Assembly: GCF_007475525.1 (NCBI RefSeq)
Contig: NZ_CP037899.1
Span: 1,302,001-1,366,000, forward strand
Origin: Methylacidiphilum kamchatkense Kam1
Lineage (GTDB): Bacteria > Verrucomicrobiota > Verrucomicrobiia > Methylacidiphilales > Methylacidiphilaceae
Length of the DNA stretch: 64,000 nucleotides
Direction of reading: 5' to 3'
Shown here in pieces: positions 1 to 64,000 of the stretch. Position numbers and translations under genes: made by a program. Numbering within the stretch: the stretch's first letter is position 1; each line of letters opens with the position of its first letter. The notes beneath the pieces were generated by a model. The model made no database searches. It worked only from the letters and a program-made list of their open reading frames with translations, and was not told where the DNA came from.

Positions 1-396
1 GTATTCGTCAGGCATGGGTCTTTTCCTGGGCAAGTGACCTCAGCAACTCTTCGGTTTATAGAGCCAGTGGAAGATACGATCACTCTGTTGGACAAAGGAG
101 AAAGTCTTCTCCAGTCCATTTATAAACCCAACAGAACCTATACAAAATCAGGCGTGCTTCTTTTCGATCTTCAACCAAAAGGAAATCGTCAGCTCGCTTT
201 CTGGTCAAGCAAAGAGGAAAAAAAAGAAAAATTACGCACTCTTTCCCAACTTTTGGATGATTGGTCCATGGGTAGAAGCAAGCCAGCCCTGAGGGTAGGA
301 ACGGAACTGTTCAGCGAAAATTGGCGGCTGCGAGCAGAAAGAAAAACCCCTAGATACACAAGCAGATGGAAAGAAATTCCAACAGTCCGAGCCTAA
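1..396 (+). CDS. umuC: UmuC-like Y-family DNA polymerase, C-terminal part (5' end outside window)
   Basis: The frame is open from base 1 and runs to the stop at 396, so this is the 3' end of a longer gene. The visible part corresponds to the little-finger domain and tail of DNA polymerase V catalytic subunits: a FVR segment, then YTKSGVLLFDLQP, then the tail with RVGTE, W, R and the closing TPRYTSRWKEIP motif, which is typical of UmuC rather than DinB. The polymerase active site would lie upstream, out of view. UmuC performs error-prone translesion synthesis and is usually paired with umuD, which would be to the left. The GTG at 34 is an internal codon, not the start. Confidence 0.85.
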   Translation, partial: VFVRHGSFPGQVTSATLRFIEPVEDTITLLDKGESLLQSIYKPNRTYTKSGVLLFDLQPKGNRQLAFWSSKEEKKEKLRTLSQLLDDWSMGRSKPALRVGTELFSENWRLRAERKTPRYTSRWKEIPTVRA

Positions 397-1065
397 ACTC
401 TGGAAAATTAAGAAATTAGCGTTTTAGGCGCTTATAGCTCGCTGCAAGAAAATCCCCTACCTCTTAAAAAATGGATGATAACAGCCCAGACAGGGCAAAA
501 GCAGAATAAGTCAACAAGGTCTGCTTCTATAAAAAAGGCAGGCAGAAGCTGTACAACGAAAAAAAACATCATGAGATTCAGTAAAGACAAAAGGCAATGT
601 AGAGCATATTGAAGTAGGCAACGCAAGGATCGGGTCTGAATAGCAAAAAGAGGATTTAGAAAAAAGAAGCTAACCTGTCTGTAATTATAGCCAAACAGAG
701 TATGAAGTTTACAATTATATCAGAAGATCAGCAGAGGAATTACCTACTTTGTTTGCAGCCGTCCTCTTTAAAAAGGGGCCATGCTTGATCGCGTAATGTG
801 AAGCCTGTAAAAGAGCAAGATAAGATGGAAGGGATAGAAGCAGTCTTGTATTCCTTTTAGTAAAGGATACGACCATGCTATCTTTCCTAGTAGGCAGCCA
901 ACCCATGCGTTGCCTGACAAGGCTAATAAGAATGCGTATCCTTAAGTCCTGCAAGAAGCAGAAAGTTATCAGGCCTCTATAATAGTTTTATTCCCATAAC
1001 CCAAACTTCACAGCAGATAATATAACGAACTCAGCAAGGCAGACACGGAAATGATGATTAGTCAT
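397..1065. other. Intergenic region, 669 bp, no supported gene
   Basis: Between the umuC tail and the 3' end of the glycosyltransferase I see only short reading frames with no recognisable motif, no good ribosome binding site and low-complexity translations. I found no tRNA, repeat array or strong terminator. It may hold decayed sequence. Confidence 0.5.
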
Positions 1066-2322
1066 TCAATCAATTTTTTTATTAATCAATTCATTGAACT
1101 GTCGCCCCACTTCCATCAGCTTTTGAGCATAATGCATTGGCGTATGATGAGCTAAAACATATTCCTTTGCCCTATTGCCCATTTTTATAAGTTCAGATCG
1201 GTTAAAAAGAGACATTTTCAAGATTTCTTCCAACTCTTTTTCAGCAGACTCCGGATTAAGCTTGAAAACGCAGCTATTGGGCAGTTCTGCATACCAACCT
1301 ACATTTAGAACTACCGCTGGCTTAGACAAAAGCATTTGATTAAGCAGCGAACTAGACGTTTCTCCCATTGTCGGATCCCTTAAGGCAATGCAGAGATCCA
1401 CGCATGAAAGAATCTCCTGCACTTTTTCAGGCTCCTGATATCCAAAGATCTTCACAATGGCTTGCAGCTTATATTTTTTCGCAAGGCTGTGAATATTATA
1501 CCAAAAGAACGTCCCTCCAACGATCCAGTATTCCATATGGTTTTGCAGCATGGGATTAGATTGCAATACCTTGAACACCAGTTCATAGGCTTTGTTAGGT
1601 AGCACATAGCCGAAAGTAGCTGCGATGAGTTTAGGTCTATCCTTTGGCACCGAAAAGCTATACGGGTTAGACGGCAAAGAAACCAAAGTCTCCTCAGGCA
1701 ACGTATAAGGAAGATCAATCTTAACGACCGGTTTTGACAAGAACTTCTTTTTAATGTTCTGAAGCGCAAAATCAGAATGGACGATCAGTGCAGAAGCCTT
1801 TGAAATGACCTCTTCATTCATTGGATACCAAAGGATAGAATGATCCACATAAATTTTTTTTAAAAAATTCAAGATGACCGTACGTCCATCTGCCACTGGG
1901 TGTGTTGTGAGCAAATCCAAAGCGTATAATTCTTTGAATTTTTCTAGGTAGCCTGAAAAATTTCTTTTTTCGATTAAATAATAACCAGCGTAAAAGAACT
2001 GCAGCACGTAATCGTGCAGAATCACTATCCCAGGATATCTCAACAACAACTCGTAAGCATAAGAATGAAAGCGAAAATCATTACTCATGTTAAAGAAGAC
2101 TAGATCACAGGCTTCCACTTGCTCCAACAGTCTCCAACTGATCCGAGACTTTTCAACATACCGAACAACCTGACAATCCCTAGCCAAGGATTCCGTTGGC
2201 CAATAATCTTCAACATATAGGATGAGTTTGGAAAATTTCTTTAAATAAGTCAGAACATTACGACTAAAATCAGCAATCCCAGATTTTTGCGGAGGTAAAG
2301 GACTAAACCAAGCGATTTTCAC
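1066..2322 (-). CDS. GT4-family glycosyltransferase
   Basis: A 418-residue protein with the two-lobed GT-B architecture of group 1 (GT4) glycosyltransferases. The N-terminus MKIAWFSPLPPQKSGIADFS is the usual opening of enzymes acting on polysaccharide or lipopolysaccharide precursors. A C-terminal Rossmann lobe begins near residue 235 (LIAATFGYVLPNKAYELV, followed by EYWIVGG) and holds the donor-site stretch PTMGETSSSLLNQMLLSKPAVVLN, where the usual acidic EX7E feature is only partly visible. There is no signal peptide, so it is cytoplasmic. It stands alone with no sugar genes next to it, so the acceptor and donor cannot be inferred. Confidence 0.8.
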   Translation of the reverse strand: MKIAWFSPLPPQKSGIADFSRNVLTYLKKFSKLILYVEDYWPTESLARDCQVVRYVEKSRISWRLLEQVEACDLVFFNMSNDFRFHSYAYELLLRYPGIVILHDYVLQFFYAGYYLIEKRNFSGYLEKFKELYALDLLTTHPVADGRTVILNFLKKIYVDHSILWYPMNEEVISKASALIVHSDFALQNIKKKFLSKPVVKIDLPYTLPEETLVSLPSNPYSFSVPKDRPKLIAATFGYVLPNKAYELVFKVLQSNPMLQNHMEYWIVGGTFFWYNIHSLAKKYKLQAIVKIFGYQEPEKVQEILSCVDLCIALRDPTMGETSSSLLNQMLLSKPAVVLNVGWYAELPNSCVFKLNPESAEKELEEILKMSLFNRSELIKMGNRAKEYVLAHHTPMHYAQKLMEVGRQFNELINKKID

Positions 2323-2451
2323 CTATGTAAGTTTTTCCAATGCAATTATCTCCATCTTGCAGATGAAACACAACAATTTCTTCTTAGGAATAATCCTTTC
2401 GGTTTTTTTTTTTTCTTACCGTCAACTGGAGAAAAATATCGCTATTGATTC

Positions 2452-2613
2452 TTACCTATGAAACATCCTTTCATATGGACTAGATTGGTTGACGGCTGAG
2501 AAAAACAGCAAACCAAAATAAAGAAGAGACAGTAACAAAAGAATCAGAAAAACATAAAAGCCGGTTTTTCCAGATTCCTTTTTTGATGGATCTTTTTTCT
2601 CATCATTTTTCAT
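2452..2613 (-). CDS. Possible small single-pass membrane protein, 53 aa
   Basis: A short frame opens at ATG 2613 and stops at TAA 2452. The translation has a lysine-rich head (about 17 residues with many K, D and E), one clear hydrophobic segment (FYVFLILLLLSLLYFGLLFF, about residues 19-38) and a polar tail ending YERMFHR. Charge and hydrophobicity are distributed as in a real inner-membrane protein with the N-terminus inside. There is no convincing Shine-Dalgarno sequence and I recognise no family. It lies between two leftward genes. It could be a chance frame. Confidence 0.4.
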   Translation of the reverse strand: MKNDEKKDPSKKESGKTGFYVFLILLLLSLLYFGLLFFSAVNQSSPYERMFHR

Positions 2614-2780
2614 TACTACTAGCAGATTGTAAAAGAAGATCAGTTTCTAATAAAGAAAGATACCCAGTAAAACCATTGAAATATTTTTGAGAATATATCT
2701 TAGGATCACTAAGGGGATTAAGAGTCTTTAAAATTTATCCTCATTCCTATTAATTCAGAATATTAAAAAAATCGATAGAT

Positions 2781-3236
2781 TTAGTAAGTATCAGACCACA
2801 GATGGATATGCGAAGCAGAAATTACTGGGTATTTATAGGGTCTTTTTCCAATGATTCCTGGCTGTACCCGGCTTAGTCTTCCTATTACCGTTACACTTTT
2901 CCCTTTCGTATAGATGGAAGGGTCAAGAAACTTTCTTGTGGAGACTAAAAACCTTCCATAGCTCAAGTCCGTTGCAAGAGGCACCTTAAAGCTCTTGGAC
3001 AGGGGTTTGTGGATAACCTCCATCAAAGATCGATCAGGTAGGTTTTGGACTTGAGCAATGACTCCTCCGACAAACAATCGAGTCCCAATATAAGCCTCAG
3101 GATGCGCCATAATGGCAGAAAAAGGAGGTTCGGTTTTAAGAATGAGCTTTTCTTCTTTGGTAAAGGGACCTGCTAGAGAAAAAGTGGCGGTAGAAAAAAA
3201 GAGGAGAATGAAAAATGGAAGCGACTTTACCCGCAT
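2781..3236 (-). CDS. Slp-family outer-membrane-type protein
   Basis: A 151-residue exported protein. A signal peptide is clear (MRVKSLPFFILLFFSTATFSLAG). The body matches the Slp (starvation lipoprotein) family: the motif IGTRLFVGGVIAQVQNL, the L(M)EV segment, a GRFLVST segment, LDPSIYTKGKSVTVIGRL, then G..GKRPYKYPVI and a terminal H.W. E. coli Slp is lipidated, but here no lipobox cysteine follows the signal peptide, so the protein is probably soluble in the periplasm or anchored otherwise. It is divergent from the Lhr helicase gene. The function of the family is poorly defined (stress or stationary phase). Confidence 0.75.
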   Translation of the reverse strand: MRVKSLPFFILLFFSTATFSLAGPFTKEEKLILKTEPPFSAIMAHPEAYIGTRLFVGGVIAQVQNLPDRSLMEVIHKPLSKSFKVPLATDLSYGRFLVSTRKFLDPSIYTKGKSVTVIGRLSRVQPGIIGKRPYKYPVISASHIHLWSDTY

Positions 3237-3362
3237 AAAAAAAAAATATTCAATTTATAATTTAATTTAGAAAAAGAATATTTTTTAAATTCAGAAAATC
3301 CGATTTTCCAAGAAACTAAAAGCTTTTTTAAGGAAGCTAAAAAAACGTTATGTTGAGCAATC

Positions 3363-6056
3363 ATGGAAAATTGTCTGCATACTTTTTTACCTCAGGTCAA
3401 ACGATGGTTTGAACATACTTACGGTGTTCCCACGCCGGTTCAAAAAGCGCTTTGGCCTATTGTTCGAGAAGGGAAAAATGTTGTCGCATCTTCCCCAACT
3501 GGCTCAGGAAAAACTTTAGCAGCATTCCTTGTAGTTATTGATGAGATTTGGAAAAACACCATTTTCTCTACGCCTTTTGAAAGCGTCTACCTCCTTTACA
3601 TTTCTCCCTTAAGGGCTCTTGGAAACGACATAGAAACAAATTTAAGAAAACCCTTGTCTGAAATCCCTCATTTTACGAAATCTGGAGAGCCACGCCTGAC
3701 TCCATTAACTATATCTGTTAGAACGGGCGATTGTTCCGCCTATGAAAGAACAAAACAATGCCTTCATCCCCCACACATACTAGTTACTACACCTGAATCG
3801 TTCTATTTACTGCTTACTAGTAGTTCAGGGAGAAAAATCCTGCAAACAGTTCGAACGGTCATTGTGGACGAACTCCATTGGATTGCAGACAACAATCGAG
3901 GGGCTCATCTTTCTCTTTCTTTAGAACGGCTAGAGCATGTCTGCAAAAGACCAATCCAGCGAATCGGATTATCCGCCACCATGCGCCCTATGGAAACACT
4001 GGGCCATTTTCTATCCCCTTCTGCTCCCTGCCACATTATTGATCTAGGAATACCCTCAAAATTAGACGCTAGGCTCGAACTTCCTTTTCTTCCTCTTGGG
4101 CATGTCATGCCGCAGGAAGGCTGGGATAAAATTTATCGCCGGATTATCCAATTAACCAATCACTACCACACTACCCTTGTATTCGTTAACACTCGAAGAT
4201 TAGCCGAAAAAATGGCTCATCATCTTGGTCTTTTAATGGATCCAGAAAAGATTGGGACCCATCACGGCAGTCTTTCTAAAGAGACCCGAAAAGCCATAGA
4301 AAAAAAGTTTAAGGAAGGCAAGCTCAACGTTCTGGTCGCTACGTCCTCTCTTGAACTTGGTATTGACATTGGAACAGTGGAAGGAGTATGCCAGATGGGC
4401 TCTCCTCGATCGGTTTCCTCTTTTATTCAAAGAATTGGCCGGTCGAATCATAATCCTCAAAACGAACGGCTGGCTCATGGTCATCTTTTCCCATTGGACA
4501 TCCATGATCTAGTCGAGTGTGTTGCCCTTCTGTATGCTTTAAAACAGGGTAAAATTGAATCTATCCACCTTCCGGAAGCTCCTCTTGACGTTCTGATGCA
4601 ACAGATAGTAGCTGAAGTGGCTGCTGAACCTTGGGAGGAAAAACAACTCTATGCACTCTTTTCAAAAGCTTATCCCTACAGAAACCTATCTTTTGAAAAG
4701 TTTCATGAACTTACGCAATTGCTCTGTGACGGGTTTCATCCTTTAAGAGGGAGCCAACGCGCCCTCCTTTTTTTTGATTCCAACGGATGGCTAAGAGCCA
4801 AAAAAGGGGCAAAACTAAGAGCCTTAACTTCGGGAGGTACGATCCCGGATTCAGGAGACTATATTGTCGCTTTGGAGACTGACGAAACAAGGATCGGAAC
4901 TGTCAACGAAGATTTCGCCTTAGAAAGCTTAATTGGTGACATCTTCCTTCTTGGAAATCATCCATGGAAAATCAAAAAGGTAAAACGGGGGAAAGTCCTG
5001 GTCGAAGATGCTGCCGGATCGAATCCTACGATTCCTTTTTGGCTTGGCGAAGCGCCGGCGAGGAGTCCTTTGCTAAACCAGACTATTGATACGATAAGAA
5101 AAGAAGCAGCCGAGTTCCTCCAATCTTTTCAGAACCAAACTACAGCGACAGCACTCTCAAAACATTTTGAAGAGCTTATTGAGATTTCTAAAGAAGCTGC
5201 TGAAGAGCTTGCTCGATTTTTTCTTCTGACCAACCTTACTCTTGGCACCATCCCGAGTGCTGATAATATTGTTTTAGAAAGATTTTTTGATCCTACCGAA
5301 GGCACACAGCTGGTTATTCATTCTCCCTTAGGGTTAAGATTGAATCGGGCATGGGGGCTAGCCTTGCGCAAAAGGTTCTGTAGAAAATTTAATTTTGAAC
5401 TACAAGCTGCTGCTTCCGAAGAGGGATTAGTGTTATCCTTAACGACCGTTCACAGTTTTCCTCTCAAAGATCTGATGCATTTTCTTTCTTCTCATTCTGT
5501 TCGCGAACTACTTATTCAAGCTTTGATCGATGCGCCTTTTTTTGGAATCAGATGGCGATGGACGGCCACAACCGCTCTGGCTATCCCCAAAATAAGAGCT
5601 GGCAAATTCTCTTCTCCTTTAGTCCAAAAGATGGAAGCTGAAAACCTCCTTTCGCTTATTTTTCCAGAAGCAACGGCCTGCCTTGAGAATATCATTGGGA
5701 ACCGATCGATCCCTAAGCATCCTCTTGTAGAACAAACCCTTGCCTATTGCTTGGAAGAGGTTCTGGACTGTAGAGGGCTTGAACAACTTTTAGCTTCCAT
5801 TGAGAAAGGAGCCCTCCTCCTGACACATAGAGAGTCCACCAACCCTTCTTTTCCGGCAGTCGCTTTACTCTCCTCAGCCCCTTATACCTACCTGGATCCT
5901 GCCCCACTAGAAGAGCGGAGGAGCCGATCGGTTCCCTTTAAAACAACATACGATCCAGAAGAACTCACGATCAGGACGCAGCTCCAATCAGCAAGCCATC
6001 GAGCAGTTCATGGCTTCCTATTGGCAAAAACCAAAGGATCGAGAAGTCTTTTTTGA
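3363..6056 (+). CDS. lhr: Lhr-type DEAD/DEAH helicase, core part
   Basis: An 897-residue superfamily 2 helicase. Visible motifs are the Q-like PTPVQKALWP, Walker A PTGSGKT (about 45-51), SPLRALGND, TTPESFYLLL, DELHW (169-173), LSATM and motif VI QRIGRSNH. After the RecA lobes come the winged-helix and beta-barrel Lhr-core regions (GGTIPDSGDYIV, GTVNEDFALE, LGNHPWKIKKV). Lhr enzymes are 3'-5' DNA helicases linked to repair. The frame ends shortly after a conserved DPEE, where full-length Lhr proteins continue for several hundred residues; that continuation is present in the next frame, starting inside this one. Either a frameshift or a natural two-gene arrangement is possible. Confidence 0.9.
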   Translation: MENCLHTFLPQVKRWFEHTYGVPTPVQKALWPIVREGKNVVASSPTGSGKTLAAFLVVIDEIWKNTIFSTPFESVYLLYISPLRALGNDIETNLRKPLSEIPHFTKSGEPRLTPLTISVRTGDCSAYERTKQCLHPPHILVTTPESFYLLLTSSSGRKILQTVRTVIVDELHWIADNNRGAHLSLSLERLEHVCKRPIQRIGLSATMRPMETLGHFLSPSAPCHIIDLGIPSKLDARLELPFLPLGHVMPQEGWDKIYRRIIQLTNHYHTTLVFVNTRRLAEKMAHHLGLLMDPEKIGTHHGSLSKETRKAIEKKFKEGKLNVLVATSSLELGIDIGTVEGVCQMGSPRSVSSFIQRIGRSNHNPQNERLAHGHLFPLDIHDLVECVALLYALKQGKIESIHLPEAPLDVLMQQIVAEVAAEPWEEKQLYALFSKAYPYRNLSFEKFHELTQLLCDGFHPLRGSQRALLFFDSNGWLRAKKGAKLRALTSGGTIPDSGDYIVALETDETRIGTVNEDFALESLIGDIFLLGNHPWKIKKVKRGKVLVEDAAGSNPTIPFWLGEAPARSPLLNQTIDTIRKEAAEFLQSFQNQTTATALSKHFEELIEISKEAAEELARFFLLTNLTLGTIPSADNIVLERFFDPTEGTQLVIHSPLGLRLNRAWGLALRKRFCRKFNFELQAAASEEGLVLSLTTVHSFPLKDLMHFLSSHSVRELLIQALIDAPFFGIRWRWTATTALAIPKIRAGKFSSPLVQKMEAENLLSLIFPEATACLENIIGNRSIPKHPLVEQTLAYCLEEVLDCRGLEQLLASIEKGALLLTHRESTNPSFPAVALLSSAPYTYLDPAPLEERRSRSVPFKTTYDPEELTIRTQLQSASHRAVHGFLLAKTKGSRSLF

Positions 6057-7521
6057 TTTTCTTTCTTCTGTTGGGTTTCTAACCAATGAGGATAGAATAT
6101 GGAGCCCAGGCAAAGACAATGGACTGACCGAATGGGCGGAAGCCTTACGTAAAGAAGGGAAGATTTTCTGTATCCATCTTTCTACTGGATACAACCTTTG
6201 GTTTGCTCAGCAGTGGCTTGCCTGCTTTTCAGCTCTTTACCCCAGACACTTCTCTAAGACCGATGAGAACGCTTCTATTAGTCTAGTAGAGGCTTTATCC
6301 AAACTACTGCAAGCAAGGCTTCAATACGAAGGGCCAGTGAGTTCTAAAAGACTTGCGCTTCTACTTAATCGTTCAGTCGAAGAGGTAGACACAGCGCTTC
6401 AATTCCTCGAGGCTCAAGGCGTTGTTTTTAGAGGTCATTTTCAGAAAGGATTAAAGGAGAGTACGTGGTGTCATCGTTCGGTCTTATCGCAACTCCATAA
6501 GCTTTCTAGAACCTACTGTAGGAATGCTATACAACCGGTTGCTATTGAGCTTTACCAACGTTTTCTTTACCAGTGGCAACGGCTGACAGCCGACACTAAA
6601 GCTTGCGGGCTAGAAGGACTTTTTGCAGTTCTTAAAATGCTGGAAGGCTATTTTGCGCCTCTGGAATCATGGGAAAAAGAAATTCTGCCTTCTAGAATGG
6701 AAAATTACGATCCTTCCTGGCTGGATCAATTAAGCCTTTCAGGAAGAATTGTCTGGGTGATTAAAAACAAAAGCAATAGAAAGAGTGCTTCTTTTAGCCA
6801 TTCTTCCTGTTCAATAGCCTTCTTAGAAAGAGCACAGGCAAGTGTCTTTAAAAAACAGCCTTGTCTACCTATTCCTTCCTTAGCCCTTTCTTCTAGGGCA
6901 AAAAGACTGTATGAGCTGATCGTTGAAAAAAGAGCGCTTTTCTTTGATGAATTGTTAGGAGCAAGTAAAGCTGCCCCATGGGAAATAGAAAGCGATCTTA
7001 GGGAACTAGTGGGCTGCGGTTTGGTCAGAGCGGATTGTGTTAGTGCGTTACGACATTTTTTTTCTAAAAAGAAAAGACTCTCTCTTTCTTTAAGACTCGC
7101 TCTTTCTTCAAGTTGGGGAAGATGGACTGCTGAGACCTATAAGCTGAGTATAGAAAAAAAATCTACACCGAGATTATCAGAAACTACTGAGTCAGCTCTT
7201 TCAACTGAAAAGAAAATAGAAAAGCTTCTGAGAATGTTGCTGCGTCGGTACGGTATTTTTTTTAAAAAACTCCTCGAAAAAGAAAACGTTTATTATGGAC
7301 TATGGCCTCAGTTGCTCCCCATCCTGAGGCTTATGGAAATGCGAGAAGAGCTCCTAGCCGGTCAATTTATCGAAGGGATGGGAGAACAGTTTGCACTGCC
7401 TGAGGCCATTACCATGCTTAAAAAAATAAAAGAAGAGGTATCCTCTCCTTTCCAACCTTCTGTATCAGTTTTTGATCCCTCCTCCCTTAGTGAAATAATT
7501 AAGAAGCCAGTCCAACAGTAG
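6010..7521 (+). CDS. Lhr helicase C-terminal part in a shifted frame
   Basis: A 503-residue frame that overlaps the helicase core by 47 bases and continues its homology. Its start region (W.KPKDREVFFDFLSSVGFL) resembles the WP.PRDADELHDLL segment of full-length Lhr. Further on it has PVSSKRLALLLNRSVEEVDTALQFLEAQGVVFRGHF, the WCHRSVLSQLHKLSRTYCRNAIQPV block and FLYQWQRL, all hallmarks of the long-Lhr C-terminal domain with tandem winged helices. The ATG at 6010 has no Shine-Dalgarno sequence, which argues for frameshifted reading or an assembly error over independent initiation. If separate, it would be a helicase accessory subunit. Confidence 0.75.
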   Translation: MASYWQKPKDREVFFDFLSSVGFLTNEDRIWSPGKDNGLTEWAEALRKEGKIFCIHLSTGYNLWFAQQWLACFSALYPRHFSKTDENASISLVEALSKLLQARLQYEGPVSSKRLALLLNRSVEEVDTALQFLEAQGVVFRGHFQKGLKESTWCHRSVLSQLHKLSRTYCRNAIQPVAIELYQRFLYQWQRLTADTKACGLEGLFAVLKMLEGYFAPLESWEKEILPSRMENYDPSWLDQLSLSGRIVWVIKNKSNRKSASFSHSSCSIAFLERAQASVFKKQPCLPIPSLALSSRAKRLYELIVEKRALFFDELLGASKAAPWEIESDLRELVGCGLVRADCVSALRHFFSKKKRLSLSLRLALSSSWGRWTAETYKLSIEKKSTPRLSETTESALSTEKKIEKLLRMLLRRYGIFFKKLLEKENVYYGLWPQLLPILRLMEMREELLAGQFIEGMGEQFALPEAITMLKKIKEEVSSPFQPSVSVFDPSSLSEIIKKPVQQ

Positions 7522-7622
7522 AATAGGCTCGTTCATTAAAAAAAAGAGAGCCGTCACAGATCTTTTAAGCGAATGGCCTCAACCAAAAGAGGAAACTTTA
7601 GCCAAAAAACTGAAAGCGATAC

Positions 7623-8423
7623 TTAGGATGACTCAGAGTTTTCGGTTGCTGCCTTTAATAAGAAGACATGTTCTTTAGGATTATAATCGAGCTTTTCCAG
7701 CTGCTTGGCTTTTCGTCGGATCAAAGAGGTCCACCAATTTGAAATTTGGCGAGTGGTTTTTCCAAGTTTAAAGGCAAGATCTTTATTAGAAATTCTGCCT
7801 CCCGCTTCAGCCAGTATCGCCATTACTTTTTCTGTTCTTATATTATCCTGCCCTCTTCTAGAAGACTCCACAAATTTAAAGTAAGATTTTTCAAGTCGGA
7901 TATTTTTTAACTCCTTTCTATGTCTGCTTAAAAAGACCCTTAAGGAACTCGATTTGACTCCTAACTTAGCGGCTAAGTCATCGATATGTATTGGCGCTTC
8001 TTTAACAATTTCAATAAATTTTTCTACAGTCAGCCGACTCCGACCTCTTAAAGAGGATGGAAGGGCTGCAGGCTGAACGAATTTCTTCAGTGCGACCCGT
8101 TCTTTTCCAACATACTCAATATCTTGCGAATGCTCTGTAAGCATCTTCTCTACGGTAGCTTTTGGGCAACGAAGTTTATCAGAGAGCTCATCAAGAGTAA
8201 TTCCTGATTCTCCTGCTTTTTCAATCACCTTTAAAAAAATATCTGAAGAAAGTTTTGGAGATTTGTCCTCCTCCAAAGTCTCTACATTCAAATGCTGTAA
8301 TTTGTCATTTGTAAGATGTAACGAGACAATAGATTTAATAAGCTCGTTGACTAGATTGATGGTTTCATCTGGCAAGGTTCGAAGTTGAATGGCTGTAGCC
8401 AAAAATTTTTCATAAGCTTTCAT
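7623..8423 (-). CDS. Unknown protein with repeated helix-turn-helix-like modules
   Basis: A 266-residue hydrophilic protein I cannot assign to a family. At least three stretches look like winged or simple helix-turn-helix units: about residues 82-118 (FLKVIEKAGESGITLDELSDKLRCPKATVEKML), 133-170 (KFIEIVKEAPIHIDDLAAKLGVKSSSLRVFLSRHR) and 198-235 (VMAILAEAGGRISNKDLAFKLGKTTRQISNWWTSL). Each has the pattern of a short helix, a turn, a helix with L..KLG and a recognition helix. The N-terminal 70 residues are helical. No membrane segment or signal is seen. A DNA-binding role is plausible but inferred. It converges with the Lhr genes. Confidence 0.7.
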   Translation of the reverse strand: MKAYEKFLATAIQLRTLPDETINLVNELIKSIVSLHLTNDKLQHLNVETLEEDKSPKLSSDIFLKVIEKAGESGITLDELSDKLRCPKATVEKMLTEHSQDIEYVGKERVALKKFVQPAALPSSLRGRSRLTVEKFIEIVKEAPIHIDDLAAKLGVKSSSLRVFLSRHRKELKNIRLEKSYFKFVESSRRGQDNIRTEKVMAILAEAGGRISNKDLAFKLGKTTRQISNWWTSLIRRKAKQLEKLDYNPKEHVFLLKAATENSESS

Positions 8424-8781
8424 AATAAAAAATATGAATCAAAGTTATTAACAATTACAAGATAGAATGCAAAGAAATCTTTTTTTGTAGCATGTATGCT
8501 TTTATATTGAAAATTCAGAAGCCATATCTTCGTTAAAACCTCAAAAATTGTTTCATTGATTGTATAACTTTATTATTTTTTCAATTTTTTATTGACAGCA
8601 GTATTGGTTAATGCTTCCGTTCTTCTCTCCAAGAAAGCTGTGTGATTCTCTCTAATGGATTAGGAATAAGGATTAGGCAGCAAGCGCAATCCTTTTTAAC
8701 CCTAAAATATAGAAGAACTTCTACTACAAGGAATAGGAAATAACGAAGGATTCTCTCATATATAGAAAGGAATAGGAATTT
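8424..8781. other. Divergent intergenic region, 358 bp
   Basis: AT-rich spacer between two divergently transcribed genes, so it should hold both promoters. A TTGACA hexamer occurs at 8592-8597 facing right but no good -10 element follows at the right distance. No RNA gene or repeat was recognised. Confidence 0.4.
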
Positions 8782-9897
8782 ATGATTTTCTCTCCGTTTG
8801 TTTCCAACCTAAAAAACAAAAGGCTTCCCAAGGATTACGAAGATTGGGAAAAAAATTTTCCAGAACTGTTCTTTTTAGAAGCAAAGCAACCGAAAGTTGA
8901 AATCTATTTACAATCGATCCAATTTTTATACCCTCAAGAATCGATTGTATCCTTAACAACAGAATCGGCCCGTAGAATAGATAAAATTGTCAGAGTAGAA
9001 ACCTCACATAGGACATTCCTTTTAAAACAATCCAGGCCATGGATTGATTGTTGTCCGTCCAGTCGAGCGCCTATGGGACGAATTCTCAAAGAAGCAGAGT
9101 TTTATTCGCTTTGCTCCAAAGATTCCATACTGAGAAGCTATGTACCCTCTCTGCTTTATGTAGACAAAACAAACTATTTGCTCATCTTATCCGAGCTCGG
9201 GAAAAAGGATTACTCAGCAATCTATGAAAAAGAGCCCTTCTCTATCGACGAACTAACTTCTCTCCTCGATTTTCTATCTTATCTGCACTCCACCTTTTAC
9301 CAAAAGAAAATGATTGTGAAGTTCGAGAATCAAGCGATGCGTAAGTATCACTGGAGGAATCTTTTTGTCAGCCCCATGAAACAAAAAAAATCGCTTTCGG
9401 ATTACAAAAAAAATGAGAGCATCAATCGGCTGAAACGAAAGTTTCTTGCAGACTGGAAATTTTACTCTGCGATGAAACAGGCTGCGTATCACTACTTAGA
9501 CCAAGGTCCAACACTGATTCATGGAAATTTTTTACCATTTAGCTGGATCCGAACAGGAACCGGTGTTGGGATATCCGATTTTGAATCGATGATTTGCGGA
9601 AGACCAGAAATCGACCTGGGCCTACTTTTATCCCACCTTCTTCTAGCTGGATTAGTGGAGCATTTTTTTTATGCTTTAAGCTATTACAGGTTGCCGGAGA
9701 GCTTTGAGCTAACTTTGGCATTTAAAATCGCTGGAGCTGAAATCTTTCGAAGATGCATAGGACCTGACGCTTTGGGATGCCTTACACCGCAAACAAAAGA
9801 AAACCTACTTTCTACAAGCTATATGTTACTAACCGAAGAAAAAGAGGTGCTTTTTCAATCGATTCGGAAGATGCTTAACCGGCAATTGACTTTTTAG
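8782..9897 (+). CDS. Kinase-fold phosphotransferase, MtnK/APH-like, with altered catalytic motif
   Basis: A 371-residue protein resembling the methylthioribose kinase and aminoglycoside phosphotransferase group. An N-lobe segment IVRVETSHRTFLLKQSRPW carries the ATP-binding lysine, followed by an acidic E (ILKEAEFY). The catalytic loop reads LIHGNFLPFSWI where family members have HGDLH, so the catalytic Asp is Asn, and the metal-binding motif reads ISDFESMICGRPEIDLG. The Asp-to-Asn change suggests either a non-catalytic kinase fold or a mechanistic variant. The start ATG at 8782 lies 8-12 bases after a GGAATAGGAA stretch. It is a single gene, not near methionine-salvage genes. Confidence 0.65.
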   Translation: MIFSPFVSNLKNKRLPKDYEDWEKNFPELFFLEAKQPKVEIYLQSIQFLYPQESIVSLTTESARRIDKIVRVETSHRTFLLKQSRPWIDCCPSSRAPMGRILKEAEFYSLCSKDSILRSYVPSLLYVDKTNYLLILSELGKKDYSAIYEKEPFSIDELTSLLDFLSYLHSTFYQKKMIVKFENQAMRKYHWRNLFVSPMKQKKSLSDYKKNESINRLKRKFLADWKFYSAMKQAAYHYLDQGPTLIHGNFLPFSWIRTGTGVGISDFESMICGRPEIDLGLLLSHLLLAGLVEHFFYALSYYRLPESFELTLAFKIAGAEIFRRCIGPDALGCLTPQTKENLLSTSYMLLTEEKEVLFQSIRKMLNRQLTF

Positions 9898-10202
9898 CTA
9901 GTCTGCACCCTCTCCAATTAACCGAAAAAAAAACAGCTTGTTTGAATAGAAAGACCATACAAGAAACACTACCGGCTCTTTCTATCATCCTCCCTTCTCC
10001 ATAAAAGGCTATTCATAGCCACTATGTGTTTGTTATAAGCTTTTGCTTCTTGAATTGCAGATAGACACCAACTGCTACAGGAAGCGGCGTGGTTGACTAC
10101 AAGACAGTTCTTTGTTTTCTCTTTTCCTCTTCTACGAATCCTTAGCTTTCGGGTCTGCAGAGAGTAAACCCAAAGGAGGAGGAGGAGAAAATAGAAAAAT
10201 TT
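9898..10202. other. Convergent intergenic region, 305 bp
   Basis: No reading frame, RNA gene or clear terminator hairpin was recognised between the kinase-like gene and the SixA-like gene, which converge here. Confidence 0.4.
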
Positions 10203-10685
10203 TTAAAATTTACGTAGTTGACTCTGACGCAACATGAATCTCAATTCCCAGACACCTAGCCGAAGCTGTTCAGATCGAATGGCAGCGACTCCTCCTTTAT
10301 CAAACGGAAAGGCCTGAGGTCTACTGGCACCAATAAAATCGGATAGAAACTCAGCAAGACTTGGCATATGACCAACAAGTAAAAGAGAGGATTGGCTATC
10401 GTACTTTTTAATCACTTCCAGTAGTTCAGAGGCCGAATGCCCATTCTCCAGTTCAGGAATAATCACCACTTCGTTCTCAAATTTCAATGTCTGGGCTATC
10501 ATCTTTGCCGTTTGCAAGGCTCGGTTTAAAGGGCTACTGAAAATTACATCAGGTTTTATCCCAAGCTTCTTAAATCCTTTTCCCACAATCTTTGCTTCTT
10601 CTTTACCTTCAGGAACCAAATTTCTCTGAGCATCCGTATCCGCTTTTGGTTCGGCTGTTGCATGACGAATCAAATAAAGATTCAT
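10203..10685 (-). CDS. sixA: SixA-like phosphohistidine phosphatase (histidine phosphatase superfamily)
   Basis: About 160 residues. The N-terminal LYLIRHATAEP holds the phospho-accepting His of the RHG/RHA signature; FSSPLNRALQTAKMI carries the second Arg, and LLLVGHMPSLAEFL the second His. Size and motifs match SixA, which dephosphorylates phosphohistidine on HPt or phosphotransferase-system proteins. The ATG at 10685 is preferred over a GTG nine bases upstream because a GGGGGTG Shine-Dalgarno-like stretch then sits at the correct distance. It overlaps a possible small upstream frame by ATGA. Confidence 0.85.
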   Translation of the reverse strand: MNLYLIRHATAEPKADTDAQRNLVPEGKEEAKIVGKGFKKLGIKPDVIFSSPLNRALQTAKMIAQTLKFENEVVIIPELENGHSASELLEVIKKYDSQSSLLLVGHMPSLAEFLSDFIGASRPQAFPFDKGGVAAIRSEQLRLGVWELRFMLRQSQLRKF

Positions 10686-10912
10686 AAAGGACACCCCCTT
10701 GTTGATTCTTTTCTTTTTACATCCTTTTCCCCACTTAGGTCAATGATCAGTTCCTCTGAAGAAAACGACGAAGCAGATAAACCATAGAGTTTTTTCAGTA
10801 GCTTAAGAGTTGGCGTATAAAAAACTAAGAACTCATTCAGAAAGCTTTTTACTTCGAGTTTTCTTTTTAGAATGCAAAGAACCATATTAAAGACGAACTT
10901 TTTATTCAACAA
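10682..10912 (-). CDS. Questionable small ORF upstream of sixA, 76 aa
   Basis: A 76-residue frame with a TTG start whose stop overlaps the sixA start as ATGA, the arrangement seen in translationally coupled pairs. The translation is basic and mildly hydrophobic (FLNEFLVFYTPTLKLLKKLYGL) and matches no family I know. The TTG start has no ribosome binding site, and the region is the divergent promoter of the gene at 10928, so it may be non-coding. Confidence 0.25.
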   Translation of the reverse strand: MLNKKFVFNMVLCILKRKLEVKSFLNEFLVFYTPTLKLLKKLYGLSASSFSSEELIIDLSGEKDVKRKESTRGCPL

Positions 10913-10927
10913 AAGGAGAAGAAAAAA

Positions 10928-11215
10928 ATGGCCTCTACATTTGATACCCTAAAACTCAGTAAGCGGCTAGAAGAAGCTGGTTTGACTCAAAAACAAGCTG
11001 AGATTATCTCTGAAGCGCTTGTTGAAGGATTTCTTGAAGAAAATAAAAAAACCGCCTCTTTTAACGCAGAACAGCGGCTGGAAATGCAACTGAGTCTTCG
11101 GATAGACAAACTAGAATCAAAAATTGAAAACCTGGATAAACGCCTCTCTCAATATTTTGGATTACTCATGGGGAGCATCGTTCTTTTAGGCATCATTTTA
11201 AAAATCCATCTCTGA
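10928..11215 (+). CDS. DUF1640-like coiled-coil membrane protein
   Basis: A 95-residue protein with an acidic helical N-terminus (SKRLEEAGLTQKQAEIISEALVE), a coiled coil (LRIDKLESKIENLDKRLSQYF, about 58-78) and one C-terminal hydrophobic segment (GLLMGSIVLLGIIL). This is the layout of DUF1640 proteins, relatives of the mitochondrial CCDC90/MCUR1 group, anchored by their C-terminus in the inner membrane. A strong Shine-Dalgarno AAAGGAG at 10912-10918 supports the ATG at 10928. Its bacterial function is unknown. Confidence 0.75.
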   Translation: MASTFDTLKLSKRLEEAGLTQKQAEIISEALVEGFLEENKKTASFNAEQRLEMQLSLRIDKLESKIENLDKRLSQYFGLLMGSIVLLGIILKIHL

Positions 11216-11704
11216 AAAAAATCTTCAAAGAAATGTATTTTTAGCAGTTCAGTCCTCTCTAAAGATCAGTTGATAAATTCCTATCACAAAGATACAACTG
11301 TTTATCTTTTCTAAAAAGAATCATAGTGGCCACAGGACACTTGAGCAGCAGTGGAACAAAGTATTAGAGAAAAGTCGTCAGATTGCCAAAGGGAACGGTA
11401 ATGGAAGAGAAAGGAAAGGCATTAGGTTTTTATGAGACATAAAAAACTATCTGACAAAGTTTTAACAGATCACCTAGGCAAACAAGTGGATTGACAGTAC
11501 ACTATGGCACCAGATTTTTAGATAGCAGACGAAATGCCAGCAATAAGATTTCAGACTAGTAGGCATAAGACTGAATTTTATGTCTAGAAAAACAAGGATG
11601 ACATACTTCCTATTCCATGTCAGTACGCTTTGATTCTAATCAAGAAACGAATAGAGAGCAACAAGCATGGAGTTTCAGAACACAGCAAAAGAAACAGAAT
11701 CTAA
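11216..11704. other. Convergent intergenic region, 489 bp
   Basis: No supported gene. Frames here are short and broken by many stops in all directions, and no tRNA, array or obvious terminator stem was found. Confidence 0.45.
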
Positions 11705-13588
11705 TTAAAAATCTCTGATAGTTTTGGGTGGAAAAACGGTTCTAAGCGCATTAAGCAATGAGAATACATCAATGATTTCTTGAAAAATGGCTCCTTCTAC
11801 TGGGGTCAATCCTCCTATAGCCGCAATGCCCATGCCCATGCAGCTTAGCATCATTCCACCAATAGCACTCTGCAGGGCAATCATCCTCATTCTTCTGCCG
11901 ATATGAAGAAACTCATCGACCTTCATCAACGTATTTTCCATGATAACAACCTTAGCCGCCTCTGTTGTCGGCTCACTATTTAATCCCACAGCAATCCCAA
12001 CGGTTGCCACCATCATGGCTGGAGCGTCATTTATGCCATCGCCTACAAACAAGGTTTTTGCTTGGTTAGTCTCTTTTCTAACAATTTCAAGTTTTTGCTC
12101 AGGGCTACATTGAGCATATAGGGTGGATACACCCACCTGTTTAGCAAGATAACGGACTTCAGATTCTCGGTCACCAGAAACAATAAGAACTTTTTTAAAT
12201 CCATGTTTAGCCGATAAATGAGCGATAAATGGTTTACTTTCTTCTCTTGGAGCATCTCGAAAACGAAAAGTAGCCGCATACACCTCATCGATCAACACTA
12301 CGCATTCCAACCCTTCACTTTCTCTAGGCATCTGTTCTAGCCCCTTGATATTAGAGGGCAACTTGGACCTAGTTGTAATCCTAACACTCATTTTTCCAAA
12401 CTGTCCGTAAAGACCTTTTCCTGAAGGTTCATGCACTTCAGAGAGCTCCCTGAACTCGATTTTCTTTTCTGTAGCCTTTTGCAAAACAGCCGCTGCCAGC
12501 GGGTGCTTTGAGTATCGTTCTAGACTTGCAACTAACTCAAAGACAAACCGGGGTTCAAAAAAGCTAGCATAAGATTCTTCCACAAGCTTAGGCAGTCCAT
12601 AAGTCAATGTACCAGTTTTATCGAAAATGGCTGTCTGGCATTTGCTGATGAGTTCAAGAGCTTGACTGTCTTTCACTACAATCGATCGACGCGCACAAAG
12701 TGAAATGGACCCAAGGATCGCTACAGGAATCGCCAAAAGCAGGGGACAAGGAGTAGCAATGACCATAACTGAGAGGAATCGAAGTGGACTACTAGCAACC
12801 ATACCCGCTGCAGTAGCTATAAAAATGGCCAAAGGAGTATAAAAAGCCCCTATCTGTTCAGCAAGCCTTCTTATTCTAGGCTTAGCTTCTTCGGTTTTTC
12901 TAATGACCTCCATTATTTTTGCATAGCGAGAGTCTTCCGGTTTTCTAAGAACTCGGATGCGAATAGCCGCATTCCCATTAATAGCTCCAGAAAGAACCGT
13001 GGAACCAACTGTCTTTGAAATCATGAAAGGTTCTCCAGTCAAATAACTTTCGTCCATGACCGTTTTGCCTTCGATAACGACCCCATCGGCTGGGCAGATT
13101 TCGTGTGGATAAATGATAAGCTCGATTCCCTCGATCACCTCTTTCAAACCGATATCTTTGACAGAAGCATTCAGTTTTTGATGAGCTACCGTGGGCATTC
13201 TTTGGGCAAGCGCTCTCAACACGGCAGAAGCATGATAGATAGCTAATCTTTCTAATAGCTGTCCACCGCTCAGCATCAAAATTACTATTGCCCCTGCCAA
13301 ATATTCTCCAAGAAGGAAAGAGCTAATGATCGAAATTCCAGCCAGAAGATCAGAACCAAACTCAAGGCAAAACAATTTCCATCCCAACTCAATGAGAAGA
13401 GGGATACCACCGATACTGTAGCTAAAAAAAAGAGGCAGAGTGGCAACAAATGGCTCTAGCTTCAATAAATAACGGAGCACCACATACGCAATAATAGAAA
13501 GCAAAGAGCCAAGAGCGATGAGCTCAGTCCCTTTCTCTATGAATGTCCTTTTTTGCCCCACCGTTTTTCTGTATGTTTCTGGACTCAT
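11705..13588 (-). CDS. P1B-type heavy-metal-translocating ATPase without N-terminal metal-binding domain
   Basis: A 627-residue inner-membrane cation pump. It has the actuator motif TGEP (184-187), the membrane ion-binding motif TPCPLLL (279-285), the phosphorylated Asp in DKTGTLT (323-329), the P1B-specific HP locus SKHPLAAAVL and the hinge GDGINDAP. No CxxC heavy-metal domain precedes the first membrane segment. The ion-site motif is CPL rather than the CPC of zinc, cadmium and copper pumps, so the transported metal cannot be named with confidence. It is not next to a metal sensor gene. The start ATG at 13588 leaves a short cytoplasmic N-terminus, which is plausible for a domainless member. 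Confidence 0.9.
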   Translation of the reverse strand: MSPETYRKTVGQKRTFIEKGTELIALGSLLSIIAYVVLRYLLKLEPFVATLPLFFSYSIGGIPLLIELGWKLFCLEFGSDLLAGISIISSFLLGEYLAGAIVILMLSGGQLLERLAIYHASAVLRALAQRMPTVAHQKLNASVKDIGLKEVIEGIELIIYPHEICPADGVVIEGKTVMDESYLTGEPFMISKTVGSTVLSGAINGNAAIRIRVLRKPEDSRYAKIMEVIRKTEEAKPRIRRLAEQIGAFYTPLAIFIATAAGMVASSPLRFLSVMVIATPCPLLLAIPVAILGSISLCARRSIVVKDSQALELISKCQTAIFDKTGTLTYGLPKLVEESYASFFEPRFVFELVASLERYSKHPLAAAVLQKATEKKIEFRELSEVHEPSGKGLYGQFGKMSVRITTRSKLPSNIKGLEQMPRESEGLECVVLIDEVYAATFRFRDAPREESKPFIAHLSAKHGFKKVLIVSGDRESEVRYLAKQVGVSTLYAQCSPEQKLEIVRKETNQAKTLFVGDGINDAPAMMVATVGIAVGLNSEPTTEAAKVVIMENTLMKVDEFLHIGRRMRMIALQSAIGGMMLSCMGMGIAAIGGLTPVEGAIFQEIIDVFSLLNALRTVFPPKTIRDF

Positions 13589-14076
13589 AGACAGCCTCTT
13601 TCTAAGGATTACATCCCATTGTCTCTAAATCAAAAACAAAGACATGTTCTCTGATGACATTGTCCTATCAAGTATCTTCCTATTGCCTCTTAACCTCTAG
13701 GGTTATGATTTATTAGCAAAATTGGTATACAGAAACGGTAGGCAACCACCTAGGAAGTTCATTATGGTTTTATCCGGCTTGCAAGATCTCGAACATAAGC
13801 TAAGATTGCGCCGATTATTGTATGGCTTTCCAGGAAGTGGTTCTCTCATATAGAGAACCATTCCTCTGTGTTCGACCAATGAATAAGACAAATGATAAAA
13901 ATGCTTTTAGTTTCATGCTTTAAAAAAAAGATGAAAGCATTGTTGGAATCAGAGGGATAAATGACAGCCCCAAGCAACCTGCTGCAAAGCAAGGACTAAA
14001 AATTATGCTTTTCTAAACTTTTCCCTAGTATAGATGTATAGATCTTATTTAAAAAAACATTGAATTTAGAAAAAGC
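13589..14076. other. Divergent intergenic region, 488 bp
   Basis: Spacer between the ATPase and the exported duplicated-domain protein. One 62-codon leftward frame exists but shows no protein-like pattern. The region should contain both promoters, none of which I can place. Confidence 0.4.
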
Positions 14077-15111
14077 TTGAAAAGTCTAACAAAGAAAATC
14101 CTTATCCTTTCTAGCATTTTTTTATGCTCGCTTACCCTTTTTCCTCATCCTCGCTCTTTATCAAAGCAAAACCATCATTCTCAAACCATAGTCCCCTTTG
14201 CTGAACTACATAAAAAGGTCTCCATACTGGGCACCAAACCAAAGAACGTCTGGACCTATGGGAAATTCACAGCTTGGGCACCAGTGAAGGATGGGGTATT
14301 TGCGGCCGGTTTTCCTAAGCTACTCAGTTATAGTTTCTTGCAAAAAATGAGTTCTTTTACAGTATCTCCAACCGAAGTCATTGTACAGATGGCTATTTGC
14401 GAAACAGCCTTTGATATTCCTGGACTTAAAGAAGGAACACGATTTGAAATTGCTGAATCAAATCCAGCGGAGGTTCTTGAAATGATTCAAGCCGGCTCCT
14501 TTTATGCTAGGCTAAGGCTTTCCTCTGTTCCAAAAATTCTATCGATTCCCAAAGCCGAAAAATTGGAAAAAAAGGAAAAGCAACCTACGTCAAGGAAGGG
14601 AGCCGGCTCCACTGACGAAACGCTTGAAGAGGGAGAAGCAGAAACAGGGCAAGAAGAAAGCAACAATAGGACAGAGAAAAGACCGCTGATCGTTCATTTT
14701 TCGGACATAGGCAAAGCTTTTAAAAAAAGAGGCATCCACCCAATCAATACTTGGACTTATGGAAGGTTTTCTGTGGATTCTCCTTACAAAGATGGGCTTT
14801 TTATTGCGCATGAAGCTGGTCTTGCTACGCGTCGAATTATTGAAGGAGTGATCACTGCCGGCATCATCTTCCCTTTTGGAGAAAGGTACGATAGTGCGAT
14901 ATTTTCTTCGAGTCTACCACACCTAAAAATCGACAAAAAAGATATCATCGAAATCACTAAAGACCGTCCAGCAGAGGTAAAAGAAATTGTTCGCGCTGGA
15001 GGATTGATCGTTCGGATCGAACTAGCGCATCCTCCGAAGATCGAAAAAGAAGGGGCTTCAAATGGGGCCAAGGACTTTTTTGCTCCACTGATTCGAATTT
15101 TCTCTCCCTAG
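14077..15111 (+). CDS. Exported protein with an internally duplicated domain, function unknown
   Basis: 344 residues starting at TTG 14077 with a signal peptide (KKILILSSIFLCSLTLF). Two copies of a domain of about 110 residues follow. Copy 1 (about 42-150) has FAELHKKVSILGTKPKNVWTYGKFTAW and KDGVFAAG; copy 2 (about 205-330) has FSDIGKAFKKRGIHPINTWTYGRFS and KDGLFIAHEAG. Each ends with a segment resembling NPAEVLEMIQAGSFYARLRL or RPAEVKEIVRAGGLIVRIEL. A charged linker of E, K and T residues joins them. I recognise no family. It converges with the hydrogenase operon and is probably periplasmic. Confidence 0.75.
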   Translation: MKSLTKKILILSSIFLCSLTLFPHPRSLSKQNHHSQTIVPFAELHKKVSILGTKPKNVWTYGKFTAWAPVKDGVFAAGFPKLLSYSFLQKMSSFTVSPTEVIVQMAICETAFDIPGLKEGTRFEIAESNPAEVLEMIQAGSFYARLRLSSVPKILSIPKAEKLEKKEKQPTSRKGAGSTDETLEEGEAETGQEESNNRTEKRPLIVHFSDIGKAFKKRGIHPINTWTYGRFSVDSPYKDGLFIAHEAGLATRRIIEGVITAGIIFPFGERYDSAIFSSSLPHLKIDKKDIIEITKDRPAEVKEIVRAGGLIVRIELAHPPKIEKEGASNGAKDFFAPLIRIFSP

Positions 15112-15131
15112 CGTCTTCTCTCTTGCAATGA

Positions 15132-15845
15132 TTAAATGGATAGCTCTTGTTGTAACTTTTTTATTCTCAAGAGACTTTCGTCCAAATCTTCTTTAGCTGC
15201 CATTACTATGGCAGGCACTTCGTCGATCTCAATTGCTTGCAATAAGCTTTTGCCTTCTGAATTAAAATGCTCGATCCACCAGATATTTTTGTACTGACAA
15301 TTCTTGATGAGACAGTCCCCGTAGCCTTTGACGCGGATAAGCGTCTTGCCCAAGCCTAAAGTCAACTTTAAAAACTCCTTGTCTTTCAGGGACAGTGGCA
15401 AGAGGCTAAGCTGGATAACCTGAGGTTTTTCTTCTATTACATACTCAGTCGCCAGCCGGCTGATTTCTACCAGAAGATAGGGTGAGTTCATGAGTCCACC
15501 ACTGGAAAGGCCAAGTTCTTTAAGAGAAAATCTCGGAATAGAGGGAAGAGACCTTTGAGTTTCCAATAAGGCAGAAGGCAATTGGCCTACTTCAAGCCAT
15601 TGAAGCCTATTGGAGAGACAAATGGCCCAAAGTCCAAGAATTTGAGTCTCGAAGATAAAAAGAGGGAGTGGCTTATCAATAGTGATTTCGACTTCCCCTA
15701 CGCTTAGGAAATTGGCAACTGATTGGATATCAGTGGGCGCGCTAAGAGATATTTTTTCTGACTCCTTCCTACTCTGTGCCTCAAGGAAAGAATAGAAGAT
15801 TCTTTCAAGCAGTGTTTGCATTTCTATCAACCTATGGTCGATCAT
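15132..15845 (-). CDS. hupH: HupH/HyaF-family hydrogenase maturation protein
   Basis: 237 residues. The C-terminal half carries the HupH/HyaF signature: RVKGYGDCLIKNCQYKNIWWIEHFNSEGKSLLQAIEI followed by VPAIVMAAKEDLDESLLRI. HupH and HyaF proteins assist maturation of the small (Fe-S) subunit of uptake hydrogenases, probably under oxygen. It is the last gene of the hydrogenase unit and overlaps the cytochrome gene by 14 bases, indicating coupled translation. Confidence 0.85.
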   Translation of the reverse strand: MIDHRLIEMQTLLERIFYSFLEAQSRKESEKISLSAPTDIQSVANFLSVGEVEITIDKPLPLFIFETQILGLWAICLSNRLQWLEVGQLPSALLETQRSLPSIPRFSLKELGLSSGGLMNSPYLLVEISRLATEYVIEEKPQVIQLSLLPLSLKDKEFLKLTLGLGKTLIRVKGYGDCLIKNCQYKNIWWIEHFNSEGKSLLQAIEIDEVPAIVMAAKEDLDESLLRIKKLQQELSI

Positions 15846-16527
15846 CCCGAAAAGTCCTCCAGCCGTTGATCATCGTTTCGATGACACTGACTCTCCCCAG
15901 AATATCCTCACGAATTACGACATAGACATGGAGCAGGATAAAGATAACAAACAGCCACATTCCTAAATGATGAAAGGTATGCAAGTTTTGGCTGCTACCG
16001 AAGATTGGAAGGACCCAAATTGTAAACAAGTAATATGCCCATGTTCCCATCCCATCCATTTCTCCAAATAAAGCCAATCCAGTGATAAGCATGAACCAGT
16101 CTAAAAGGAAAACACAAAACGTTGCTAACCGATTCAATGGATCCGCTCCAACATATTTTATAGGCTCTTTTTCCAAAAACAGGTACCACTTGATTTTTTT
16201 CAACACTTCAGTCCACCAACAACGATCAAACAAAGGTAAAAGAAGAAAATCCCTTCCAAACCTATTGCCAGCAAGCGCCCAATAGATTCTAATCATAAGT
16301 CCTACATCGAACAGAAGTGCTGCTACAAAATGAACGTATCGGATAAAGGCAAAATTATAATGCCCGAAGGCTTCTCCTCCGATGCTTGGCGGAGGATGTG
16401 CAATGAAATACCCGCTGAGGCTTAGAACGAAAATAGATGCCGCATTAATCCAATGCCAAAGCCTTAGGGGGGCTTCATACACATATACCTGTTTAGTCTT
16501 AAGAGTCTTTTCTTTCATTGGCTTCAT
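15832..16527 (-). CDS. hupC: [NiFe]-hydrogenase b-type cytochrome subunit
   Basis: About 231 residues with four hydrophobic segments. PLRLWHWINAASIFVLSLSGYFI opens the first helix and supplies a haem His; FIRYVHFVAALLF and FHHLGMWLFVIFILLHVYVVIREDI carry further haem-ligand histidines, as in HyaC/HupC. The protein anchors the hydrogenase in the cytoplasmic membrane and passes electrons to quinone. The ATG at 16527 is chosen because it lies 12 bases after the large-subunit stop and opens MKPMKEKTLKTKQVYVYEAPLR, while the longer frame would extend into hupL. Confidence 0.9.
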   Translation of the reverse strand: MKPMKEKTLKTKQVYVYEAPLRLWHWINAASIFVLSLSGYFIAHPPPSIGGEAFGHYNFAFIRYVHFVAALLFDVGLMIRIYWALAGNRFGRDFLLLPLFDRCWWTEVLKKIKWYLFLEKEPIKYVGADPLNRLATFCVFLLDWFMLITGLALFGEMDGMGTWAYYLFTIWVLPIFGSSQNLHTFHHLGMWLFVIFILLHVYVVIREDILGRVSVIETMINGWRTFRDDRP

Positions 16528-16538
16528 GGAGGATGCTT

Positions 16539-18338
16539 TCAAACCACTCTCAGTTGGGCCAGTTTCCTTCCTTTTGCATCGATGAGATGGGTGGAACAGG
16601 CCAAGCAAGGATCAAAACTATGGAGGATGCGTAAAATCTCTAAAGGCTCTTCTGGCTTTGCCAATGGGGTATTCAGAAGCGAGGCTTCAAAGGCACCCAT
16701 CTTTCCTTTTGGATCTCTAGGCGAGCCATTCCAAGTGGTGGGAACAACGGCTTGATAATTTTCGATTTTTCCATCTTTTATCCGAATCCAATGACCAAGA
16801 GCGCCTCGAGGTGCTTCGACCAAACCGACCCCTTTGGACTGAATAGGCCAACTGGCTGGATCCCACTTAGTGGTGTCAGCTGTTGTCGTTTGACCAGATT
16901 GAATGTTTGTAAGGAGGCGTTGATAAAATCTTTTGAGCAGCTTTGCGCAGAGAGAAGCCTCCAATGCCCGAGCAAGTGTTCTGCCTAAAGTGGAAAAAAG
17001 GGCTTCTAAAGGAAGCTCCAATTGACGAAGCGATCGTTCAATCAGTTCTTTAAATTCCTCTCTTCCCGAAGCATAACCGATCAGAAACCTTGCTAAGGGC
17101 CCCACCTCCATAGGCTCTCCTTTAAACCGCGGGGCTTTAATCCAAGAATATTTACCTTGTTCATCCAACTGTTGGATGTGTGTTCCGCTTCCCTTGGTGT
17201 TTGGCCCTAAGACAAAATAAGGTTCAGTTATCCCCTCCCAAGGATGCCTGCTTTCGGCAGGATCAGGGTATTTATACCAAGAATGAAAAACATATTCTTG
17301 GATTTGAGACGAGTCCCTGGGATCGACCTCATGGACGTTGTTCAAATTCCCATTGAGGATCGCTCCTCGCGGAAAGCAGAGATGAGCTGAAGATTGATCG
17401 CCTGCCTGCTCAGGGATTTCCCCATAAGAAAGAACATTTTTGGAAGACAGACCTCCGCCATAAAGCCAATCTTTATAGTAGGAGCCAATCGCAAGAATAT
17501 CTGGCAAATAGACCGTTTCAACAAACTCAATCGATCGGTCAATAATCGAAGAGACTAAGTTGAGCTGACTCATATTAACGGGGGCTCCTGCTCCCATGGT
17601 CTCGTCGATATTAATGGCACAGGGCACCCCACCAACAAGCCAATTAGGGTGAGGATTTTTTCCACCAAAAACCGTATGGATTTTTACAATTTGCCTTTGA
17701 AAATCCAAAGCTTCTAGATAATGAGAGAGAGCTAACAGATTGACTTCAGCAGGCAACTTATAGGCTGGATGCCCCCAATATCCATTTTTAAATAACCCCA
17801 GCTGGCCGCTTTCCACAAACCGCTTAAACCTATTTTGGATGTCAGAAAAATACCCTGGAGAGGATTTGGGATAGGAAGATATTTTCTGAGCAATTTCAGA
17901 AGTGGCTTTGGGGTCGGCCTTTAATGCGCAAATGACATCGATCCAATCGAGTGCATGCAAATGATAGAAATGGACCAAATGGTCCTGAACCATTTGTGCC
18001 AAATGCATAATATTACGGATACAGTTGGCATTGTCTGGAATTGTTATGCCAAGGGCATCTTCCACAGCTCGTACCGAAGCCAAAGCATGTACGCCCGTAC
18101 AGACTCCACAGATTCTTTGGGTAAATGCCCAGACATCTCTTGGATCTCTTCCTTTGACGATCAGTTCAATACCACGCCACATGGTTCCACTAGAGACTGC
18201 ATTGTGGATCGTATTGTTTGCATCAATATTCACTTCACAACGCAGATGGCCTTCAATCCGCGTGATCGGGTCGATCACAATTCTACGCTCTGAGCTGTTC
18301 AACGGAGAACTACCCGAAACCTTTTGTTGGTCATTCAT
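16539..18338 (-). CDS. hupL: [NiFe]-hydrogenase large subunit, group 1
   Basis: 599 residues, full length. Begins with [18 protein letters not shown], has the L1 motif [23 protein letters not shown] and the L2 motif DPCLACSTH near the C-terminus, providing four Cys ligands to the Ni-Fe site. The tail after the L2 His ([15 protein letters not shown]) is the peptide removed by a maturation endopeptidase, which is not encoded in this window. The gene overlaps the end of hupS by 8 bases. Membrane-bound uptake of H2 lets verrucomicrobial methanotrophs use hydrogen as an energy source. Confidence 0.97.
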
Positions 18339-19449
18339 CCTTTTTTCCTTTTTGGTCTTTTACAGCATCAGCCGCCGAGGCTTCTTCTCTTTTCTTTTTG
18401 AAAATCCCACTAGCGACTGCATGCGCAGCCATCCCCAGGCCTGCTGCTCCAAGAAGGCTAAAGCCAAGCGTATCGGCATCCGTTTCGACTCCTAACAATT
18501 CGATCTTCGACAGCCTACTATAAAAAGGACCATTATCCCAGAATCCATCCTCCGAACAGCCAATACATCCATGGCCAGCCTGAATCGGAAACGCTACTCC
18601 TCCGTTCCACCGAGTAGTCGAACAGGCGTTATAGGTCGTCGGCCCACGACAGCCCACCTTATACAAGCAATATCCTTTCTTTGCCCCTTCATCATCCCAC
18701 TGTTCCACAAACTGCCCCGCATCAAAATGACCACGCCGGTAGCATTTGTCATGAATCCGCTGGCTATAAAACATCTTTGGCCTGTTCTGAGAATCCAATT
18801 CAGGGAACCGGTCAAAGGTGACCATATAGGTGATGATTCCCGTCATGACTTCTGCAATAGGAGGACAACCTGGAACACGAATAATTGGCTTGTCCTGAAT
18901 GATTTTATGGATAGGAGTCGCCCCTGTAGGATTAGGTTTTGCTGCTTGCACACAACCGTTAGAAGCACAACTGCCCCAAGCAATCACTGCTTTGGCATCT
19001 TTTGCCGCCCACCGAAGGTGTTCTAGGAACGGTTTGCCTCCGACTATACAGAACATTCCGTTTTCTTTGGTTGGAGGATTGCCTTCAACGGCTAAAAGAT
19101 ACTTGCCTTTATAATTTTCAACTGTTTCTTTTAAGGACTGTTCGGCCTGCCATCCGGAAGCAGCCATGAGCGTCTCATCATAGTCAAGAGATATCATTGA
19201 TAGAATCACATCTTTAACAAGGGGATGGCCTGAGCGAATGAAGGATTCTGAACAACATGTGCATTCCAAGCCATGGAGCCATATAACGGGTATTCTCGGC
19301 TTGGTTTCAAACGCATGGAGCATCTGCGGGACTACATCTATGCCAAGCCCCAAGCTGAAAGCTGAAAGAGTACAAAACTTTATAAAACTCCTTCTGCTAA
19401 TTCCTTGTTTATGAATCAGAGCATAAAAACTTTCTTCTTCGTATTTCAT
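18331..19449 (-). CDS. hupS: [NiFe]-hydrogenase small subunit, oxygen-tolerant group 1d type
   Basis: 372 residues from ATG 19449; this start gives MKYEEESFY, matching E. coli HyaA, so an upstream ATG at 19470 is less likely. A Tat signal (SRRSFIKF, 19-26) is followed by the Fe-S protein. The proximal cluster region ECTCCSESF (C63, C65, C66) and [14 protein letters not shown] (C161, C166) carry both extra cysteines that define the oxygen-tolerant 4Fe-3S cluster. Later cysteines in [26 protein letters not shown] and the [14 protein letters not shown] block bind medial and distal clusters. A C-terminal helix and a charged tail anchor it to the membrane. Confidence 0.96.
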
Positions 19450-19775
19450 TCGCCCTCTTTTCCCTTCCATTATACCCCAGCCCCCTGGCTCTCAACAATT
19501 GAGCTTTGGGCCTTGATAAAGGCTCTTCGAATGCCCTATAAAAGTCATCTTCTCCCTGACGATACTATTAGGGTTTTCCACGCTTTTACGATCAGGATAG
19601 TCCATCCGAAAACCGAATGGAATAAAGAATCAGAGCTAAAAATATAATTTGTAAAAAGATAAATAATATTAATTATTTTTATATATTACTAAAATTAAAT
19701 TTTTAGATAATATTTTATTTACTTATACTTCTTTTAGGTGTATAAATTTTATTAATTAAACCAAAGGAGAAAAAT
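19450..19775. other. Divergent regulatory region between hydrogenase and formate dehydrogenase
   Basis: 326 bp, extremely AT-rich on the right side (19640-19760). It must hold the promoters of hupSLCH and of the formate dehydrogenase. I found no good -24/-12 element and cannot place a -35/-10 pair. A weak 13-bp inverted repeat CTCAACAATTGAG lies at 19491-19503. Confidence 0.4.
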
Positions 19776-20971
19776 ATGGCAAAAGTACTTTGTGTTCTTT
19801 ATCCCGATCCAGTGGATGGCTATCCAAAATCTTACATTCGGGATTCGATCCCTAAAATTGAAAAGTATCCAGATGGTCAAACGGTGCCTAATCCCAAGCG
19901 GATTGATTTTGTGCCAGGGGAACTCTTAGGATCTGTTTCGGGAGGGCTCGGTCTAAGGAAGTATCTGGAAGAACTTGGACACGAATTTATTGTTACTTCG
20001 GATAAGGACGGACCCAATTCTGTTTTCGAAAAAGAGCTACCCACTGCTGATGTCGTCATTTCTCAGCCGTTTTGGCCTGCCTATTTAACTCCTGAGCGCA
20101 TTAAGAAGGCTAAAAATTTAAAACTGGCTATTACGGCAGGGATTGGTTCAGATCATGTGGATATTCAGGCAGCCATAGAAGCAGGCATAACTGTCGCCGA
20201 AGTTACCTATTCCAATAGCATTAGCGTGGCTGAGCATGTGGTCATGATGATTCTTTCGCTTGTGAGGAATTATCTTCCTGCGCACGAATGGGCTGTCAAA
20301 GGAGGCTGGAATATAGCCGATTGCGCCGTAAGAGCTTATGACCTGGAAGGGATGCATGTCGGAACCGTCGCAGCAGGTAGAATCGGACTGGCCGTGCTCA
20401 GAAGACTAAAACCCTTCGATGTCCACCTGCACTATACAGATCGGCATAGGCTGCCTCCAGAAATCGAAAGGGAGCTCGGTGTTACCTATCACCCAGATGT
20501 TTATTCAATGGTCCCTCATTGTGATGTCATTACCATCAACTGTCCTTTGCATCCTTCTACCGAGCATCTTTTCAACGATCAGCTTTTTGAAAAATGCAAA
20601 CGGGGTGTTTTTATTGTGAACACCGCTAGAGGTAAAATCTGTGATCGAGACGCTGTGGTAAGAGCTGTGAAAAGTGGTAAAGTCGCAGCCTATGCAGGAG
20701 ACGTTTGGTTCCCGCAACCTCCTCCTGCCGATCATCCCTGGAGAACTATGCCTTACAATGGGATGACTCCCCATTATTCAGGAACAACCCTTTCAGCTCA
20801 AGCTCGATATGCTGCCGGGACAAGGGAAATTTTGGAATGCTTTTTGAGGGTCGGCCGATCCGAGAGGAATACCTGATTGTAAAAGGCGGCAAGCTTGCAG
20901 GAGTCGGGGCCCATTCCTACACAGCAGGCAGTACGACAAAAGGGGTGGAAGAACTATTAAAAAATAAATAA
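19776..20971 (+). CDS. fdh: NAD-dependent formate dehydrogenase (frameshifted near the 3' end)
   Basis: D-2-hydroxyacid-dehydrogenase-fold enzyme oxidising formate to CO2 with NAD+, the last step of methane and methanol oxidation. Signatures are SQPFWPAYLT, SNSISVAEHVVMMIL, the nucleotide loop GTVAAGRIGLAVL, INCPLHPSTEHLFN, the catalytic Arg in VNTARGK and the catalytic His in TPHYSGTTLSAQARYAAGTREIL. As written the frame stops at 20876, but the conserved tail (FEGRPIREEYLIVKGG, then AHSY) continues in the next frame to 20971. One extra T in the T5 run at 20841-20845 restores a protein of about 398 residues. RBS AAAGGAG precedes the ATG; a strong terminator follows. Confidence 0.93.
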
Positions 20972-20995
20972 CAATCCAGGTTTTTAACTAATACC

Positions 20996-21035
20996 ACGGC
21001 TTTTTCTCCATTCAGGAGAAAAAGCCGTATTTTTT
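20996..21035 (+). terminator. Rho-independent terminator after formate dehydrogenase
   Basis: A perfect 14-bp stem (20996-21009 with 21015-21028: ACGGCTTTTTCTCC and its complement) around the 5-base loop ATTCA, followed by AT and six T. It ends the rightward formate dehydrogenase transcript, immediately before the 3' end of the convergent rhomboid gene. Confidence 0.88.
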
Positions 21036-21038
21036 CTA

Positions 21039-21731
21039 TCAGTCTTCGATCGGGAAAATCTTCTTGAGGATCCAGCCTACCACCACTCCTGCGACAAATC
21101 CACCCACATGAGCCCACCAGGCCACTCCTCCTGCAGCCATACTTTCTGGACTCATTGCCATCAGAGAGCCACTGAAAAGCTGCATGAAAAACCAGAATCC
21201 TAAATAGAAAACCGCGGGAATCTCAGCAAAGGTATACCATCCAAAAAAGGGCACTAGGGTGATGATCCGACTATAAGGATAAAAAACAAAATAAGCGCCT
21301 AAAACGGCTGCAATGGCTCCAGACGCTCCAATAATAGGTAGAGTGGAATGCGGATCAGAAACGATCTGAACAATTTCAGAAACAAGACCACCGAAGAGAT
21401 AAAAAAAAAGATATCCTATGTGACCAAAACGATCTTCGACATTGTCTCCAAAAATCCAAAGATAAACCATATTCCCAAGAATATGAAAAAACCCTCCATG
21501 CAGAAACATGGAGCTTATAAAAGGAATGTAGCGGTGTGGATCTAACGTATCCCCACCAAATTCAGTCCAATAGACAAAACGAACAGGCACATTGCCATAA
21601 TCCAGAAGAAAATTTTGTAGTTGTTTGCCAAGAGATAGCTCGTAAAGAAAGACAAGCACATTGGTCAAAATTAACAAATTATTTACATATGGTCTTCTAG
21701 TACTGGGTATGGTATCAGCAATGGGAATCAT
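21039..21731 (-). CDS. Rhomboid-family intramembrane serine protease
   Basis: About 230 residues with six or more hydrophobic segments. MFLHGGFFHILGNMVYLWIFGDNVEDRFG is the L1/TM2 signature, the nucleophile lies in IIGASGAIAAVLGAY (GASG), and the catalytic His in WWAHVGGFVAGVVVG, so it is expected to be active. Rhomboids cleave transmembrane substrates within the membrane. The ATG at 21731 (MIPIADTIPSTRRPYVN) is the typical family start, so the upstream TTG is not used. It stands alone between convergent and divergent neighbours. Confidence 0.9.
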   Translation of the reverse strand: MIPIADTIPSTRRPYVNNLLILTNVLVFLYELSLGKQLQNFLLDYGNVPVRFVYWTEFGGDTLDPHRYIPFISSMFLHGGFFHILGNMVYLWIFGDNVEDRFGHIGYLFFYLFGGLVSEIVQIVSDPHSTLPIIGASGAIAAVLGAYFVFYPYSRIITLVPFFGWYTFAEIPAVFYLGFWFFMQLFSGSLMAMSPESMAAGGVAWWAHVGGFVAGVVVGWILKKIFPIED

Positions 21732-21947
21732 ACGACACAAATTACTTTTCAAATGATATCTTTAGAAAAGCCGAACTCCTACAAAACAAATAATAGCCTT
21801 ATTTTTTTAAAAAAACCTATCCGAAAACAAGGATTTTACCTAACTTCAACAAAAACGAAAATGCTTGCCACTGTCCGTTCCAACTTACTATTTTTAGAAT
21901 AAAGCAACCCGTTTTTTCTTTTTGTTATTTTTCCACCTTTTTCTAAA

Positions 21948-23204
21948 ATGAACACGATAGATAATTCTCTTGTCAAAACAGCTCTGGCTTATGGGAAAAC
22001 TGTAGAGGAAGTCCTTAATGCCCTTAAAAAACAAGGGATTCGCCAGCCTGAATTCTCAATTTGTTTTGCCTCAAGCACTTTTAATCAACAACAGGTAGTC
22101 AGTCAAATTAAACAATCATTAAGCGGTCATCTGTGGGGACTATCGAGCGCTGGGGAATTTAACGGCATAGAAGAAGCGATGACTTGTGGGGGTATTTTCA
22201 TGCTTTCCATTGAGCCATTAGCAAATGTCTTAAAATCCAATGTTTCCTATGGAACCATTGGTGTCGACGCCGAAAACAGCGCCAAAGCCATCGTGCAAAA
22301 AGCCTTTGAAGGACTTCATTTTGATCCTGAACTCCTCTATTTAGGATTTTCCGGGAAAAAACCGGCGGATTTGCTCAAAGCTACTCCTTTTTCTTTGCTT
22401 GTCGCTCATTCTCAGATTGGAACCGAAGAGAAATGCCTGAAAGGCATTTGCGAATATGTTGGGCGCGGAGTCCGAATTTCCGGAGGGAGCGGGGCTGACT
22501 CTCTCTATTTAGAAAGAGTCACCGAGACCTACTGTTATGCAGACGAGAAGGCAGAAAAAAACGCTCTTTCGGTTCTTGCCCTAGCCACTACTCTAAAGAA
22601 TGGGGTAGGCATAGCAAACGCTTTCCGTCCCGTACCTGGCAAAGGAGCGTTTGTAACAGAAAGCTTTGGAAGAGTCGTCTATTCTTTAAATCACCGCAGA
22701 GCTGCTGATGTCTATATGGAGTTGACCGCTTCTTCCTCATGGCAAGAAGCCTTTAATGCTTTTAATAGTCATCCTTTTGGAATAGTAGAACCAGTGAGTC
22801 ACTACTGGCATATCCATAGCCCGGCTGCCATCCAAAAGGATGGTTCGATGGCGTTCTTTTCAGAAATTCCTCAAGGCTCAGGAGTTTCCTTGCTCGAGGC
22901 TGATTCTCAAAGCCGGATTGAATCTACCCGTTTGGCCGTACAAAGAGCCATAGCCGATGCGGGGTATCCTCAAAAAATTGCCGCCGTTGTGCTCTTTAAC
23001 TGTATCCTTTGCCACCAACAGTCTGAAAGACTTAGAACCGGAAGAGCAGAAATCCAAGCTGTTAAATCTGTAGTCGGCGAAAATGTACCCCTGATTGGAG
23101 CTTCGACTTATGGGGAAACAGGCTACACTATCGCAGGCACTGTAGGCCATCACAATCAAACTACGACGGTCTGGCTGCTTGGCGATGAGCCGATTACCCG
23201 TTAA
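21948..23204 (+). CDS. FIST-domain sensory protein
   Basis: 418 residues covering both halves of the FIST family: the N-terminal domain (FSICFASSTFNQQQVV, GLSSAGEFNG, GGIFMLSIEP) and FIST_C (RAADVYMELTASSSW, then GVSLLEADSQSRIESTRLAVQRAI and PLIGASTYGETGY near the end). FIST domains are predicted small-ligand sensors, often fused or linked to signalling proteins; here no output domain is attached. It is soluble and has no signal peptide. Its stop touches the frame containing the downstream VanZ-like gene. Confidence 0.85.
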   Translation: MNTIDNSLVKTALAYGKTVEEVLNALKKQGIRQPEFSICFASSTFNQQQVVSQIKQSLSGHLWGLSSAGEFNGIEEAMTCGGIFMLSIEPLANVLKSNVSYGTIGVDAENSAKAIVQKAFEGLHFDPELLYLGFSGKKPADLLKATPFSLLVAHSQIGTEEKCLKGICEYVGRGVRISGGSGADSLYLERVTETYCYADEKAEKNALSVLALATTLKNGVGIANAFRPVPGKGAFVTESFGRVVYSLNHRRAADVYMELTASSSWQEAFNAFNSHPFGIVEPVSHYWHIHSPAAIQKDGSMAFFSEIPQGSGVSLLEADSQSRIESTRLAVQRAIADAGYPQKIAAVVLFNCILCHQQSERLRTGRAEIQAVKSVVGENVPLIGASTYGETGYTIAGTVGHHNQTTTVWLLGDEPITR

Positions 23205-23377
23205 TGCCCTTAGCTGATTCAAAAAGAACTAGGGATTGGATTTTCGTGCTGGAACCTCAAACAAGGAAGCTTCGTTGCCTGTCCGCAATTGAAAATCACA
23301 AACTTTTTTCCATAAATTTCTTATTTTTTCTTTTCTCTATCCGTTTTCAAGGTTACGTTTACAACCATTCTTTCAAC

Positions 23378-23779
23378 ATGCACCGAAAGATTGGTAAATG
23401 GGTCCTTGCTTTTTTGTACTGTGATTTAATCCTCGCCTTTTCTTCGTTGCCAGGGTCTACGCTTTCTGTAATCACTAAAAATGTATCGGATAAAATCCTC
23501 CACTTTTTTGCCTATTCGATTCTCGGGTGGCTTTTTTGCCAAGCTTCCATGAAACTTCTCTATGGGATAGCCCTCGCTGCACTCTTTGGAATGATCGACG
23601 AAAACTATCAAAGACTTATCCCTGGCCGACAATGTGATTTTTATGACTGGTTAGCAGACTGTCTTGGAGCAACCGCTGGTGCAATCCTTAGCGTTGGCAT
23701 GCTTAGACTTTCTCAAGCAAAGAAAAAAATGAACCATTTTTCTGATTATAAAAATATAAAACTAAAGAGAAATAAATAA
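23378..23779 (+). CDS. VanZ-like membrane protein
   Basis: About 133 residues beginning MHRKIGKW. Hydrophobic segments and the motifs SDKILHFFAYSILGWLF and DENYQRLIPGRQCDFYDWLADCLGA are the VanZ-like family hallmark (K..H...Y, then E..Q...PGR..D..D...N/D..G). The open frame reaches back to 23204, but residues before 23378 show no homology-like pattern and the ATG at 23378 starts right at the family N-terminus. The role of chromosomal VanZ-like proteins outside glycopeptide resistance is not defined. Confidence 0.8.
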   Translation: MHRKIGKWVLAFLYCDLILAFSSLPGSTLSVITKNVSDKILHFFAYSILGWLFCQASMKLLYGIALAALFGMIDENYQRLIPGRQCDFYDWLADCLGATAGAILSVGMLRLSQAKKKMNHFSDYKNIKLKRNK

Positions 23780-23788
23780 CTCTCCTAG

Positions 23789-24205
23789 CTAATGGGCGAC
23801 ACTTTCAGAATTAATTTCCAAGAGATGGCCATCGGGATCCAAAAGAAAGATTTGAGGAAACCCAGCAACACTTTCCAGATTGATCTTTAGTCGGAAGGCT
23901 GGATCGGTTGACTCTTCGCTGTAGCCTCTTTCTTTTAGCCAAGTCAAAGCCTCCGTTATGTTTTTAACCCGAAAAGCGACGTGTCTGGCTTTGGTGTCTA
24001 TCCTAAGGCTTTCTGTATTAGGGAGTGGAGAAGACCCAACGGTTAGATGCAGCTGCTGGTTTCCAACCTCAAACCAAGCACCAGGAAAAGAAAAAGGAGG
24101 CCTAGCAATCTGTTTTAAACCAAGGACTTCAGTATAAAACCGAATCGAGCGTTCTAAATCTTTTACGGGAAGAGTAACATGGTGGATAGCCTGCATTGCA
24201 ACCAT
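23789..24205 (-). CDS. VOC-superfamily (glyoxalase-like) protein
   Basis: 138 residues with two beta-alpha-beta-beta-beta modules: AIHHVTLPVKDLERSIRFYTEVLGLK, then HVAFRVKNITEALTWLKERGY and IFLLDPDGHLLEINSE. The candidate metal ligands are the H in HHVTL, the H in QLHLTV, the H in RHVAF and the E in LEINS. It fits the glyoxalase or dioxygenase family; the substrate is unknown. Two possible starts (M1 and M4) are not separable here. Confidence 0.85.
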   Translation of the reverse strand: MVAMQAIHHVTLPVKDLERSIRFYTEVLGLKQIARPPFSFPGAWFEVGNQQLHLTVGSSPLPNTESLRIDTKARHVAFRVKNITEALTWLKERGYSEESTDPAFRLKINLESVAGFPQIFLLDPDGHLLEINSESVAH

Positions 24206-24280
24206 AAGAAAAAGAATCTTATTGTTTTTTTAGTATCTCTCTGGTAAGCTCTTTTCAATTCTAATTTAAAAAAAACGTAT

Positions 24281-24490
24281 ATGAAATGCTGGTTTTGCGA
24301 AGAAGAAGCCCGGGGAACCTGTGCAGCCTGCGGTCGAGCCTTATGCCATCATCATGCTCATATCCATGATGAAATGACGTTGGCCAAGTCGGATACAAGT
24401 ACTGGTTATAGCAGTTACTATAATGTCTACGGTGCCTTAAAATGTTCTGAATGCAAATTAGAATGGCGTTCGTACAAACCACATGGCTAA
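24281..24490 (+). CDS. Small zinc-ribbon-like cysteine-rich protein
   Basis: 69 residues. C3-x2-C6, C14-x2-C17, C22 with HHHAH, then C55-x2-C58 late in the protein form a multi-Cys/His pattern of a B-box or zinc-ribbon type (MKCWFCEEEARGTCAACGRALCHHHAH). A tyrosine- and serine-rich stretch separates the two halves. It is probably a zinc-binding cytoplasmic protein. It converges with the GH13 gene; no partner is suggested by context. Confidence 0.7.
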   Translation: MKCWFCEEEARGTCAACGRALCHHHAHIHDEMTLAKSDTSTGYSSYYNVYGALKCSECKLEWRSYKPHG

Positions 24491-24524
24491 CGATCCCCCC
24501 CTATGCTATGAGGGGAAAATTGAT

Positions 24525-25481
24525 TTAGGAATGAGTCAACTGCCTAATTCTTTCCGACAGGTTCCATCGACCAGGTAACTCCTCTATCCACCATCTTTTG
24601 GTGGTTTTGACTACATCTAGTTTTCTTCTAAATCCAAATTCAAAGCCCGCTGGAATGAGTACGCCATCGCTCTGCTCATAGGCTCGATGCAGTTTTAACA
24701 GAGCTTCTTCAAAAGAAGCACAACGTGCAGTGTCATGACTCTCAGGAAAACCAATGAGTTTGATCGATTCCCGCCTGTAGAGTTCCCGCTGTTGCGGCCA
24801 CCATTCCGCTTTCCCATCCCACCAAAAAATGGAGCTTGCCATATAATCAAAGCCGCTTTTGGCAATGCTGACCACCTGTTCTGGAGGACAACCTAAAGCT
24901 TCTCCAAAAAACAGAACTTCCGGAAGGATCGACCGGCCAGAGGCAATCAACTCTTTCCAAATGGCTGGTGAAATCCCATAGGCGTAATCCGCTCTAAATC
25001 CATCGACTCCCAAATCCAACCAGTATTTAATGACCGATTTCTGATAATCAACGAGACCTTTATTTGAATAGTCAAGCTGAGCAAGATCTTTCCAACTAAT
25101 CCACTGACCATTGTCAATACAACCAGGATTTTTTGGCTGTCCTCCTTCCCAAACAATCCAATCAGGATGTTCTTTGATTAAAGGAGAATCTATGGCAATG
25201 TGATTAGCCACCAGATCAACCCATACTTCAAGCCCTTGCTGATGACAAAGGGTTACAAACCGCTGGAATGCTTCTTCGGTTCCATATTCGGGAGCAATCG
25301 CCTTTGGGTTTAATATGGAATAGATACTTCCAGAAGCACCACAAGGGCTAATTGGATTAAGAAAAATTACGTCAAAACCCATCCAAACAATCCTCTCTAG
25401 ATGATTTTCCCAATCCTTTATGGTACCCAAAAGCCTTGGGAAAATGTTATAGATCCAAATTTTTTTCTGCTCTCTTCCCAT
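24525..25481 (-). CDS. GH13 alpha-amylase-family protein
   Basis: A compact 318-residue TIM-barrel enzyme. FPRLLGTIKDWENHLERIVWMGFDVIFLNPISPCG is the start of the barrel, VDLVANH is region I, VDGFRADYAYG supplies the nucleophile Asp, FFGEALG the acid-base Glu and GFPESHDTAR the third carboxylate. The sequence has some likeness to GlgE/maltosyltransferase-type barrels but is far shorter and has no N-terminal or C-terminal beta domain. It is cytoplasmic and the last gene of the GT4-GH57-GH13 unit, so a role in alpha-glucan turnover or synthesis is likely. Confidence 0.85.
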   Translation of the reverse strand: MGREQKKIWIYNIFPRLLGTIKDWENHLERIVWMGFDVIFLNPISPCGASGSIYSILNPKAIAPEYGTEEAFQRFVTLCHQQGLEVWVDLVANHIAIDSPLIKEHPDWIVWEGGQPKNPGCIDNGQWISWKDLAQLDYSNKGLVDYQKSVIKYWLDLGVDGFRADYAYGISPAIWKELIASGRSILPEVLFFGEALGCPPEQVVSIAKSGFDYMASSIFWWDGKAEWWPQQRELYRRESIKLIGFPESHDTARCASFEEALLKLHRAYEQSDGVLIPAGFEFGFRRKLDVVKTTKRWWIEELPGRWNLSERIRQLTHS

Positions 25482-25605
25482 TATTCTTTAAGTTTTTTTT
25501 AATTTAAAAATAATTAGTGAATAATCAATAAATACTTATGAAAGCAGCCTAGCCCTCGCCCCTGTTATTCCAATAAGCAGACTTTACAAGTAGGCACCTT
25601 CTTTT

Positions 25606-26750
25606 TTAAGGTATTGCTTTGTAAGCTTGATCAATCAGTTCATAAAGCTTAGGAAGCCACGACTCCCCCAGAAGAGATAACAACTCGTTTCTGATTGCAG
25701 TAATAGTTTGCGCATTTCTTGAAGTTTCCTTGTATATTCAGGCTCACTGTGCGCAGGTTGTTCTTTAGCTTTTTCCCAGTACTTGGCACTGAGTCTGTAG
25801 ATGGCTTCTAGAGCTTGCTTTTGGGATTGAGAGCCTGTCCACTGTGAAAAATCGTATCCTGAGGTCGATCCAACATTCCATGCCCCAGTCTGTACGTGCA
25901 CCTTCTCTGTCGGAGGATGTTGCTCAAGATAATCAGCCAGAAATACCAATTCAATATCTCCTTGAGCCTCAATTTTTTCCAGATAAGGTGAAAAGAAATA
26001 GCCCCAGAAATTCGCCGAATCGCTTAAGTTTCTAAACCATCCTCCATTTTCACCGTCCGTCCATGTTGTGATCAAGACAGGAGAAGCACATGACTTCGTC
26101 TTATTCTTTGCTTCCCCCATGAACCATACCGGATCCATTCCGCTTTGTTGGGCATTGCTTAAATCTCTTTCTCTAGGGACAATGGCAATACTTTTCCCTT
26201 TCCATTCGGCAAGATACCCCTGATAGGGGGAGGCAGGTTGACCGTCTTGTCTGCGAATATGAGCACTGTCCACAATGACATAGCTATAGCCCGCCTCCAC
26301 CAAATAAGGGATCATTTCCATGGTAAAACCCATTTCGGGAGGAAAAAAACCTTTAGGCCTTCTGCCGAAAACCTTTTCAATACATTGGCGATGCAGCCAT
26401 AGTTGTTCTTCCCAATCTTCTTTAGGGATAATGGGAAAGACGGGATGAAAATACCCCATGCCCACAAGCTCGATATTAGAAAGTTGCTTGTAGGCCTCAA
26501 GCATTCTTCCAAGATCAAGAATATCTTGACTCTTTTGCTGGATTGAAGGATCTAAAAACTGTTCCAGCAAGGTCCCAGAAAAGCCAAAATGGACTTTGGC
26601 CTTATCTCCATACCGTTTTAAGAAGTGGATAGGCCGTTCATAAGCTAAAAGAATCTGCTGTGCTTCCCACCGATTAGTATCTAACAATAGATTCAAATTC
26701 CCTAGAGGTTGATGCATATGAAGGCCAAGGGCATGACATATTTTTGGCAT
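25606..26750 (-). CDS. GH57-family glycoside hydrolase (frameshifted at the 3' end)
   Basis: Alpha-glucan-active GH57 barrel: ICHALGLHMHQPLGNL at the N-terminus, GMGYFHPVFPIIPKEDWEEQL, the PPEMGFTMEMIPYLVEAGY block with the nucleophile Glu, and ITTWTDGENGGWF with a second acidic residue. The written frame stops at 25635 as SRGFLSFMN, but one more G in the G5 run (plus-strand C5 at 25665-25669) gives WGESWLPKLYELIDQAYKAIP and a stop at 25606, the expected family tail. The start ATG at 26750 is chosen because AAAGGAG lies 8 bases upstream. About 380 residues when repaired. Probably branching or transferase action on glycogen. Confidence 0.88.
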
Positions 26751-26800
26751 AACCACAACTCCTTTGGATTCCATCTTTTAAGAAGCCCCTCACAAATGCC

Positions 26801-27958
26801 CTAAAATAAGGAATAATAACAACGTTCCGTTAGTGCTGCAACTGAATCCCAACTAAACGATTCTTCTGCTGCCTTTCGGCCGTTTTGGCCCATCCAACGA
26901 CTATGCTCAAAATTTTTCATGATTTCGCAACAGCCCCATGCTATCGATTCTGGGGTTGGATATACCTTATAGCCATTTATCCCATGCCATACAAATTCTG
27001 AACCATTATGCGTTGCGATGACAGGCTTGCCCGCTGCCCACCCCTCAAGAACGGCTATGCCAAAGGGCTCGTTCCGCGAAGGAAGAACAACCGCATCCAC
27101 CGCACGAAAAAGATCATGCAGATCCGCCCCAAACCTATGTCCTATGAATCGTACAGCATGCCGGATACCAAGCTGCCAAGATCGAGATTCCAGCTGAGAG
27201 CGCAAGTATCCATCACCCGCAAAAATGAACTTGGCGTTGCCATTGAATTTAAGAATCCAAGGAATCGCTTCTAAAAGAAGATCTGGGCCTTTCTGATGGG
27301 TCAATCGGCCACAAAAAAGAAATGTTGGATCCATCGGTCCAATACCATATCTTGCCTTGACTGCTGCCGGATCAATAAAACCGCTAAAAGGAGTCACACT
27401 AATCCCATTGGGAATAACCCAGATTTTGCCTTCCCATTGATGATAAATGGAAACAATTTCCCATTTCAACTGATTGGATACAGCTATAATTCTATCGGCA
27501 TAATGAGCACCTTCTCCTTCTAGGTGACGGATCCTAGCAGAATTGCCTCCATGATGACAGTTCCCACAGCGACCATATTCCGTAGAATGAAGGGTAAAAA
27601 CAAAGCGTCTGCCACGACCCCATTTTGCCCATTTCCCAGCCATTGAGGTCAACCAGTCATGCGCATGGACAATGTCAAAGCCCCCAGCATAATCTTCTTC
27701 CTTCCAAAGATGCCCAATAAATGATCTGCATAAATTATGCATTTCGGTTACAAAATCTGGATGAAAAGCAAAATCACACCGATGATAATGCACCCCATCA
27801 ATACAATCATAGTGGCTCATCCAATTCTGTCTTCTAGTAAAAACATGTACTTGATGGCCCCGACGGGACAACGCGGCGGCTAGCTCTGTCACATGTACAG
27901 CTAATCCTCCAACAGCAATTGAATGAAGAGTTTCCCAAGACAACATGGCTATTTTCAT
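26801..27958 (-). CDS. GT4 glycosyltransferase, glycogen-synthase-like
   Basis: 385 residues with GT-B fold. It opens MKIAMLSWETLHSIAVGGLAVHVTELAAALSRRGHQVHVFTRR, contains DIVHAHDWLTSMAG and ADRIIAVSNQLKWEI, and its C-lobe has FLFCGRLTHQKGPDLLLEAIPWI and VLPSRNEPFGIAVLEGWAAGKPVIA (the EX7E region). This GT4 type is regularly paired with GH57 enzymes in bacterial alpha-glucan synthesis. It is first in the leftward GT4-GH57-GH13 unit, with about 50 bases to the next start. Confidence 0.9.
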   Translation of the reverse strand: MKIAMLSWETLHSIAVGGLAVHVTELAAALSRRGHQVHVFTRRQNWMSHYDCIDGVHYHRCDFAFHPDFVTEMHNLCRSFIGHLWKEEDYAGGFDIVHAHDWLTSMAGKWAKWGRGRRFVFTLHSTEYGRCGNCHHGGNSARIRHLEGEGAHYADRIIAVSNQLKWEIVSIYHQWEGKIWVIPNGISVTPFSGFIDPAAVKARYGIGPMDPTFLFCGRLTHQKGPDLLLEAIPWILKFNGNAKFIFAGDGYLRSQLESRSWQLGIRHAVRFIGHRFGADLHDLFRAVDAVVLPSRNEPFGIAVLEGWAAGKPVIATHNGSEFVWHGINGYKVYPTPESIAWGCCEIMKNFEHSRWMGQNGRKAAEESFSWDSVAALTERCYYSLF

Positions 27959-28223
27959 AATGTATTTTAAAGACTCAACAGGTTAACATTGTGATGATTA
28001 ATACAATAAATCCAGATTATAATCTATAACCACCCTAGAGCAGAGTAAGGGTTTGCCTAATTTAAAATAAATATTTTTCTGTATATTGATTTAGAATTTT
28101 TTTTGCTTATTGTTCTTTTTTAGCCATCAGCCCTTGGGTCAAAGCTTCTCTACAGTTGGCTTTCTTTTTTTCTTTCCTATTTTTAAAGAGTCGTTACTCT
28201 TTTTTCTCAATCCTGCCTAAAAA

Positions 28224-29351
28224 ATGGACTCTATGAGTTTTCCTATTCAACCTTTCCATATCCCCAAGCGCTTATTGATGGGGCCAGGACCTAGTCCAGT
28301 GCATCCGTCGGTCCTTGAAAAAATGAGCTGTGCACCTATAGGCCATCTAGATCCCCTTTTTCTTTCTCTTATGGAAGAAATAAAGACAATGCTAAGAGCT
28401 GTCTTTCAAACTTCCAATGAATTTACTTTTCCGATCAGTGGCACAGGAAGCGCTGGCATGGAGTTTTGTCTTGTCAACTTACTAGAGCCCCACGATAGAG
28501 TGCTTGTAGGAATTAATGGGCTTTTTGGCAGGCGTATGGCTGATCTAGCAATAAAACTGGGAGCAGAAGTCAAAACCTTAGAAGTGCCATGGGGACAATC
28601 GATCGAAGCCGAACAGCTCAAAGAGGCAATAAAAAAGGAAAGGCCCAAAATAGTGGCTTTAGTGCATGCTGAAACCTCGACTGGAATTTGCAATCCAATG
28701 GAAGAACTGGCTCCCATTGTCGCTGAAAGCGGGGCTCTGTTCATTCTTGATACGGTCACTTCTCTTGGAGGATCCCCTGTTTTTATCGATCAATGGAAAG
28801 TGGATGCGACCTTTAGCGCTACCCAAAAATGCATCGGCTCTCCTCCTGGATTATCTCCCGTTTCCTTTAGTCCTAGGGCCCTTGAGGTGATAGCAAAAAG
28901 AAAAACGAAAATTCCCAGTTGGTATTTTGATTGTTCCCTTCTCTATGGTTACTGGGGCCAGGAACGACTCTACCATCACACGGCACCGATTAATAATAAC
29001 TATGGACTGCATCAATCCCTAAGACTGATTCTGGAAGAAGGACTGCAAAATAGATGGCAACGCCATTACCAAGCCCATTTGATGCTAAAAGAAGGAATAG
29101 CCCAACTCGGCTTGAAGTTTTTCACTCCCGAAGACCGTCGCCTCTGGCAACTTAATGCGATCACCGTTCCTGATGAAACAATCGAAGCTGCTCTGCGCAA
29201 AAAACTGCTTGATGCTTATGGAATTGAAATCGGACCTGGATTAGGACCGCTTAAAGGAAAAATATGGAGGATTGGTCTTATGGCAGAAGGAGCAAGGAAA
29301 GAAAATATTGAGATATTACTCGAAGCTTTGAAAAACATTTTATCAAGATGA
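28224..29351 (+). CDS. Class V aminotransferase, alanine/serine-glyoxylate type
   Basis: 375 residues. LLMGPGPSPVHPSVLEKM, GHLDPLF and ISGTGSAGMEFCLVNLLEP are the N-terminal signatures; VHAETSTGICNPMEEL and LDTVTSLGG precede the PLP lysine in SATQKCIGSPPGLSPVSFS. The C-terminus GPGLGPLKGKIWRIGLMAEGA matches AGT/SGAT. It would make glycine from glyoxylate, useful in an organism fixing CO2 with Rubisco because glycolate-derived glyoxylate must be recovered. No serine-cycle genes are adjacent. Its 3' end overlaps the arsC-like gene by 9 bases tail to tail. Confidence 0.9.
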   Translation: MDSMSFPIQPFHIPKRLLMGPGPSPVHPSVLEKMSCAPIGHLDPLFLSLMEEIKTMLRAVFQTSNEFTFPISGTGSAGMEFCLVNLLEPHDRVLVGINGLFGRRMADLAIKLGAEVKTLEVPWGQSIEAEQLKEAIKKERPKIVALVHAETSTGICNPMEELAPIVAESGALFILDTVTSLGGSPVFIDQWKVDATFSATQKCIGSPPGLSPVSFSPRALEVIAKRKTKIPSWYFDCSLLYGYWGQERLYHHTAPINNNYGLHQSLRLILEEGLQNRWQRHYQAHLMLKEGIAQLGLKFFTPEDRRLWQLNAITVPDETIEAALRKKLLDAYGIEIGPGLGPLKGKIWRIGLMAEGARKENIEILLEALKNILSR

Positions 29352-29720
29352 ACGATTAAAAACGGAGCGAAGAAATTCTTTAATGCATTCGGGAGGCCTT
29401 CCAAGAATCGCTTTATCTCCAATTTCAAGAATCGGTCTTTGAATGAGTTCAGGATGGGCAGCTATTATTTCAACCAACGCTTCCTCACTGAACGGATGCT
29501 TATCAAGCTTAAGTTCTGTAAAAGTCTCTTCCTTGGTTCTTAGTATTTCCATAGGCTTTTTCCCCATTTTTTTTAAAAGCTCTGCCCACTTTTCTTTGCT
29601 TAAAGGATGGCTAAAATAGTCGATTTTTTCATAATCGACTTTCATTTCATCTAGAATACCAACCGCCTTGCGGCAAGTAGAACATGTAGGTTTGATATAA
29701 ATAAGAACTTTGTGAGCCAT
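29343..29720 (-). CDS. arsC: ArsC-family arsenate-reductase-like protein
   Basis: 125 residues from ATG 29720. KVLIYIKPTCSTCRKAVGIL is the thioredoxin-like active site with a CxxC rather than a single Cys, followed by DYFSHPLSKEKWAELLKKMG and the conserved RPILEIGDKAILGRPPECIKEFL tail. This is the ArsC/YfgD/Spx superfamily. The CxxC makes it closer to the Spx/ArsC-related thiol reductases, so true arsenate reduction is uncertain, and no ars genes are adjacent. Confidence 0.8.
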   Translation of the reverse strand: MAHKVLIYIKPTCSTCRKAVGILDEMKVDYEKIDYFSHPLSKEKWAELLKKMGKKPMEILRTKEETFTELKLDKHPFSEEALVEIIAAHPELIQRPILEIGDKAILGRPPECIKEFLRSVFNRSS

Positions 29721-29914
29721 TCGCTTTGCCAATGTATGGATGCGTTTTAAAAAATGTCAATAGATTTAGAGAAAAAACTAACCCAGAAGAAAAAAAAAGA
29801 CCCCGATTGATTATCAGTTGAGGATATATGGACTATCTGAAGCAAAAAAAACTAAGGATTAAAAGAAAGCTCAAAGCCACTACCAAGCCAAGCCTAACTA
29901 TAGGAATTAGCTCG

Positions 29915-30856
29915 TTAGAGAACATTTTCCCTATATCGACAAAACCAACCCAATACCATAAACTCTTGAGCCCGTTGCAATAGTTCTAACTCAGAGAAAT
30001 TTTCTTCTCCCTTCTCCTTGCTTGTTTCAAAGGCTTCACAAGCTTCATAAAGGGTATGCCCCTTGTCTAAGAGACTCAAAAAACAAAAGACTGGATACTC
30101 AACTGGTTTAATATAAGGAACGTTCCTAAACCGATGCACCACTACCCAATGCTTTTGTCTTTCAAGAGCAAAAGGCCGCTTGAGTTTTTTAACCGGATGC
30201 TTGCGCCTATCAACGATCCCCTTTTCTGAAGTGCCCATACCGGATTTGTCTAAACCAGAAAGGAGAAAATCTTCGATGGCGAATTGAAGCTCAAGCAGGC
30301 TCATATGCGGTTGAAGGCTTATTCTCAAAGCTTCAGGTTTTACTTCCATAATATCCCTAGAAGACAAAGGAGGATAGGCTGGGGCATCAATTGCTCTAAA
30401 CAGAGCCCGTTCCAATCGAACCATGTCTATAGCCGCTTCCTGAATAGTAGCACCTAAAAAATCTGGATTTTCTTTTAAAAAGGCTTCTAGTTCTGATCCA
30501 ATATCCCCGAGTCTAGCAGAGCGAGGCGGATACTTCTCTAAATAGGCTTCTAGCAGTTTTCTAAATCGCCTTTTTCCAATAAGATAGCTCAACCCGCTGA
30601 AATCCTGATAGAAAGCCTCAAGCATTTTAAACCAATATTGTTGGTTGTAAACTTCAAGGCGTTCTAAGCTGGTCATCGTCCGACTAGGTGCAAAGACCTC
30701 TTGTGCCAATGCTTCCATAGACTTTCCATCTTCGGCCCTTTTCCTGATCCGATCCTTGGAATTCAGCGGACGACGGATCCAGGTTAGAACCAATCGTTGA
30801 AGCTTTCTCAAGCTTTCAGGATTTTCCGCATCTAGGCTCTGTAGATTGATAGGCAT
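29915..30856 (-). CDS. DUF2063/HvfC-like MNIO partner protein
   Basis: 313 residues. The N-terminus has the DUF2063 pattern LERLEVYNQQYWFKMLEAFYQDFSGLSYLIGKRRFRKLLEAYLEKYPPRSARLGDIG, then EAAIDMVRLERALFRAIDAP. In characterised systems this protein is the recognition partner of the DUF692/MNIO oxidase that modifies cysteines of a small peptide. It overlaps the DUF692 gene by 41 bases and is cotranscribed with it and with the precursor gene. Confidence 0.88.
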   Translation of the reverse strand: MPINLQSLDAENPESLRKLQRLVLTWIRRPLNSKDRIRKRAEDGKSMEALAQEVFAPSRTMTSLERLEVYNQQYWFKMLEAFYQDFSGLSYLIGKRRFRKLLEAYLEKYPPRSARLGDIGSELEAFLKENPDFLGATIQEAAIDMVRLERALFRAIDAPAYPPLSSRDIMEVKPEALRISLQPHMSLLELQFAIEDFLLSGLDKSGMGTSEKGIVDRRKHPVKKLKRPFALERQKHWVVVHRFRNVPYIKPVEYPVFCFLSLLDKGHTLYEACEAFETSKEKGEENFSELELLQRAQEFMVLGWFCRYRENVL

Positions 30857-31679
30857 CGATAAACGCTTTGGCTTTTAAGGCTTCCTGATAGACCTCCTCA
30901 AAAGAAGGAATGGCATCGTCCCATTCGAGGAGGGTTGGCCGTGGACCACACCGTCGGATAACCTCGCCGTAGAGGTCCCACACCGCTGAGGATACAGGCT
31001 GATCATGGGTATCGAGGAGGTACTTTGGAAGTCGACTATGTCCAGCAATATGAAACTGTATGACTCTTTTTAAAGGAATATGGTCCAAATATGCTAGGGG
31101 ATTAAATCCGTGGTTTTGCGAATTGACATACAGGTTATTCACATCAAGGAGGATGCCACAGTCTGCCGTTTCAACCACTTCGGTTAAAAACTCCCACTCC
31201 GTCATTTTAGAAGAGCGATACTGGGCATAACTACTAATGTTTTCCACCCCAATCGGAACTTCCAAAAAATCCTGGGCTTCTTTTATTTTTTGAGCCGTCA
31301 GTTTTGCTGCCGCTAAGGTATAAGGCATCGGTAAAAGATCATGGACATAGGTTCCATCCACACTACCCCAAGCTAAATGGTCCGATACCCAGGGAGTTTT
31401 TGTTTTTTGAACAAGTTTTTTCAGTCGTTTTAAATGCTCGCGATCTAGCGGATCAACCGAACCAAAATACAGCCCTACCCCATGCGGCACTACTTTATAG
31501 CTTTCCAGTATCTTATCCAATAGGATCTCTGGCTTGCCTCCATTGCCCATAAAGTTTTCAGAAATAATCTCAAACCAGCTCACCCCTGGTTTCTTCTCCA
31601 ATATATGCTGGTAGTGAGGGATCCTTAAGCCAATCCCTATTCCGTAGGCTTCGAAAAACTTTGAAAACTTCAAAGACAT
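30816..31679 (-). CDS. DUF692 (MNIO) multinuclear iron peptide-modifying enzyme
   Basis: 287 residues with a TIM-barrel signature: GIGLRIPHY, VPHGVGLYFGS, WVSDHLAWGSVDGTYVHDLLPMPYT, IGVENISSYA, ILLDVNNLYVNSQNHGFNP, QFHIAGHSR, DTHDQPV and LLEWDDAIPSFEEV. These H, D and E residues are the iron ligands of the family that includes methanobactin MbnB, HvfB and BufB. The enzymes oxidatively convert cysteines in ribosomal peptides. The ATG at 31679 is preferred because GGAG lies 5-6 bases upstream; the longer ATG is 15 bases earlier. Confidence 0.93.
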   Translation of the reverse strand: MSLKFSKFFEAYGIGIGLRIPHYQHILEKKPGVSWFEIISENFMGNGGKPEILLDKILESYKVVPHGVGLYFGSVDPLDREHLKRLKKLVQKTKTPWVSDHLAWGSVDGTYVHDLLPMPYTLAAAKLTAQKIKEAQDFLEVPIGVENISSYAQYRSSKMTEWEFLTEVVETADCGILLDVNNLYVNSQNHGFNPLAYLDHIPLKRVIQFHIAGHSRLPKYLLDTHDQPVSSAVWDLYGEVIRRCGPRPTLLEWDDAIPSFEEVYQEALKAKAFIDAYQSTEPRCGKS

Positions 31680-31733
31680 GCTTTCTCCATGCAAAAAGAG
31701 GCACAGAGATAGACTCTAAACAAAGTCAAAAAC

Positions 31734-31967
31734 TTAACACCAACTAGAGGTTTTCGATTCTGAGCTTTGAGGTTCTTCGCCCTTCTTGCTTTTTTTCTTC
31801 CCTTTGCAGCTTTGCTTTCCTTTACAACTCATTTCAGCAAAGGCTCTAGGATCTGCTGATTTTCCAGCTAATTTATCAAGGTTTTTCACCTGCCCATTCA
31901 GAGCAGTGCCTGCAAGCATTCCAACCATCACCGTGCCCACAACGGCAGAACGAAGTTGTTTTTTCAT
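31734..31967 (-). CDS. Small Cys-containing precursor peptide, bufferin/HvfA-like
   Basis: 77 residues. An N-terminal positively charged, hydrophobic stretch (MKKQLRSAVVGTVMVGMLAG) looks like a Sec signal. The mature part is lysine-rich with a repeated SCKGKQSCKGKK motif (Cys48, Cys54) and ends in a C-terminal Cys77 (TSSWC). This fits the short, cysteine-poor peptides encoded next to DUF692/DUF2063 genes, which are exported after cysteine modification and bind copper in the characterised cases. It is first in the three-gene unit, 54 bases before the DUF692 start. Confidence 0.72.
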   Translation of the reverse strand: MKKQLRSAVVGTVMVGMLAGTALNGQVKNLDKLAGKSADPRAFAEMSCKGKQSCKGKKKSKKGEEPQSSESKTSSWC

Positions 31968-32275
31968 ATTCTTTATATTCCTTTTAGAAGATTCGCTCTT
32001 TTTCTTTTATCCTTCGCTACTAACTTCTACAAGAAAAAAACCAATTATTTATATTTTTAGAAAGATCTTGTATTTCTAACCTTTTTCGATCCCATTTTTC
32101 CATCTCCCTCCTCCCAACTCATTCCGCTAAATCACACCATAAATAAAACGCTAAGCCCTATGAGCTGTTTTGCTCAAATCTAGAATTTATGGAAAAGAAT
32201 CTTTTGTTTTTCTTTCTCACAACTCCTTTTCTCTTTATATACTTTCTCAAAATTAAACCAACTGAAGTTTAGTTT
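31968..32275. other. Divergent intergenic region, 308 bp
   Basis: AT-rich spacer holding the promoters of the precursor-peptide unit (leftward) and glgX (rightward). I see no sigma-54 element and no RNA gene. The glgX ATG has no clear Shine-Dalgarno. Confidence 0.4.
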
Positions 32276-34420
32276 ATGGAAAAAGATACTATATATACCG
32301 CATTGCCTGGCCGAACCTATCCTTTAGGAGCAACCTGGGATGGGCAAGGGGTCAACTTTGCTCTCTATGCTGAACATGCCACCAAAGTCGAGCTCTGCCT
32401 GTTTGACTCAACGGGAAAGGAAACAAAAATACCGATAACCGATTGTACTGATTATATCTGGAATGTCTATATTCCCTCCCTGGCACCAGGCCAATTGTAT
32501 GGCTACAGAGTTCATGGTCCCTATGAACCACAGCTAGGGCATCGGTTTAATCCTCATAAACTCTTGCTCGATCCCTATGCTAAACTTATTAAAGGGGAAC
32601 TCAACTGGAATGAGGCTGTTTTTGGTTATAAAATAAATGATCCTCAATCGGATCTTTCTTTTAACGAAACAGATAGTGCTCCCTATGTTCCTTTATCGGT
32701 CGTAGTAGATTCTAATCAGTCCACAGGAAAAAAGGAGCCTAAGCCCTCCATCCCTTGGCATAAGACCATCATTTATGAGCTACACGTCAAAGGATTTACT
32801 CAGAAAAATGAGAAAATCCCACCCGAATTCCGAGGAACTTTTTTAGGCCTAGCTTCCAAACCCGTCATTGACTACCTGCTTAATCTAGGGATTACAGCAG
32901 TAGAATTGATGCCCATCCATCAACATATCTCTGAAGAACATTTGATAAGAAAAGGACTCGTGAACTACTGGGGGTATAATACTATAGGTTTTTTTGCTCC
33001 CGATCAGCGTTTTGTAGCTTCTCAAACAGATCTTGATCCCATTGCTCAATTTCAAACCATGGTCCAAGCCCTGCATGCCGCAGGGATCGAAATCATTCTA
33101 GATGTTGTTTACAATCACACAGCCGAAGGCAATCAATTAGGCCCTACCCTTTGCTTCCGGGGCATTGACAATGCTGCTTACTATAGACTTTCTGTCGATA
33201 ACCCTAGATACTACATGGATTTTAGTGGCTGTGGGAATGGATTTAACATGCAAAACCCAAGGGTCCTTCAACTGATCATGGATAGCCTTCGCTACTGGGT
33301 CGACACGATGGGAGTTGATGGGTTTCGTTTTGATCTAGCAAGCGCTCTTGCCAGAGAACTCTACGAAGTGGATAAACTATCAACTTTTTTCGATGCTATT
33401 TTGCAAGATCCCATTCTTTCTCAAGTAAAACTCATTGCTGAACCGTGGGATGTAGGGGATGGGGGCTATCAAGTTGGCAATTTCCCTGTCGGATGGGCTG
33501 AATGGAATGGTAGATACCGAGATGATGTAAGAAAATTCTGGAAAGGGGATCTTGGCACACTGCCTGAGTTTGCCAATCGGCTGGCAGGTTCGAGTGATCT
33601 GTATGAGCAGAGTGGACGAAAGCCCTATGCGAGTATTAACTTTGTTACTTGCCATGATGGTTTTACTCTCACGGATCTTGTAAGCTATAACCAGAAACAT
33701 AACGAAGCAAATCTAGAAGAGAATAGAGATGGGAATAACGATAATAATAGCTGGAATTGCGGAATAGAAGGCCCAACCGATGATCCATCAATTTTAGAGC
33801 TTAGAACACGACAGAGAAAAAATTTTCTTGCAACCCTCCTTTTTTCTATCGGAGTGCCAATGCTCCTTGCTGGAGATGAATTAGGACATAGTCAAAAAGG
33901 AAACAACAATGCTTATTGCCAGGATAACGAATTGACATGGTTAGATTGGAATTTAGAAGAGCAAGAAAAGAATGAATTTCTGCAATTTGTTATAAAATTG
34001 ATAAAAATCCGTAAGGAAGAACCGGTGTTTCAAAGAAGCAAATTTTTTCATGGAAGAACAATTCGTGGCACCAACATAAAAGATATTCTTTGGTTGGACT
34101 GTGATGGCAGCCCTTTAACGGATGAAAAGTGGAACGCTGGATTTATTAAATCTTTTCAAGTCTATATGGCTGGTGATCTCATAGGAGATATTGATTCAGA
34201 GGGTAAACCCATAAAAGGAAATTCTATCCTGATCTGTTTTAATGGGTCTGAAAATGACATTGTCTTCAAGTTACCGACAAGAAGAAATAATCGCAGTTGG
34301 ACTAGAGTGATAGACACATCCAATGGGCAGCTTCCCGAAGAAGACTTTCCTGGAGAATCTAATTACCAACTAAAAAATCGATCCCTCGTTCTCTTTAGAG
34401 GATTAAGACCAAAAGAATAA
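32276..34420 (+). CDS. glgX: Glycogen debranching enzyme GlgX (GH13)
   Basis: 714 residues, full length. N-terminal CBM48-like beta domain (RTYPLGATWDGQGVNFALYAEHATKVELCLF), then a GH13 barrel with LDVVYNHTAEGN (region I), VDGFRFDLASALARE (nucleophile Asp), LIAEPWDVGDGGYQVG (acid-base Glu) and FVTCHDGFTL (third carboxylate), followed by LLAGDELGHSQKGNNNAYCQDNELTWLDW, typical of isoamylase/TreX-GlgX. It hydrolyses alpha-1,6 branches of glycogen. It is monocistronic as seen, some kilobases from the GT4/GH57/GH13 unit and GH15 gene. Confidence 0.95.
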   Translation: MEKDTIYTALPGRTYPLGATWDGQGVNFALYAEHATKVELCLFDSTGKETKIPITDCTDYIWNVYIPSLAPGQLYGYRVHGPYEPQLGHRFNPHKLLLDPYAKLIKGELNWNEAVFGYKINDPQSDLSFNETDSAPYVPLSVVVDSNQSTGKKEPKPSIPWHKTIIYELHVKGFTQKNEKIPPEFRGTFLGLASKPVIDYLLNLGITAVELMPIHQHISEEHLIRKGLVNYWGYNTIGFFAPDQRFVASQTDLDPIAQFQTMVQALHAAGIEIILDVVYNHTAEGNQLGPTLCFRGIDNAAYYRLSVDNPRYYMDFSGCGNGFNMQNPRVLQLIMDSLRYWVDTMGVDGFRFDLASALARELYEVDKLSTFFDAILQDPILSQVKLIAEPWDVGDGGYQVGNFPVGWAEWNGRYRDDVRKFWKGDLGTLPEFANRLAGSSDLYEQSGRKPYASINFVTCHDGFTLTDLVSYNQKHNEANLEENRDGNNDNNSWNCGIEGPTDDPSILELRTRQRKNFLATLLFSIGVPMLLAGDELGHSQKGNNNAYCQDNELTWLDWNLEEQEKNEFLQFVIKLIKIRKEEPVFQRSKFFHGRTIRGTNIKDILWLDCDGSPLTDEKWNAGFIKSFQVYMAGDLIGDIDSEGKPIKGNSILICFNGSENDIVFKLPTRRNNRSWTRVIDTSNGQLPEEDFPGESNYQLKNRSLVLFRGLRPKE

Positions 34421-34476
34421 GAGACTTTCTCTTTTCTCTTCCATCCTACTCAGTCTTTTCTTGCTCTTTGGCAAAA

Positions 34477-34657
34477 TGACATCCTCCCTAGCCTGAATGC
34501 CGGAGAGTAATAAAGCGCTCAGGCAGGTCATTCAGCTGTCCTTGGCTGACTTCGGTGAGTTCCTGTTGCTAGCAAGCTGTCTACATCACTCCCTTCACAA
34601 GCAAACCGGCCAATGCCTATGCAGATATCCCCCTCACCACCATTGCCTGCATAGGCA
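34477..34657. repeat. Possible remnant of an IS200/IS605-type element end
   Basis: The region opens TGACATCCTCCC at 34477-34488, the usual sequence at the end of IS605/tnpB-related elements, and is followed by an imperfect hairpin and a clear inverted repeat TGCCTATGCAG (34614-34624) / CTGCATAGGCA (34647-34657) with a 22-base loop. No transposase reading frame is recognisable. It may be a degraded element or a MITE. Confidence 0.3.
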
Positions 34658-34767
34658 GCAATCTCTATCAGTATGGCTGCCGAGTGATCACCTCATGAAG
34701 TATGCAAAATACAAGGAGATGCGAAGGGTGAGAAAAAAAAATCTGTTTTTCTTCTTAAGGTTATTTT

Positions 34768-35565
34768 TTATCGCTCGGATTTTGTAGCCACCACCAATAT
34801 ACAGAGATGTTTTCTTTCTATGCCTTTTGGAGTCCTTAATTTTTCAAGCTCTCTTTTAATATCCGCAAGAATTTGGGACTTATATTCCAAAGGAGTTTGA
34901 GAAAGGAAATTCCCAAAGCTACTTGATTCCAGAAAAGTAATCAGTTCTTCAGGACTATGTGAAAAGGTTGAATATTCAAAAAGGCGGAATTGTTCGAGGT
35001 GAAGCCCACTTGTATTGAGTAGTGATTTAATTTCTTCAGAACTCAATAGAAAAGGCGAAAAGGAAAATTCAAAAGCATTTTTAACGTATTTTCTTACGGT
35101 TTGCTCGACTAGTTCTCTAATCGGAGTTTTGTAATTTTTATCACCCGTTGATATTCCAACTTTTCCTCCAGGCTTTAAAATTCTTTTTATTTGTTCTAAA
35201 GCTTCTGCTTTGTTCTCTATCCAGTGAAAAACACTATTCAAAAAGATACAATCAAAAGAATTTTCTTGGAATCGATGCAAATCCGAAGTTCCCCCCACCT
35301 CAAAAGAAAGATTTTTTGTTTCTTTTTCTTTTGCAATTTTGATCCTGTAGGGCAATGGATCGATTCCAATGATTTTCTCACATCTCAGTGATTCTGAAAT
35401 GTATTGAGTCAGTCTTCCTGTGCCACAGCCAATGTCTAGCACAAAGTCCGATGGCTTGATTTTAAGCATGTCAATGAGGACCTTGCCATGGAAGAATTGT
35501 GAATCGCTAAATTTTTCGTAGTTTTTGGCTAGTTCAATAGAATCTAAATCAAAACGAAGCTGCAT
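34768..35565 (-). CDS. Class I SAM-dependent methyltransferase
   Basis: 265 residues with a Rossmann SAM fold: VLDIGCGTGRLTQYI (motif I), IIGIDPLPYRIKIAK (II), FDCIFLNSVFHWIENKAEALEQIKRILKPGGKV (III-IV). The HW in motif IV and the overall length resemble trans-aconitate or arsenite-type small-molecule methyltransferases. The substrate is not evident. It is a lone gene. Confidence 0.85.
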   Translation of the reverse strand: MQLRFDLDSIELAKNYEKFSDSQFFHGKVLIDMLKIKPSDFVLDIGCGTGRLTQYISESLRCEKIIGIDPLPYRIKIAKEKETKNLSFEVGGTSDLHRFQENSFDCIFLNSVFHWIENKAEALEQIKRILKPGGKVGISTGDKNYKTPIRELVEQTVRKYVKNAFEFSFSPFLLSSEEIKSLLNTSGLHLEQFRLFEYSTFSHSPEELITFLESSSFGNFLSQTPLEYKSQILADIKRELEKLRTPKGIERKHLCILVVATKSER

Positions 35566-35821
35566 ACATACAAAAATACAAAGAATACTGATACCCTACA
35601 AAAGAATGAAACGATAGAAAGTTTCGAATAATTTTCCTTCCATTCTTTTAGTCAGTATTTTGAAAAAAGCTTTTCTTAGTTTTTTCTGCTTTATTTTCTA
35701 TGCGAAAAGTTTTATTTGTCGCCTATGGATTTTTCTCCCTGTGCATCTATTCTCACCAATGCCTAAGAAAAATGGAGGGAGAGCATTCAAACTTTTTTTG
35801 GGCACCGGAGAATGATTCTTT

Positions 35822-37666
35822 TTATCCTCCTTTTGCTTCAAGAACCTTGTTCAGATTATAGGCTGCACTAATTAATGAAAGATGTGTCAATGCTTGAGGA
35901 AAGTTGCCTAATGCCTCTCCGCTAAACCCTATTTCTTCGGCATACAAGCCTACATGATTGGCAAAGCCAAGCATCCTTTCAAATAGCAGATGGGCTTCTT
36001 CCAATAACTGGGGCTGGTATTGACCGGCCCTAGCTAACGCTTCTACAAGCCAAAACGTACAGATATTAAAAGTCCCTTCTTTGCCTGCTAAGCCATCGTC
36101 TGTTTTCCTGAAATTGTATCGATACACCAAGTTATTTGCTAAAAGTCCCCCCTCATGGGAGGAACGCATGATAGCTTGTAAGGTACTCAACATCATCGGA
36201 TCTACAGGCGAAATAAAAAACACCAAAGGCATCATCAGAATGGATGCATCGAGTGCCTCACTGCCATAGGATTGGACAAATGCCTTTTGTTTCGCATTCC
36301 ACCCCTTTTCCATAATAAATGTATAGATCTCATTACGAATCTTTCTCCACCTAGAAATATCGGCAGGGAAGGATCTTTTCTCTGCTAATCGCATGCCACG
36401 ATCCAAGGCCACCCAGCACATCAATTTTGAATAGATAAAATGTCTTTTCTTCCCTCTTACCTCCCAGATCCCTTCATCTTCTAATTGCCAGTTTTCACAA
36501 ACCCATTCAATAAGATGTTTGACTTCAAGCCATTCCTCAAAGGAAATTGGAGCTCCATACTTGTTACACAGATAAACCGCATCTAACAACTCTCCATAAA
36601 TATCCAGTTGTAATTGCTGATAGGCACCATTCCCCACTCGAACCGGTCTTGAACCTTTATATCCATCCAGATGGTTCAGCTCCATTTCCTTCAATTCATG
36701 CCTACCATCTATTCCATACATAATTTGTAAGGGTGGATTTTTTCTTGAAAAACCTCTATAAACCTTCGAAAGAAATTCCATGTAACTTTGAGCTTCTTCA
36801 GTAAAGCCAAGTCGCATAAATGCATAAATAGTGAAGGCAGAATCACGAATCCAACTAAACCGGTAATCCCAATTCCGGATGCCACCAATTTCTTCAGGAA
36901 GACTGGTCGTTGGTGCTGCTATGATGGCTCCTGTTGGCTTAAAAGTAAGAAGTTTTAAAGTTAAGGCTGAGCGATATACCATCTCACGCCATCTTCCCGA
37001 GTATTTGCAACGGGCAATCCAATTTCTCCAATAACAAACGGTTTGCCTAAAAAGATTTTCTGCTTCCCTACTCGATAGATGCACCCCCCATTCGGAACCA
37101 GGCAAGAGTTGGACCAAAGCAAAATCGCAGGTCTGTCCCTCTCTAAGGGTAAACTTCGAAACTACCCCATTTTCGGAGATTTGCAGTGGTTTGTCTGTCG
37201 TCAATAAGAGTCTTAGTTTTTCTGTTGAAAAAACCGCCCCTATGGTGGTGAGTTCAGTTTCATGCTGATCCTGGGCATAGTTGAAGGCAGGACGACATTC
37301 CAAACTAAAGCTGATTGTGCCTCGTACCGCCGTTAGGCGACGAATCAGCCGAAATCTATGAGAGCCTGTATTCTCTGATGAGCCAACAGGCATAAAGTCG
37401 GTAAGTTCAGCTGCCCCCTGTGTAGAAAGAAATCTTGTAACAAGGACATTGGTCCCAGGCCAATAAAACTGTTTGTAGCTAAGATGGTGTTCCGAAGGAG
37501 CAATTTTAAAACATCCTCCTTTTTTGTCATCTAACAAGGAACCAAAGACACTTGGAGAATCAAAATAAGGAATACATAACCAATCAATAGACCCATCAAT
37601 GGCCACTAAGGCCACAGTGTGCATATCTCCAATGATGGCGTGATTTTCAATTGGCTGATAAGCCAT
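35822..37666 (-). CDS. GH15-family glucoamylase/trehalase-like enzyme
   Basis: 614 residues. [46 protein letters not shown] opens the beta domain; the (alpha/alpha)6 barrel has [31 protein letters not shown] with a catalytic Glu, [31 protein letters not shown], and [19 protein letters not shown] with the second. No signal peptide, so it is intracellular and acts on stored alpha-glucans or trehalose; the exact specificity is not readable. It ends just after a weak 5' stretch and is 5 bases downstream of the wrbA stop. Confidence 0.92.
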
Positions 37667-37671
37667 ACGAA

Positions 37672-38283
37672 TTATTTACTCAGTTTTGCAGCAATGGAAG
37701 CAACATGTTTTCCTTGGAATCTAGCTCCAGCCAATTCAATTTCGCTAGGCATTCTTTCACCAGCACCTCCAGCTATTGTGGAAGCTCCATAAGGAGAACA
37801 GCCAGTAATTTCATCCACTGCCATTTGTCCAGTAAAAGAATAAGGCAGTCCTACGATGACCATTCCCAAATGCAGCAAAGTAATCATGAATGTTAACAAT
37901 GTTGTCTCTTGGCCACCATGTTGTGTATTAGAACTACAAAAAACGCTACCAACTTTTCCGATCAGCTTACCTGACAACCAAAGTTTTCCGGCTGCATCCA
38001 AAAATTGCCTCATCTGACCGCACATATTACCAAATCTTGTAGGAGTTCCAAAAATGATGGCATCAGCTTCCCCAAGCTCTTCGATAGAACAGATAGGGAC
38101 ATGCGCAAAGGTTTTTTGAGGTTCTATAGCACCCATTTTATGTAGCACAGCTTCTGGTAGGGTTTCAGGGACTCGTCGCAATTCTACATGAGCTCCGGCT
38201 ACTGACCTTGCTCCTTGAGCCACCGCTTCGGCCATTTTATAAATATGTCCATACATCGAATAAAAGACGACGTAGATTTTCAT
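37672..38283 (-). CDS. wrbA: NAD(P)H:quinone oxidoreductase, WrbA flavodoxin family
   Basis: 203 residues. [24 protein letters not shown] is the FMN phosphate loop; [42 protein letters not shown] and [29 protein letters not shown] are WrbA signatures. It is a tetrameric FMN enzyme that reduces quinones by two electrons, limiting oxidative stress. It lies first in the wrbA-GH15 leftward pair, separated from the upstream pmo unit by a strong terminator. Confidence 0.95.
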
Positions 38284-38587
38284 AACGGATTTTTTTCCCT
38301 ATCGGAAACTTGCCTCACAAATTATTTCTCCAATCCATATGCTTATTAAGTTGGTTTTACAAGCAAAAAGGATGGAGCAGAAAAAAAGAAATACGATAAG
38401 AAAAAATTTTTTTTTTCTTATCGTATTTCAAAAGTTTTATTTCCTTTTTAAGAAGGAAAAAGAATAGAAAAGAACTCTAATGAAGCGGTCTGTACGTTAG
38501 TCTTTCATTAACTTTTTGCTTTTAAATTTCAGCAGGTAAGAAAGAAGGTATTGTTATAGTTATTCTTCCAGTTAGCAATCCATTCTT
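38284..38587. other. Intergenic region with terminator, 304 bp
   Basis: Holds the terminator described separately and, on its left side, the wrbA promoter. Nothing else was recognised. Confidence 0.4.
38381..38429 (-). terminator. Terminator hairpin of the pmo-pps operon
   Basis: A 42-bp near-perfect palindrome: arms GAAATACGATAAG (38388-38400) and its complement (38417-38429), with a central A6/T10 run extending the stem. On the minus strand it is followed by seven T (38387-38381). It lies 160 bases after the stop of the leftward outer-membrane-like gene and is the first strong stop signal downstream of pmoC. Confidence 0.85.
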
Positions 38588-39373
38588 TTAGAACATAAAC
38601 CCAATATTGGCCGTAAGTAATGGCTCATAAACTTGATTCAGGTTAAAAGCATTGATGCCAGCCTTAGAATTATGATACCCATTGAGATTCTGATCAAAGA
38701 GCCAGAATAGGGTAGCACCGGTAAACCAATGCTTGTCTATTAAGTAATTAAACCCTAGTACTGGAGAATACCAACTTCCCCACACAGAGCCCAAATAGGC
38801 ATTACTGCTTTCTAAACTCAAGACTACACCACCTCCTGCCATACCGATGTAAGGAACAAATTTTCCAGTAACATATCCCACAATGGCAGATAGTCCTAAG
38901 AAGCCCCCTATTGCTGAATTATTATCCATTTTTTGTAATCCTTGGACATATGACAAGCTCTGATTACCTAAAAAAGCACCGACAAAAGCAATCCCAAAGG
39001 TTAAATGTTTCCACCGCGAAGGATCATACCACAGCACTCCAACTTCAACCGCTGGAACATAGGAGTAGTTCTTTGCAAAATCCGTTGTCATTCCATTTAA
39101 AGTTGAAGATCCAGAATAGGGAAAAGCAGGTCCAAAACCACCCAGTACGAATAGATGATAAGGTTTAGGCTTGCTTATTTCATTATTTTCTAACAGTTGT
39201 TTCCTATGCTCTATATAGGTTTTTGACTGATCCCCTTCGCTCTGATCTTCTGATAGGCTATCACTTGTATTTGCACGAAGTGATGCATTATTTAACATTA
39301 CAATACATACAAACAATATAACATATACATATTTCATGTACACATGCTTATATAATTTCATTATAGTTTTCAT
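38588..39373 (-). CDS. Outer-membrane-like protein, last gene of the pmo operon
   Basis: 261 residues with an N-terminal signal (YVYVILFVCIVMLNNASLRAN). The C-terminal 180 residues alternate in polar and aromatic/hydrophobic residues typical of a beta-barrel: HLFVLGGFGPAFPYS, AVEVGVLWYDPSRWKHLTFGIAFVG, FVPYIGMAGGGVVLSLES, FTGATLFWLF, ending in F (ANIGFMF). I do not know the family. The start ATG at 39373 has a GAGG ribosome site; it lies 20 bases after the pps stop, in the same operon, and could admit or export substrate. Confidence 0.7.
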   Translation of the reverse strand: MKTIMKLYKHVYMKYVYVILFVCIVMLNNASLRANTSDSLSEDQSEGDQSKTYIEHRKQLLENNEISKPKPYHLFVLGGFGPAFPYSGSSTLNGMTTDFAKNYSYVPAVEVGVLWYDPSRWKHLTFGIAFVGAFLGNQSLSYVQGLQKMDNNSAIGGFLGLSAIVGYVTGKFVPYIGMAGGGVVLSLESSNAYLGSVWGSWYSPVLGFNYLIDKHWFTGATLFWLFDQNLNGYHNSKAGINAFNLNQVYEPLLTANIGFMF

Positions 39374-39393
39374 ATATACCTCATATTTATTTT

Positions 39394-41845
39394 TTATTTG
39401 TTTATATTCATTTCTAGTTCGGAAGCCCTTAAAAGTGTGGAGTATATAGAATTAGGATTAACAGAGATACTGTCTATACCTTCTTTTATAAGAAATTCTA
39501 AAAAATCCTTATAATTACTTGGTGCTTCTCCACATATCCCAATTTTTCTTTTGTTCTTTTTAGCGGTTTGAATCATGGAAGCGATTAATCTTTTCACCGC
39601 TTCATTCCGCTCGTCATAAAGGGAAGCAATAATTTCAGAATCTCTATCCACCCCCAGCACCAACTGAGTTAGATCATTGGAACCAATGGAAAAGCCATCA
39701 AAAATTTCACAGAATTCTTCGGCTAAAATGACATTGCTTGGTATTTCACACATCATAAAGACCTCCAAGCCGTTTTCCCCTCTCCGCAGTCCGTTTTTTT
39801 CTAACTCCTCTATGACTCTTTTTCCTTCTGCTACGGTCCTAACCATTGGAATCATCACCTTAATGTTCAAAAGACCAAAGGTTTCCCTGGCCTTCTTAAG
39901 GGCTAGACATTCCAAAGCAAATCCTTGTTGATAGCGAGGGTGGTAATAACGAGAAGCTCCTCGAAAACCCAGCATTGGGTTTCGCTCAATGGGTTCAAAG
40001 TCTGTGCCCCCTAACAAGTTGGAATATTCATTAGATTTGAAATCACTCAGCCTAACAATGACATCCTTTGGGAAAAAGGCCGCAGCAATCAGTCCGATGC
40101 CTTCGGCTAGTTTATCAACAAAGTAGTCAGTCTTCTTTGGATAATTCTCTGTCAGTTGGCGAATTTTCATCTTTTCAGGCCCTTCCTTGAGCCGATCAAA
40201 GTGCACCAAGGCCATAGGATGAACTTTGACGTAATTAGTAAGGATAAATTCTTGGCGAGCTAGCCCAACGCCATCATTGGGAAGAAACGAAAAATCGAAG
40301 GCTTTATGTGGATTGCCCACATTCATCATAATCTTTGTTCTTGGACGAGGAATTTCCGTAAGATTGATCTTTTCGATCGTGTATGGAATATTGCCTTCGT
40401 AGACTTTCCCAACTTCCCCTTCAGCGCAGCTTACCGTTACAAGCATTCCGTTTTGAAGCACCTGTGTGGCATTTTCGGTTCCAACTACTGCCGGTACCCC
40501 AAGTTCCCTACTAACAATAGCGGCATGACAGGTTCTCCCCCTCTGTCTGTTACAATTGCTGCCGCTTTTTTTATTACTGGTTCCCAATCTGGATCTGTTT
40601 TTTCAATAACCAGCACCTCGCCTGGCTGAAATTGATCCATTTGTTGGAGATCTTGGATAATTCGAACTTTCCCTTGAGCGACTTTTTCCCCAACCGCTTT
40701 CCCTTCAACAAGAACTTTGCTCTTGGTTTTTAACTGATAGACTTGAATAGATTTTTTATTTTGTCCTCGGTGTATTGTTTCCGGTCTTGCTTGAAGAATA
40801 AAAAGATCTCCACTGAGACCATCTTTTGCCCATTCTATATCCATGGGCGTACTACGCTCGTTCTTGCGTGTATAGTGTTCTTCTATTATACATGTCCACT
40901 TACTAAGAGTTAATATTTCAGAGTCAGATAAGACATACTTGTTTCTATCTTCAATGGGGACAGGGACATTTTTAACATAAGCCCCTTCATTAATCTTTCC
41001 CCATCGATGTCGTAGACAAGTTTGATGTCCTTACTCCCCAATTTCTTCTGAATAATAGGCTTATAGCCTTTCATTAAGGTGGACTTAAAGACGTAGTATT
41101 CATCTGGATTGACTACCCCTTGGACAATATTTTCGCCTAACCCATAAGAAGCATTAATTAGGACGACTTTTTTAAATCCTGATTCAGGATCAAGAGTAAA
41201 CATGACGCCAGAACAAGCTAGATCGGATCGCACCATTCTTTGTATACCCACGGACATGGAGATATGAACGTGTTCATATCCCATCTCCTTTCTATACATT
41301 ATGGCTCGATCCGTATAGAGGGATGCGTAGCAGAGTTTGATTGCATTTAACAGATTTGCATTCCCTTTAATGTTAAGGTAAGTGTCTTGTTGACCAGCAA
41401 AACTAGCAAGCGGAAGATCTTCAACATTAGCACTGGATCTGACAGCCACATCAACATCTTCTATCCCCGAATCATTAGATAAAAATTTATAGGCACTAAT
41501 TATTGCCTTTTTATATTTATAAGGGAATTTAGAATTAATGATAATATTTCTAATGTATTTACTAGCTTCTTTAACGCTATTTATGTCAGAATAATTGACA
41601 GCCTGTAATCTCTGATCAATTTCATCTCTAATATTATTAAAGCTTATAAATTGTTCATAAGCCCATGATGTTATAGCAAAACCGTTTGGTATCTTTATTC
41701 CAAATGGTGTTAATTCTTTCATCATCTCTCCAAGAGAAGCATTTTTACCCCCTACTTCAGCAATATTTTCCAATGTTATTTGATTATACCATAAAATATA
41801 ATCTATGCTATTATATACAGCTTTATGATTCATATTATACCCCAT
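39394..41845 (-). CDS. ppsA: Phosphoenolpyruvate synthase (two frameshifts)
   Basis: Three overlapping frames together encode a full PEP synthase (about 810 residues): ATP-grasp N-domain (AEVGGKNASLGEMMKEL, VAVRSSANVEDLPLASFAGQQDT, VVNPDEYYVF), the phosphohistidine domain (ERSTPMDIEWAKDG, then [24 protein letters not shown] with the catalytic His) and the C-terminal barrel (GFRGASRY, FSIGSNDLTQLVLGVDRDS, GICGEAPSN). The breaks lie near 40983-40998 (an A/T-run base missing) and at the C5 run 40537-40541; one added base at each restores the frame. It makes PEP from pyruvate and ATP. It follows the pmoB-downstream gene by 12 bases, in the pmo operon. Either ATG at 41845 or 41833 may start it. 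Confidence 0.9.
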
Positions 41846-41857
41846 TGCTTCATTGTT

Positions 41858-42478
41858 TCACTTACATGTATTTTTTTGCACCATCCGGAATATCATTCCG
41901 ATAATAACACATATTAAGATGGTTATTATCGTTATTATCATAATTTTGTATTTTATCCATGATAATACATTTTCCCTATCTACTATAAATGGAAATACAA
42001 AATTAACATTTTTATCTTCTAATAAGATCCCATATTGGTTAAGTTTTGTTAGTATTCCTTGATCACAGAATATATTTATTTTTGATATATATGATCCTGG
42101 CTTAAGATAAACACGTTTCCATATTACCCCGTTTACAGGAACTTCAGACCATGAATATAGATATTTTTCAGGTTCATTTTTATAGGTAATATATATGTTT
42201 ATCTTATGATCATTTAAAATATTGCCGATTCCAACTATATCGTATACCAGTGAAACCATACCACTGTGTGGGATTTTGTTGCAATAAGCATTCATTAAAC
42301 ATCCACGATTATATGGTATTGGATATTCTGGATAGATCGTAAAATGAGCCGCAAAGTAATTATTCACCACAAATCCACACTTATCTATCGTTTCACCATT
42401 CGATATAGTATATTTACATATAACAAGATACATAATTATGATTACAGATATATATCTATCTATATAATTATGTTTCAT
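41858..42478 (-). CDS. Membrane-anchored protein downstream of pmoB, PmoD-like by position
   Basis: 206 residues with an N-terminal signal or anchor (SVIIIMYLVICKYTI), about 130 beta-rich residues and a C-terminal membrane helix (YKIMIITIITILICVIIGMIF). This topology and its place after pmoB resemble PmoD, a copper-binding periplasmic partner of particulate methane monooxygenase. Cysteines and Met occur in RGCLMNAYCNKIPHSGM and IFCDQG, but I cannot confirm PmoD copper motifs. The gene is markedly AT-rich with many ATA codons, unlike pmoCAB. It lies 11 bases after the pmoB stop. Confidence 0.6.
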   Translation of the reverse strand: MKHNYIDRYISVIIIMYLVICKYTISNGETIDKCGFVVNNYFAAHFTIYPEYPIPYNRGCLMNAYCNKIPHSGMVSLVYDIVGIGNILNDHKINIYITYKNEPEKYLYSWSEVPVNGVIWKRVYLKPGSYISKINIFCDQGILTKLNQYGILLEDKNVNFVFPFIVDRENVLSWIKYKIMIITIITILICVIIGMIFRMVQKNTCK

Positions 42479-42489
42479 TGAAATATGTA

Positions 42490-43731
42490 TTATTGAAAGA
42501 CTGGAATGACAAACTGATCTGCTATAGCGATGATATTTCTATTCCCTGCTGCATCTCCAAAAAAGATGAGCCCACCAAACCTACTGGAGGATTCTTTATA
42601 AATAGTAGAGAGTCTTTCTACTTCCCAAGCTGCTCCTTGAGCTTTTACATGTAGTAGTTTTGTTTCACCAGGCAGAATGGGTTCATTAGGAGTAATTTGC
42701 AACTCTCCGCCATTGACTTCTGGAGAATCAGCTGGCCACTGATTGTCAGGAGCAGCCGGATTCAAAAAGGCAACATTCGCTGTTTGAAACCGTCGCAAAT
42801 ATACTTTTTCATTTCCTTTATTGGTTACAGTTAAATCAAAATCGAGGCTTCGTTGCTGAACATAATAGGTTGCTTTACTGACTTTTGCTTCAACAAAGGT
42901 TGGTCCCTGTGGCAAAGGGTCAATTCTTACAAAGGTTTTTTGGAGGGGTATAACAATTGGAAACTGCTTGGAGGTAAGAAAAGCCCCACCAAATACGAGT
43001 ACGATCACAATGGCCAAGAATAAAAATCCAAACCTTTGATCTTGCTTGGTAACCAATTCGTCCTCTTTTTCCAAGTAGGCAAGCCCTAGTCTTGGAGCTG
43101 TTGGTTTAAGAATAAGCCAATAATAGAGCCAACCAATTCCTAACAATACCCAAAGGATGGACCAACCAAAGGCCCGACTTAATCCATAGTTTTCTAGATT
43201 AATGGTTTGTCCGGTCAAGGTTTGGACTGTATTTGTAAATGGAGCAGAGGAAGGATCAATCGTTACTTTGATAGAAGGCCCTACAATGGGTCCAATATCT
43301 TTAATATTCATTGTAACACCCACAGGCCAAGTACCCGGTCTGCGTGCGGTCAACACTTCTTTAAAGTCATAAGTGTCTCCAAGCTTCACGATCATGCTTG
43401 AAAACACAGGCTGGCCATTAACGATAGTTTCCTTGCGGGCCAGCCTTGGACCGGGTTCAAAGAAATTGATATAGCCAATACCAGAAAAACCAAGCTCATG
43501 CGGCCATATAGGCAAAATCATGACTTTTCCAGTGACTACAAGATCATCGCCTACTTTCAAATGATTGGAAGAGAAGCGAACATCGTAAAATTGGGCGGTC
43601 CGCATCCTCAGAATTGCTTCCTGAGCCCTTTCCCCTATTCCAGAGCCATAAAGGTGAGAAGAAGCAATAATTGCGATTATTACAGTACATGCTAATATTA
43701 GCGTGATGATGGAGTGATTTTTTATTTTCAT
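42490..43731 (-). CDS. pmoB: Particulate monooxygenase subunit B (PmoB, group 3-like)
   Basis: 413 residues, periplasmic with two central membrane helices (about 185-205 and 228-248). AQEAILRMRTAQFYDV, DFKEVLTARRPGTWPVGVTMNI, TLTGQTINLENYGLS and DLTVTNKGNEKVYLRRFQTANVAFLNP are PmoB signatures. Of the Methylococcus copper ligands, His33 is Ile32 here, His48 is Gln47, and the HVH pair is Pro136 and Gly138, so the PmoB copper site is absent, as reported for verrucomicrobial enzymes. It has a signal-anchor N-terminus and SD AAAGGGG before the ATG. The gene is third in the pmoCAB order. Confidence 0.96.
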   Translation of the reverse strand: MKIKNHSIITLILACTVIIAIIASSHLYGSGIGERAQEAILRMRTAQFYDVRFSSNHLKVGDDLVVTGKVMILPIWPHELGFSGIGYINFFEPGPRLARKETIVNGQPVFSSMIVKLGDTYDFKEVLTARRPGTWPVGVTMNIKDIGPIVGPSIKVTIDPSSAPFTNTVQTLTGQTINLENYGLSRAFGWSILWVLLGIGWLYYWLILKPTAPRLGLAYLEKEDELVTKQDQRFGFLFLAIVIVLVFGGAFLTSKQFPIVIPLQKTFVRIDPLPQGPTFVEAKVSKATYYVQQRSLDFDLTVTNKGNEKVYLRRFQTANVAFLNPAAPDNQWPADSPEVNGGELQITPNEPILPGETKLLHVKAQGAAWEVERLSTIYKESSSRFGGLIFFGDAAGNRNIIAIADQFVIPVFQ

Positions 43732-43775
43732 GGCAATTTTTCCCCTTTAGCGTTTGTTATTGAATGCTCTGATAT

Positions 43776-44525
43776 TTAGATCTTCTTTACCCAACGGTTT
43801 CTGGTGCACTGATCTCCAATCCACCAAAATATTGCATATATAAAGATACCAACAACACCACTGAAGAATATGGCCGGGCCTAAGGCTCCCCCTTCAAAAG
43901 TACGAAGCGTACCACTTTCAATCATTCTTAAATACTCTGGTATAGCAGAGCGGACATAGGAAAATCCGATATAATCGGCTATACTCAAGGTTTGGCCTAA
44001 GGCTTCTATGGGTTGATGAAATGGAGCAATCATGACCCAGTTCGCTGGGTAAAAGGTTAAAGCAAAAGCATAGGCACCGAAAAGATAAGTCAAGAGGAGC
44101 TTTCTAGATAAAAGTAAAACACAATCCGCAGCAATAGCACATGGAATGACAGTCTCTGGAAACAATTCATTCATTGGATAACTGAACCATCCCCACCAAT
44201 TGACATATCTTTCAAACCACTGCCAGAGATTGATTCCTACCGCACATAAAGTCATTCCTACGGGTAGTCTAGCTTTAATCCAACAAGCTGCTTGTACGCT
44301 GACTAACATCAACATATAGGATATGACTCCTAAAATTGGAAAATAACGACGATCTTTCCAATCTATCCAGAAGCTCCAGTCTCCTTCTAATAATGACTGA
44401 GAAGCGAATGTCCCTACTGTCACAGTCATTCCTATGATGACCCATGCTACAAATTGAATTCTTTTCCCTACTTCTAAACCTTCTTTTTGAAGTTCTGGGG
44501 AAGTCTTTATCGTCTGTGTTTGCAT
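43776..44525 (-). CDS. pmoA: Particulate monooxygenase subunit A (PmoA)
   Basis: 249 residues, the usual PmoA length, with about seven membrane helices. WSFWIDWKDRRYFPILGVISYM, the GMTLCAVGINLWQWFERYVNWWGWFSYPMNELFPETVIP region and SYVRSAIPEYLRMIESGTLRTFEGG are the family hallmarks used for pmoA typing. The window alone cannot place it among the pmoA1/2/3 groups, but its neighbours match the pmoCAB3 type. SD AAAAGGAG precedes ATG. A long hairpin in the mRNA lies just upstream. Confidence 0.97.
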   Translation of the reverse strand: MQTQTIKTSPELQKEGLEVGKRIQFVAWVIIGMTVTVGTFASQSLLEGDWSFWIDWKDRRYFPILGVISYMLMLVSVQAACWIKARLPVGMTLCAVGINLWQWFERYVNWWGWFSYPMNELFPETVIPCAIAADCVLLLSRKLLLTYLFGAYAFALTFYPANWVMIAPFHQPIEALGQTLSIADYIGFSYVRSAIPEYLRMIESGTLRTFEGGALGPAIFFSGVVGIFIYAIFWWIGDQCTRNRWVKKI

Positions 44526-44546
44526 TTTTCTCCTTTTTAGTATTGT

Positions 44547-44583
44547 GGAAGGGAGAGTACTCTCCCTTATTACTCTCCCTTCC
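44547..44583 (-). promoter_or_regulatory. RNA hairpin between pmoC and pmoA
   Basis: A perfect 13-bp stem (44547-44559 with 44571-44583) and an 11-base loop; within it GGGAGAGTACTCTCCC is a 16-bp palindrome able to form an alternative stem. There is no T-run, so it is not a usual terminator. Similar intercistronic hairpins elsewhere mark RNA processing or adjust subunit ratios. Confidence 0.75.
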
Positions 44584-44621
44584 CATTTATAGTTGGTGAC
44601 CAGGAAATTAATGTTTTAAAA

Positions 44622-45485
44622 TTACATTCCAGGGAGTGTATGCACTGGATTAGTGGCTTCCTCAGGATTTTCCATAGCCTCTGCAGCTGACATGCATTTT
44701 TCACCAAAATAGGTTGCTTTTAGAACTGCAGCTATCCTTGGAAACATGTCAAATCCATTGCCTAAGAACCAAACAGCAGCCCATGCAAAAGGCACAAAGG
44801 TCCAGTGCAACGGAGCGGCAAACCATTCTTCTAAAATCCAAGCACTATGCCCCCATTCGTTTTCTCCAATTAATGGAATAAACATTATCGGCCAAGCTAC
44901 TTCCATAACTAAGGGCAGCAACCATTTTTTGCCCATTACCGGAAGTCTTGTTCTGGTTAACATCAATCCAGCTACTCCAAAGTTAATAAAAATAGGCCAA
45001 CTAAGATAAAAATTGAAGATATGACTAGGAGTAAACTCTGTGTCCCTAATCATGGATGAATGCCATACTCCATCCTGTTCAACAAAGAAGACCGCCCATA
45101 CTAAACACCACGCATACACCCCAAGGGTGATTAGCCAGTTCGAGTACCAGCGTTTTAATTCCTCTCCTGGACTTAGCTGTTCCAAATGACGATCTCTATA
45201 GACAAACCAGATCCAACCCCATGTCAGTCCCCAAATTATAACATTCATTATTGTTATACCCCAGAAAAGATTCATCCAATAAGTCTGGAAGTCTTGTGAG
45301 GTATAATCAATTCCTTTCGTGATCGCAAATGCTCTCTGATAGAGCATGCAAGCTCCATAGAAGAGCGATATCAATATACAATATAGATAGAATCTCCAGT
45401 TATTAAAATATTCCTTTCTAGGCACCAGCTCAGCAACGGATGATACATCCATTGCTCCAACTGTTGCTACTCGTTCATTAGCCAT
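44622..45485 (-). CDS. pmoC: Particulate monooxygenase subunit C (PmoC)
   Basis: 287 residues with about six membrane helices. The metal site region FFVEQDGVWHSSMIRDTEFTPSHIFNFYLSWPIF has the conserved ligands Asp138, His142 and His155 of the PmoC copper centre, spaced D-x3-H-x12-H, so the proposed catalytic site is intact. NNWRFYLYCILISLFYGACMLYQR is the first helix. It is first in the operon with a strong ribosome site (AAAGGAGG, 7 bases before the ATG) and a sigma-54 promoter about 60 bases upstream. Confidence 0.97.
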   Translation of the reverse strand: MANERVATVGAMDVSSVAELVPRKEYFNNWRFYLYCILISLFYGACMLYQRAFAITKGIDYTSQDFQTYWMNLFWGITIMNVIIWGLTWGWIWFVYRDRHLEQLSPGEELKRWYSNWLITLGVYAWCLVWAVFFVEQDGVWHSSMIRDTEFTPSHIFNFYLSWPIFINFGVAGLMLTRTRLPVMGKKWLLPLVMEVAWPIMFIPLIGENEWGHSAWILEEWFAAPLHWTFVPFAWAAVWFLGNGFDMFPRIAAVLKATYFGEKCMSAAEAMENPEEATNPVHTLPGM

Positions 45486-45547
45486 ACACTATCCTCCTTT
45501 TTTTGTTTTTCTGGTTTTTGCGTATGAACGCTTCTGCATAATTTTCG

Positions 45548-45564
45548 AGCATAAGGTATGCCAA
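45548..45564 (-). promoter_or_regulatory. Sigma-54 promoter of pmoCAB
   Basis: On the minus strand TTGGCATACCTTATGCT: GG at -24 and GC at -12 with exactly 11 bases between the key G residues, matching the consensus YTGGCACG-N4-TTGCW in nearly all invariant positions. The start of transcription would be about 45536, giving a 5' leader of about 50 bases before pmoC. Confidence 0.8.
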
Positions 45565-45671
45565 TTTTAACATTTTTTTTGCCTTTCGGATTAGCCATCT
45601 ACTTTTCTTTGAAAAATAAAGGATGAATATTTTCTATTACTGTTGCATATAGCTACATTTCTCATTGCTAA

Positions 45672-45686
45672 ATGCATCATCTGCAT
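45672..45686. promoter_or_regulatory. Possible activator-binding site between the divergent sigma-54 promoters
   Basis: ATGCATCATCTGCAT: two 5-base arms ATGCA/TGCAT around TCATC, overlapping a direct repeat TGCATCAT. It sits about 50 bases upstream of the rightward -24 element and about 110 bases from the pmoC promoter, the expected distance for an enhancer site of a sigma-54 activator. Weak evidence on its own. Confidence 0.35.
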
Positions 45687-45732
45687 CATTTCATTTCTAC
45701 TGGTCTTTTTCTTTCATCCTGTATTTTTCAGA

Positions 45733-45748
45733 TGGCACATTTTTTGCT
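45733..45748 (+). promoter_or_regulatory. Sigma-54 promoter of the VOC-GMC-GlcDF operon
   Basis: TGGCACATTTTTTGCT: an exact match to TGGCAC-N5-TTGCW. Transcription would start near 45759, about 19 bases before the ATG at 45778, whose ribosome site AGGAGG lies at the right distance. It faces away from the pmoC sigma-54 promoter. Confidence 0.88.
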
Positions 45749-45777
45749 CTAAATCTGACTAAAAAGAAGGAGGATTA

Positions 45778-46167
45778 ATGGTTCATCGTTTTTTACATGT
45801 CAGATATCGTGTTTCGAATTTGGAAAAAGCACTCTTTTATTTTGTCAATTTTCTCGGTCTTAAAGAAGTCGGACGGATTACTTCTCCAAGAGGCTCCAAA
45901 TTGGTTTTTTTACAAGCTCCAGAAAATGGCACCCTGCTTGAACTCTGTGAGTATCCTGATAGTGGGAAAGTCGTCGTACCTCCAGACCTAACGCATCTGG
46001 CTTTTTCTGTTAATGATCTTGAAGAGGCTCGCATCAAATGCAGCAAAATGGGATGGCCATTTACTGATGAAATCCAGAAAGCTGAAAACGGACAGTATTT
46101 TACATTCATTGATGCCCCGGATGGCTATGAAATTGAACTGATCCAAGAAGAAAAGAAAAAAGAATGA
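45778..46167 (+). CDS. VOC-superfamily (glyoxalase-I-like) protein
   Basis: 129 residues with the paired beta-alpha-beta modules of the VOC superfamily: RFLHVRYRVSNLEKALFYFVNFLGLKEVGR, LVFLQAPENGTLLELCEY and THLAFSVNDLEEARIKCSKMGWPF ending DAPDGYEIELIQEE. Candidate metal ligands are the His of FLHVRY, the E of LLELCEY, the H of THLAF and the E of EIELI, as in glyoxalase I. Glyoxalase-type chemistry on methylglyoxal, the expected product of acetol oxidation, would fit the operon. First gene of the rightward sigma-54 unit. Confidence 0.85.
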   Translation: MVHRFLHVRYRVSNLEKALFYFVNFLGLKEVGRITSPRGSKLVFLQAPENGTLLELCEYPDSGKVVVPPDLTHLAFSVNDLEEARIKCSKMGWPFTDEIQKAENGQYFTFIDAPDGYEIELIQEEKKKE

Positions 46168-46199
46168 ACTGTTGATTCGATCGATGGCAAGCTTCAATT

Positions 46200-46775
46200 A
46201 TGAAAATTTCTAGAAGAAAATTCTTCTTTTATTTTTTTGGTACCCTCTTTTTTGTCGATAAAAAACACCAATTACTGAGCTCAAGTTGTTGTTCCGTAAA
46301 TCATTCATTTTTTGGAACCTCCAAGCTAATTGAAAATAATGTTCAGAATAACTTTCTTAGTGATCTTCAGCAAAAAAACCTTCATAAGTTTATAGCCATT
46401 GTTGTGCCTCATCAAGGTGAGGTCTATGAAAAGGCAAGGACCATCTCATATAATCACCTCCTTGAAAGTTGGTCTACCAACAAGAATTCCAATAAACAAC
46501 ACAAGCTAGAAGCCTACTTAGATTTGCTGCAGAAATACTCTCAAGAATTAACTAAAAAAGACTTCTACCTTCTTTCGTTGCCTGAAGGAACTAACATAGT
46601 CAAAAGAACAGAAGACCAAAAGATATTTCAGGACCTTCTCAATCAAATTCTCTCTACCTTCTATAATGATAAAGAGGTATGGACAGCTATTGGTTATCCT
46701 GGCCCCTCAATGAATGAGAATGGGAAGTATCTTGGAGGGTATGTAAACAAAGGATTCGATCAACTCGATTGGTAG
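46200..46775 (+). CDS. Gluconate-2-dehydrogenase subunit-3-like protein
   Basis: 191 residues beginning MKISRRKFFFYFFGTLFF, a twin-arginine-type signal (SRRKFF). The C-terminal part (DFYLLSLPEGTNIVKRTEDQKIFQDLLNQILSTFYND, WTAIGYPGPSMNENGKYLGGYVNKGFDQLDW) matches the small subunit family of FAD-linked membrane gluconate dehydrogenases. It would chaperone export of, or bind, the GMC subunit encoded 39 bases downstream. A cytochrome subunit is missing from this locus. Confidence 0.85.
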   Translation: MKISRRKFFFYFFGTLFFVDKKHQLLSSSCCSVNHSFFGTSKLIENNVQNNFLSDLQQKNLHKFIAIVVPHQGEVYEKARTISYNHLLESWSTNKNSNKQHKLEAYLDLLQKYSQELTKKDFYLLSLPEGTNIVKRTEDQKIFQDLLNQILSTFYNDKEVWTAIGYPGPSMNENGKYLGGYVNKGFDQLDW

Positions 46776-46814
46776 CATAAAAACTCTTAAAAATTTAAAA
46801 ATAAGATATAAGTT

Positions 46815-48395
46815 ATGGCCACGACACTTTCTAATGAAACGGTTGATGTATGCGTCATAGGGACAGGAGCCGGAGGAGGAAATCTAATCCGGGAGCTTTG
46901 TCTTCAAGGAGTTAAAGTTGTAGCGCTAGAGGCAGGTCCACGGCTCGTTCCTGAAAAGGATTTTGAAAACGATGAATGGGCCATGTTCTTAAAGACAGCA
47001 TGGCTTGATCCAAGAGAAACGCAAGGAGAAGATATCACCGGTCTTGCAGCTTGGACATGTAAAACAGTTGGAGGAACGACTCTTCACTGGGCAGGAGCGG
47101 CCTTACGCATTCAACCATGGGAATTTAAAGTAAAGTCTCTATATGGAGAAATTCCGAAAGCTAATCTAGCTGACTGGCCAATCAGCTATGAAGATCTCTT
47201 ACCCTACTATGAAAAAGCTGAAAAGGCTCTTGGGGTTTCTGGCCGAGTCATGCCTTTTCAACCAGGAAATACCAATTTTCTGGTCATGAAAAGAGGGGCT
47301 GAAAAACTTGGGATCCAGGCAACACCAGGCTTTATGGCTATCAATAGTATTCCTTTTGATGGACGGCCTCCCTGTGATCAATGTGGTTTTTGTTTTCAAG
47401 GATGTACGATTAAAGCAAAATGGAATGTTCTCTATGAAGCCATTCCCAAAGCAGAGCAAACAGGTAATTTAGATTTGAGGCCACAATGCCAAGCAATTCG
47501 TATTGAAACAGATTCTAGGAAAAAAGCAACAAGCGTCATTTATGCAGACAGCCAAGGAAAACTTCATCAACTCAAAGCAAAAGTTATCTGTGTTGCCTGC
47601 AATAGTATTGAAACGGCCAGGCTATTATTAAATTCAGAATCTTCTAAATTTCCTCATGGATTAGCTAATGGCAGTGGAATGGTTGGGAAAAATTATATGC
47701 GCCACTTAACTGCCTCTTCTTATGCCCTATTTCCAAAACCCGTACATGCCTATAAGGGCATAACTATGATGGGACTTATAGATAATTTTGCCAAAAACGA
47801 GCCAAAGAGAGGCTTTGTGGGTGGATTTCATCTTGAAACAATTATGCTCGGACCGGCCTTTTTATCGATTTTTCTTAGACCTGGCCCCAATACCTCCACT
47901 TCACAAGCAAGAGCCTTATGGGGCGAGCCACTGAAGAACTTGATGGAGAACTACACCCATATTGCTGGCATGTGGATTGTGGGAGAAGATCTTCCTCAAC
48001 TGACCAATGGAGTTAGTTTACACAAAGAAAAAAAAGATCGATTCGGAATGCCGATTCCTGTTATTACCTTTAATGATCATCCTAATGATAAACGGATGCG
48101 CGAATATGCCTGGAAAAGGGCAAGAGAAATTTATGAGGCTGCAGGGGCCATAGAAGTTTACGATACTCCCCCTTATCCAGCAACTCATAACTTAGGAACC
48201 TGCCGGATGGGAAATAATCCGGAAACCTCTGTGACAAATTCTTATGGTCAATGCCATGAAGTAAAAAATCTTTTCATATCTGACGGGAGCCTATTTCCTA
48301 CAGGAGCTTGTGAAAACCCCACGTTGACGATATCCGCATTGGCTATTCGACAAGCCGAATACATTATAAGGGAAATGAAAGCATTGAGGCTTTAA
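46815..48395 (+). CDS. GMC-family FAD oxidoreductase (alcohol/polyol dehydrogenase large subunit)
   Basis: 526 residues. FAD-binding VDVCVIGTGAGGGNLIRELCLQGVKVVALEAGPRL and the GMC pattern KTVGGTTLHWAGAALR and YPATHNLGTCRMG.(P)..SV(T). The conserved catalytic His is in THNLGTCRMG and a second His/Asn near the C-terminus (CENPTLTISALAIRQAEYI). A cysteine motif PPCDQCGFCFQGC (about 186-197, C-x2-C-x2-C-x3-C) may bind an Fe-S cluster. The pair with subunit 3 suggests periplasmic oxidation of a small alcohol; in this context acetol or 2-propanol. Confidence 0.88.
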   Translation: MATTLSNETVDVCVIGTGAGGGNLIRELCLQGVKVVALEAGPRLVPEKDFENDEWAMFLKTAWLDPRETQGEDITGLAAWTCKTVGGTTLHWAGAALRIQPWEFKVKSLYGEIPKANLADWPISYEDLLPYYEKAEKALGVSGRVMPFQPGNTNFLVMKRGAEKLGIQATPGFMAINSIPFDGRPPCDQCGFCFQGCTIKAKWNVLYEAIPKAEQTGNLDLRPQCQAIRIETDSRKKATSVIYADSQGKLHQLKAKVICVACNSIETARLLLNSESSKFPHGLANGSGMVGKNYMRHLTASSYALFPKPVHAYKGITMMGLIDNFAKNEPKRGFVGGFHLETIMLGPAFLSIFLRPGPNTSTSQARALWGEPLKNLMENYTHIAGMWIVGEDLPQLTNGVSLHKEKKDRFGMPIPVITFNDHPNDKRMREYAWKRAREIYEAAGAIEVYDTPPYPATHNLGTCRMGNNPETSVTNSYGQCHEVKNLFISDGSLFPTGACENPTLTISALAIRQAEYIIREMKALRL

Positions 48396-48426
48396 GAATC
48401 GCTCGATGTGCTTTTTATTATGATTT

Positions 48427-49818
48427 ATGACTAGTCTAAACGTTCCCAACGAAGTTCTTAGGAGCTTGATCGATCATTTTCCTGAAAGCTCCCTTTTAAT
48501 TTCCAAAGAAGATCTTATCCCTTATAGCTTCGATGCTACAGCCACTTTTTATCATGCTCCGCTTGCTGTCTTATTTCCTTCTTCTATTGAGGATATTCTC
48601 TGGGTTCTGAAATGGGCCAAATCAAACCATGCTTGCATCCTTCCTCGAGGATCTGGAACAAGCTTAAGTGGGGCCGCTGTGCCTCAAAAAAACTCCATTG
48701 TTCTTTCTATGACCAAATGGAATAAAATTTTAGAAACAGATCCTGATAACTTGACCCTTTTGGTCGAACCTGGAATTACCACTCAAGTTGTACAAGAGGA
48801 AGCCGCTAAGTATTCTCTTTTTTACCCGCCCGATCCCGGCTCCTATAAAATTTCGACCATAGGTGGCAATGTGGGACATAATTCTGGGGGGATCCGAGGA
48901 TTAAAATATGGCGTAACAAGGAATTACGTCTTAGGAATGGAGGTGGTATTACCAAATGGCCAGGTGGTATGGTTAGGGAACAAATGCGTAAAAGATTCTG
49001 CAGGCTATTCCTTAAAGGATCTTTTTATAGGCTCTGAAGGAACGCTTGGCATTGTTACTAAAGTATTGCTTCGGCTTATTCCAAAGCCACAAGAAAGGCA
49101 GGTGATACTAGCTTCTTTTCCTACCCTTGAAGCAGCATCTGAAGCTACATCAGCAATCATAAAAGCAGCCTTAATCCCTAGTGCTCTAGAGTTTCTTGAT
49201 CAAAAGACCATTGAGTGCATCGAAGCCTATTCGCCAGCAGGTTTTCCCAAAGAAAGCCAAGCCGTATTGCTCATTGAATCGGATGGCCACCCTCAAGCAG
49301 TCCGTGATGAAATCACTCGGATCAATCAAGTTCTTAAACAATACGGTCCATTAGAAATCAAAATCGCTGAGGATCCTAAACAACAAGAGCAATTGTGGAG
49401 TGCAAGAAAAGTTGCCTTCTCAGCTCTCGCAAGAAAAGCACCTACGGTTCTTTTAGAAGATGTTACTGTTCCAAGAAGTTCGCTTGTCCAAATGATTCGT
49501 AAAATTCAGCAAATCTCAAAAACCTATGCCGTCGAAATTGCGGTCTATGCACATATGGGAGATGGAAACCTGCACCCAGTTTTTTTAGGGGATGAAAGCA
49601 ATAAGGATTTAATGGAGAAAGTCTTTAGGGCAATGAAAGAAATTTTCCTTTATGCCATAAAACTGGGAGGAACCATTACTGGAGAACATGGAGTGGGACT
49701 AGCTAAAAAAGAATTTCTAGCTTATCAATATAAAAGCGAAGAATTTCAATTGCTTAAAAGCATAAAAAAAATCCTAGATCCTGAGAATCTTTTAAATCCT
49801 GGGAAAATCTTTGACTGA
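48427..49818 (+). CDS. glcD: GlcD-like FAD-linked 2-hydroxyacid dehydrogenase
   Basis: 463 residues of the VAO-type flavoprotein family. The FAD domain has LPRGSGTSLSGAAVPQKNSIVLSMTKW, VEPGITTQVVQEEAAKYSLFYPPDPGSYKISTIGGNVGHNSGGIRGLKYG and SLKDLFIGSEGTLGIVTKVLLRLIPKP; the C-terminal part has VYAHMGDGNLHP and GGTITGEHGVGLAKKEF. It oxidises glycolate or D-lactate, passing electrons to the Fe-S subunit that follows. In this operon D-lactate from a glyoxalase step is a natural substrate; glycolate is the alternative. It overlaps the next gene by 8 bases. Confidence 0.92.
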   Translation: MTSLNVPNEVLRSLIDHFPESSLLISKEDLIPYSFDATATFYHAPLAVLFPSSIEDILWVLKWAKSNHACILPRGSGTSLSGAAVPQKNSIVLSMTKWNKILETDPDNLTLLVEPGITTQVVQEEAAKYSLFYPPDPGSYKISTIGGNVGHNSGGIRGLKYGVTRNYVLGMEVVLPNGQVVWLGNKCVKDSAGYSLKDLFIGSEGTLGIVTKVLLRLIPKPQERQVILASFPTLEAASEATSAIIKAALIPSALEFLDQKTIECIEAYSPAGFPKESQAVLLIESDGHPQAVRDEITRINQVLKQYGPLEIKIAEDPKQQEQLWSARKVAFSALARKAPTVLLEDVTVPRSSLVQMIRKIQQISKTYAVEIAVYAHMGDGNLHPVFLGDESNKDLMEKVFRAMKEIFLYAIKLGGTITGEHGVGLAKKEFLAYQYKSEEFQLLKSIKKILDPENLLNPGKIFD

Positions 49819-51193
49819 TTCAATAATGAGCCCATTAAACTCCAAAAACTCACTTCAATTAATGGATCCTGCAGTTATTCAAAAATGCATTCATTGTGGA
49901 ATGTGCCTTCCTAGTTGTCCTACCTACCAAGAAACCAAAATAGAACGCAATAGTCCTAGGGGTAGGATTTCCCTCATGAGAGCTATTGCTGAAAAAAGAA
50001 TGGATCTGACCGCTTCTTTTGCTCATGAGCTCTATTTTTGCCTCGGTTGCCTAGCTTGCCAAACAGCCTGTCCAGTCGGCGTGGATTACAAGACCTTATT
50101 TGAAGCTTCCAGGCAAGACATTGAAAAGTCGAAAATCTTAAATAACCCCTTACGGCTGCTCGCAAGGACTTTCCTTATTAAATATCTCTTTCTTTCATCC
50201 TGGAGATTAAGAACCTTTGGCAGACTGCTACGAATTTATCAAAGAATGGGACTGGATAGGTTTTTTAAAAGCCTTCCATTTCTTCCAGCCAAGCTAAAAG
50301 ATATGCTTGGCCAGCTTCCTTCTATTGCCCCTCACTTTTCCTATGAAATCATTTCCACAAGAGAAATTCCAATCAATACACCTGCTCGATGGAAAGTAGG
50401 CCTTTTGACTGGTTGCGTCCAAGACCTTGTTTTCTCTAAAATTAACAGAGATACCGCTGATGTTCTCCTATATAACGGATGTGAAGTTATATGTCCTCCT
50501 GAGCAAGGTTGTTGTGGTTCTCTCCATGCACACAATGGTGAGTTGGAAACAGCAGAACGGCTAGCTAAAAAACTCCTAGCCGCTTTTCCCATAGAAGAAT
50601 TGGATGCAATTATAACGAATTCTGCTGGTTGTGGATCTCATCTCAAACATTTCTCAGATCTCTTTCCCCCGGGAACTTTCTGGAGACAAAAGGCTGAAGT
50701 ATGGGATAAAAAAGTCTATGATATCCATGAATGGCTAATAAAGATAGGATTTTCTCCTCCTCAGGCATTTCCCTGTACCAGCCAATCTCACACAGTAATT
50801 ACTTATCATGATGCCTGCCATCTATGCCATGGGCAAAAGATTAAAAATGAGCCTAGAGCCATACTCCGTTCTCTGCCATGTATTCAATTTATAGAACTTG
50901 AGGAGGCCGATCACTGTTGCGGGAGTGCTGGGATCTATAACATCTTACAACCAGAAATGGCTCATAAGCTTTTGAATAAAAAAGTAGAAAAAATAAAGAA
51001 AACAAACGCCTCAGTAGTTTGCACAGCCAATCCTGGCTGCCTACTCTTTATAGAAAAGGGATTGAAAAAACATCATTTAAACATCCAAACGATCCATCCT
51101 ATCTCCCTTCTTGCACAATACTATAGGATGAAAGAGAGAGATGGAGGATCCATTGAAAAGAAAGAAGCCAATCTGGCTGGACTCATTCATTAA
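49811..51193 (+). CDS. glcF: GlcF-like Fe-S subunit of 2-hydroxyacid dehydrogenase
   Basis: 460 residues. Two [4Fe-4S] ferredoxin motifs, CIHCGMCLPSCPTY (near residue 26) and CLGCLACQTACPVGVDY (near 77), precede two CCG domains (CCGSLHAHNGE and DACHLCHGQK, CCGSAGIYN). It partners the GlcD-like protein and delivers electrons toward the quinone pool. No GlcE subunit is in the window. The start could be TTG 49811 or ATG 49826; the 8-base overlap with glcD supports coupled translation either way. Confidence 0.92.
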   Translation: MTDSIMSPLNSKNSLQLMDPAVIQKCIHCGMCLPSCPTYQETKIERNSPRGRISLMRAIAEKRMDLTASFAHELYFCLGCLACQTACPVGVDYKTLFEASRQDIEKSKILNNPLRLLARTFLIKYLFLSSWRLRTFGRLLRIYQRMGLDRFFKSLPFLPAKLKDMLGQLPSIAPHFSYEIISTREIPINTPARWKVGLLTGCVQDLVFSKINRDTADVLLYNGCEVICPPEQGCCGSLHAHNGELETAERLAKKLLAAFPIEELDAIITNSAGCGSHLKHFSDLFPPGTFWRQKAEVWDKKVYDIHEWLIKIGFSPPQAFPCTSQSHTVITYHDACHLCHGQKIKNEPRAILRSLPCIQFIELEEADHCCGSAGIYNILQPEMAHKLLNKKVEKIKKTNASVVCTANPGCLLFIEKGLKKHHLNIQTIHPISLLAQYYRMKERDGGSIEKKEANLAGLIH

Positions 51194-51529
51194 ATAAAAT
51201 AGTGCTTGATCATGGCAAGCATAGGGGCTTCCGAGAATTTTCTCTGTACTATTCCAGAAGGGTGCTTCTTGATCCTCTTTTTTCTATCCGACTAGGTTGG
51301 ACTCCTATCGCCTTCTTTCAATGCCCAGCTAGCCAAGTAATGAGAGAATGATCCTTAGAAGCGATGGGAGCTTTTCGCTACAGCCCAAAGCAAACCTATC
51401 TGTAGTTTCAAAGAGAGCACCAGAAGAGGGTTTTTTAACGCAGAGATATTCCAAACAGCTTAGTCTAAAACAGCTAGCGCAAAGGAAAAGAAAGAGAAAC
51501 AGCCGATTTTCCAATGCCCTTTTGGATCC
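51194..51529. other. Convergent intergenic region, 336 bp
   Basis: Between glcF and the sigma-54 regulator, which converge here. No reading frame with protein-like pattern and no obvious terminator hairpin was found. Confidence 0.4.
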
Positions 51530-53506
51530 TTATGAATGGAACTTTTTAAGGTTTCTATAGAGAGTACTCCGGTGTACCCCTAATAGTTTTGCAGCCCTAC
51601 TTGCATTTCCTCCAGTTTTTTCCAATGCAGAAAAAAATAGCTCTTTTTTATATTTTTTGAAATGGAGAGGAGTTGCCTCACCAGAGGAGTTCGTCCCGTT
51701 AAGAACCTGTTTGTCTAGCAATTGTCCTTCTTCATTTTCCTTTCTAGCATTGTGTAGAATGGAAAGAAGGTCTGCCGGCTTAATCACTTTGCTTTGAAGG
51801 TTTTTAGCAATAAGCCTAAAAGCCACATTTTTCAACTCCCTTACATTTCCAGGCCAGGAATAATTGTAAAGGATCGGTAAAATCTCATCCCAATCAATCG
51901 AGGGATAAAATTTCAATTTCGCAGAGATCTGTTCAATAAAATAAATGAAGAGCAATTCTATATCCTTATCTCTTTCTCGTAATGGAGGAAGATGAATTGG
52001 AAAAATGTTTAACCTATAAAAAAGATCTTGTCTAAATGCTCCCTGCGTGCTTAACAGCTTGAGATCCTTATTGGTTGCTGCAATAACCCTAACATCAACG
52101 GGAATTGGACTTTTTGCTCCTATGGGAAAAATTTCAAACTCTTCAAGGACTCTAAGCAGAGTCCCTTGAATTTCGAGTGGAAGTTCACCAATTTCATCTA
52201 AGAAAATAGAACCATTATTAGCTAAAAGAAATTTCCCTTTTCTCCCTTCTTTCGAAGAACCAGTAAAAGTTCCACCTTCAAATCCAAAGAGTTCACTTAC
52301 CACTAGTTCCTTCGGAATGGCAGCACAATTGATTGCTAAAAAGGTTTCTTTTGCTCTTCGGCTATTTTGATGGATAAACTTAGCAAATATTTCTTTTCCG
52401 GTACCCGTTTCACCTAACAGGAGAACAGGCAAATCATTTTGAGCGGCAATTTTTGCTTCTTCCATTGCAGCTACAAAAGCGGGGGATTTGCCAATAATCA
52501 AATCAGGCGAATGTGATACAGTCGTTTCAGAGGAAGATTTTTGAGATTTAAATAAAAAACAAGAAAAATTCAACGATTCTGAACCTGCTGGAGCCGAAAC
52601 ATAACTATTAGAAAGTTCTATGATATAACCAATAATTCTGTTCTCACGGACAATGGGTTCGATCAAAGCGGGAACGACCATCTTTCCCAGAACAATATCT
52701 GATTCAAAAACCTGAGGCTGATCAATAGAAATTCTAGGTCTATTCCTTATAGAGACAAAATCCATTTTTGTGGCCTGAAACTCTGCCAGAATTTCTTTTG
52801 GACAATGTAAAATCGTTCCTAAAGAATCAATCAATAAAAAGGGAAAAGTACTATAAAAGCCCTTCTTTTCTACAAATTTGTTATAAAGATAAACCCTATC
52901 CGTATAAAGAATGGCGGTCAGTTTGGTTTCTATAAGAGAGCTATTGGTTATGGCTATACTGATTGGGATAGGCTTGTGTGCGATGTCCCCAATCATCGTT
53001 AAAGCCATAAATAGATCTTTGGATTCAGGTTTGTGAATGATTGCAGAGGTGCACCAAATGTCATGAAGAGAAGCGCAATAATGTTCTGGACCTATAACTG
53101 AAATAGGCTTTTTTTCTTCAATTGCTGCCCCAATGGCTGAACATCCACAATATTTTTCACTCCAATTAGCTCCAATCACTAGCTTATAAAAATTCGCTTT
53201 TTCTAATAATCTTTCTGGTCCATCGACAAAGGTGACCACTCCTTCAGAATTGACAATGGCTATGAGACAATCAAAATCAAGCGCTTGCATTCGCAGCAAG
53301 GGAAATAAAGGCTGGAGAAAAGAAAAAGAATCTAACTCTAAGTTAAGTTTCTCTTCTTTTGAAGAAAGAAGCACTGGAGAGTGTTTTTCTCTATCAATAC
53401 CATATTTTTTGCATCTTTCCCAACTTTTCAAAATTTCATCTCTAACCCTAGGGTGAGTTGCATTACCCAAGGTAAATCTCTCCCATTCCTGAATAATGTC
53501 CGTCAT
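51530..53506 (-). CDS. Sigma-54-dependent activator, AcoR-like (GAF-AAA+-Fis)
   Basis: 658 residues. The N-terminal third is the AcoR-type sensor: RVRDEILKSWERCKKYGID, and IGAAIEEKKPISVIGPEHYCASLHDIWCTSAIIHKP, the GAF region with conserved Cys and His. The AAA+ domain has LLLGETGTGKEIFAKFIHQ, the sigma-54 loop GTFTGSS, GSIFLDEIGELPLEIQGTLLRVLEE and RQDLFYRLNIFPIHLPPLRERDKDI. A Fis-type HTH ends it (GNASRAAKLLGVHRSTLYRNLKKFH). Lacking a receiver domain, it senses a small ligand directly. It sits at the end of the unit with two sigma-54 promoters, so it is the natural candidate regulator. Confidence 0.93.
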   Translation of the reverse strand: MTDIIQEWERFTLGNATHPRVRDEILKSWERCKKYGIDREKHSPVLLSSKEEKLNLELDSFSFLQPLFPLLRMQALDFDCLIAIVNSEGVVTFVDGPERLLEKANFYKLVIGANWSEKYCGCSAIGAAIEEKKPISVIGPEHYCASLHDIWCTSAIIHKPESKDLFMALTMIGDIAHKPIPISIAITNSSLIETKLTAILYTDRVYLYNKFVEKKGFYSTFPFLLIDSLGTILHCPKEILAEFQATKMDFVSIRNRPRISIDQPQVFESDIVLGKMVVPALIEPIVRENRIIGYIIELSNSYVSAPAGSESLNFSCFLFKSQKSSSETTVSHSPDLIIGKSPAFVAAMEEAKIAAQNDLPVLLLGETGTGKEIFAKFIHQNSRRAKETFLAINCAAIPKELVVSELFGFEGGTFTGSSKEGRKGKFLLANNGSIFLDEIGELPLEIQGTLLRVLEEFEIFPIGAKSPIPVDVRVIAATNKDLKLLSTQGAFRQDLFYRLNIFPIHLPPLRERDKDIELLFIYFIEQISAKLKFYPSIDWDEILPILYNYSWPGNVRELKNVAFRLIAKNLQSKVIKPADLLSILHNARKENEEGQLLDKQVLNGTNSSGEATPLHFKKYKKELFFSALEKTGGNASRAAKLLGVHRSTLYRNLKKFHS

Positions 53507-54043
53507 ATGTCGGTATAAAAACCAATATTTTTATTTTATGGTTCTAATAAATAATTTAATAATACATAGTCAAATTTTATTTTTTCCAATAAACAAATAT
53601 TTTTAATTGATTTTTATAAAGATCAATGCCCTTCCATTGATTTAGCAAAACATGACATTGAGTATTCTCTGCACTCTCTCTCATCGTTCTTCAAGATCTC
53701 TACAGCTAAACAACAAAATCATTTTTGTGACTTTTGATATCTTCCTCTTGCTCATTTTGTTCCAGTAGTGCCTAAATCTGTTAAAATTAAAAGATAATAA
53801 CATCCATATTAGCACAATGAACAAAAAATTAGCTAAAAATCGAGCAATAGAGACCAGTCCAAACTCTTTTCAACAAGAGCCATTTTATCTTATAGACCTT
53901 CTTATAATTTTAAAGACTAAAAGAAACTACAATAGCCCCAAATTGGGGGGAGGGCATGATCTCTTTTAGTAGACGCAGTTTCTCTAAGCAGGATGATTGA
54001 GCTTTTTTAGGTTATCTTCACCAAGCCAAAGATTCATTTAGGA
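53507..54043. other. Intergenic region, 537 bp
   Basis: AT-rich spacer between the start of the regulator gene (leftward) and tRNA-Ala (leftward). A 13-bp palindrome CCCCAAATTGGGG lies near 53936-53950 but has no T-run. No gene was recognised. Confidence 0.45.
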
Positions 54044-54119
54044 TGGTGGAGCCTAGGGGATTCGAACCCCTGACCTCCTCAATGCCATTGAGGCGCTCTA
54101 CCAACTGAGCTAAGACCCC
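54044..54119 (-). tRNA. tRNA-Ala(GGC)
   Basis: 76 bases including encoded CCA. The acceptor stem GGGGTCT pairs with AGGCTCC, a D-arm AGCTCAGTTGGTAGAGC and T-arm GGGGTTCGAATCCCC are canonical, and the anticodon stem CCTCA/TGAGG encloses ATGGCAT, giving anticodon GGC (alanine codons GCC/GCT). Confidence 0.96.
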
Positions 54120-54210
54120 ACGTATTCAAGCAAAATAGCTTCTTTTTTGTAATAAAAAGAGAAAAAACAAAGAGAGTCAAGGCTATGTGCCCAATTCAAC
54201 TATTTTTTCT

Positions 54211-55275
54211 TTATGGGAGCGCCAATTTATTTTCTTCGAGCATTCTACTGCCTTCTAAAAGAAGGGCTTCGGTCATTTCCCATCCAATACAGGGATCTGT
54301 AATGGAAACTCCATATTTTAACTGGGATAGATCGGCTGGAATCTTTTGATTCCCCTCATAAAGATAACTCTCGAGCATCGCACCAATAATGTTCAGGTTT
54401 CCTTTAATCCTCTGTTCCAGTATGCTATACCACACTGTCTTTTGTATATTGTGTTGTTTTCCGCAGTTGGCATGACTGCAATCAATCATAAGCCTAGGAG
54501 GAAGACCAGCTTCTTTTAGCCGACGAACCGCATCTTCGATACTCTCAGGATCATAATTCGTCCGTGTCCTCCCTCCCCGAAGAATGACATGCCCCCATCT
54601 ATTCCCAGTTGTCCGGATGATACTGGTCATTCCTTGTTCATCAATTCCAAGAAAACTATGTGGATACATGGCAGCACCTAGAGCATCCAATGCAATCTGC
54701 AAAGAACCATCCGTCCCGTTCTTAAAACCCACCGGCATCGAAAGGCCGCTAGCCATTTCTCTATGATATTGCGATTCAATGGTTCTAGCTCCAATAGCTG
54801 CCCAACAGACCAAATCAGAAATATATTGGGGTGTGGTGGAATCTAAAAATTCAGTTGCCGTGGGAATACCCATCCCAACAATTTCTAGCAATATAGTACG
54901 CGCAATTTTCAAGCCTTTTTCGATATCACAGGACCCATCCAATTCAGGATCATTTATTAATCCCTTCCATCCTACTGTGGTCCGAGGTTTTTCAAAATAA
55001 GTCCGCATGACAATAAAGAGTTCTTTTTCTACTTCTTTTCTTATTTCTTTTAACTTTTTTGCATATTCGATTGCTCCCTTAGGATCATGAATGGAACAAG
55101 GTCCAACGACAACTAAAAAACGGTTATCTTCACCAGCTAAAATAGCTTGTATAATTTCTCGGGCTTCGATCACCGTTTGATAAGTTTTATCCGTGATCGG
55201 TAGGAGTCTTTGCAGTTCAGCAGGTGAAATCAGTCTTTCTACCTGTTTGACATGAACATTAATAATCGGAATCAT
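54211..55275 (-). CDS. aroF: 3-deoxy-7-phosphoheptulonate (DAHP) synthase, class I
   Basis: 354 residues, full AroF/G/H length. LVVVGPCSIHDPKGAIEYA, MRTYFEKPRTTVGWKGLINDPELDG, GIPTATEFLDSTTPQYISDLVCWAAIGARTIESQYHREMASGLSMPVGFKNGTDG and LRGGRTRTNYD, then MIDCSHANCGK are the signatures. It condenses PEP with erythrose-4-phosphate as the first shikimate-pathway step. The isoform (which amino acid inhibits it) cannot be read from the sequence, so the symbol is approximate. Confidence 0.93.
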   Translation of the reverse strand: MIPIINVHVKQVERLISPAELQRLLPITDKTYQTVIEAREIIQAILAGEDNRFLVVVGPCSIHDPKGAIEYAKKLKEIRKEVEKELFIVMRTYFEKPRTTVGWKGLINDPELDGSCDIEKGLKIARTILLEIVGMGIPTATEFLDSTTPQYISDLVCWAAIGARTIESQYHREMASGLSMPVGFKNGTDGSLQIALDALGAAMYPHSFLGIDEQGMTSIIRTTGNRWGHVILRGGRTRTNYDPESIEDAVRRLKEAGLPPRLMIDCSHANCGKQHNIQKTVWYSILEQRIKGNLNIIGAMLESYLYEGNQKIPADLSQLKYGVSITDPCIGWEMTEALLLEGSRMLEENKLALP

Positions 55276-55325
55276 AATAGAATTTTATATTCTATTCGGA
55301 ATCAGATCAAAAATCAACTAAAGTT

Positions 55326-56399
55326 CTAGCCAGGATGCGGAGAAAATGCTCGTTCTGTCATCAATTTCATCCAGATTCTCCGATGGGGAGCTGGGAGAGG
55401 TAAAAAGGAGATTTTCTCTTTTTTAATCCACTCTCCCTGCCAAAGATTAGGTTGGAAGAGCTGTTCTTGCTTCCAGGCTGCTTCGCACACCTCAAGGAAA
55501 ATCTTATATCTAGAGAGGAAGGCAGGCAAAGAAAAAAGAATGGTTTTTTGTTCCATAGCAAAAGGATCGAAATTTGGAAATACCCACATGCCTCGGTACC
55601 TCCCTGTCTTGGAGTCTGCTTGATGTAACCAGATAGAATCTTCTTTTCTAAGAATCGCTATCTTTTCTTTTCTTACTTCGATTCTTTTTTTTGGCTTAAA
55701 AGGCAGCTGCTCGGGCTGCTCCGCTTGACAGATTTCTTTCAAAGGACAAATCATACATTTTGGAGCAAGAGCTTTGCATACTGCCCGACCAAAATCCATT
55801 AGTGCCGAATTGAAAAGAGAAAAATCACTATCTTCTGAAAGGAGATTCATAGCCATTCTAGAAAGCTCCTTTAACGCCCTTACTTTGTTAACTGGCTGAT
55901 GAATCGATAGAAGTCTAACCAAAACACGGATGCCGTTAGCATCAAGGGCTACCGTTTTTTTTCCGAAGGCAAGGCTGGCAATCGCATTGGCCGTATAGAG
56001 CCCTATACCGGGTAATTTTAAAAGTTCTGTAGGTTCCGAGGGCAATATTCCTTGCTTTTCATAGAAAACAATTTTGGCTATCTTATGGAGATTTCTTGCC
56101 CTTGCATAATACCCCAACCCTTCCCATGCCTTTAGAACCTCTCCTTCAGAAGCATTGGCAAGCCTTTCCCAATTTTCAAATCTTTCCATCCATTTTAAAT
56201 AGTAAGGAATAACAGTCTTTACTTGAGTTTGTTGTAACATAAATTCAGAAACGACGATCGCATAAGGCTCTTGGGTTTGCCGCCATGGATAGGAATAAGC
56301 ATTCTCTCCATGCCATTCAAAAAGTCTTCTGGGAAAAGTTTCTCTGAATTTTGCGTCGATTCTTTCTAGACAAAAAGCTATATTATTACCATTTTCCAT
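55326..56399 (-). CDS. mutY: A/G-specific adenine glycosylase MutY
   Basis: About 357 residues. PWRQTQEPYAIVVSEFMLQQTQVKTVIPYY has the catalytic Glu of MutY, the HhH element is LLKLPGIGLYTANAIASLAF with the Asp in KTVALDANGIRVLVRL, and a [4Fe-4S] cluster motif C-x6-C-x2-C-x5-C is CKALAPKCMICPLKEIC. The C-terminal Nudix-like domain recognises 8-oxoG. The likely start ATG at 56399 shares the palindrome CATG with the opposite start of rnhC at 56398, so the two coding regions overlap; a longer ATG at 56423 would lie inside rnhC. Confidence 0.92.
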   Translation of the reverse strand: MENGNNIAFCLERIDAKFRETFPRRLFEWHGENAYSYPWRQTQEPYAIVVSEFMLQQTQVKTVIPYYLKWMERFENWERLANASEGEVLKAWEGLGYYARARNLHKIAKIVFYEKQGILPSEPTELLKLPGIGLYTANAIASLAFGKKTVALDANGIRVLVRLLSIHQPVNKVRALKELSRMAMNLLSEDSDFSLFNSALMDFGRAVCKALAPKCMICPLKEICQAEQPEQLPFKPKKRIEVRKEKIAILRKEDSIWLHQADSKTGRYRGMWVFPNFDPFAMEQKTILFSLPAFLSRYKIFLEVCEAAWKQEQLFQPNLWQGEWIKKEKISFLPLPAPHRRIWMKLMTERAFSPHPG

Positions 56400-57315
56400 G
56401 ACTCCTTCTTCTTTTACATTCACCCTGAGCGATAAACAAATTGAAAAACTTAAAGCATTCTTAGATCAAAAAGGCTTTGAGTTCTCAACCATGGATCATG
56501 GGCTATTTAGAGCCAAATCAAAAGGGGTAGTGGTACAAGCCTATAAAACGGGTAAGGTGCTCGTACAGGGTAAAGAAGCCCTGGAATTTTCCCGCAACGT
56601 GATAGAACCTGAAATTCTCCAACAAGCTACTATTGGCTATGAGTTCCTGGTCCATCCTGAATATTTCGAAGCGCATGTTGGAATTGATGAATGCGGCAAA
56701 GGAGATCTATTTGGACCTCTGGTCATTGCCGCTGTTTTTGTTGAGCCACAAACCGCAAAGGACTTCCTCGAAATGGGGATCAAAGACAGCAAACGGATTT
56801 CAAGCATCAAACGGCTAAACCAATTTGCTTTAGAAATAAAGAAAAGAACCAAATATGCCCTCTTAACGCTGCCCCCTTTACGATATAATGAACTATACGA
56901 AAAAAAATTTAAAAATCTTAATTTGCTTTTAGCTTGGGCACATGCTTGGGTTTACAAAAAACTCTCCTTGGAACTCAACGATTCCCCAAAAGTACTCTGT
57001 GATAGGTTTGCCCAACCATGGGTCCTTCAACAATCTTTTAAAAGGATTGGAGCCGATCAATTACTAGAACAGAAAACCAAAGCCGAATCGGATCCAGCAG
57101 TGGCTGCAGCTTCCATCCTTGCAAGACTGACTTTTGTAGAGGAGTTGGCAAAATTAAGCCAAGTTATCGGCTTGCCATTACCCAAAGGAGCTTCTTCAAA
57201 AGCAGCACAGCTTGCTAAAGACATATTGTTGCGTTGTGGTAAAGATACCCTTCAGAAAGTCGCTAAAATACATTTCAAAACCATCCAACAAATTTTGGCC
57301 AATTGTGCCCTATAA
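56398..57315 (+). CDS. rnhC: Ribonuclease HIII
   Basis: 305 residues. The N-terminal TBP-like substrate-binding domain (about residues 1-85) is followed by the RNase H fold: HVGIDECGKGDLFGPLVIAAVFVE with the metal-binding acidic triad (D, E and D), KDSKRISSIKRL, LLAWAHAWVYKKL and KAESDPAVAAASILARL. It removes RNA from RNA-DNA hybrids. The N-domain distinguishes HIII from HII. It is divergent from mutY with overlapping starts; no Shine-Dalgarno is visible. Confidence 0.92.
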   Translation: MTPSSFTFTLSDKQIEKLKAFLDQKGFEFSTMDHGLFRAKSKGVVVQAYKTGKVLVQGKEALEFSRNVIEPEILQQATIGYEFLVHPEYFEAHVGIDECGKGDLFGPLVIAAVFVEPQTAKDFLEMGIKDSKRISSIKRLNQFALEIKKRTKYALLTLPPLRYNELYEKKFKNLNLLLAWAHAWVYKKLSLELNDSPKVLCDRFAQPWVLQQSFKRIGADQLLEQKTKAESDPAVAAASILARLTFVEELAKLSQVIGLPLPKGASSKAAQLAKDILLRCGKDTLQKVAKIHFKTIQQILANCAL

Positions 57316-57363
57316 GAAACTGAAAAACATTTCTTACTAAGTTGTTAAACCCAACCAATAGAG

Positions 57364-59436
57364 ATGAACGAACTGGTAAAGGAAGCCCATATTGGAGCCA
57401 AACGGGCACGACTACTCGAAAAACTTGGGATTGTTTCTAAAAAAACCCTTCTTCTTTATTTGCCTTTTCGGTATGAGAACCGCAAGGAGCAAAAATCTTT
57501 ATTCGAAGTGACGGAAAACGAAGCTCTACTATTTAAAGGAATCATCAGAACTGTCCAAAAAGGCCAACTTAAGGCCAGAACAACTGTGAAGACTACCCTT
57601 CTTTCTTTGAGCGATCAAAGAGAACAACTGGTTTGCATTTGGTTTTGGAAAAGCTTACCACAGTACCTTTCAGTAGGCCAAAAACTTGCTGTTTATGGAA
57701 CAGTGCGGCTATACAAAGGAAAATGGACAATGTGGCAGCCGGAAGTCGAACCTTTTGAAGAGGAAAAAGAGCTTTTAGCTTCTCTGCACTTATGTCGAAT
57801 TGTTCCCATCTATTCGACAACCTCTGGTCTTTCCCAAAAAGTCTTAAGAGAGATCATCCAAGCGCAGCTACAAAAAATTAATCCTGAATCTGCCGATCCC
57901 TATCCATTACCTGAGGAACTTAAACTTCCTACCCTTTCCTTCGCCATTCACAAAGTGCATTTTCCCGACTTTCTTGATCAAACTCAACAATGCAGGGAAC
58001 GAATCGCCTATCACGAATTTTTCGTTGAGCAGTTTCGAATGGCCTACAGGAAATTTGTAAGATCAAAAATTAAAATCCAACGGCCGCCTAAGCGTCTGTC
58101 CCTTTGTCGTGGTTTTTTAGCTTCCCTCCCTTTTGTTCCAACTTCGGCTCAACAAAAAGCCATCTCTGAAATCGAAAAAGATTTAGAAGCTCCCACACCC
58201 ATGAATAGGCTTCTTATGGGCGATGTGGGTTCAGGGAAAACCCTTGTAGCCATTTACGCTGCCTTAAAAACAGTCGAAAGAGGACAAGATGTTTTGTTTA
58301 TGTCTCCTACCGGAGCCTTGGCTAGTCAGCATTTTCTGACCTTAAAAAATTGGCTACACTCCATGTCTATTCCCATTTATTATGTAGGGAAGGAATCCAG
58401 ACAAAAGACTGATTTAGAGTCTTCCTATAAAGAAGATCTTTTCCAATTTGAAAAAGACCGTTCGTTGGGTTCTCTTCCAGGTAAAGTCTTTGTGGGAACT
58501 CACGCCTTACTCTTTCGCTCTTTCGATCCACAATCTCTTGGTTTAATCATCATCGATGAGCAGCATAAATTTGGAGTCGAACAGCGCACGAGCCTTGCCA
58601 AAAAAGGAATCTATCCTGACATATTGACGATGACAGCAACTCCTATTCCCAGAACACTGGCCTTATCGCTCTATGGCGATTTAGACTTTTCTATTCTCGA
58701 TGTCCTTCCTTCTAACCGGGGAAAGATCGTAACCAAAATTCGCTCTTCAGATGCCCTTCCTAAAATATGGGAATTTATTAGAGGGTTGCTACGACAAGGC
58801 GCTCAAGCCTATGTAGTCTATCCTACTATCCATGAATCAAAGGAATATGTAGGAGAGTCCTTGGAAAAAGGATTTGAAGAACTCAAAAAAGTCTTTTCTG
58901 ACTTTCCCCTTGGAATGGTCCATGGAGAAATGGATCCTTCGGAACGGGAGCCAGTTTTTGAGTCATTTAGAAAGAATAAAATTGCACTGCTAGCAGCCAC
59001 CTCGATCATTGAAGTGGGCATTGACGTTCCCAATGCACGAATCATGCTAGTGATGGGTGCTGATCGATTTGGTCTGGCTCAGCTCCATCAGATACGTGGA
59101 AGGATTGGTCGGGGTCCAGCTGTTTCCTATTGTATTCTCATTGCCGATAACCCAACTCCAGAAAGTAGGAAGAGACTTAAAATTTTAGAATACTCCAGAG
59201 ACGGATTCGAAATTGCCAAAGAAGACATGAAGATTCGAGGCATGGGGGAGTTTTTTGGATCCCTTCAAAGTGGAAAAAGCAGTTACCTCACTGCCGATCC
59301 CATCGTTCAAGAAAACCTGCTTCTGCTTGCAAGGCAACAAGCTCTAAAAATACTTTCAGAAGACCCTGATCTTTTAATCAACATCAAACTTCGTAAATAT
59401 ATAAACGAAGAAAATCTCGATCTGCTAGAATCATAA
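57364..59436 (+). CDS. recG: ATP-dependent DNA helicase RecG
   Basis: 690 residues, full length. A wedge/OB domain (GIVSKKTLLLYLPFRYENRK, KGIIRTVQKGQLKARTTVKTTLLSL) precedes the helicase lobes: LLMGDVGSGKTLVAIYAAL (Walker A), IIIDEQHKFGVEQR (DEQH), TMTATPIPRTLALSLYGDLDFSILDVLPSNRGK and ATSIIEVGIDVPNARIMLVMGADRFGLAQLHQIRGRIGRG. RecG reverses and branch-migrates stalled forks. It lies 48 bases after rnhC in the same direction and may be cotranscribed. Confidence 0.96.
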   Translation: MNELVKEAHIGAKRARLLEKLGIVSKKTLLLYLPFRYENRKEQKSLFEVTENEALLFKGIIRTVQKGQLKARTTVKTTLLSLSDQREQLVCIWFWKSLPQYLSVGQKLAVYGTVRLYKGKWTMWQPEVEPFEEEKELLASLHLCRIVPIYSTTSGLSQKVLREIIQAQLQKINPESADPYPLPEELKLPTLSFAIHKVHFPDFLDQTQQCRERIAYHEFFVEQFRMAYRKFVRSKIKIQRPPKRLSLCRGFLASLPFVPTSAQQKAISEIEKDLEAPTPMNRLLMGDVGSGKTLVAIYAALKTVERGQDVLFMSPTGALASQHFLTLKNWLHSMSIPIYYVGKESRQKTDLESSYKEDLFQFEKDRSLGSLPGKVFVGTHALLFRSFDPQSLGLIIIDEQHKFGVEQRTSLAKKGIYPDILTMTATPIPRTLALSLYGDLDFSILDVLPSNRGKIVTKIRSSDALPKIWEFIRGLLRQGAQAYVVYPTIHESKEYVGESLEKGFEELKKVFSDFPLGMVHGEMDPSEREPVFESFRKNKIALLAATSIIEVGIDVPNARIMLVMGADRFGLAQLHQIRGRIGRGPAVSYCILIADNPTPESRKRLKILEYSRDGFEIAKEDMKIRGMGEFFGSLQSGKSSYLTADPIVQENLLLLARQQALKILSEDPDLLINIKLRKYINEENLDLLES

Positions 59437-59534
59437 AATTCGTTATCAATGCCCTAATATCTGCTATACCATAAAAAAATTCTCAGTATATATTATTTTG
59501 AAGTTATTTACTTTCAGAGAAACCAAACCATATT

Positions 59535-61126
59535 ATGACTTTCATGCCAAAGGAAACAAAAAAGGGAGAATTTCTTCTTACCCTTTCTGGTTTTTTGATT
59601 GCAGGGCTTGTTGGTCTATTAATAGGTCTGTCCGCTTTTTTAATTTTTAAACCTACTTCTTCGAGCTCCCAAAAATCAGCTCCGCCTACCACCGTTGAAG
59701 TTCCAGTGGCTAGAGCTTTACCCGTTCATCCGAAAGAAATTGGAGTCTTTCGCAATAATCTCCTTGAGACCATTAACGAGGAATACGTTCGGATTATAGG
59801 ACAAGCCTTACCTGCTGTGGTTAATATTTTTTCTGCACGGCCTGTCGAAGGTTCTGCGGATTTGGAGGATGGAAATCAAAAAGAGACCAAACAAAAACGA
59901 AAAACTTGGAAAAAACCCCCCATGGATGAAGAAACATCTCTTGGCTCAGGCATTATTCTGAGCGATGATGGGAACATTCTAACCAACGCCCACTTAGTGA
60001 AAAACGCTAGAGAAATCAGAGTACAACTTTTCGATGGTCGTCGCTACGAAGCCAAGCTTTTGGGAATCGATTCTCCAACAGATGTAGCAGTACTAAAAAT
60101 ATCTGCCCAGCATCTTTCAGTACTCAATTGGGGGGATTCGGATGCCCTACAAGTTGGAGAGCAAGTTTTTGCTGTGGGTAATCCTTTTGGCCTGACAGGC
60201 TCTGTAAGCCGTGGTATCGTCAGTGCCAAAGGAAGGAACCCTACCCTTTCTTCTACAAGCTACGAAGACTTTATCCAAACAGATGCCGCTATTAATCCAG
60301 GCAATTCTGGGGGAGCTTTAATTAATGTCCGGGGAGAGCTCGTTGGAATTAACACCGCGATCTATTCTGGAAACGGGGGTTCTAATGGCATCGGATTTGC
60401 CATTCCAAGTAAGCTTGCAAAGTTCGCCTATGCCAGTCTCTTGACCAAAGGCAAAGTGATTCGTGGCTTTCTTGGAGTAGAAACACAGGAAGTAGACGAA
60501 GACTTACAGCAAATCTTTGGCTTGCCTACCTCTGAAGGGGCTTTGATTACGAAAGTCGAACCTCATTCCCCCGCTTCTAAAGCTGGCCTACAACGAGGTG
60601 ACATCATCGTCAAGTACAATGAGCTGCCTGTTAAGGATCCTGCCGAGCTGAGAATTTCTGTCTCTCAATCCCAGCAGGCAGCAAAATTCCTATCGTTTTT
60701 TACCGAGATGGGCAAAAACATCAGATCTATGTGGAAATTACCGAACAGCCAGAAAATATTGCCAGTGGCGCTAACGATGAATCTGGAGGCAATCCGTCCT
60801 GGAAAGTGACTGTCACTGGAGATCTTCAAAATGTTTTTGGTGGCCTTCATGTAGTCGATCTAGATCCAACATTAAGATCGCGCTTATCTCTGAGTCCAAA
60901 AGCTACTGGCATCTATCTGGTTGATGTAGAAGGAGGCTATCCGGCCTTTGATCTGCTTTATCCAGGAGACGTTATTGAAGAAATTAGAAGGCCTGGAAGC
61001 GCCCCAATTAAGATCCATTCGGTTGCTGAATTCCTGCAGCTGATCAATCAGATTCCAGCAACGGAAAGCGTGGCCGTTTTCCTCCAGAGAGGAAATAACC
61101 AGATGTTTGTGTTGCTCAAGCCTTAG
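59535..61126 (+). CDS. HtrA/DegP-family serine protease (frameshifted)
   Basis: N-terminal signal anchor (FLLTLSGFLIAGLVGLLIGLSAFLIF), then a trypsin-like domain with GIILSDDGNILTNAHLVKNA (His), SPTDVAVLKI (Asp) and QTDAAINPGNSGGALINVRGELVGINTA (Ser), then two PDZ regions. The written frame ends at 60809 in the first PDZ domain (KFLSFFTEMG), but adding one A to the A4 run at 60683-60686 reads GKIPIVFYRDGQKHQIYVEITEQ and continues to 61126. Restored, it is about 530 residues with a second PDZ domain. A periplasmic quality-control protease. It lies 98 bases after recG. Confidence 0.92.
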
Positions 61127-61214
61127 AAAAAAAATAGATTGAGAAAAGAAATCCCACTTTACAATTTTGTTTAAAGAGAAAAAGATTGTTTATCATCCAA
61201 TATTGAGCAAAATT

Positions 61215-62069
61215 ATGAACATGCCGTACTGGTCCAACGAACAGAGCGGCGAGCCCCTCTTCTGGGTGAAAAACAGGCCGGTGTATGTCACCGGTGTTCT
61301 GATTCTTGCTCATTGTGTCTGTTTTATTATTGGGGTATTCGCTGCAGCTTTAGATTTTTCCTCTTGGTTTGTGGAACTTTCTTTCAATACGCGCGCTGTA
61401 CTCCTCCATACCAAGCTCTGGCAACTGTTAACTTACCCCTGGGTTCATACCCCTTCTCTGGCATTCGCCCTTGACATGCTGGTTCTCTACTGGTTTGGCC
61501 ATGATGTTGAACATGTCCTAGGAAGACTTAAATATTTGCTTCTTTATTTTTCGCTTATTTTCTTGCCTGCTGTCTTTTCTTTAGGCCTTTCAGCTATTGA
61601 TCCAACAATCCGTGGAGTTATGAATGGGTCAGATCTCATTCATTTTTCCTTATTCATTGCCTACACCTGTTTATTCCCCTCCTCAGAGCTTTTTCTTGGC
61701 ATCAAGGCAAAATGGGTGGCTATTATTTTCCTTGCTCTTTTCTCGTTGATCGATATCGCTTCTAAGTCTTGGATCCATCTCTTCTGGTGTTGGAGTTCAG
61801 TGGCGATTGCCACTTATTCGATACTTGGAAGAAAAATCTTTCAGTATTTACCCTCTTTCAAAATAGGAATGGCCAAACGAAAGACACAAAAACCGAAGGC
61901 CCCAGAGTCTTCTTCTATCTATAATAAGAAAAAAACAGAGGAAGATGAAACAATAGATGCCATTCTGGATAAAATTGCTAAAAGCGGTATAGGCAGTTTA
62001 ACGAAATCCGAACGTGCTGCTTTAGAAAGAGCTCGTATAGCTTTGTTGAAAAAAGACCAAAAAAAGTAA
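61215..62069 (+). CDS. Rhomboid-like membrane protein lacking the catalytic serine
   Basis: About 285 residues with six hydrophobic segments. LWQLLTYPWVHTPSLAFALDMLVLYWFGHDVEHVLG corresponds to the L1/TM2 of rhomboids, but the position of the nucleophile reads GVMNGSDLIHF instead of GASG, so the active serine appears replaced. The His-like segment is WIHLFWCW. A cytoplasmic tail EDETIDAILDKIAKSGIGSLTKSERAALERAR resembles tails found in other rhomboid-family proteins. The start ATG at 61215 is chosen over an upstream non-ATG codon. It may be a non-protease member. Confidence 0.65.
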   Translation: MNMPYWSNEQSGEPLFWVKNRPVYVTGVLILAHCVCFIIGVFAAALDFSSWFVELSFNTRAVLLHTKLWQLLTYPWVHTPSLAFALDMLVLYWFGHDVEHVLGRLKYLLLYFSLIFLPAVFSLGLSAIDPTIRGVMNGSDLIHFSLFIAYTCLFPSSELFLGIKAKWVAIIFLALFSLIDIASKSWIHLFWCWSSVAIATYSILGRKIFQYLPSFKIGMAKRKTQKPKAPESSSIYNKKKTEEDETIDAILDKIAKSGIGSLTKSERAALERARIALLKKDQKK

Positions 62070-62113
62070 GTGGTAGCCACAGAAACTAGGATAGAAAAAG
62101 CCCCAACGGATCC

Positions 62114-63217
62114 CTAGAGAACGTCATTAAATTTTGGCGTACTGACAAGCTTTTCACCCATTTCGCTCCGGAGCCGAATAGTTTTGTAGTTAAGGTTGTG
62201 ATAAGTCTCTATTTTTCTTATGGTTCTATTCTTAGCTCTCATTAAAAGGGAAGTCGTAATGGCATACTTATCTGTAAACCGAACGCCTGGAATTCCTGGG
62301 CAATCCGTAATAGCCGTAGCACAAAAAATAATGTTGCCTCCCTTAGCTAAATCATCAGTATAGAAAATCTGGTTGAGACGGTCTTCCCAACCCTGCTCGA
62401 TTAAAAATTGCCTTTCTGTTTCATCTTTTGGCCATACCATAATCTGGATTTCTCCTCCCAGGCATTTGATTGCTGCTGCTGCTAGGACTGCTTCGGGCGC
62501 TCCTCCAATTCCAATGTACACATCAATGCCTCCTGATGGCAACGAAGGCAACATTGCAGCCGTCACATCCCCATCGCTAATAAGCCGAAGGGCACAGCCC
62601 ATAGACCGTATTTCTTTGATTAATCGTTCATGTCGAGGCCTATCCAACACACATACAACCAGATCAGTCAATCTTTTTCTCAGCCCTCTAGCAATGATAG
62701 GAAGTAGTTCATCCACAGGGCTTGTGAGTTTCAGACAATCAACCCCTAAGGACCGAATATAATTTTTGACTTGTGGCCCATAAGCCAATTTCATGACATA
62801 AAAACAGGGGATATCCAAGAGCGCGCACTCTACTCCTGGTTCAGGGGAAGCAGCAGCAATAACAGACAGAGAGCTTCCGCTACCCTTAGCAACATTGGTG
62901 GTTCCATCAATTGGATCGACGGCTATATCATATAACGGAGCATTTTCAGTCCATCGGCCAAGTTTTTCTCCTTTAAATATTCCTGGAGCCTTGTCTTTGA
63001 TCCCTTCGCCAATGACAACTTCTCCGCGGATATCCATGAGATCAAACATACCTCGAATCGCATCAGAAGCGGCCGCATCCGCTTTTTCTTTTTCTCCACG
63101 GCCTAGCCACCGGTAAACAGTTAAAGCAGCTCCTTCTGTTGCTCGTACAAAATCGAATTGAATGATGCGTTCTATATCCGGATAATTTTCTACTTGGTAA
63201 CGTTCCATGGTTTTCAT
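62114..63217 (-). CDS. glpX: Class II fructose-1,6-bisphosphatase GlpX
   Basis: 367 residues. VRATEGAALTVYRWLGRGEKEKADAAASDAIRGMFD, the metal site GEVVIGEGIKDKAPGIFKGEKLG and DIAVDPIDGTTNVAKGS, then RLISDGDVTAAMLPSLPSGGIDVYIGIGGAPEAVLAAAAIKCLGGE are GlpX signatures. It dephosphorylates fructose-1,6-bisphosphate, and in autotrophs often also sedoheptulose bisphosphate in the Calvin cycle, which this group uses for carbon. Two near-identical start ATGs (63217 and 63208) are possible. Confidence 0.95.
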   Translation of the reverse strand: MKTMERYQVENYPDIERIIQFDFVRATEGAALTVYRWLGRGEKEKADAAASDAIRGMFDLMDIRGEVVIGEGIKDKAPGIFKGEKLGRWTENAPLYDIAVDPIDGTTNVAKGSGSSLSVIAAASPEPGVECALLDIPCFYVMKLAYGPQVKNYIRSLGVDCLKLTSPVDELLPIIARGLRKRLTDLVVCVLDRPRHERLIKEIRSMGCALRLISDGDVTAAMLPSLPSGGIDVYIGIGGAPEAVLAAAAIKCLGGEIQIMVWPKDETERQFLIEQGWEDRLNQIFYTDDLAKGGNIIFCATAITDCPGIPGVRFTDKYAITTSLLMRAKNRTIRKIETYHNLNYKTIRLRSEMGEKLVSTPKFNDVL

Positions 63218-63338
63218 AGCCTAAATAAAGGAGGCGTTCGGGTTTTTTTTAAAAAGATTCAAAACAATAAATGAAATTTATAAACAATAATAATACTAAA
63301 AAATATTAAATGGAGAAAGAAATAAAACAATATAACAA

Positions 63339-63412
<74 letters not shown>

Positions 63413-63502
63413 CTTTTTATTATTTTTCAAACAAGAACAAGAACAATGAGTAACAAATCCAATTTATAAACGAAATGTCAATTATAATTTAACGGTTCTT
63501 TT

Positions 63503-64000
63503 ATGATCAGAAATACCTCAGTTCAACGGATAGCGATCTTTGGTGGAAGCTTTGATCCTATCCATCATGGTCATTTGATTAGCGCTATGGATTGCCTTGA
63601 ACAAATGGCTCTGGAGAAGATCATCTTCATGCCTTGTGCTCGTTCCCCATTCAAAAAAACCAATCCTATCGCTTCCGCTCAAGATCGACTAGAAATGATC
63701 CGGCTTGCCATCAAACCTTTCAAAAAGTTTGAACTATCTTCCTTTGAATTGCAAAGCCCTGCTCCCTCTTATTCTATCCATACGGCAAAGGCATTCCAAA
63801 AGCTCTTTCAACAGATTGAGCTATTCTGGATTATTGGTTCGGATCAAGTCCAAGGACTTCCAAAATGGAAAGAGTTTGCTGAGCTCATCAAAATCGTTAA
63901 ATTTATTGTAGTTCCAAGGGCTGGTTTTCCATTCGAAAAAAAGAGTTATCTTAGGATCTTGCCAACAAGTAGATATATTGATATATCTTCTAGTGAAATT
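63503..64000 (+). CDS. nadD: Nicotinate-nucleotide adenylyltransferase NadD (3' end outside window)
   Basis: An open frame of 166 codons that runs off the end of the window. IAIFGGSFDPIHHGHLISAMDCLEQMALEKIIFMPCARSPFKK contains the nucleotidyltransferase GSFDPIHxGH motif, and FWIIGSDQVQGLPKWKEFAELI and RYIDISSSEI are conserved NadD elements. It adenylates nicotinate mononucleotide in NAD biosynthesis. The C-terminal portion is missing only because the window stops. Confidence 0.93.
   Translation, partial: MIRNTSVQRIAIFGGSFDPIHHGHLISAMDCLEQMALEKIIFMPCARSPFKKTNPIASAQDRLEMIRLAIKPFKKFELSSFELQSPAPSYSIHTAKAFQKLFQQIELFWIIGSDQVQGLPKWKEFAELIKIVKFIVVPRAGFPFEKKSYLRILPTSRYIDISSSEI

Follow-up and report, generated by a model that had tools for sequence, protein, structure and literature searches.

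Methylacidiphilum kamchatkense Kam1 carries a minimal bufABC operon which likely belongs to the Cys-Lys captophorins (Buf2/BufA2-like). Its precursor peptide is reduced, an unusually short form that occurs in volcanic methanotrophs, and the modified product would act as a periplasmic thiooxazole copper buffer. Gene content, gene order, conservation, the class of the enzyme and of its partner protein, and the relation of the precursor to verrucomicrobial Buf2-like peptides were established here. A preliminary description of the locus had proposed a complete cassette of precursor, DUF692 enzyme and DUF2063 partner. The three open reading frames were found at the proposed coordinates, with matches to PF05114 and PF09836, and a cysteine-modified copper-binding peptide, as proposed there, is the likely product predicted for them.

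Gene order and genome context of the cassette

The genes follow the order precursor, MNIO and DUF2063 on the minus strand of the window, which is the whole analyzed stretch of 64,000 nucleotides. The features of the locus, and an insert found in related genomes, are the following:

31734..31967, minus strand: bufA-like precursor, 77 amino acids, with a signal-like N-terminus (residues 1 to ~25), a spacer, the core C48KGKQSC54KGKKK, a lysine-rich tail and W76-C77
30816..31679, minus strand: bufB, MNIO (DUF692/PF05114) maturase, 287 amino acids if translation starts at the likely ATG, with LLEWDD as specificity motif
29915..30856, minus strand: bufC, DUF2063 / PME-type-1 partner (PF09836), 313 amino acids
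31968..32275, minus strand: intergenic leader between the cassette and a divergent glgX-type gene, with the RBS-like AAAAGGAA before the precursor ATG
32028-32034 / 32066-32072: inverted repeat (dyad) TACAAGA...TCTTGTA upstream of the precursor, read from the sequence
L019:2607-3070 (genome G011, mirrored in L071) and L088:7304-7772 (genome G009): insert of ~460 bp between leader and precursor ATG

The last 41 nt of bufB are shared with bufC. Alignment favored ATG 31679 over TTG 31694 as the start of the MNIO gene. A promoter scan of the minus strand of the leader (31968..32275) revealed no convincing sigma-70-type promoter. The dyad, which is also present in the G011 leader, is a possible operator or a chance occurrence.

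On the 3' side the cassette is accompanied by an ArsC/Spx-like gene (ArsC by profile match) and by what we take, from its sequence, to be an aminotransferase gene. On the same grounds the divergent upstream gene is presumably of the glgX type, and genes of the glycogen/amylase type presumably lie further out. No copper gene or DoxX gene adjoins the cassette, the DoxX-like genes of the genome being located away from it, and no gene for an uptake receptor (TonB) or exporter adjoins the precursor. The genome (2,202,032 bp, one contig) contains a single MNIO gene and a single DUF2063 gene; a second MNIO or an MbnB-type enzyme was not found in it. A divergent pmoA-family gene (PF02461, 226 bits) is located at window positions 43785-44486, at a distance of about 12 kb from the cassette, whereas in genome G008 the two are not closely linked.

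An operon without an adjacent copper gene would fit a reduced peptide that, once modified, handles a different soft metal or redox stress (Zn, Au, sulfide, ROS) instead of copper, and a link to induction by gold and to further stresses is described for operons of the bufferin type (PMC12452194). We regard this as unlikely, since the characterized close relatives, Buf1 and, in preliminary work, Buf2, act in copper tolerance (PMC12452194).

The precursor peptide and its cysteines

The precursor has the sequence MKKQLRSAVVGTVMVGMLAGTALNGQVKNLDKLAGKSADPRAFAEMSCKGKQSCKGKKKSKKGEEPQSSESKTSSWC. Its KKQLR segment is followed by a hydrophobic stretch and then by C48-KGKQS-C54-KGKKK, and the last residues are W-C77. 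The signal was judged from the sequence, by its hydrophobic N-terminus. A search beside the orthologous DUF692 genes, as suggested in the preliminary description, revealed an orthologous signal-bearing cysteine peptide immediately before the MNIO gene in 11 of the 11 MNIO-bearing family genomes. In a comparison of the first 68 codons, the window precursor differed from that of the sister genome G009 at 10 synonymous and no non-synonymous sites, and from that of G008 by 30 synonymous and 17 non-synonymous changes (pN/pS 0.15). The block AGKSADPRAFAEMSCKGKQSCKGKKK is identical in all four genus orthologues, and the precursor of 'Methylacidiphilum sp. Yel' is near-identical to that of the window. 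Thus, conservation before the MNIO gene in every such genome and the exclusively synonymous differences to G009 demonstrate that the small gene is real and under purifying selection.

The ~460 bp insert is absent from the window. In Methylacidiphilum sp. Yel and in G009 and G011 it is located exactly between precursor leader and ATG. In G011 it contains a HEARO RNA (RF02033, 95.8 bits). Judged by its position, the insert would part the cassette from its own ribosome-binding site and promoter.

When the mature portion of the precursor was shuffled 200,000 times, the motif CKGKxxCKGK never arose. Its extended form CKGKxxCKGKK occurred 7 times in 84,980 species genomes, a set that may not include records close to the window genome. 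Four of these occurrences are signal-bearing peptides of Bdellovibrio/delta lineages with an MNIO gene downstream, one belongs to Methylacidiphilum and two are unrelated.

The preliminary description had stressed an unusual number of three cysteines. This holds for the window peptide, which ends in TSSWC, but not as a general trait. The precursors of G009 and G011 end in SCWC and that of G008 in TSCC, with four cysteines each, while the precursor of the sister genus has two only, in KGSC(G/N/S)(Q/H)CS(S/G)KKEKK. The count of three is therefore a local variant, specific to the strain or species, and not a trait of the genus. In the sister genus (L017-L025) the SCxxCS pair is combined with a lysine-rich tail, and the enzyme still has the Asp of the Cys-Lys type (EWDD).

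The C-terminal cysteine varies and is probably not the main target of modification. If the system were pearlin-like, the MNIO would modify the last residue (W-C77). This would agree with the final Cys of the peptides in the window and in other members of the genus, and with the action of TglH on a C-terminal Cys (PMC12452194). Such a system is highly improbable here: the enzyme is only a distant relative of TglH (83 bits), pearlin scaffolds have no signal peptides (PMC12452194), and the sister genus lacks the C-terminal Cys yet its enzyme keeps EWDD.

Enzyme class and relation to Buf2-like peptides

The MNIO matched PF05114 at 1.8e-105. Among the more specific models, it reached 342.5 bits on NF050167 MNIO_BufB and passed the cut-off of 310; the HvfB model (249 bits, cut-off 360) and the MbnB model TIGR04159 (47.6 bits, cut-off 325) were matched below their cut-offs, and the equivalog cut-offs of ApyH and ChrH were not reached. 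By sequence, the enzyme is of the BufB class and not of the MbnB class. In the MNIO tree each genus of the family is monophyletic with full support, and both fall among verrucomicrobial BufB enzymes; the sister status of the two genera is not resolved by this tree.

All segments common to the structure 3bww are kept in the enzyme (SDHL, VEN, LDVNN, HIAGH, DTH, LLExD), and these segments presumably hold the iron ligands. In 3bww the last of them reads LLERDF, as in Lys-Cys enzymes. The window enzyme has an Asp after the catalytic Asp (LLEWDDAIP), and in its substrate gate Ile stands in place of the second Arg (GLRI). In MNIOs of Cys-Lys precursors an Asp follows the catalytic Asp where Lys-Cys enzymes have Phe (FonB-Phe250 site), and the second gate Arg is no longer conserved (PMC13097082).

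In other loci, LLEWDG enzymes pair with Cys-Pro peptides (DDCPGK; 11/11 Cys in the three precursors of L052, L054 and L055), LLEWDD enzymes mostly with Cys-Lys peptides (62/82 Cys in 12 precursors, L026-L050) and EWDA enzymes with mixed precursor types. MNIO residue and precursor type appear to covary in these sequences.

The partner protein matched PF09836 at 1.3e-12. Its AlphaFold model (pLDDT 81.9) matched TglI 8hci/8hi7 (2.0e-5) and the PME-type-1 structure NGO1945 3dee (2.2e-4, TM 0.74 on target); the protein is thus predicted to fold like TglI and NGO1945. The locus combines a BufB-class MNIO, an adjoining DUF2063 and RRE-type partner and a signal-bearing Cys precursor directly before the MNIO, as in MNIO-PME1 (captophorin/bufferin-type) cassettes, with the CKGKQSCKGK motifs and the Asp at the FonB-Phe250 site (LLEWDD) of Cys-Lys captophorins.

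Matches to NF050167 were obtained in 32 of 388 sampled genomes of the phylum, 30 of them over the cut-off. The ORF before these MNIO genes typically encodes a signal-bearing Buf2-like Cys-Lys repeat peptide, in the same gene order. The full repeats are exemplified by CKGKNSCKGKGGC, and one such peptide, from a genome of the same order, is NSCKGQNSCKGKGGCKSGDNSCKGKNSCKGKGGCK. Against NF050166, the BufA2 model, three tested verrucomicrobial precursors scored 36-51 bits (cut-off 60). The window precursor gave no match to this model, even with E values up to 10, and no accepted match among all curated models and Pfam, including DUF2282 (PF10048). The proposal that it lies outside the methanobactin and bufferin patterns was thereby borne out. 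NF041110 'HPE1' as the precursor family (E 0.04, far under the cut-off) was set aside as probably driven by composition.

A profile of the verrucomicrobial Buf2-like peptides did not recover the window precursor either. For the sister genus, the same profile identified six precursors in the expected position, with values of 1.5e-5 to 1.2e-3; the G008 precursor was found at 0.018. The tie of the window precursor to the Buf2-like family consists of motif, gene order, and G008 and the sister genus as a bridge. Because of motif, place and these intermediates, we infer that the window peptide represents a Buf2-like precursor cut down to a single CKGKxSCKGK unit, with a lysine-rich tail where the next repeat would follow.

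With Buf2/BufA2 (NF050166, Cys-Lys captophorins such as BufA2B2C2) the locus shares the bufABC order, the signal-like N-terminus, the CKGKxxCKGK core, the BufB equivalog, the Asp at the Cys-Lys specificity site and the PME-type-1 partner. In contrast to Buf2, with its 6 or 12 cysteines, the window peptide has two core Cys and one C-terminal Cys, and a lysine-rich tail stands in place of the GGC...SGDNGC repeat. A count of 6 Cys is found in 90% of Buf2 peptides (PMC12452194). Buf1 (DUF2282) shares the three-gene cassette type and the enzyme class; the window precursor differs in its lack of a PF10048 match and of the four-Cys pattern. Direct membership in BufA2 was rejected with the unmatched model and three cysteines instead of six or twelve, and that in Buf1/DUF2282 with the unmatched model. 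Oxazolin/fontiphorin systems (HvfA, FonA; EGKCG repeats) likewise combine MNIO, PME1 and an exported Cys peptide, whereas the window locus has Cys-Lys instead of Lys-Cys, EWDD instead of ERDF, no EGKCG repeat and an HvfB score under the cut-off.

Judged by these comparisons, the cassette type is a known one, with a reduced precursor that the curated BufA2 model does not cover. Precursors with a signal and 1-18 Cys that belong to none of the named families have already been noted by the hundreds (PMC12452194). Within the papers searched, three points appear to be new, namely the placing in verrucomicrobial methanotrophs, the series of reduced precursors and the link to the Buf2/Cys-Lys group; the peptide itself may already be contained in supplementary tables of two landscape papers.

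Distribution, methane oxidation and proposed function

The cassette was found in 11 of 13 family genomes. The remaining two, G010 and G012, contain pmoA and neither MNIO nor DUF2063 genes, while ten Verrucomicrobiota with a BufB enzyme have no pmoA. Consequently, the cassette is separable from methane oxidation in both directions and is not tied to it. Within the species that carry it, a part in the copper supply of PMO is conceivable.

The preliminary description had suggested that the peptide could stand in for methanobactin. A peptide for copper acquisition by, or delivery to, PMO, replacing methanobactin in verrucomicrobial methanotrophs, would suit the occurrence of the cassette in most family genomes and the several pmoA copies of Methylacidiphilum-type genomes, which have no second MNIO. 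We nevertheless consider it unlikely and do not retain the suggestion. The enzyme is of the BufB and not the MbnB class, the precursor has a signal-like N-terminus, TonB receptor and exporter genes are not adjacent, and the distribution does not match that of PMO. In the PMO-bearing G010, of the same genus, the syntenic buf place holds tandem, partly degenerate TonB-dependent-receptor-like genes, as read from the sequence (L086:4159-11516).

The methanobactin system (MbnABC) resembles the locus in the action of an MNIO superfamily enzyme on cysteines and in copper as the likely ligand; it differs in that the window locus has a DUF2063 partner instead of MbnC and no adjacent uptake genes. Methanobactin membership was rejected on the MbnB score (47.6 versus 325) together with the mismatch of cassette and PMO distribution. 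A literature search yielded no paper joining Methylacidiphilum and MbnB, neither DUF692 nor methanobactin appears in the paper on copper in strain IT6, and copper-response data were not found. Quite improbable, finally, is a new role of the reduced bufferin in verrucomicrobial methanotrophs, in which no MbnB-type enzyme was found: as a store or chaperone for copper in the periplasm it would supply the particulate methane monooxygenases, and two MNIO branches would have been recruited independently for methanotrophy.

For the preferred reading, the periplasmic copper buffer, we propose a mechanism by analogy with Buf1 and FonA (PMC12452194, PMC13097082). As described for bufferins, the N-terminal signal probably doubles as the region that the DUF2063/RRE partner recognizes. 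The multi-iron MNIO of the BufB type would then carry out a four-electron oxidation of both Cys48 and Cys54 in C48KGKQSC54KGKK, with 5-thiooxazoles as the most likely products. The modified peptide would be exported by the Sec route and would chelate periplasmic copper, as a buffer in the acidic volcanic, metal-rich habitat. Against a bufferin stand the missing curated precursor match, the three cysteines, the SCxxCS in place of Cys-Lys in the sister genus, and the non-adjacent DoxX and copper genes.

The locus places bufferin-type copper peptides in verrucomicrobial methanotrophs. It also provides a natural precursor series, with 6 or more, 3-4 and 2 cysteines, under one conserved enzyme. With these small and simple substrates one can ask whether a single CxxC is enough for a BufB-type MNIO or whether it requires a CKGKxxCKGK unit. 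Should copper be bound by the product, the locus would bear on copper handling in PMO-dependent organisms without methanobactin.

Follow-up and report, generated by a model that had tools for sequence, protein, structure and literature searches.

What switches verrucomicrobial methanotrophs between methane and C3 substrates? The induction of the C3 genes has been published, and neither of the papers on the C3 cluster (PMC8630023, PMC12235487) mentions a sigma-54 promoter or names a regulator gene for it. The locus studied here lies in a stretch of 64,000 bases (hereafter the window; positions 1302001-1366000) of the Methylacidiphilum kamchatkense Kam1 chromosome, which comprises 2,202,032 bases. 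The genes of interest in the window correspond to the known Methylacidiphilum C3/acetone cluster, IT6_09370-09425 and Mfumv2_1600-1612, which is induced by 2-propanol and acetone (PMC8630023, PMC12235487). In strain IT6, pmoCAB3 was induced 14- to 40-fold on C3 substrates, and the enzyme was assigned to acetone oxidation (Awala et al. 2021, PMC8630023). A 2025 study on strain SolV found the C3 cluster induced 20- to 330-fold (PMC12235487).

The initial annotation of this DNA, made from the sequence alone, proposed two back-to-back sigma-54 promoters, one for pmoCAB and the other for the divergent oxidoreductase operon. Both lie in the 292 bp that separate pmoC3 from gloA. Judging from the sequence comparisons described below, this assignment is very probably correct. 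The features discussed are collected in Table 1.

Table 1. Features of the promoter gap, the two divergent operons and the linked activator gene (positions count from the first base of the window)
Feature	Position	Strand	Particulars
Predicted sigma-54 -24/-12 promoter, pmoCAB3	45548..45564	minus	TTGGCATACCTTATGCT; predicted start ~45537, leader 52 nt
Predicted sigma-54 -24/-12 promoter, gloA-gmcBA-glcDF	45733..45748	plus	TGGCACATTTTTTGCT; predicted start ~45759, leader 19 nt
Putative enhancer site A	45641..45657	.	imperfect inverted repeat TGTTGC-N5-GCTACA (GTTGCATAATGCATC in G024 and G036)
Putative enhancer sites B and C	45665..45689	.	TTGCTAAATGCATCATCTGCATCAT, repeated GCATCA half-sites
pmoC3, first gene of left operon	44622..45485	minus	Pfam AmoC, E 1.8e-62
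pmoA3	43776..44525	minus	Pfam AMO, E 5.1e-67
pmoB3	42490..43731	minus	Pfam Monooxygenase_B, E 1.2e-108
pmoD	41858..42478	minus	no Pfam match; named by position as in published clusters; 11 bp after pmoB3; ortholog in 5/5 genomes
gloA, glyoxalase I-like, first gene of right operon	45778..46167	plus	Pfam Glyoxalase, E 3.1e-16
gmcB, gluconate 2-dehydrogenase subunit 3-like small subunit	46200..46775	plus	Pfam Gluconate_2-dh3, E 2.8e-4, just under cut-off
gmcA, GMC oxidoreductase	46815..48395	plus	Pfam GMC_oxred_C/N
glcD-like FAD subunit, lactate/glycolate dehydrogenase	48427..49818	plus	Pfam FAD-oxidase_C; TIGR00387
glcF-like Fe-S subunit	49811..51193	plus	Pfam CCG, Fer4
AcoR-like sigma-54 activator (bEBP), 658 residues	51530..53506	minus	Pfam Sigma54_activat, HTH_8

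Within the C3 cluster, the gene for phosphoenolpyruvate synthase (39394-41845, minus) is spread over three reading frames with at least two frameshifts in the window, and forms one open frame of ~790-840 codons in the four relatives compared here (G014, G020, G024 and G036). It is either a decayed gene or a product of assembly errors.

The divergent promoter pair

Both promoter motifs were found exactly where the initial annotation had placed them, 168 bp apart and facing outward, with GG at -24 and GC at -12 in the fixed spacing of sigma-54 promoters (YTGGCACGrNNNTTGCW). The plus site had been described as a perfect consensus match, and it fits TGGCACN5TTGCW without mismatch, while the minus site deviates from this strict consensus at two positions (TGGCAT, ATGC). 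The starts given in Table 1 were derived by the -12 rule; the initial annotation had them at 45536 and 45759.

As sites with up to two mismatches to the consensus are frequent (35 in the window versus 27.9 expected), the minus site alone is unconvincing. The pattern TGGCAYN5WTGCW has exactly two matches in the 64 kb, both strands taken together, and these are the promoter pair. The statement that a divergent pair is very unlikely to arise by chance was borne out by simulation, since none of 40,000 simulated 292-bp gaps contained an outward-facing pair, the means for single sites being 0.001-0.004 per gap.

We then extended the pattern searches to the whole genome, using spacing variants of the two promoter halves as the control. 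TTGGCAYN5WTGCT occurs 11 times with the 5-bp spacer, whereas the 20 other spacers tested average 1.75 occurrences each; the corresponding figures in the relative G036 are 13 and 0.95. A reversed-pattern control, which gave 0 matches, was set aside on account of the CG dinucleotides present in the reversed pattern. The initial annotation had pointed out that an abundance of similarly scoring sites across the genome would speak against the pair; with ~11 comparable sites in 2.2 Mb, this is not the case. The stricter pattern TGGCACN5TTGCTC has a single genome-wide occurrence, the site at 45733. One of the matches to the sigma-54 pattern sits 31 bp before nifB, a classic sigma-54 target that serves as a positive control. 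Two more lie, respectively, before an Fe-S assembly gene in the same part of the chromosome and next to an ammonium-transporter gene. The genome carries rpoN in a single copy, whose product scores above the cut-off of TIGR02395 and possesses the RpoN box. No comparable -24/-12 site was found upstream of the other pmo operons examined, which fits the different, oxygen-linked control that the literature describes for them. In G014, the 17-mer TGGCACATTTTTTGCTC recurs in identical form within a long open frame (G014:C1:2265149-2265165, L162), and perfect matches can thus fall inside genes.

For the orthologous gap, we aligned the sequences of five Methylacidiphilum genomes, i.e., that of the window and the four relatives, and obtained 319 non-coding columns. 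Both promoters are kept in all five genomes. Their core columns, defined as TTGGCA/TGCTC and TGGCA/TGCTC, are invariant without exception (21/21, versus 34% of the non-coding columns), with a hypergeometric P of 4e-11 that is somewhat flattering, as the final C and the dropping of the sixth -24 base were picked after viewing the alignment. The spacers vary in sequence and are fixed in length, and such fixed ends around a free spacer are the pattern predicted by sigma-54 contact. In G024 it is the minus site that appears as the perfect consensus TGGCACN5TTGCT (TTGGCACGCATTTTGCT), and the plus site carries one change.

These data also bear on the published view of the cluster. In strain IT6, BPROM and CNNpromoter predicted sigma-70-type units, with separate ones for pmoC3, pmoA3 and pmoD (PMC8630023), and it could be argued from the BPROM-based units that ordinary sigma-70 promoters drive the cluster and that the -24/-12 matches are incidental. 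Nevertheless, the prediction score used for IT6 covers RpoD promoters only, and our consensus scan of 45400-45900 gave no sigma-70-type match. The absence of any such pair from the simulated gaps, together with the finding that it is precisely the sigma-54 core bases that are selectively conserved among the five genomes, argues further against this explanation, which we consider very improbable. Thus, sigma-54 control of both operons, as initially proposed, is upheld by the conservation across five genomes, the single rpoN, the enrichment of the 5-bp spacing, the nifB control and a gap devoid of sigma-70 matches, and sigma-54 would be expected to bind both sites.

Mixed control, in which sigma-54 induction is combined with internal sigma-70 promoters (before pmoA3, pmoD and others) that give background or uneven expression, would be compatible with the sigma-54 scheme. 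Internal promoters have been predicted for IT6 (PMC8630023), and pmoC3 and pmoA3 are separated by a 96-bp gap that could house one; however, the genes of the cluster are co-induced and no sigma-70 match was found within the pmoC3-gloA gap. We regard such an additional layer as rather unlikely.

A candidate enhancer and a linked activator

Between the two promoters, the block 45641-45689 stands out in the alignment, with 30 of its 49 columns invariant across the five genomes (hypergeometric P 2e-5). Putative site A is conserved in all five, and the distance from it to the pair of GCATCA half-sites is 31 bp in every case. Four genomes contain a single exact copy of the motif GTTGCATANNGCNNCA, in each case within this gap, and the fifth has it with one mismatch. 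From the centre of site A to the plus GG we measured 85.5 bp in four of the five genomes and 82.5 bp in G036, and the distance to the minus GG drifts between 85.5 and 103.5 bp. In the window, site A is ~86 bp from each -24 GG, which falls within the ~70-150 bp usual for sigma-54 enhancers (PMC3844500). This conserved central block probably represents the layout expected for an enhancer shared by both promoters. An 18-nt inverted repeat (17/18 complementary; TGAAAAATAAAGGATGAA at 45610-45627 and TTCATCCTGTATTTTTCA at 45713-45730) flanks the enhancer-like block. It was equalled in 0/1000 simulated gaps, and it is not kept in the four relatives.

The gene at 51530-53506 encodes a protein that appears to be AcoR-like. 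Its AAA+ domain matches PF00158 (Sigma54_activat) with an E-value of 1.9e-62, and residues 627-656 match the Fis-type helix-turn-helix (HTH) of PF02954 (HTH_8) with an E-value of 9.1e-11. The Walker motif GETGTGKE and the loop GTFTGS (vs GAFTGA) are invariant in the five orthologs, and the same loop is found in a Peribacillus relative. The protein aligns end to end, at 30-35% identity, with its nearest annotated plasmid relatives, which are annotated simply as sigma-54-dependent Fis-family regulators; the gene neighbourhoods of these relatives gave no clue to the ligand. No Pfam sensor domain was found in the putative N-terminal sensor region, and when solved structures were searched with a profile, only the AAA+ and HTH portions gave matches. 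A structure model of the sensor region was discarded (mean pLDDT 46.8).

Upstream of the activator gene we found neither a sigma-54 site nor the enhancer motif, so that there is no sign of sigma-54 self-activation, and the activator is probably made without sigma-54. The same upstream region (53507-53620, minus) contains an AT-rich block (AATAAAATTTGAC...TATTATTAAATTATTTATTA) that is sigma-70-like and conserved in all five genomes.

Is this activator the one that acts on the promoter pair? The sites could be real and yet be driven by another activator encoded elsewhere, for example of the NifA or NtrC type, with the adjacent AcoR-like gene regulating something else, and the genome does hold six other strong sigma-54 activator genes. 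Against this, the adjacent activator stays linked to the cluster: full-length orthologs are present in all five genomes with this pmo cluster, always at most ~10 kb from the promoter gap, whichever the flank (past glcF in three genomes; past the ppsA end, on the opposite side, in G024 and G036). In the sample of genomes taken from the order, no full-length ortholog turned up outside the genus. Moreover, each genome contains the enhancer motif only once, which argues for a local dedicated activator and not a global one, and the published induction tracks C3 substrates. Control by a distant activator therefore appears improbable to us, albeit less so than the sigma-70 explanation. The initial annotation had one enhancer-binding protein acting on both promoters; the central motif cluster, which is shared, conserved and unique in the genome, and the linked AcoR-like activator lend this idea support, and the connection between the two is indirect. 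We suggest that the linked activator pairs with the enhancer-like block and binds within 45641-45689.

The activator was absent beside the GMC-oxidoreductase relatives from other phyla in all of the loci compared (L003-L049), and there is thus no cross-phylum regulatory module. One of these relatives deserves mention. A Chloroflexota MAG contig (L003, JAUQQI010000070.1) encodes at 9722-11413 a GMC oxidoreductase with 69% identity to that of the window, accompanied by a similar small subunit; pmo genes and the activator are absent from the 11.4 kb covered. As this identity far exceeds the 50-55% of the proteobacterial relatives, the sequence suggests either a transfer or a binning error.

A proposed C3 switch and its relation to known systems

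The scheme that we favour, with a probability of roughly 0.84, is that the AcoR-like activator senses a C3 metabolite and activates both promoters through a single enhancer. Sigma-54 RNA polymerase would wait in the closed state at both outward-facing promoters, and the activator would be produced from its own non-sigma-54 promoter. On meeting a C3 compound (presumably 2-propanol, acetone or acetol, the odds for any specific C3 ligand being about even), the activator would bind the TGTTGC/GCATCA half-sites of the central block, loop to either polymerase and open it by ATP hydrolysis. The leftward acetone monooxygenase (pmoCABD) and the rightward acetol-to-pyruvate genes (gloA, gmcBA, glcDF) would then be induced jointly, and both operons would be off on methane. 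Ligand dependence is suggested by the type of the activator and by the published induction data, and co-induction of the two operons is taken from the literature.

If the scheme holds, the switch can be specified exactly, as a pair of start sites, a candidate enhancer of 49 bp and a single activator gene, all conserved across the genus. We lean, with more reserve, towards the broader interpretation that sigma-54 directly controls a pMMO/AMO-family copper membrane monooxygenase through a bidirectional promoter served by a single shared enhancer, that this arrangement gives a methanotroph an on/off C3-ketone switch, and that the linked regulator is a dedicated sensor of acetone, 2-propanol or acetol in a thermoacidophile. 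The activator would accordingly be a candidate for a heat-tolerant sensor of short ketones or alcohols.

The published IT6/SolV accounts of the same cluster differ from ours in that the promoters were predicted there as sigma-70 (PMC8630023). We found no earlier report of a copper membrane monooxygenase operon with a sigma-54 promoter in a literature search of incomplete coverage, and such control is apparently unreported so far. The activator resembles AcoR (acetoin) and BmoR (butane monooxygenase), which combine a sensor region, AAA+ and a Fis HTH in one chain, as the present protein probably does, and act as local activators of a catabolic cluster; the target enzymes differ. Butane monooxygenase is a known case of sigma-54 control with a linked activator, and BmoR is induced by alcohol, i.e., by a downstream metabolite (PMC8784404). 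In Mycolicibacterium chubuense NBB4, the copper membrane monooxygenase operon hmoCAB has an AcoR-like gene as its neighbour (PMC8784404), as in our locus; the regulation is only predicted there and no sigma-54 promoter is reported in the text consulted, whereas here the promoters, the enhancer-like cluster and rpoN were identified, all from sequence.

The closest parallel in control is the MmoR/rpoN system of mmoX (PMC5874634), in which a sigma-54 -24/-12 promoter and a linked activator likewise serve a methane-monooxygenase-type operon. In the mmoX system, however, the enzyme is a soluble di-iron enzyme and MmoR needs the GroEL-like MmoG (PMC5874634), whereas the present locus has a copper membrane monooxygenase, a pair of divergent promoters and an enhancer-like cluster common to both. 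If the scheme proposed here is correct, sigma-54 control would extend from the soluble methane monooxygenase to the copper membrane monooxygenase.
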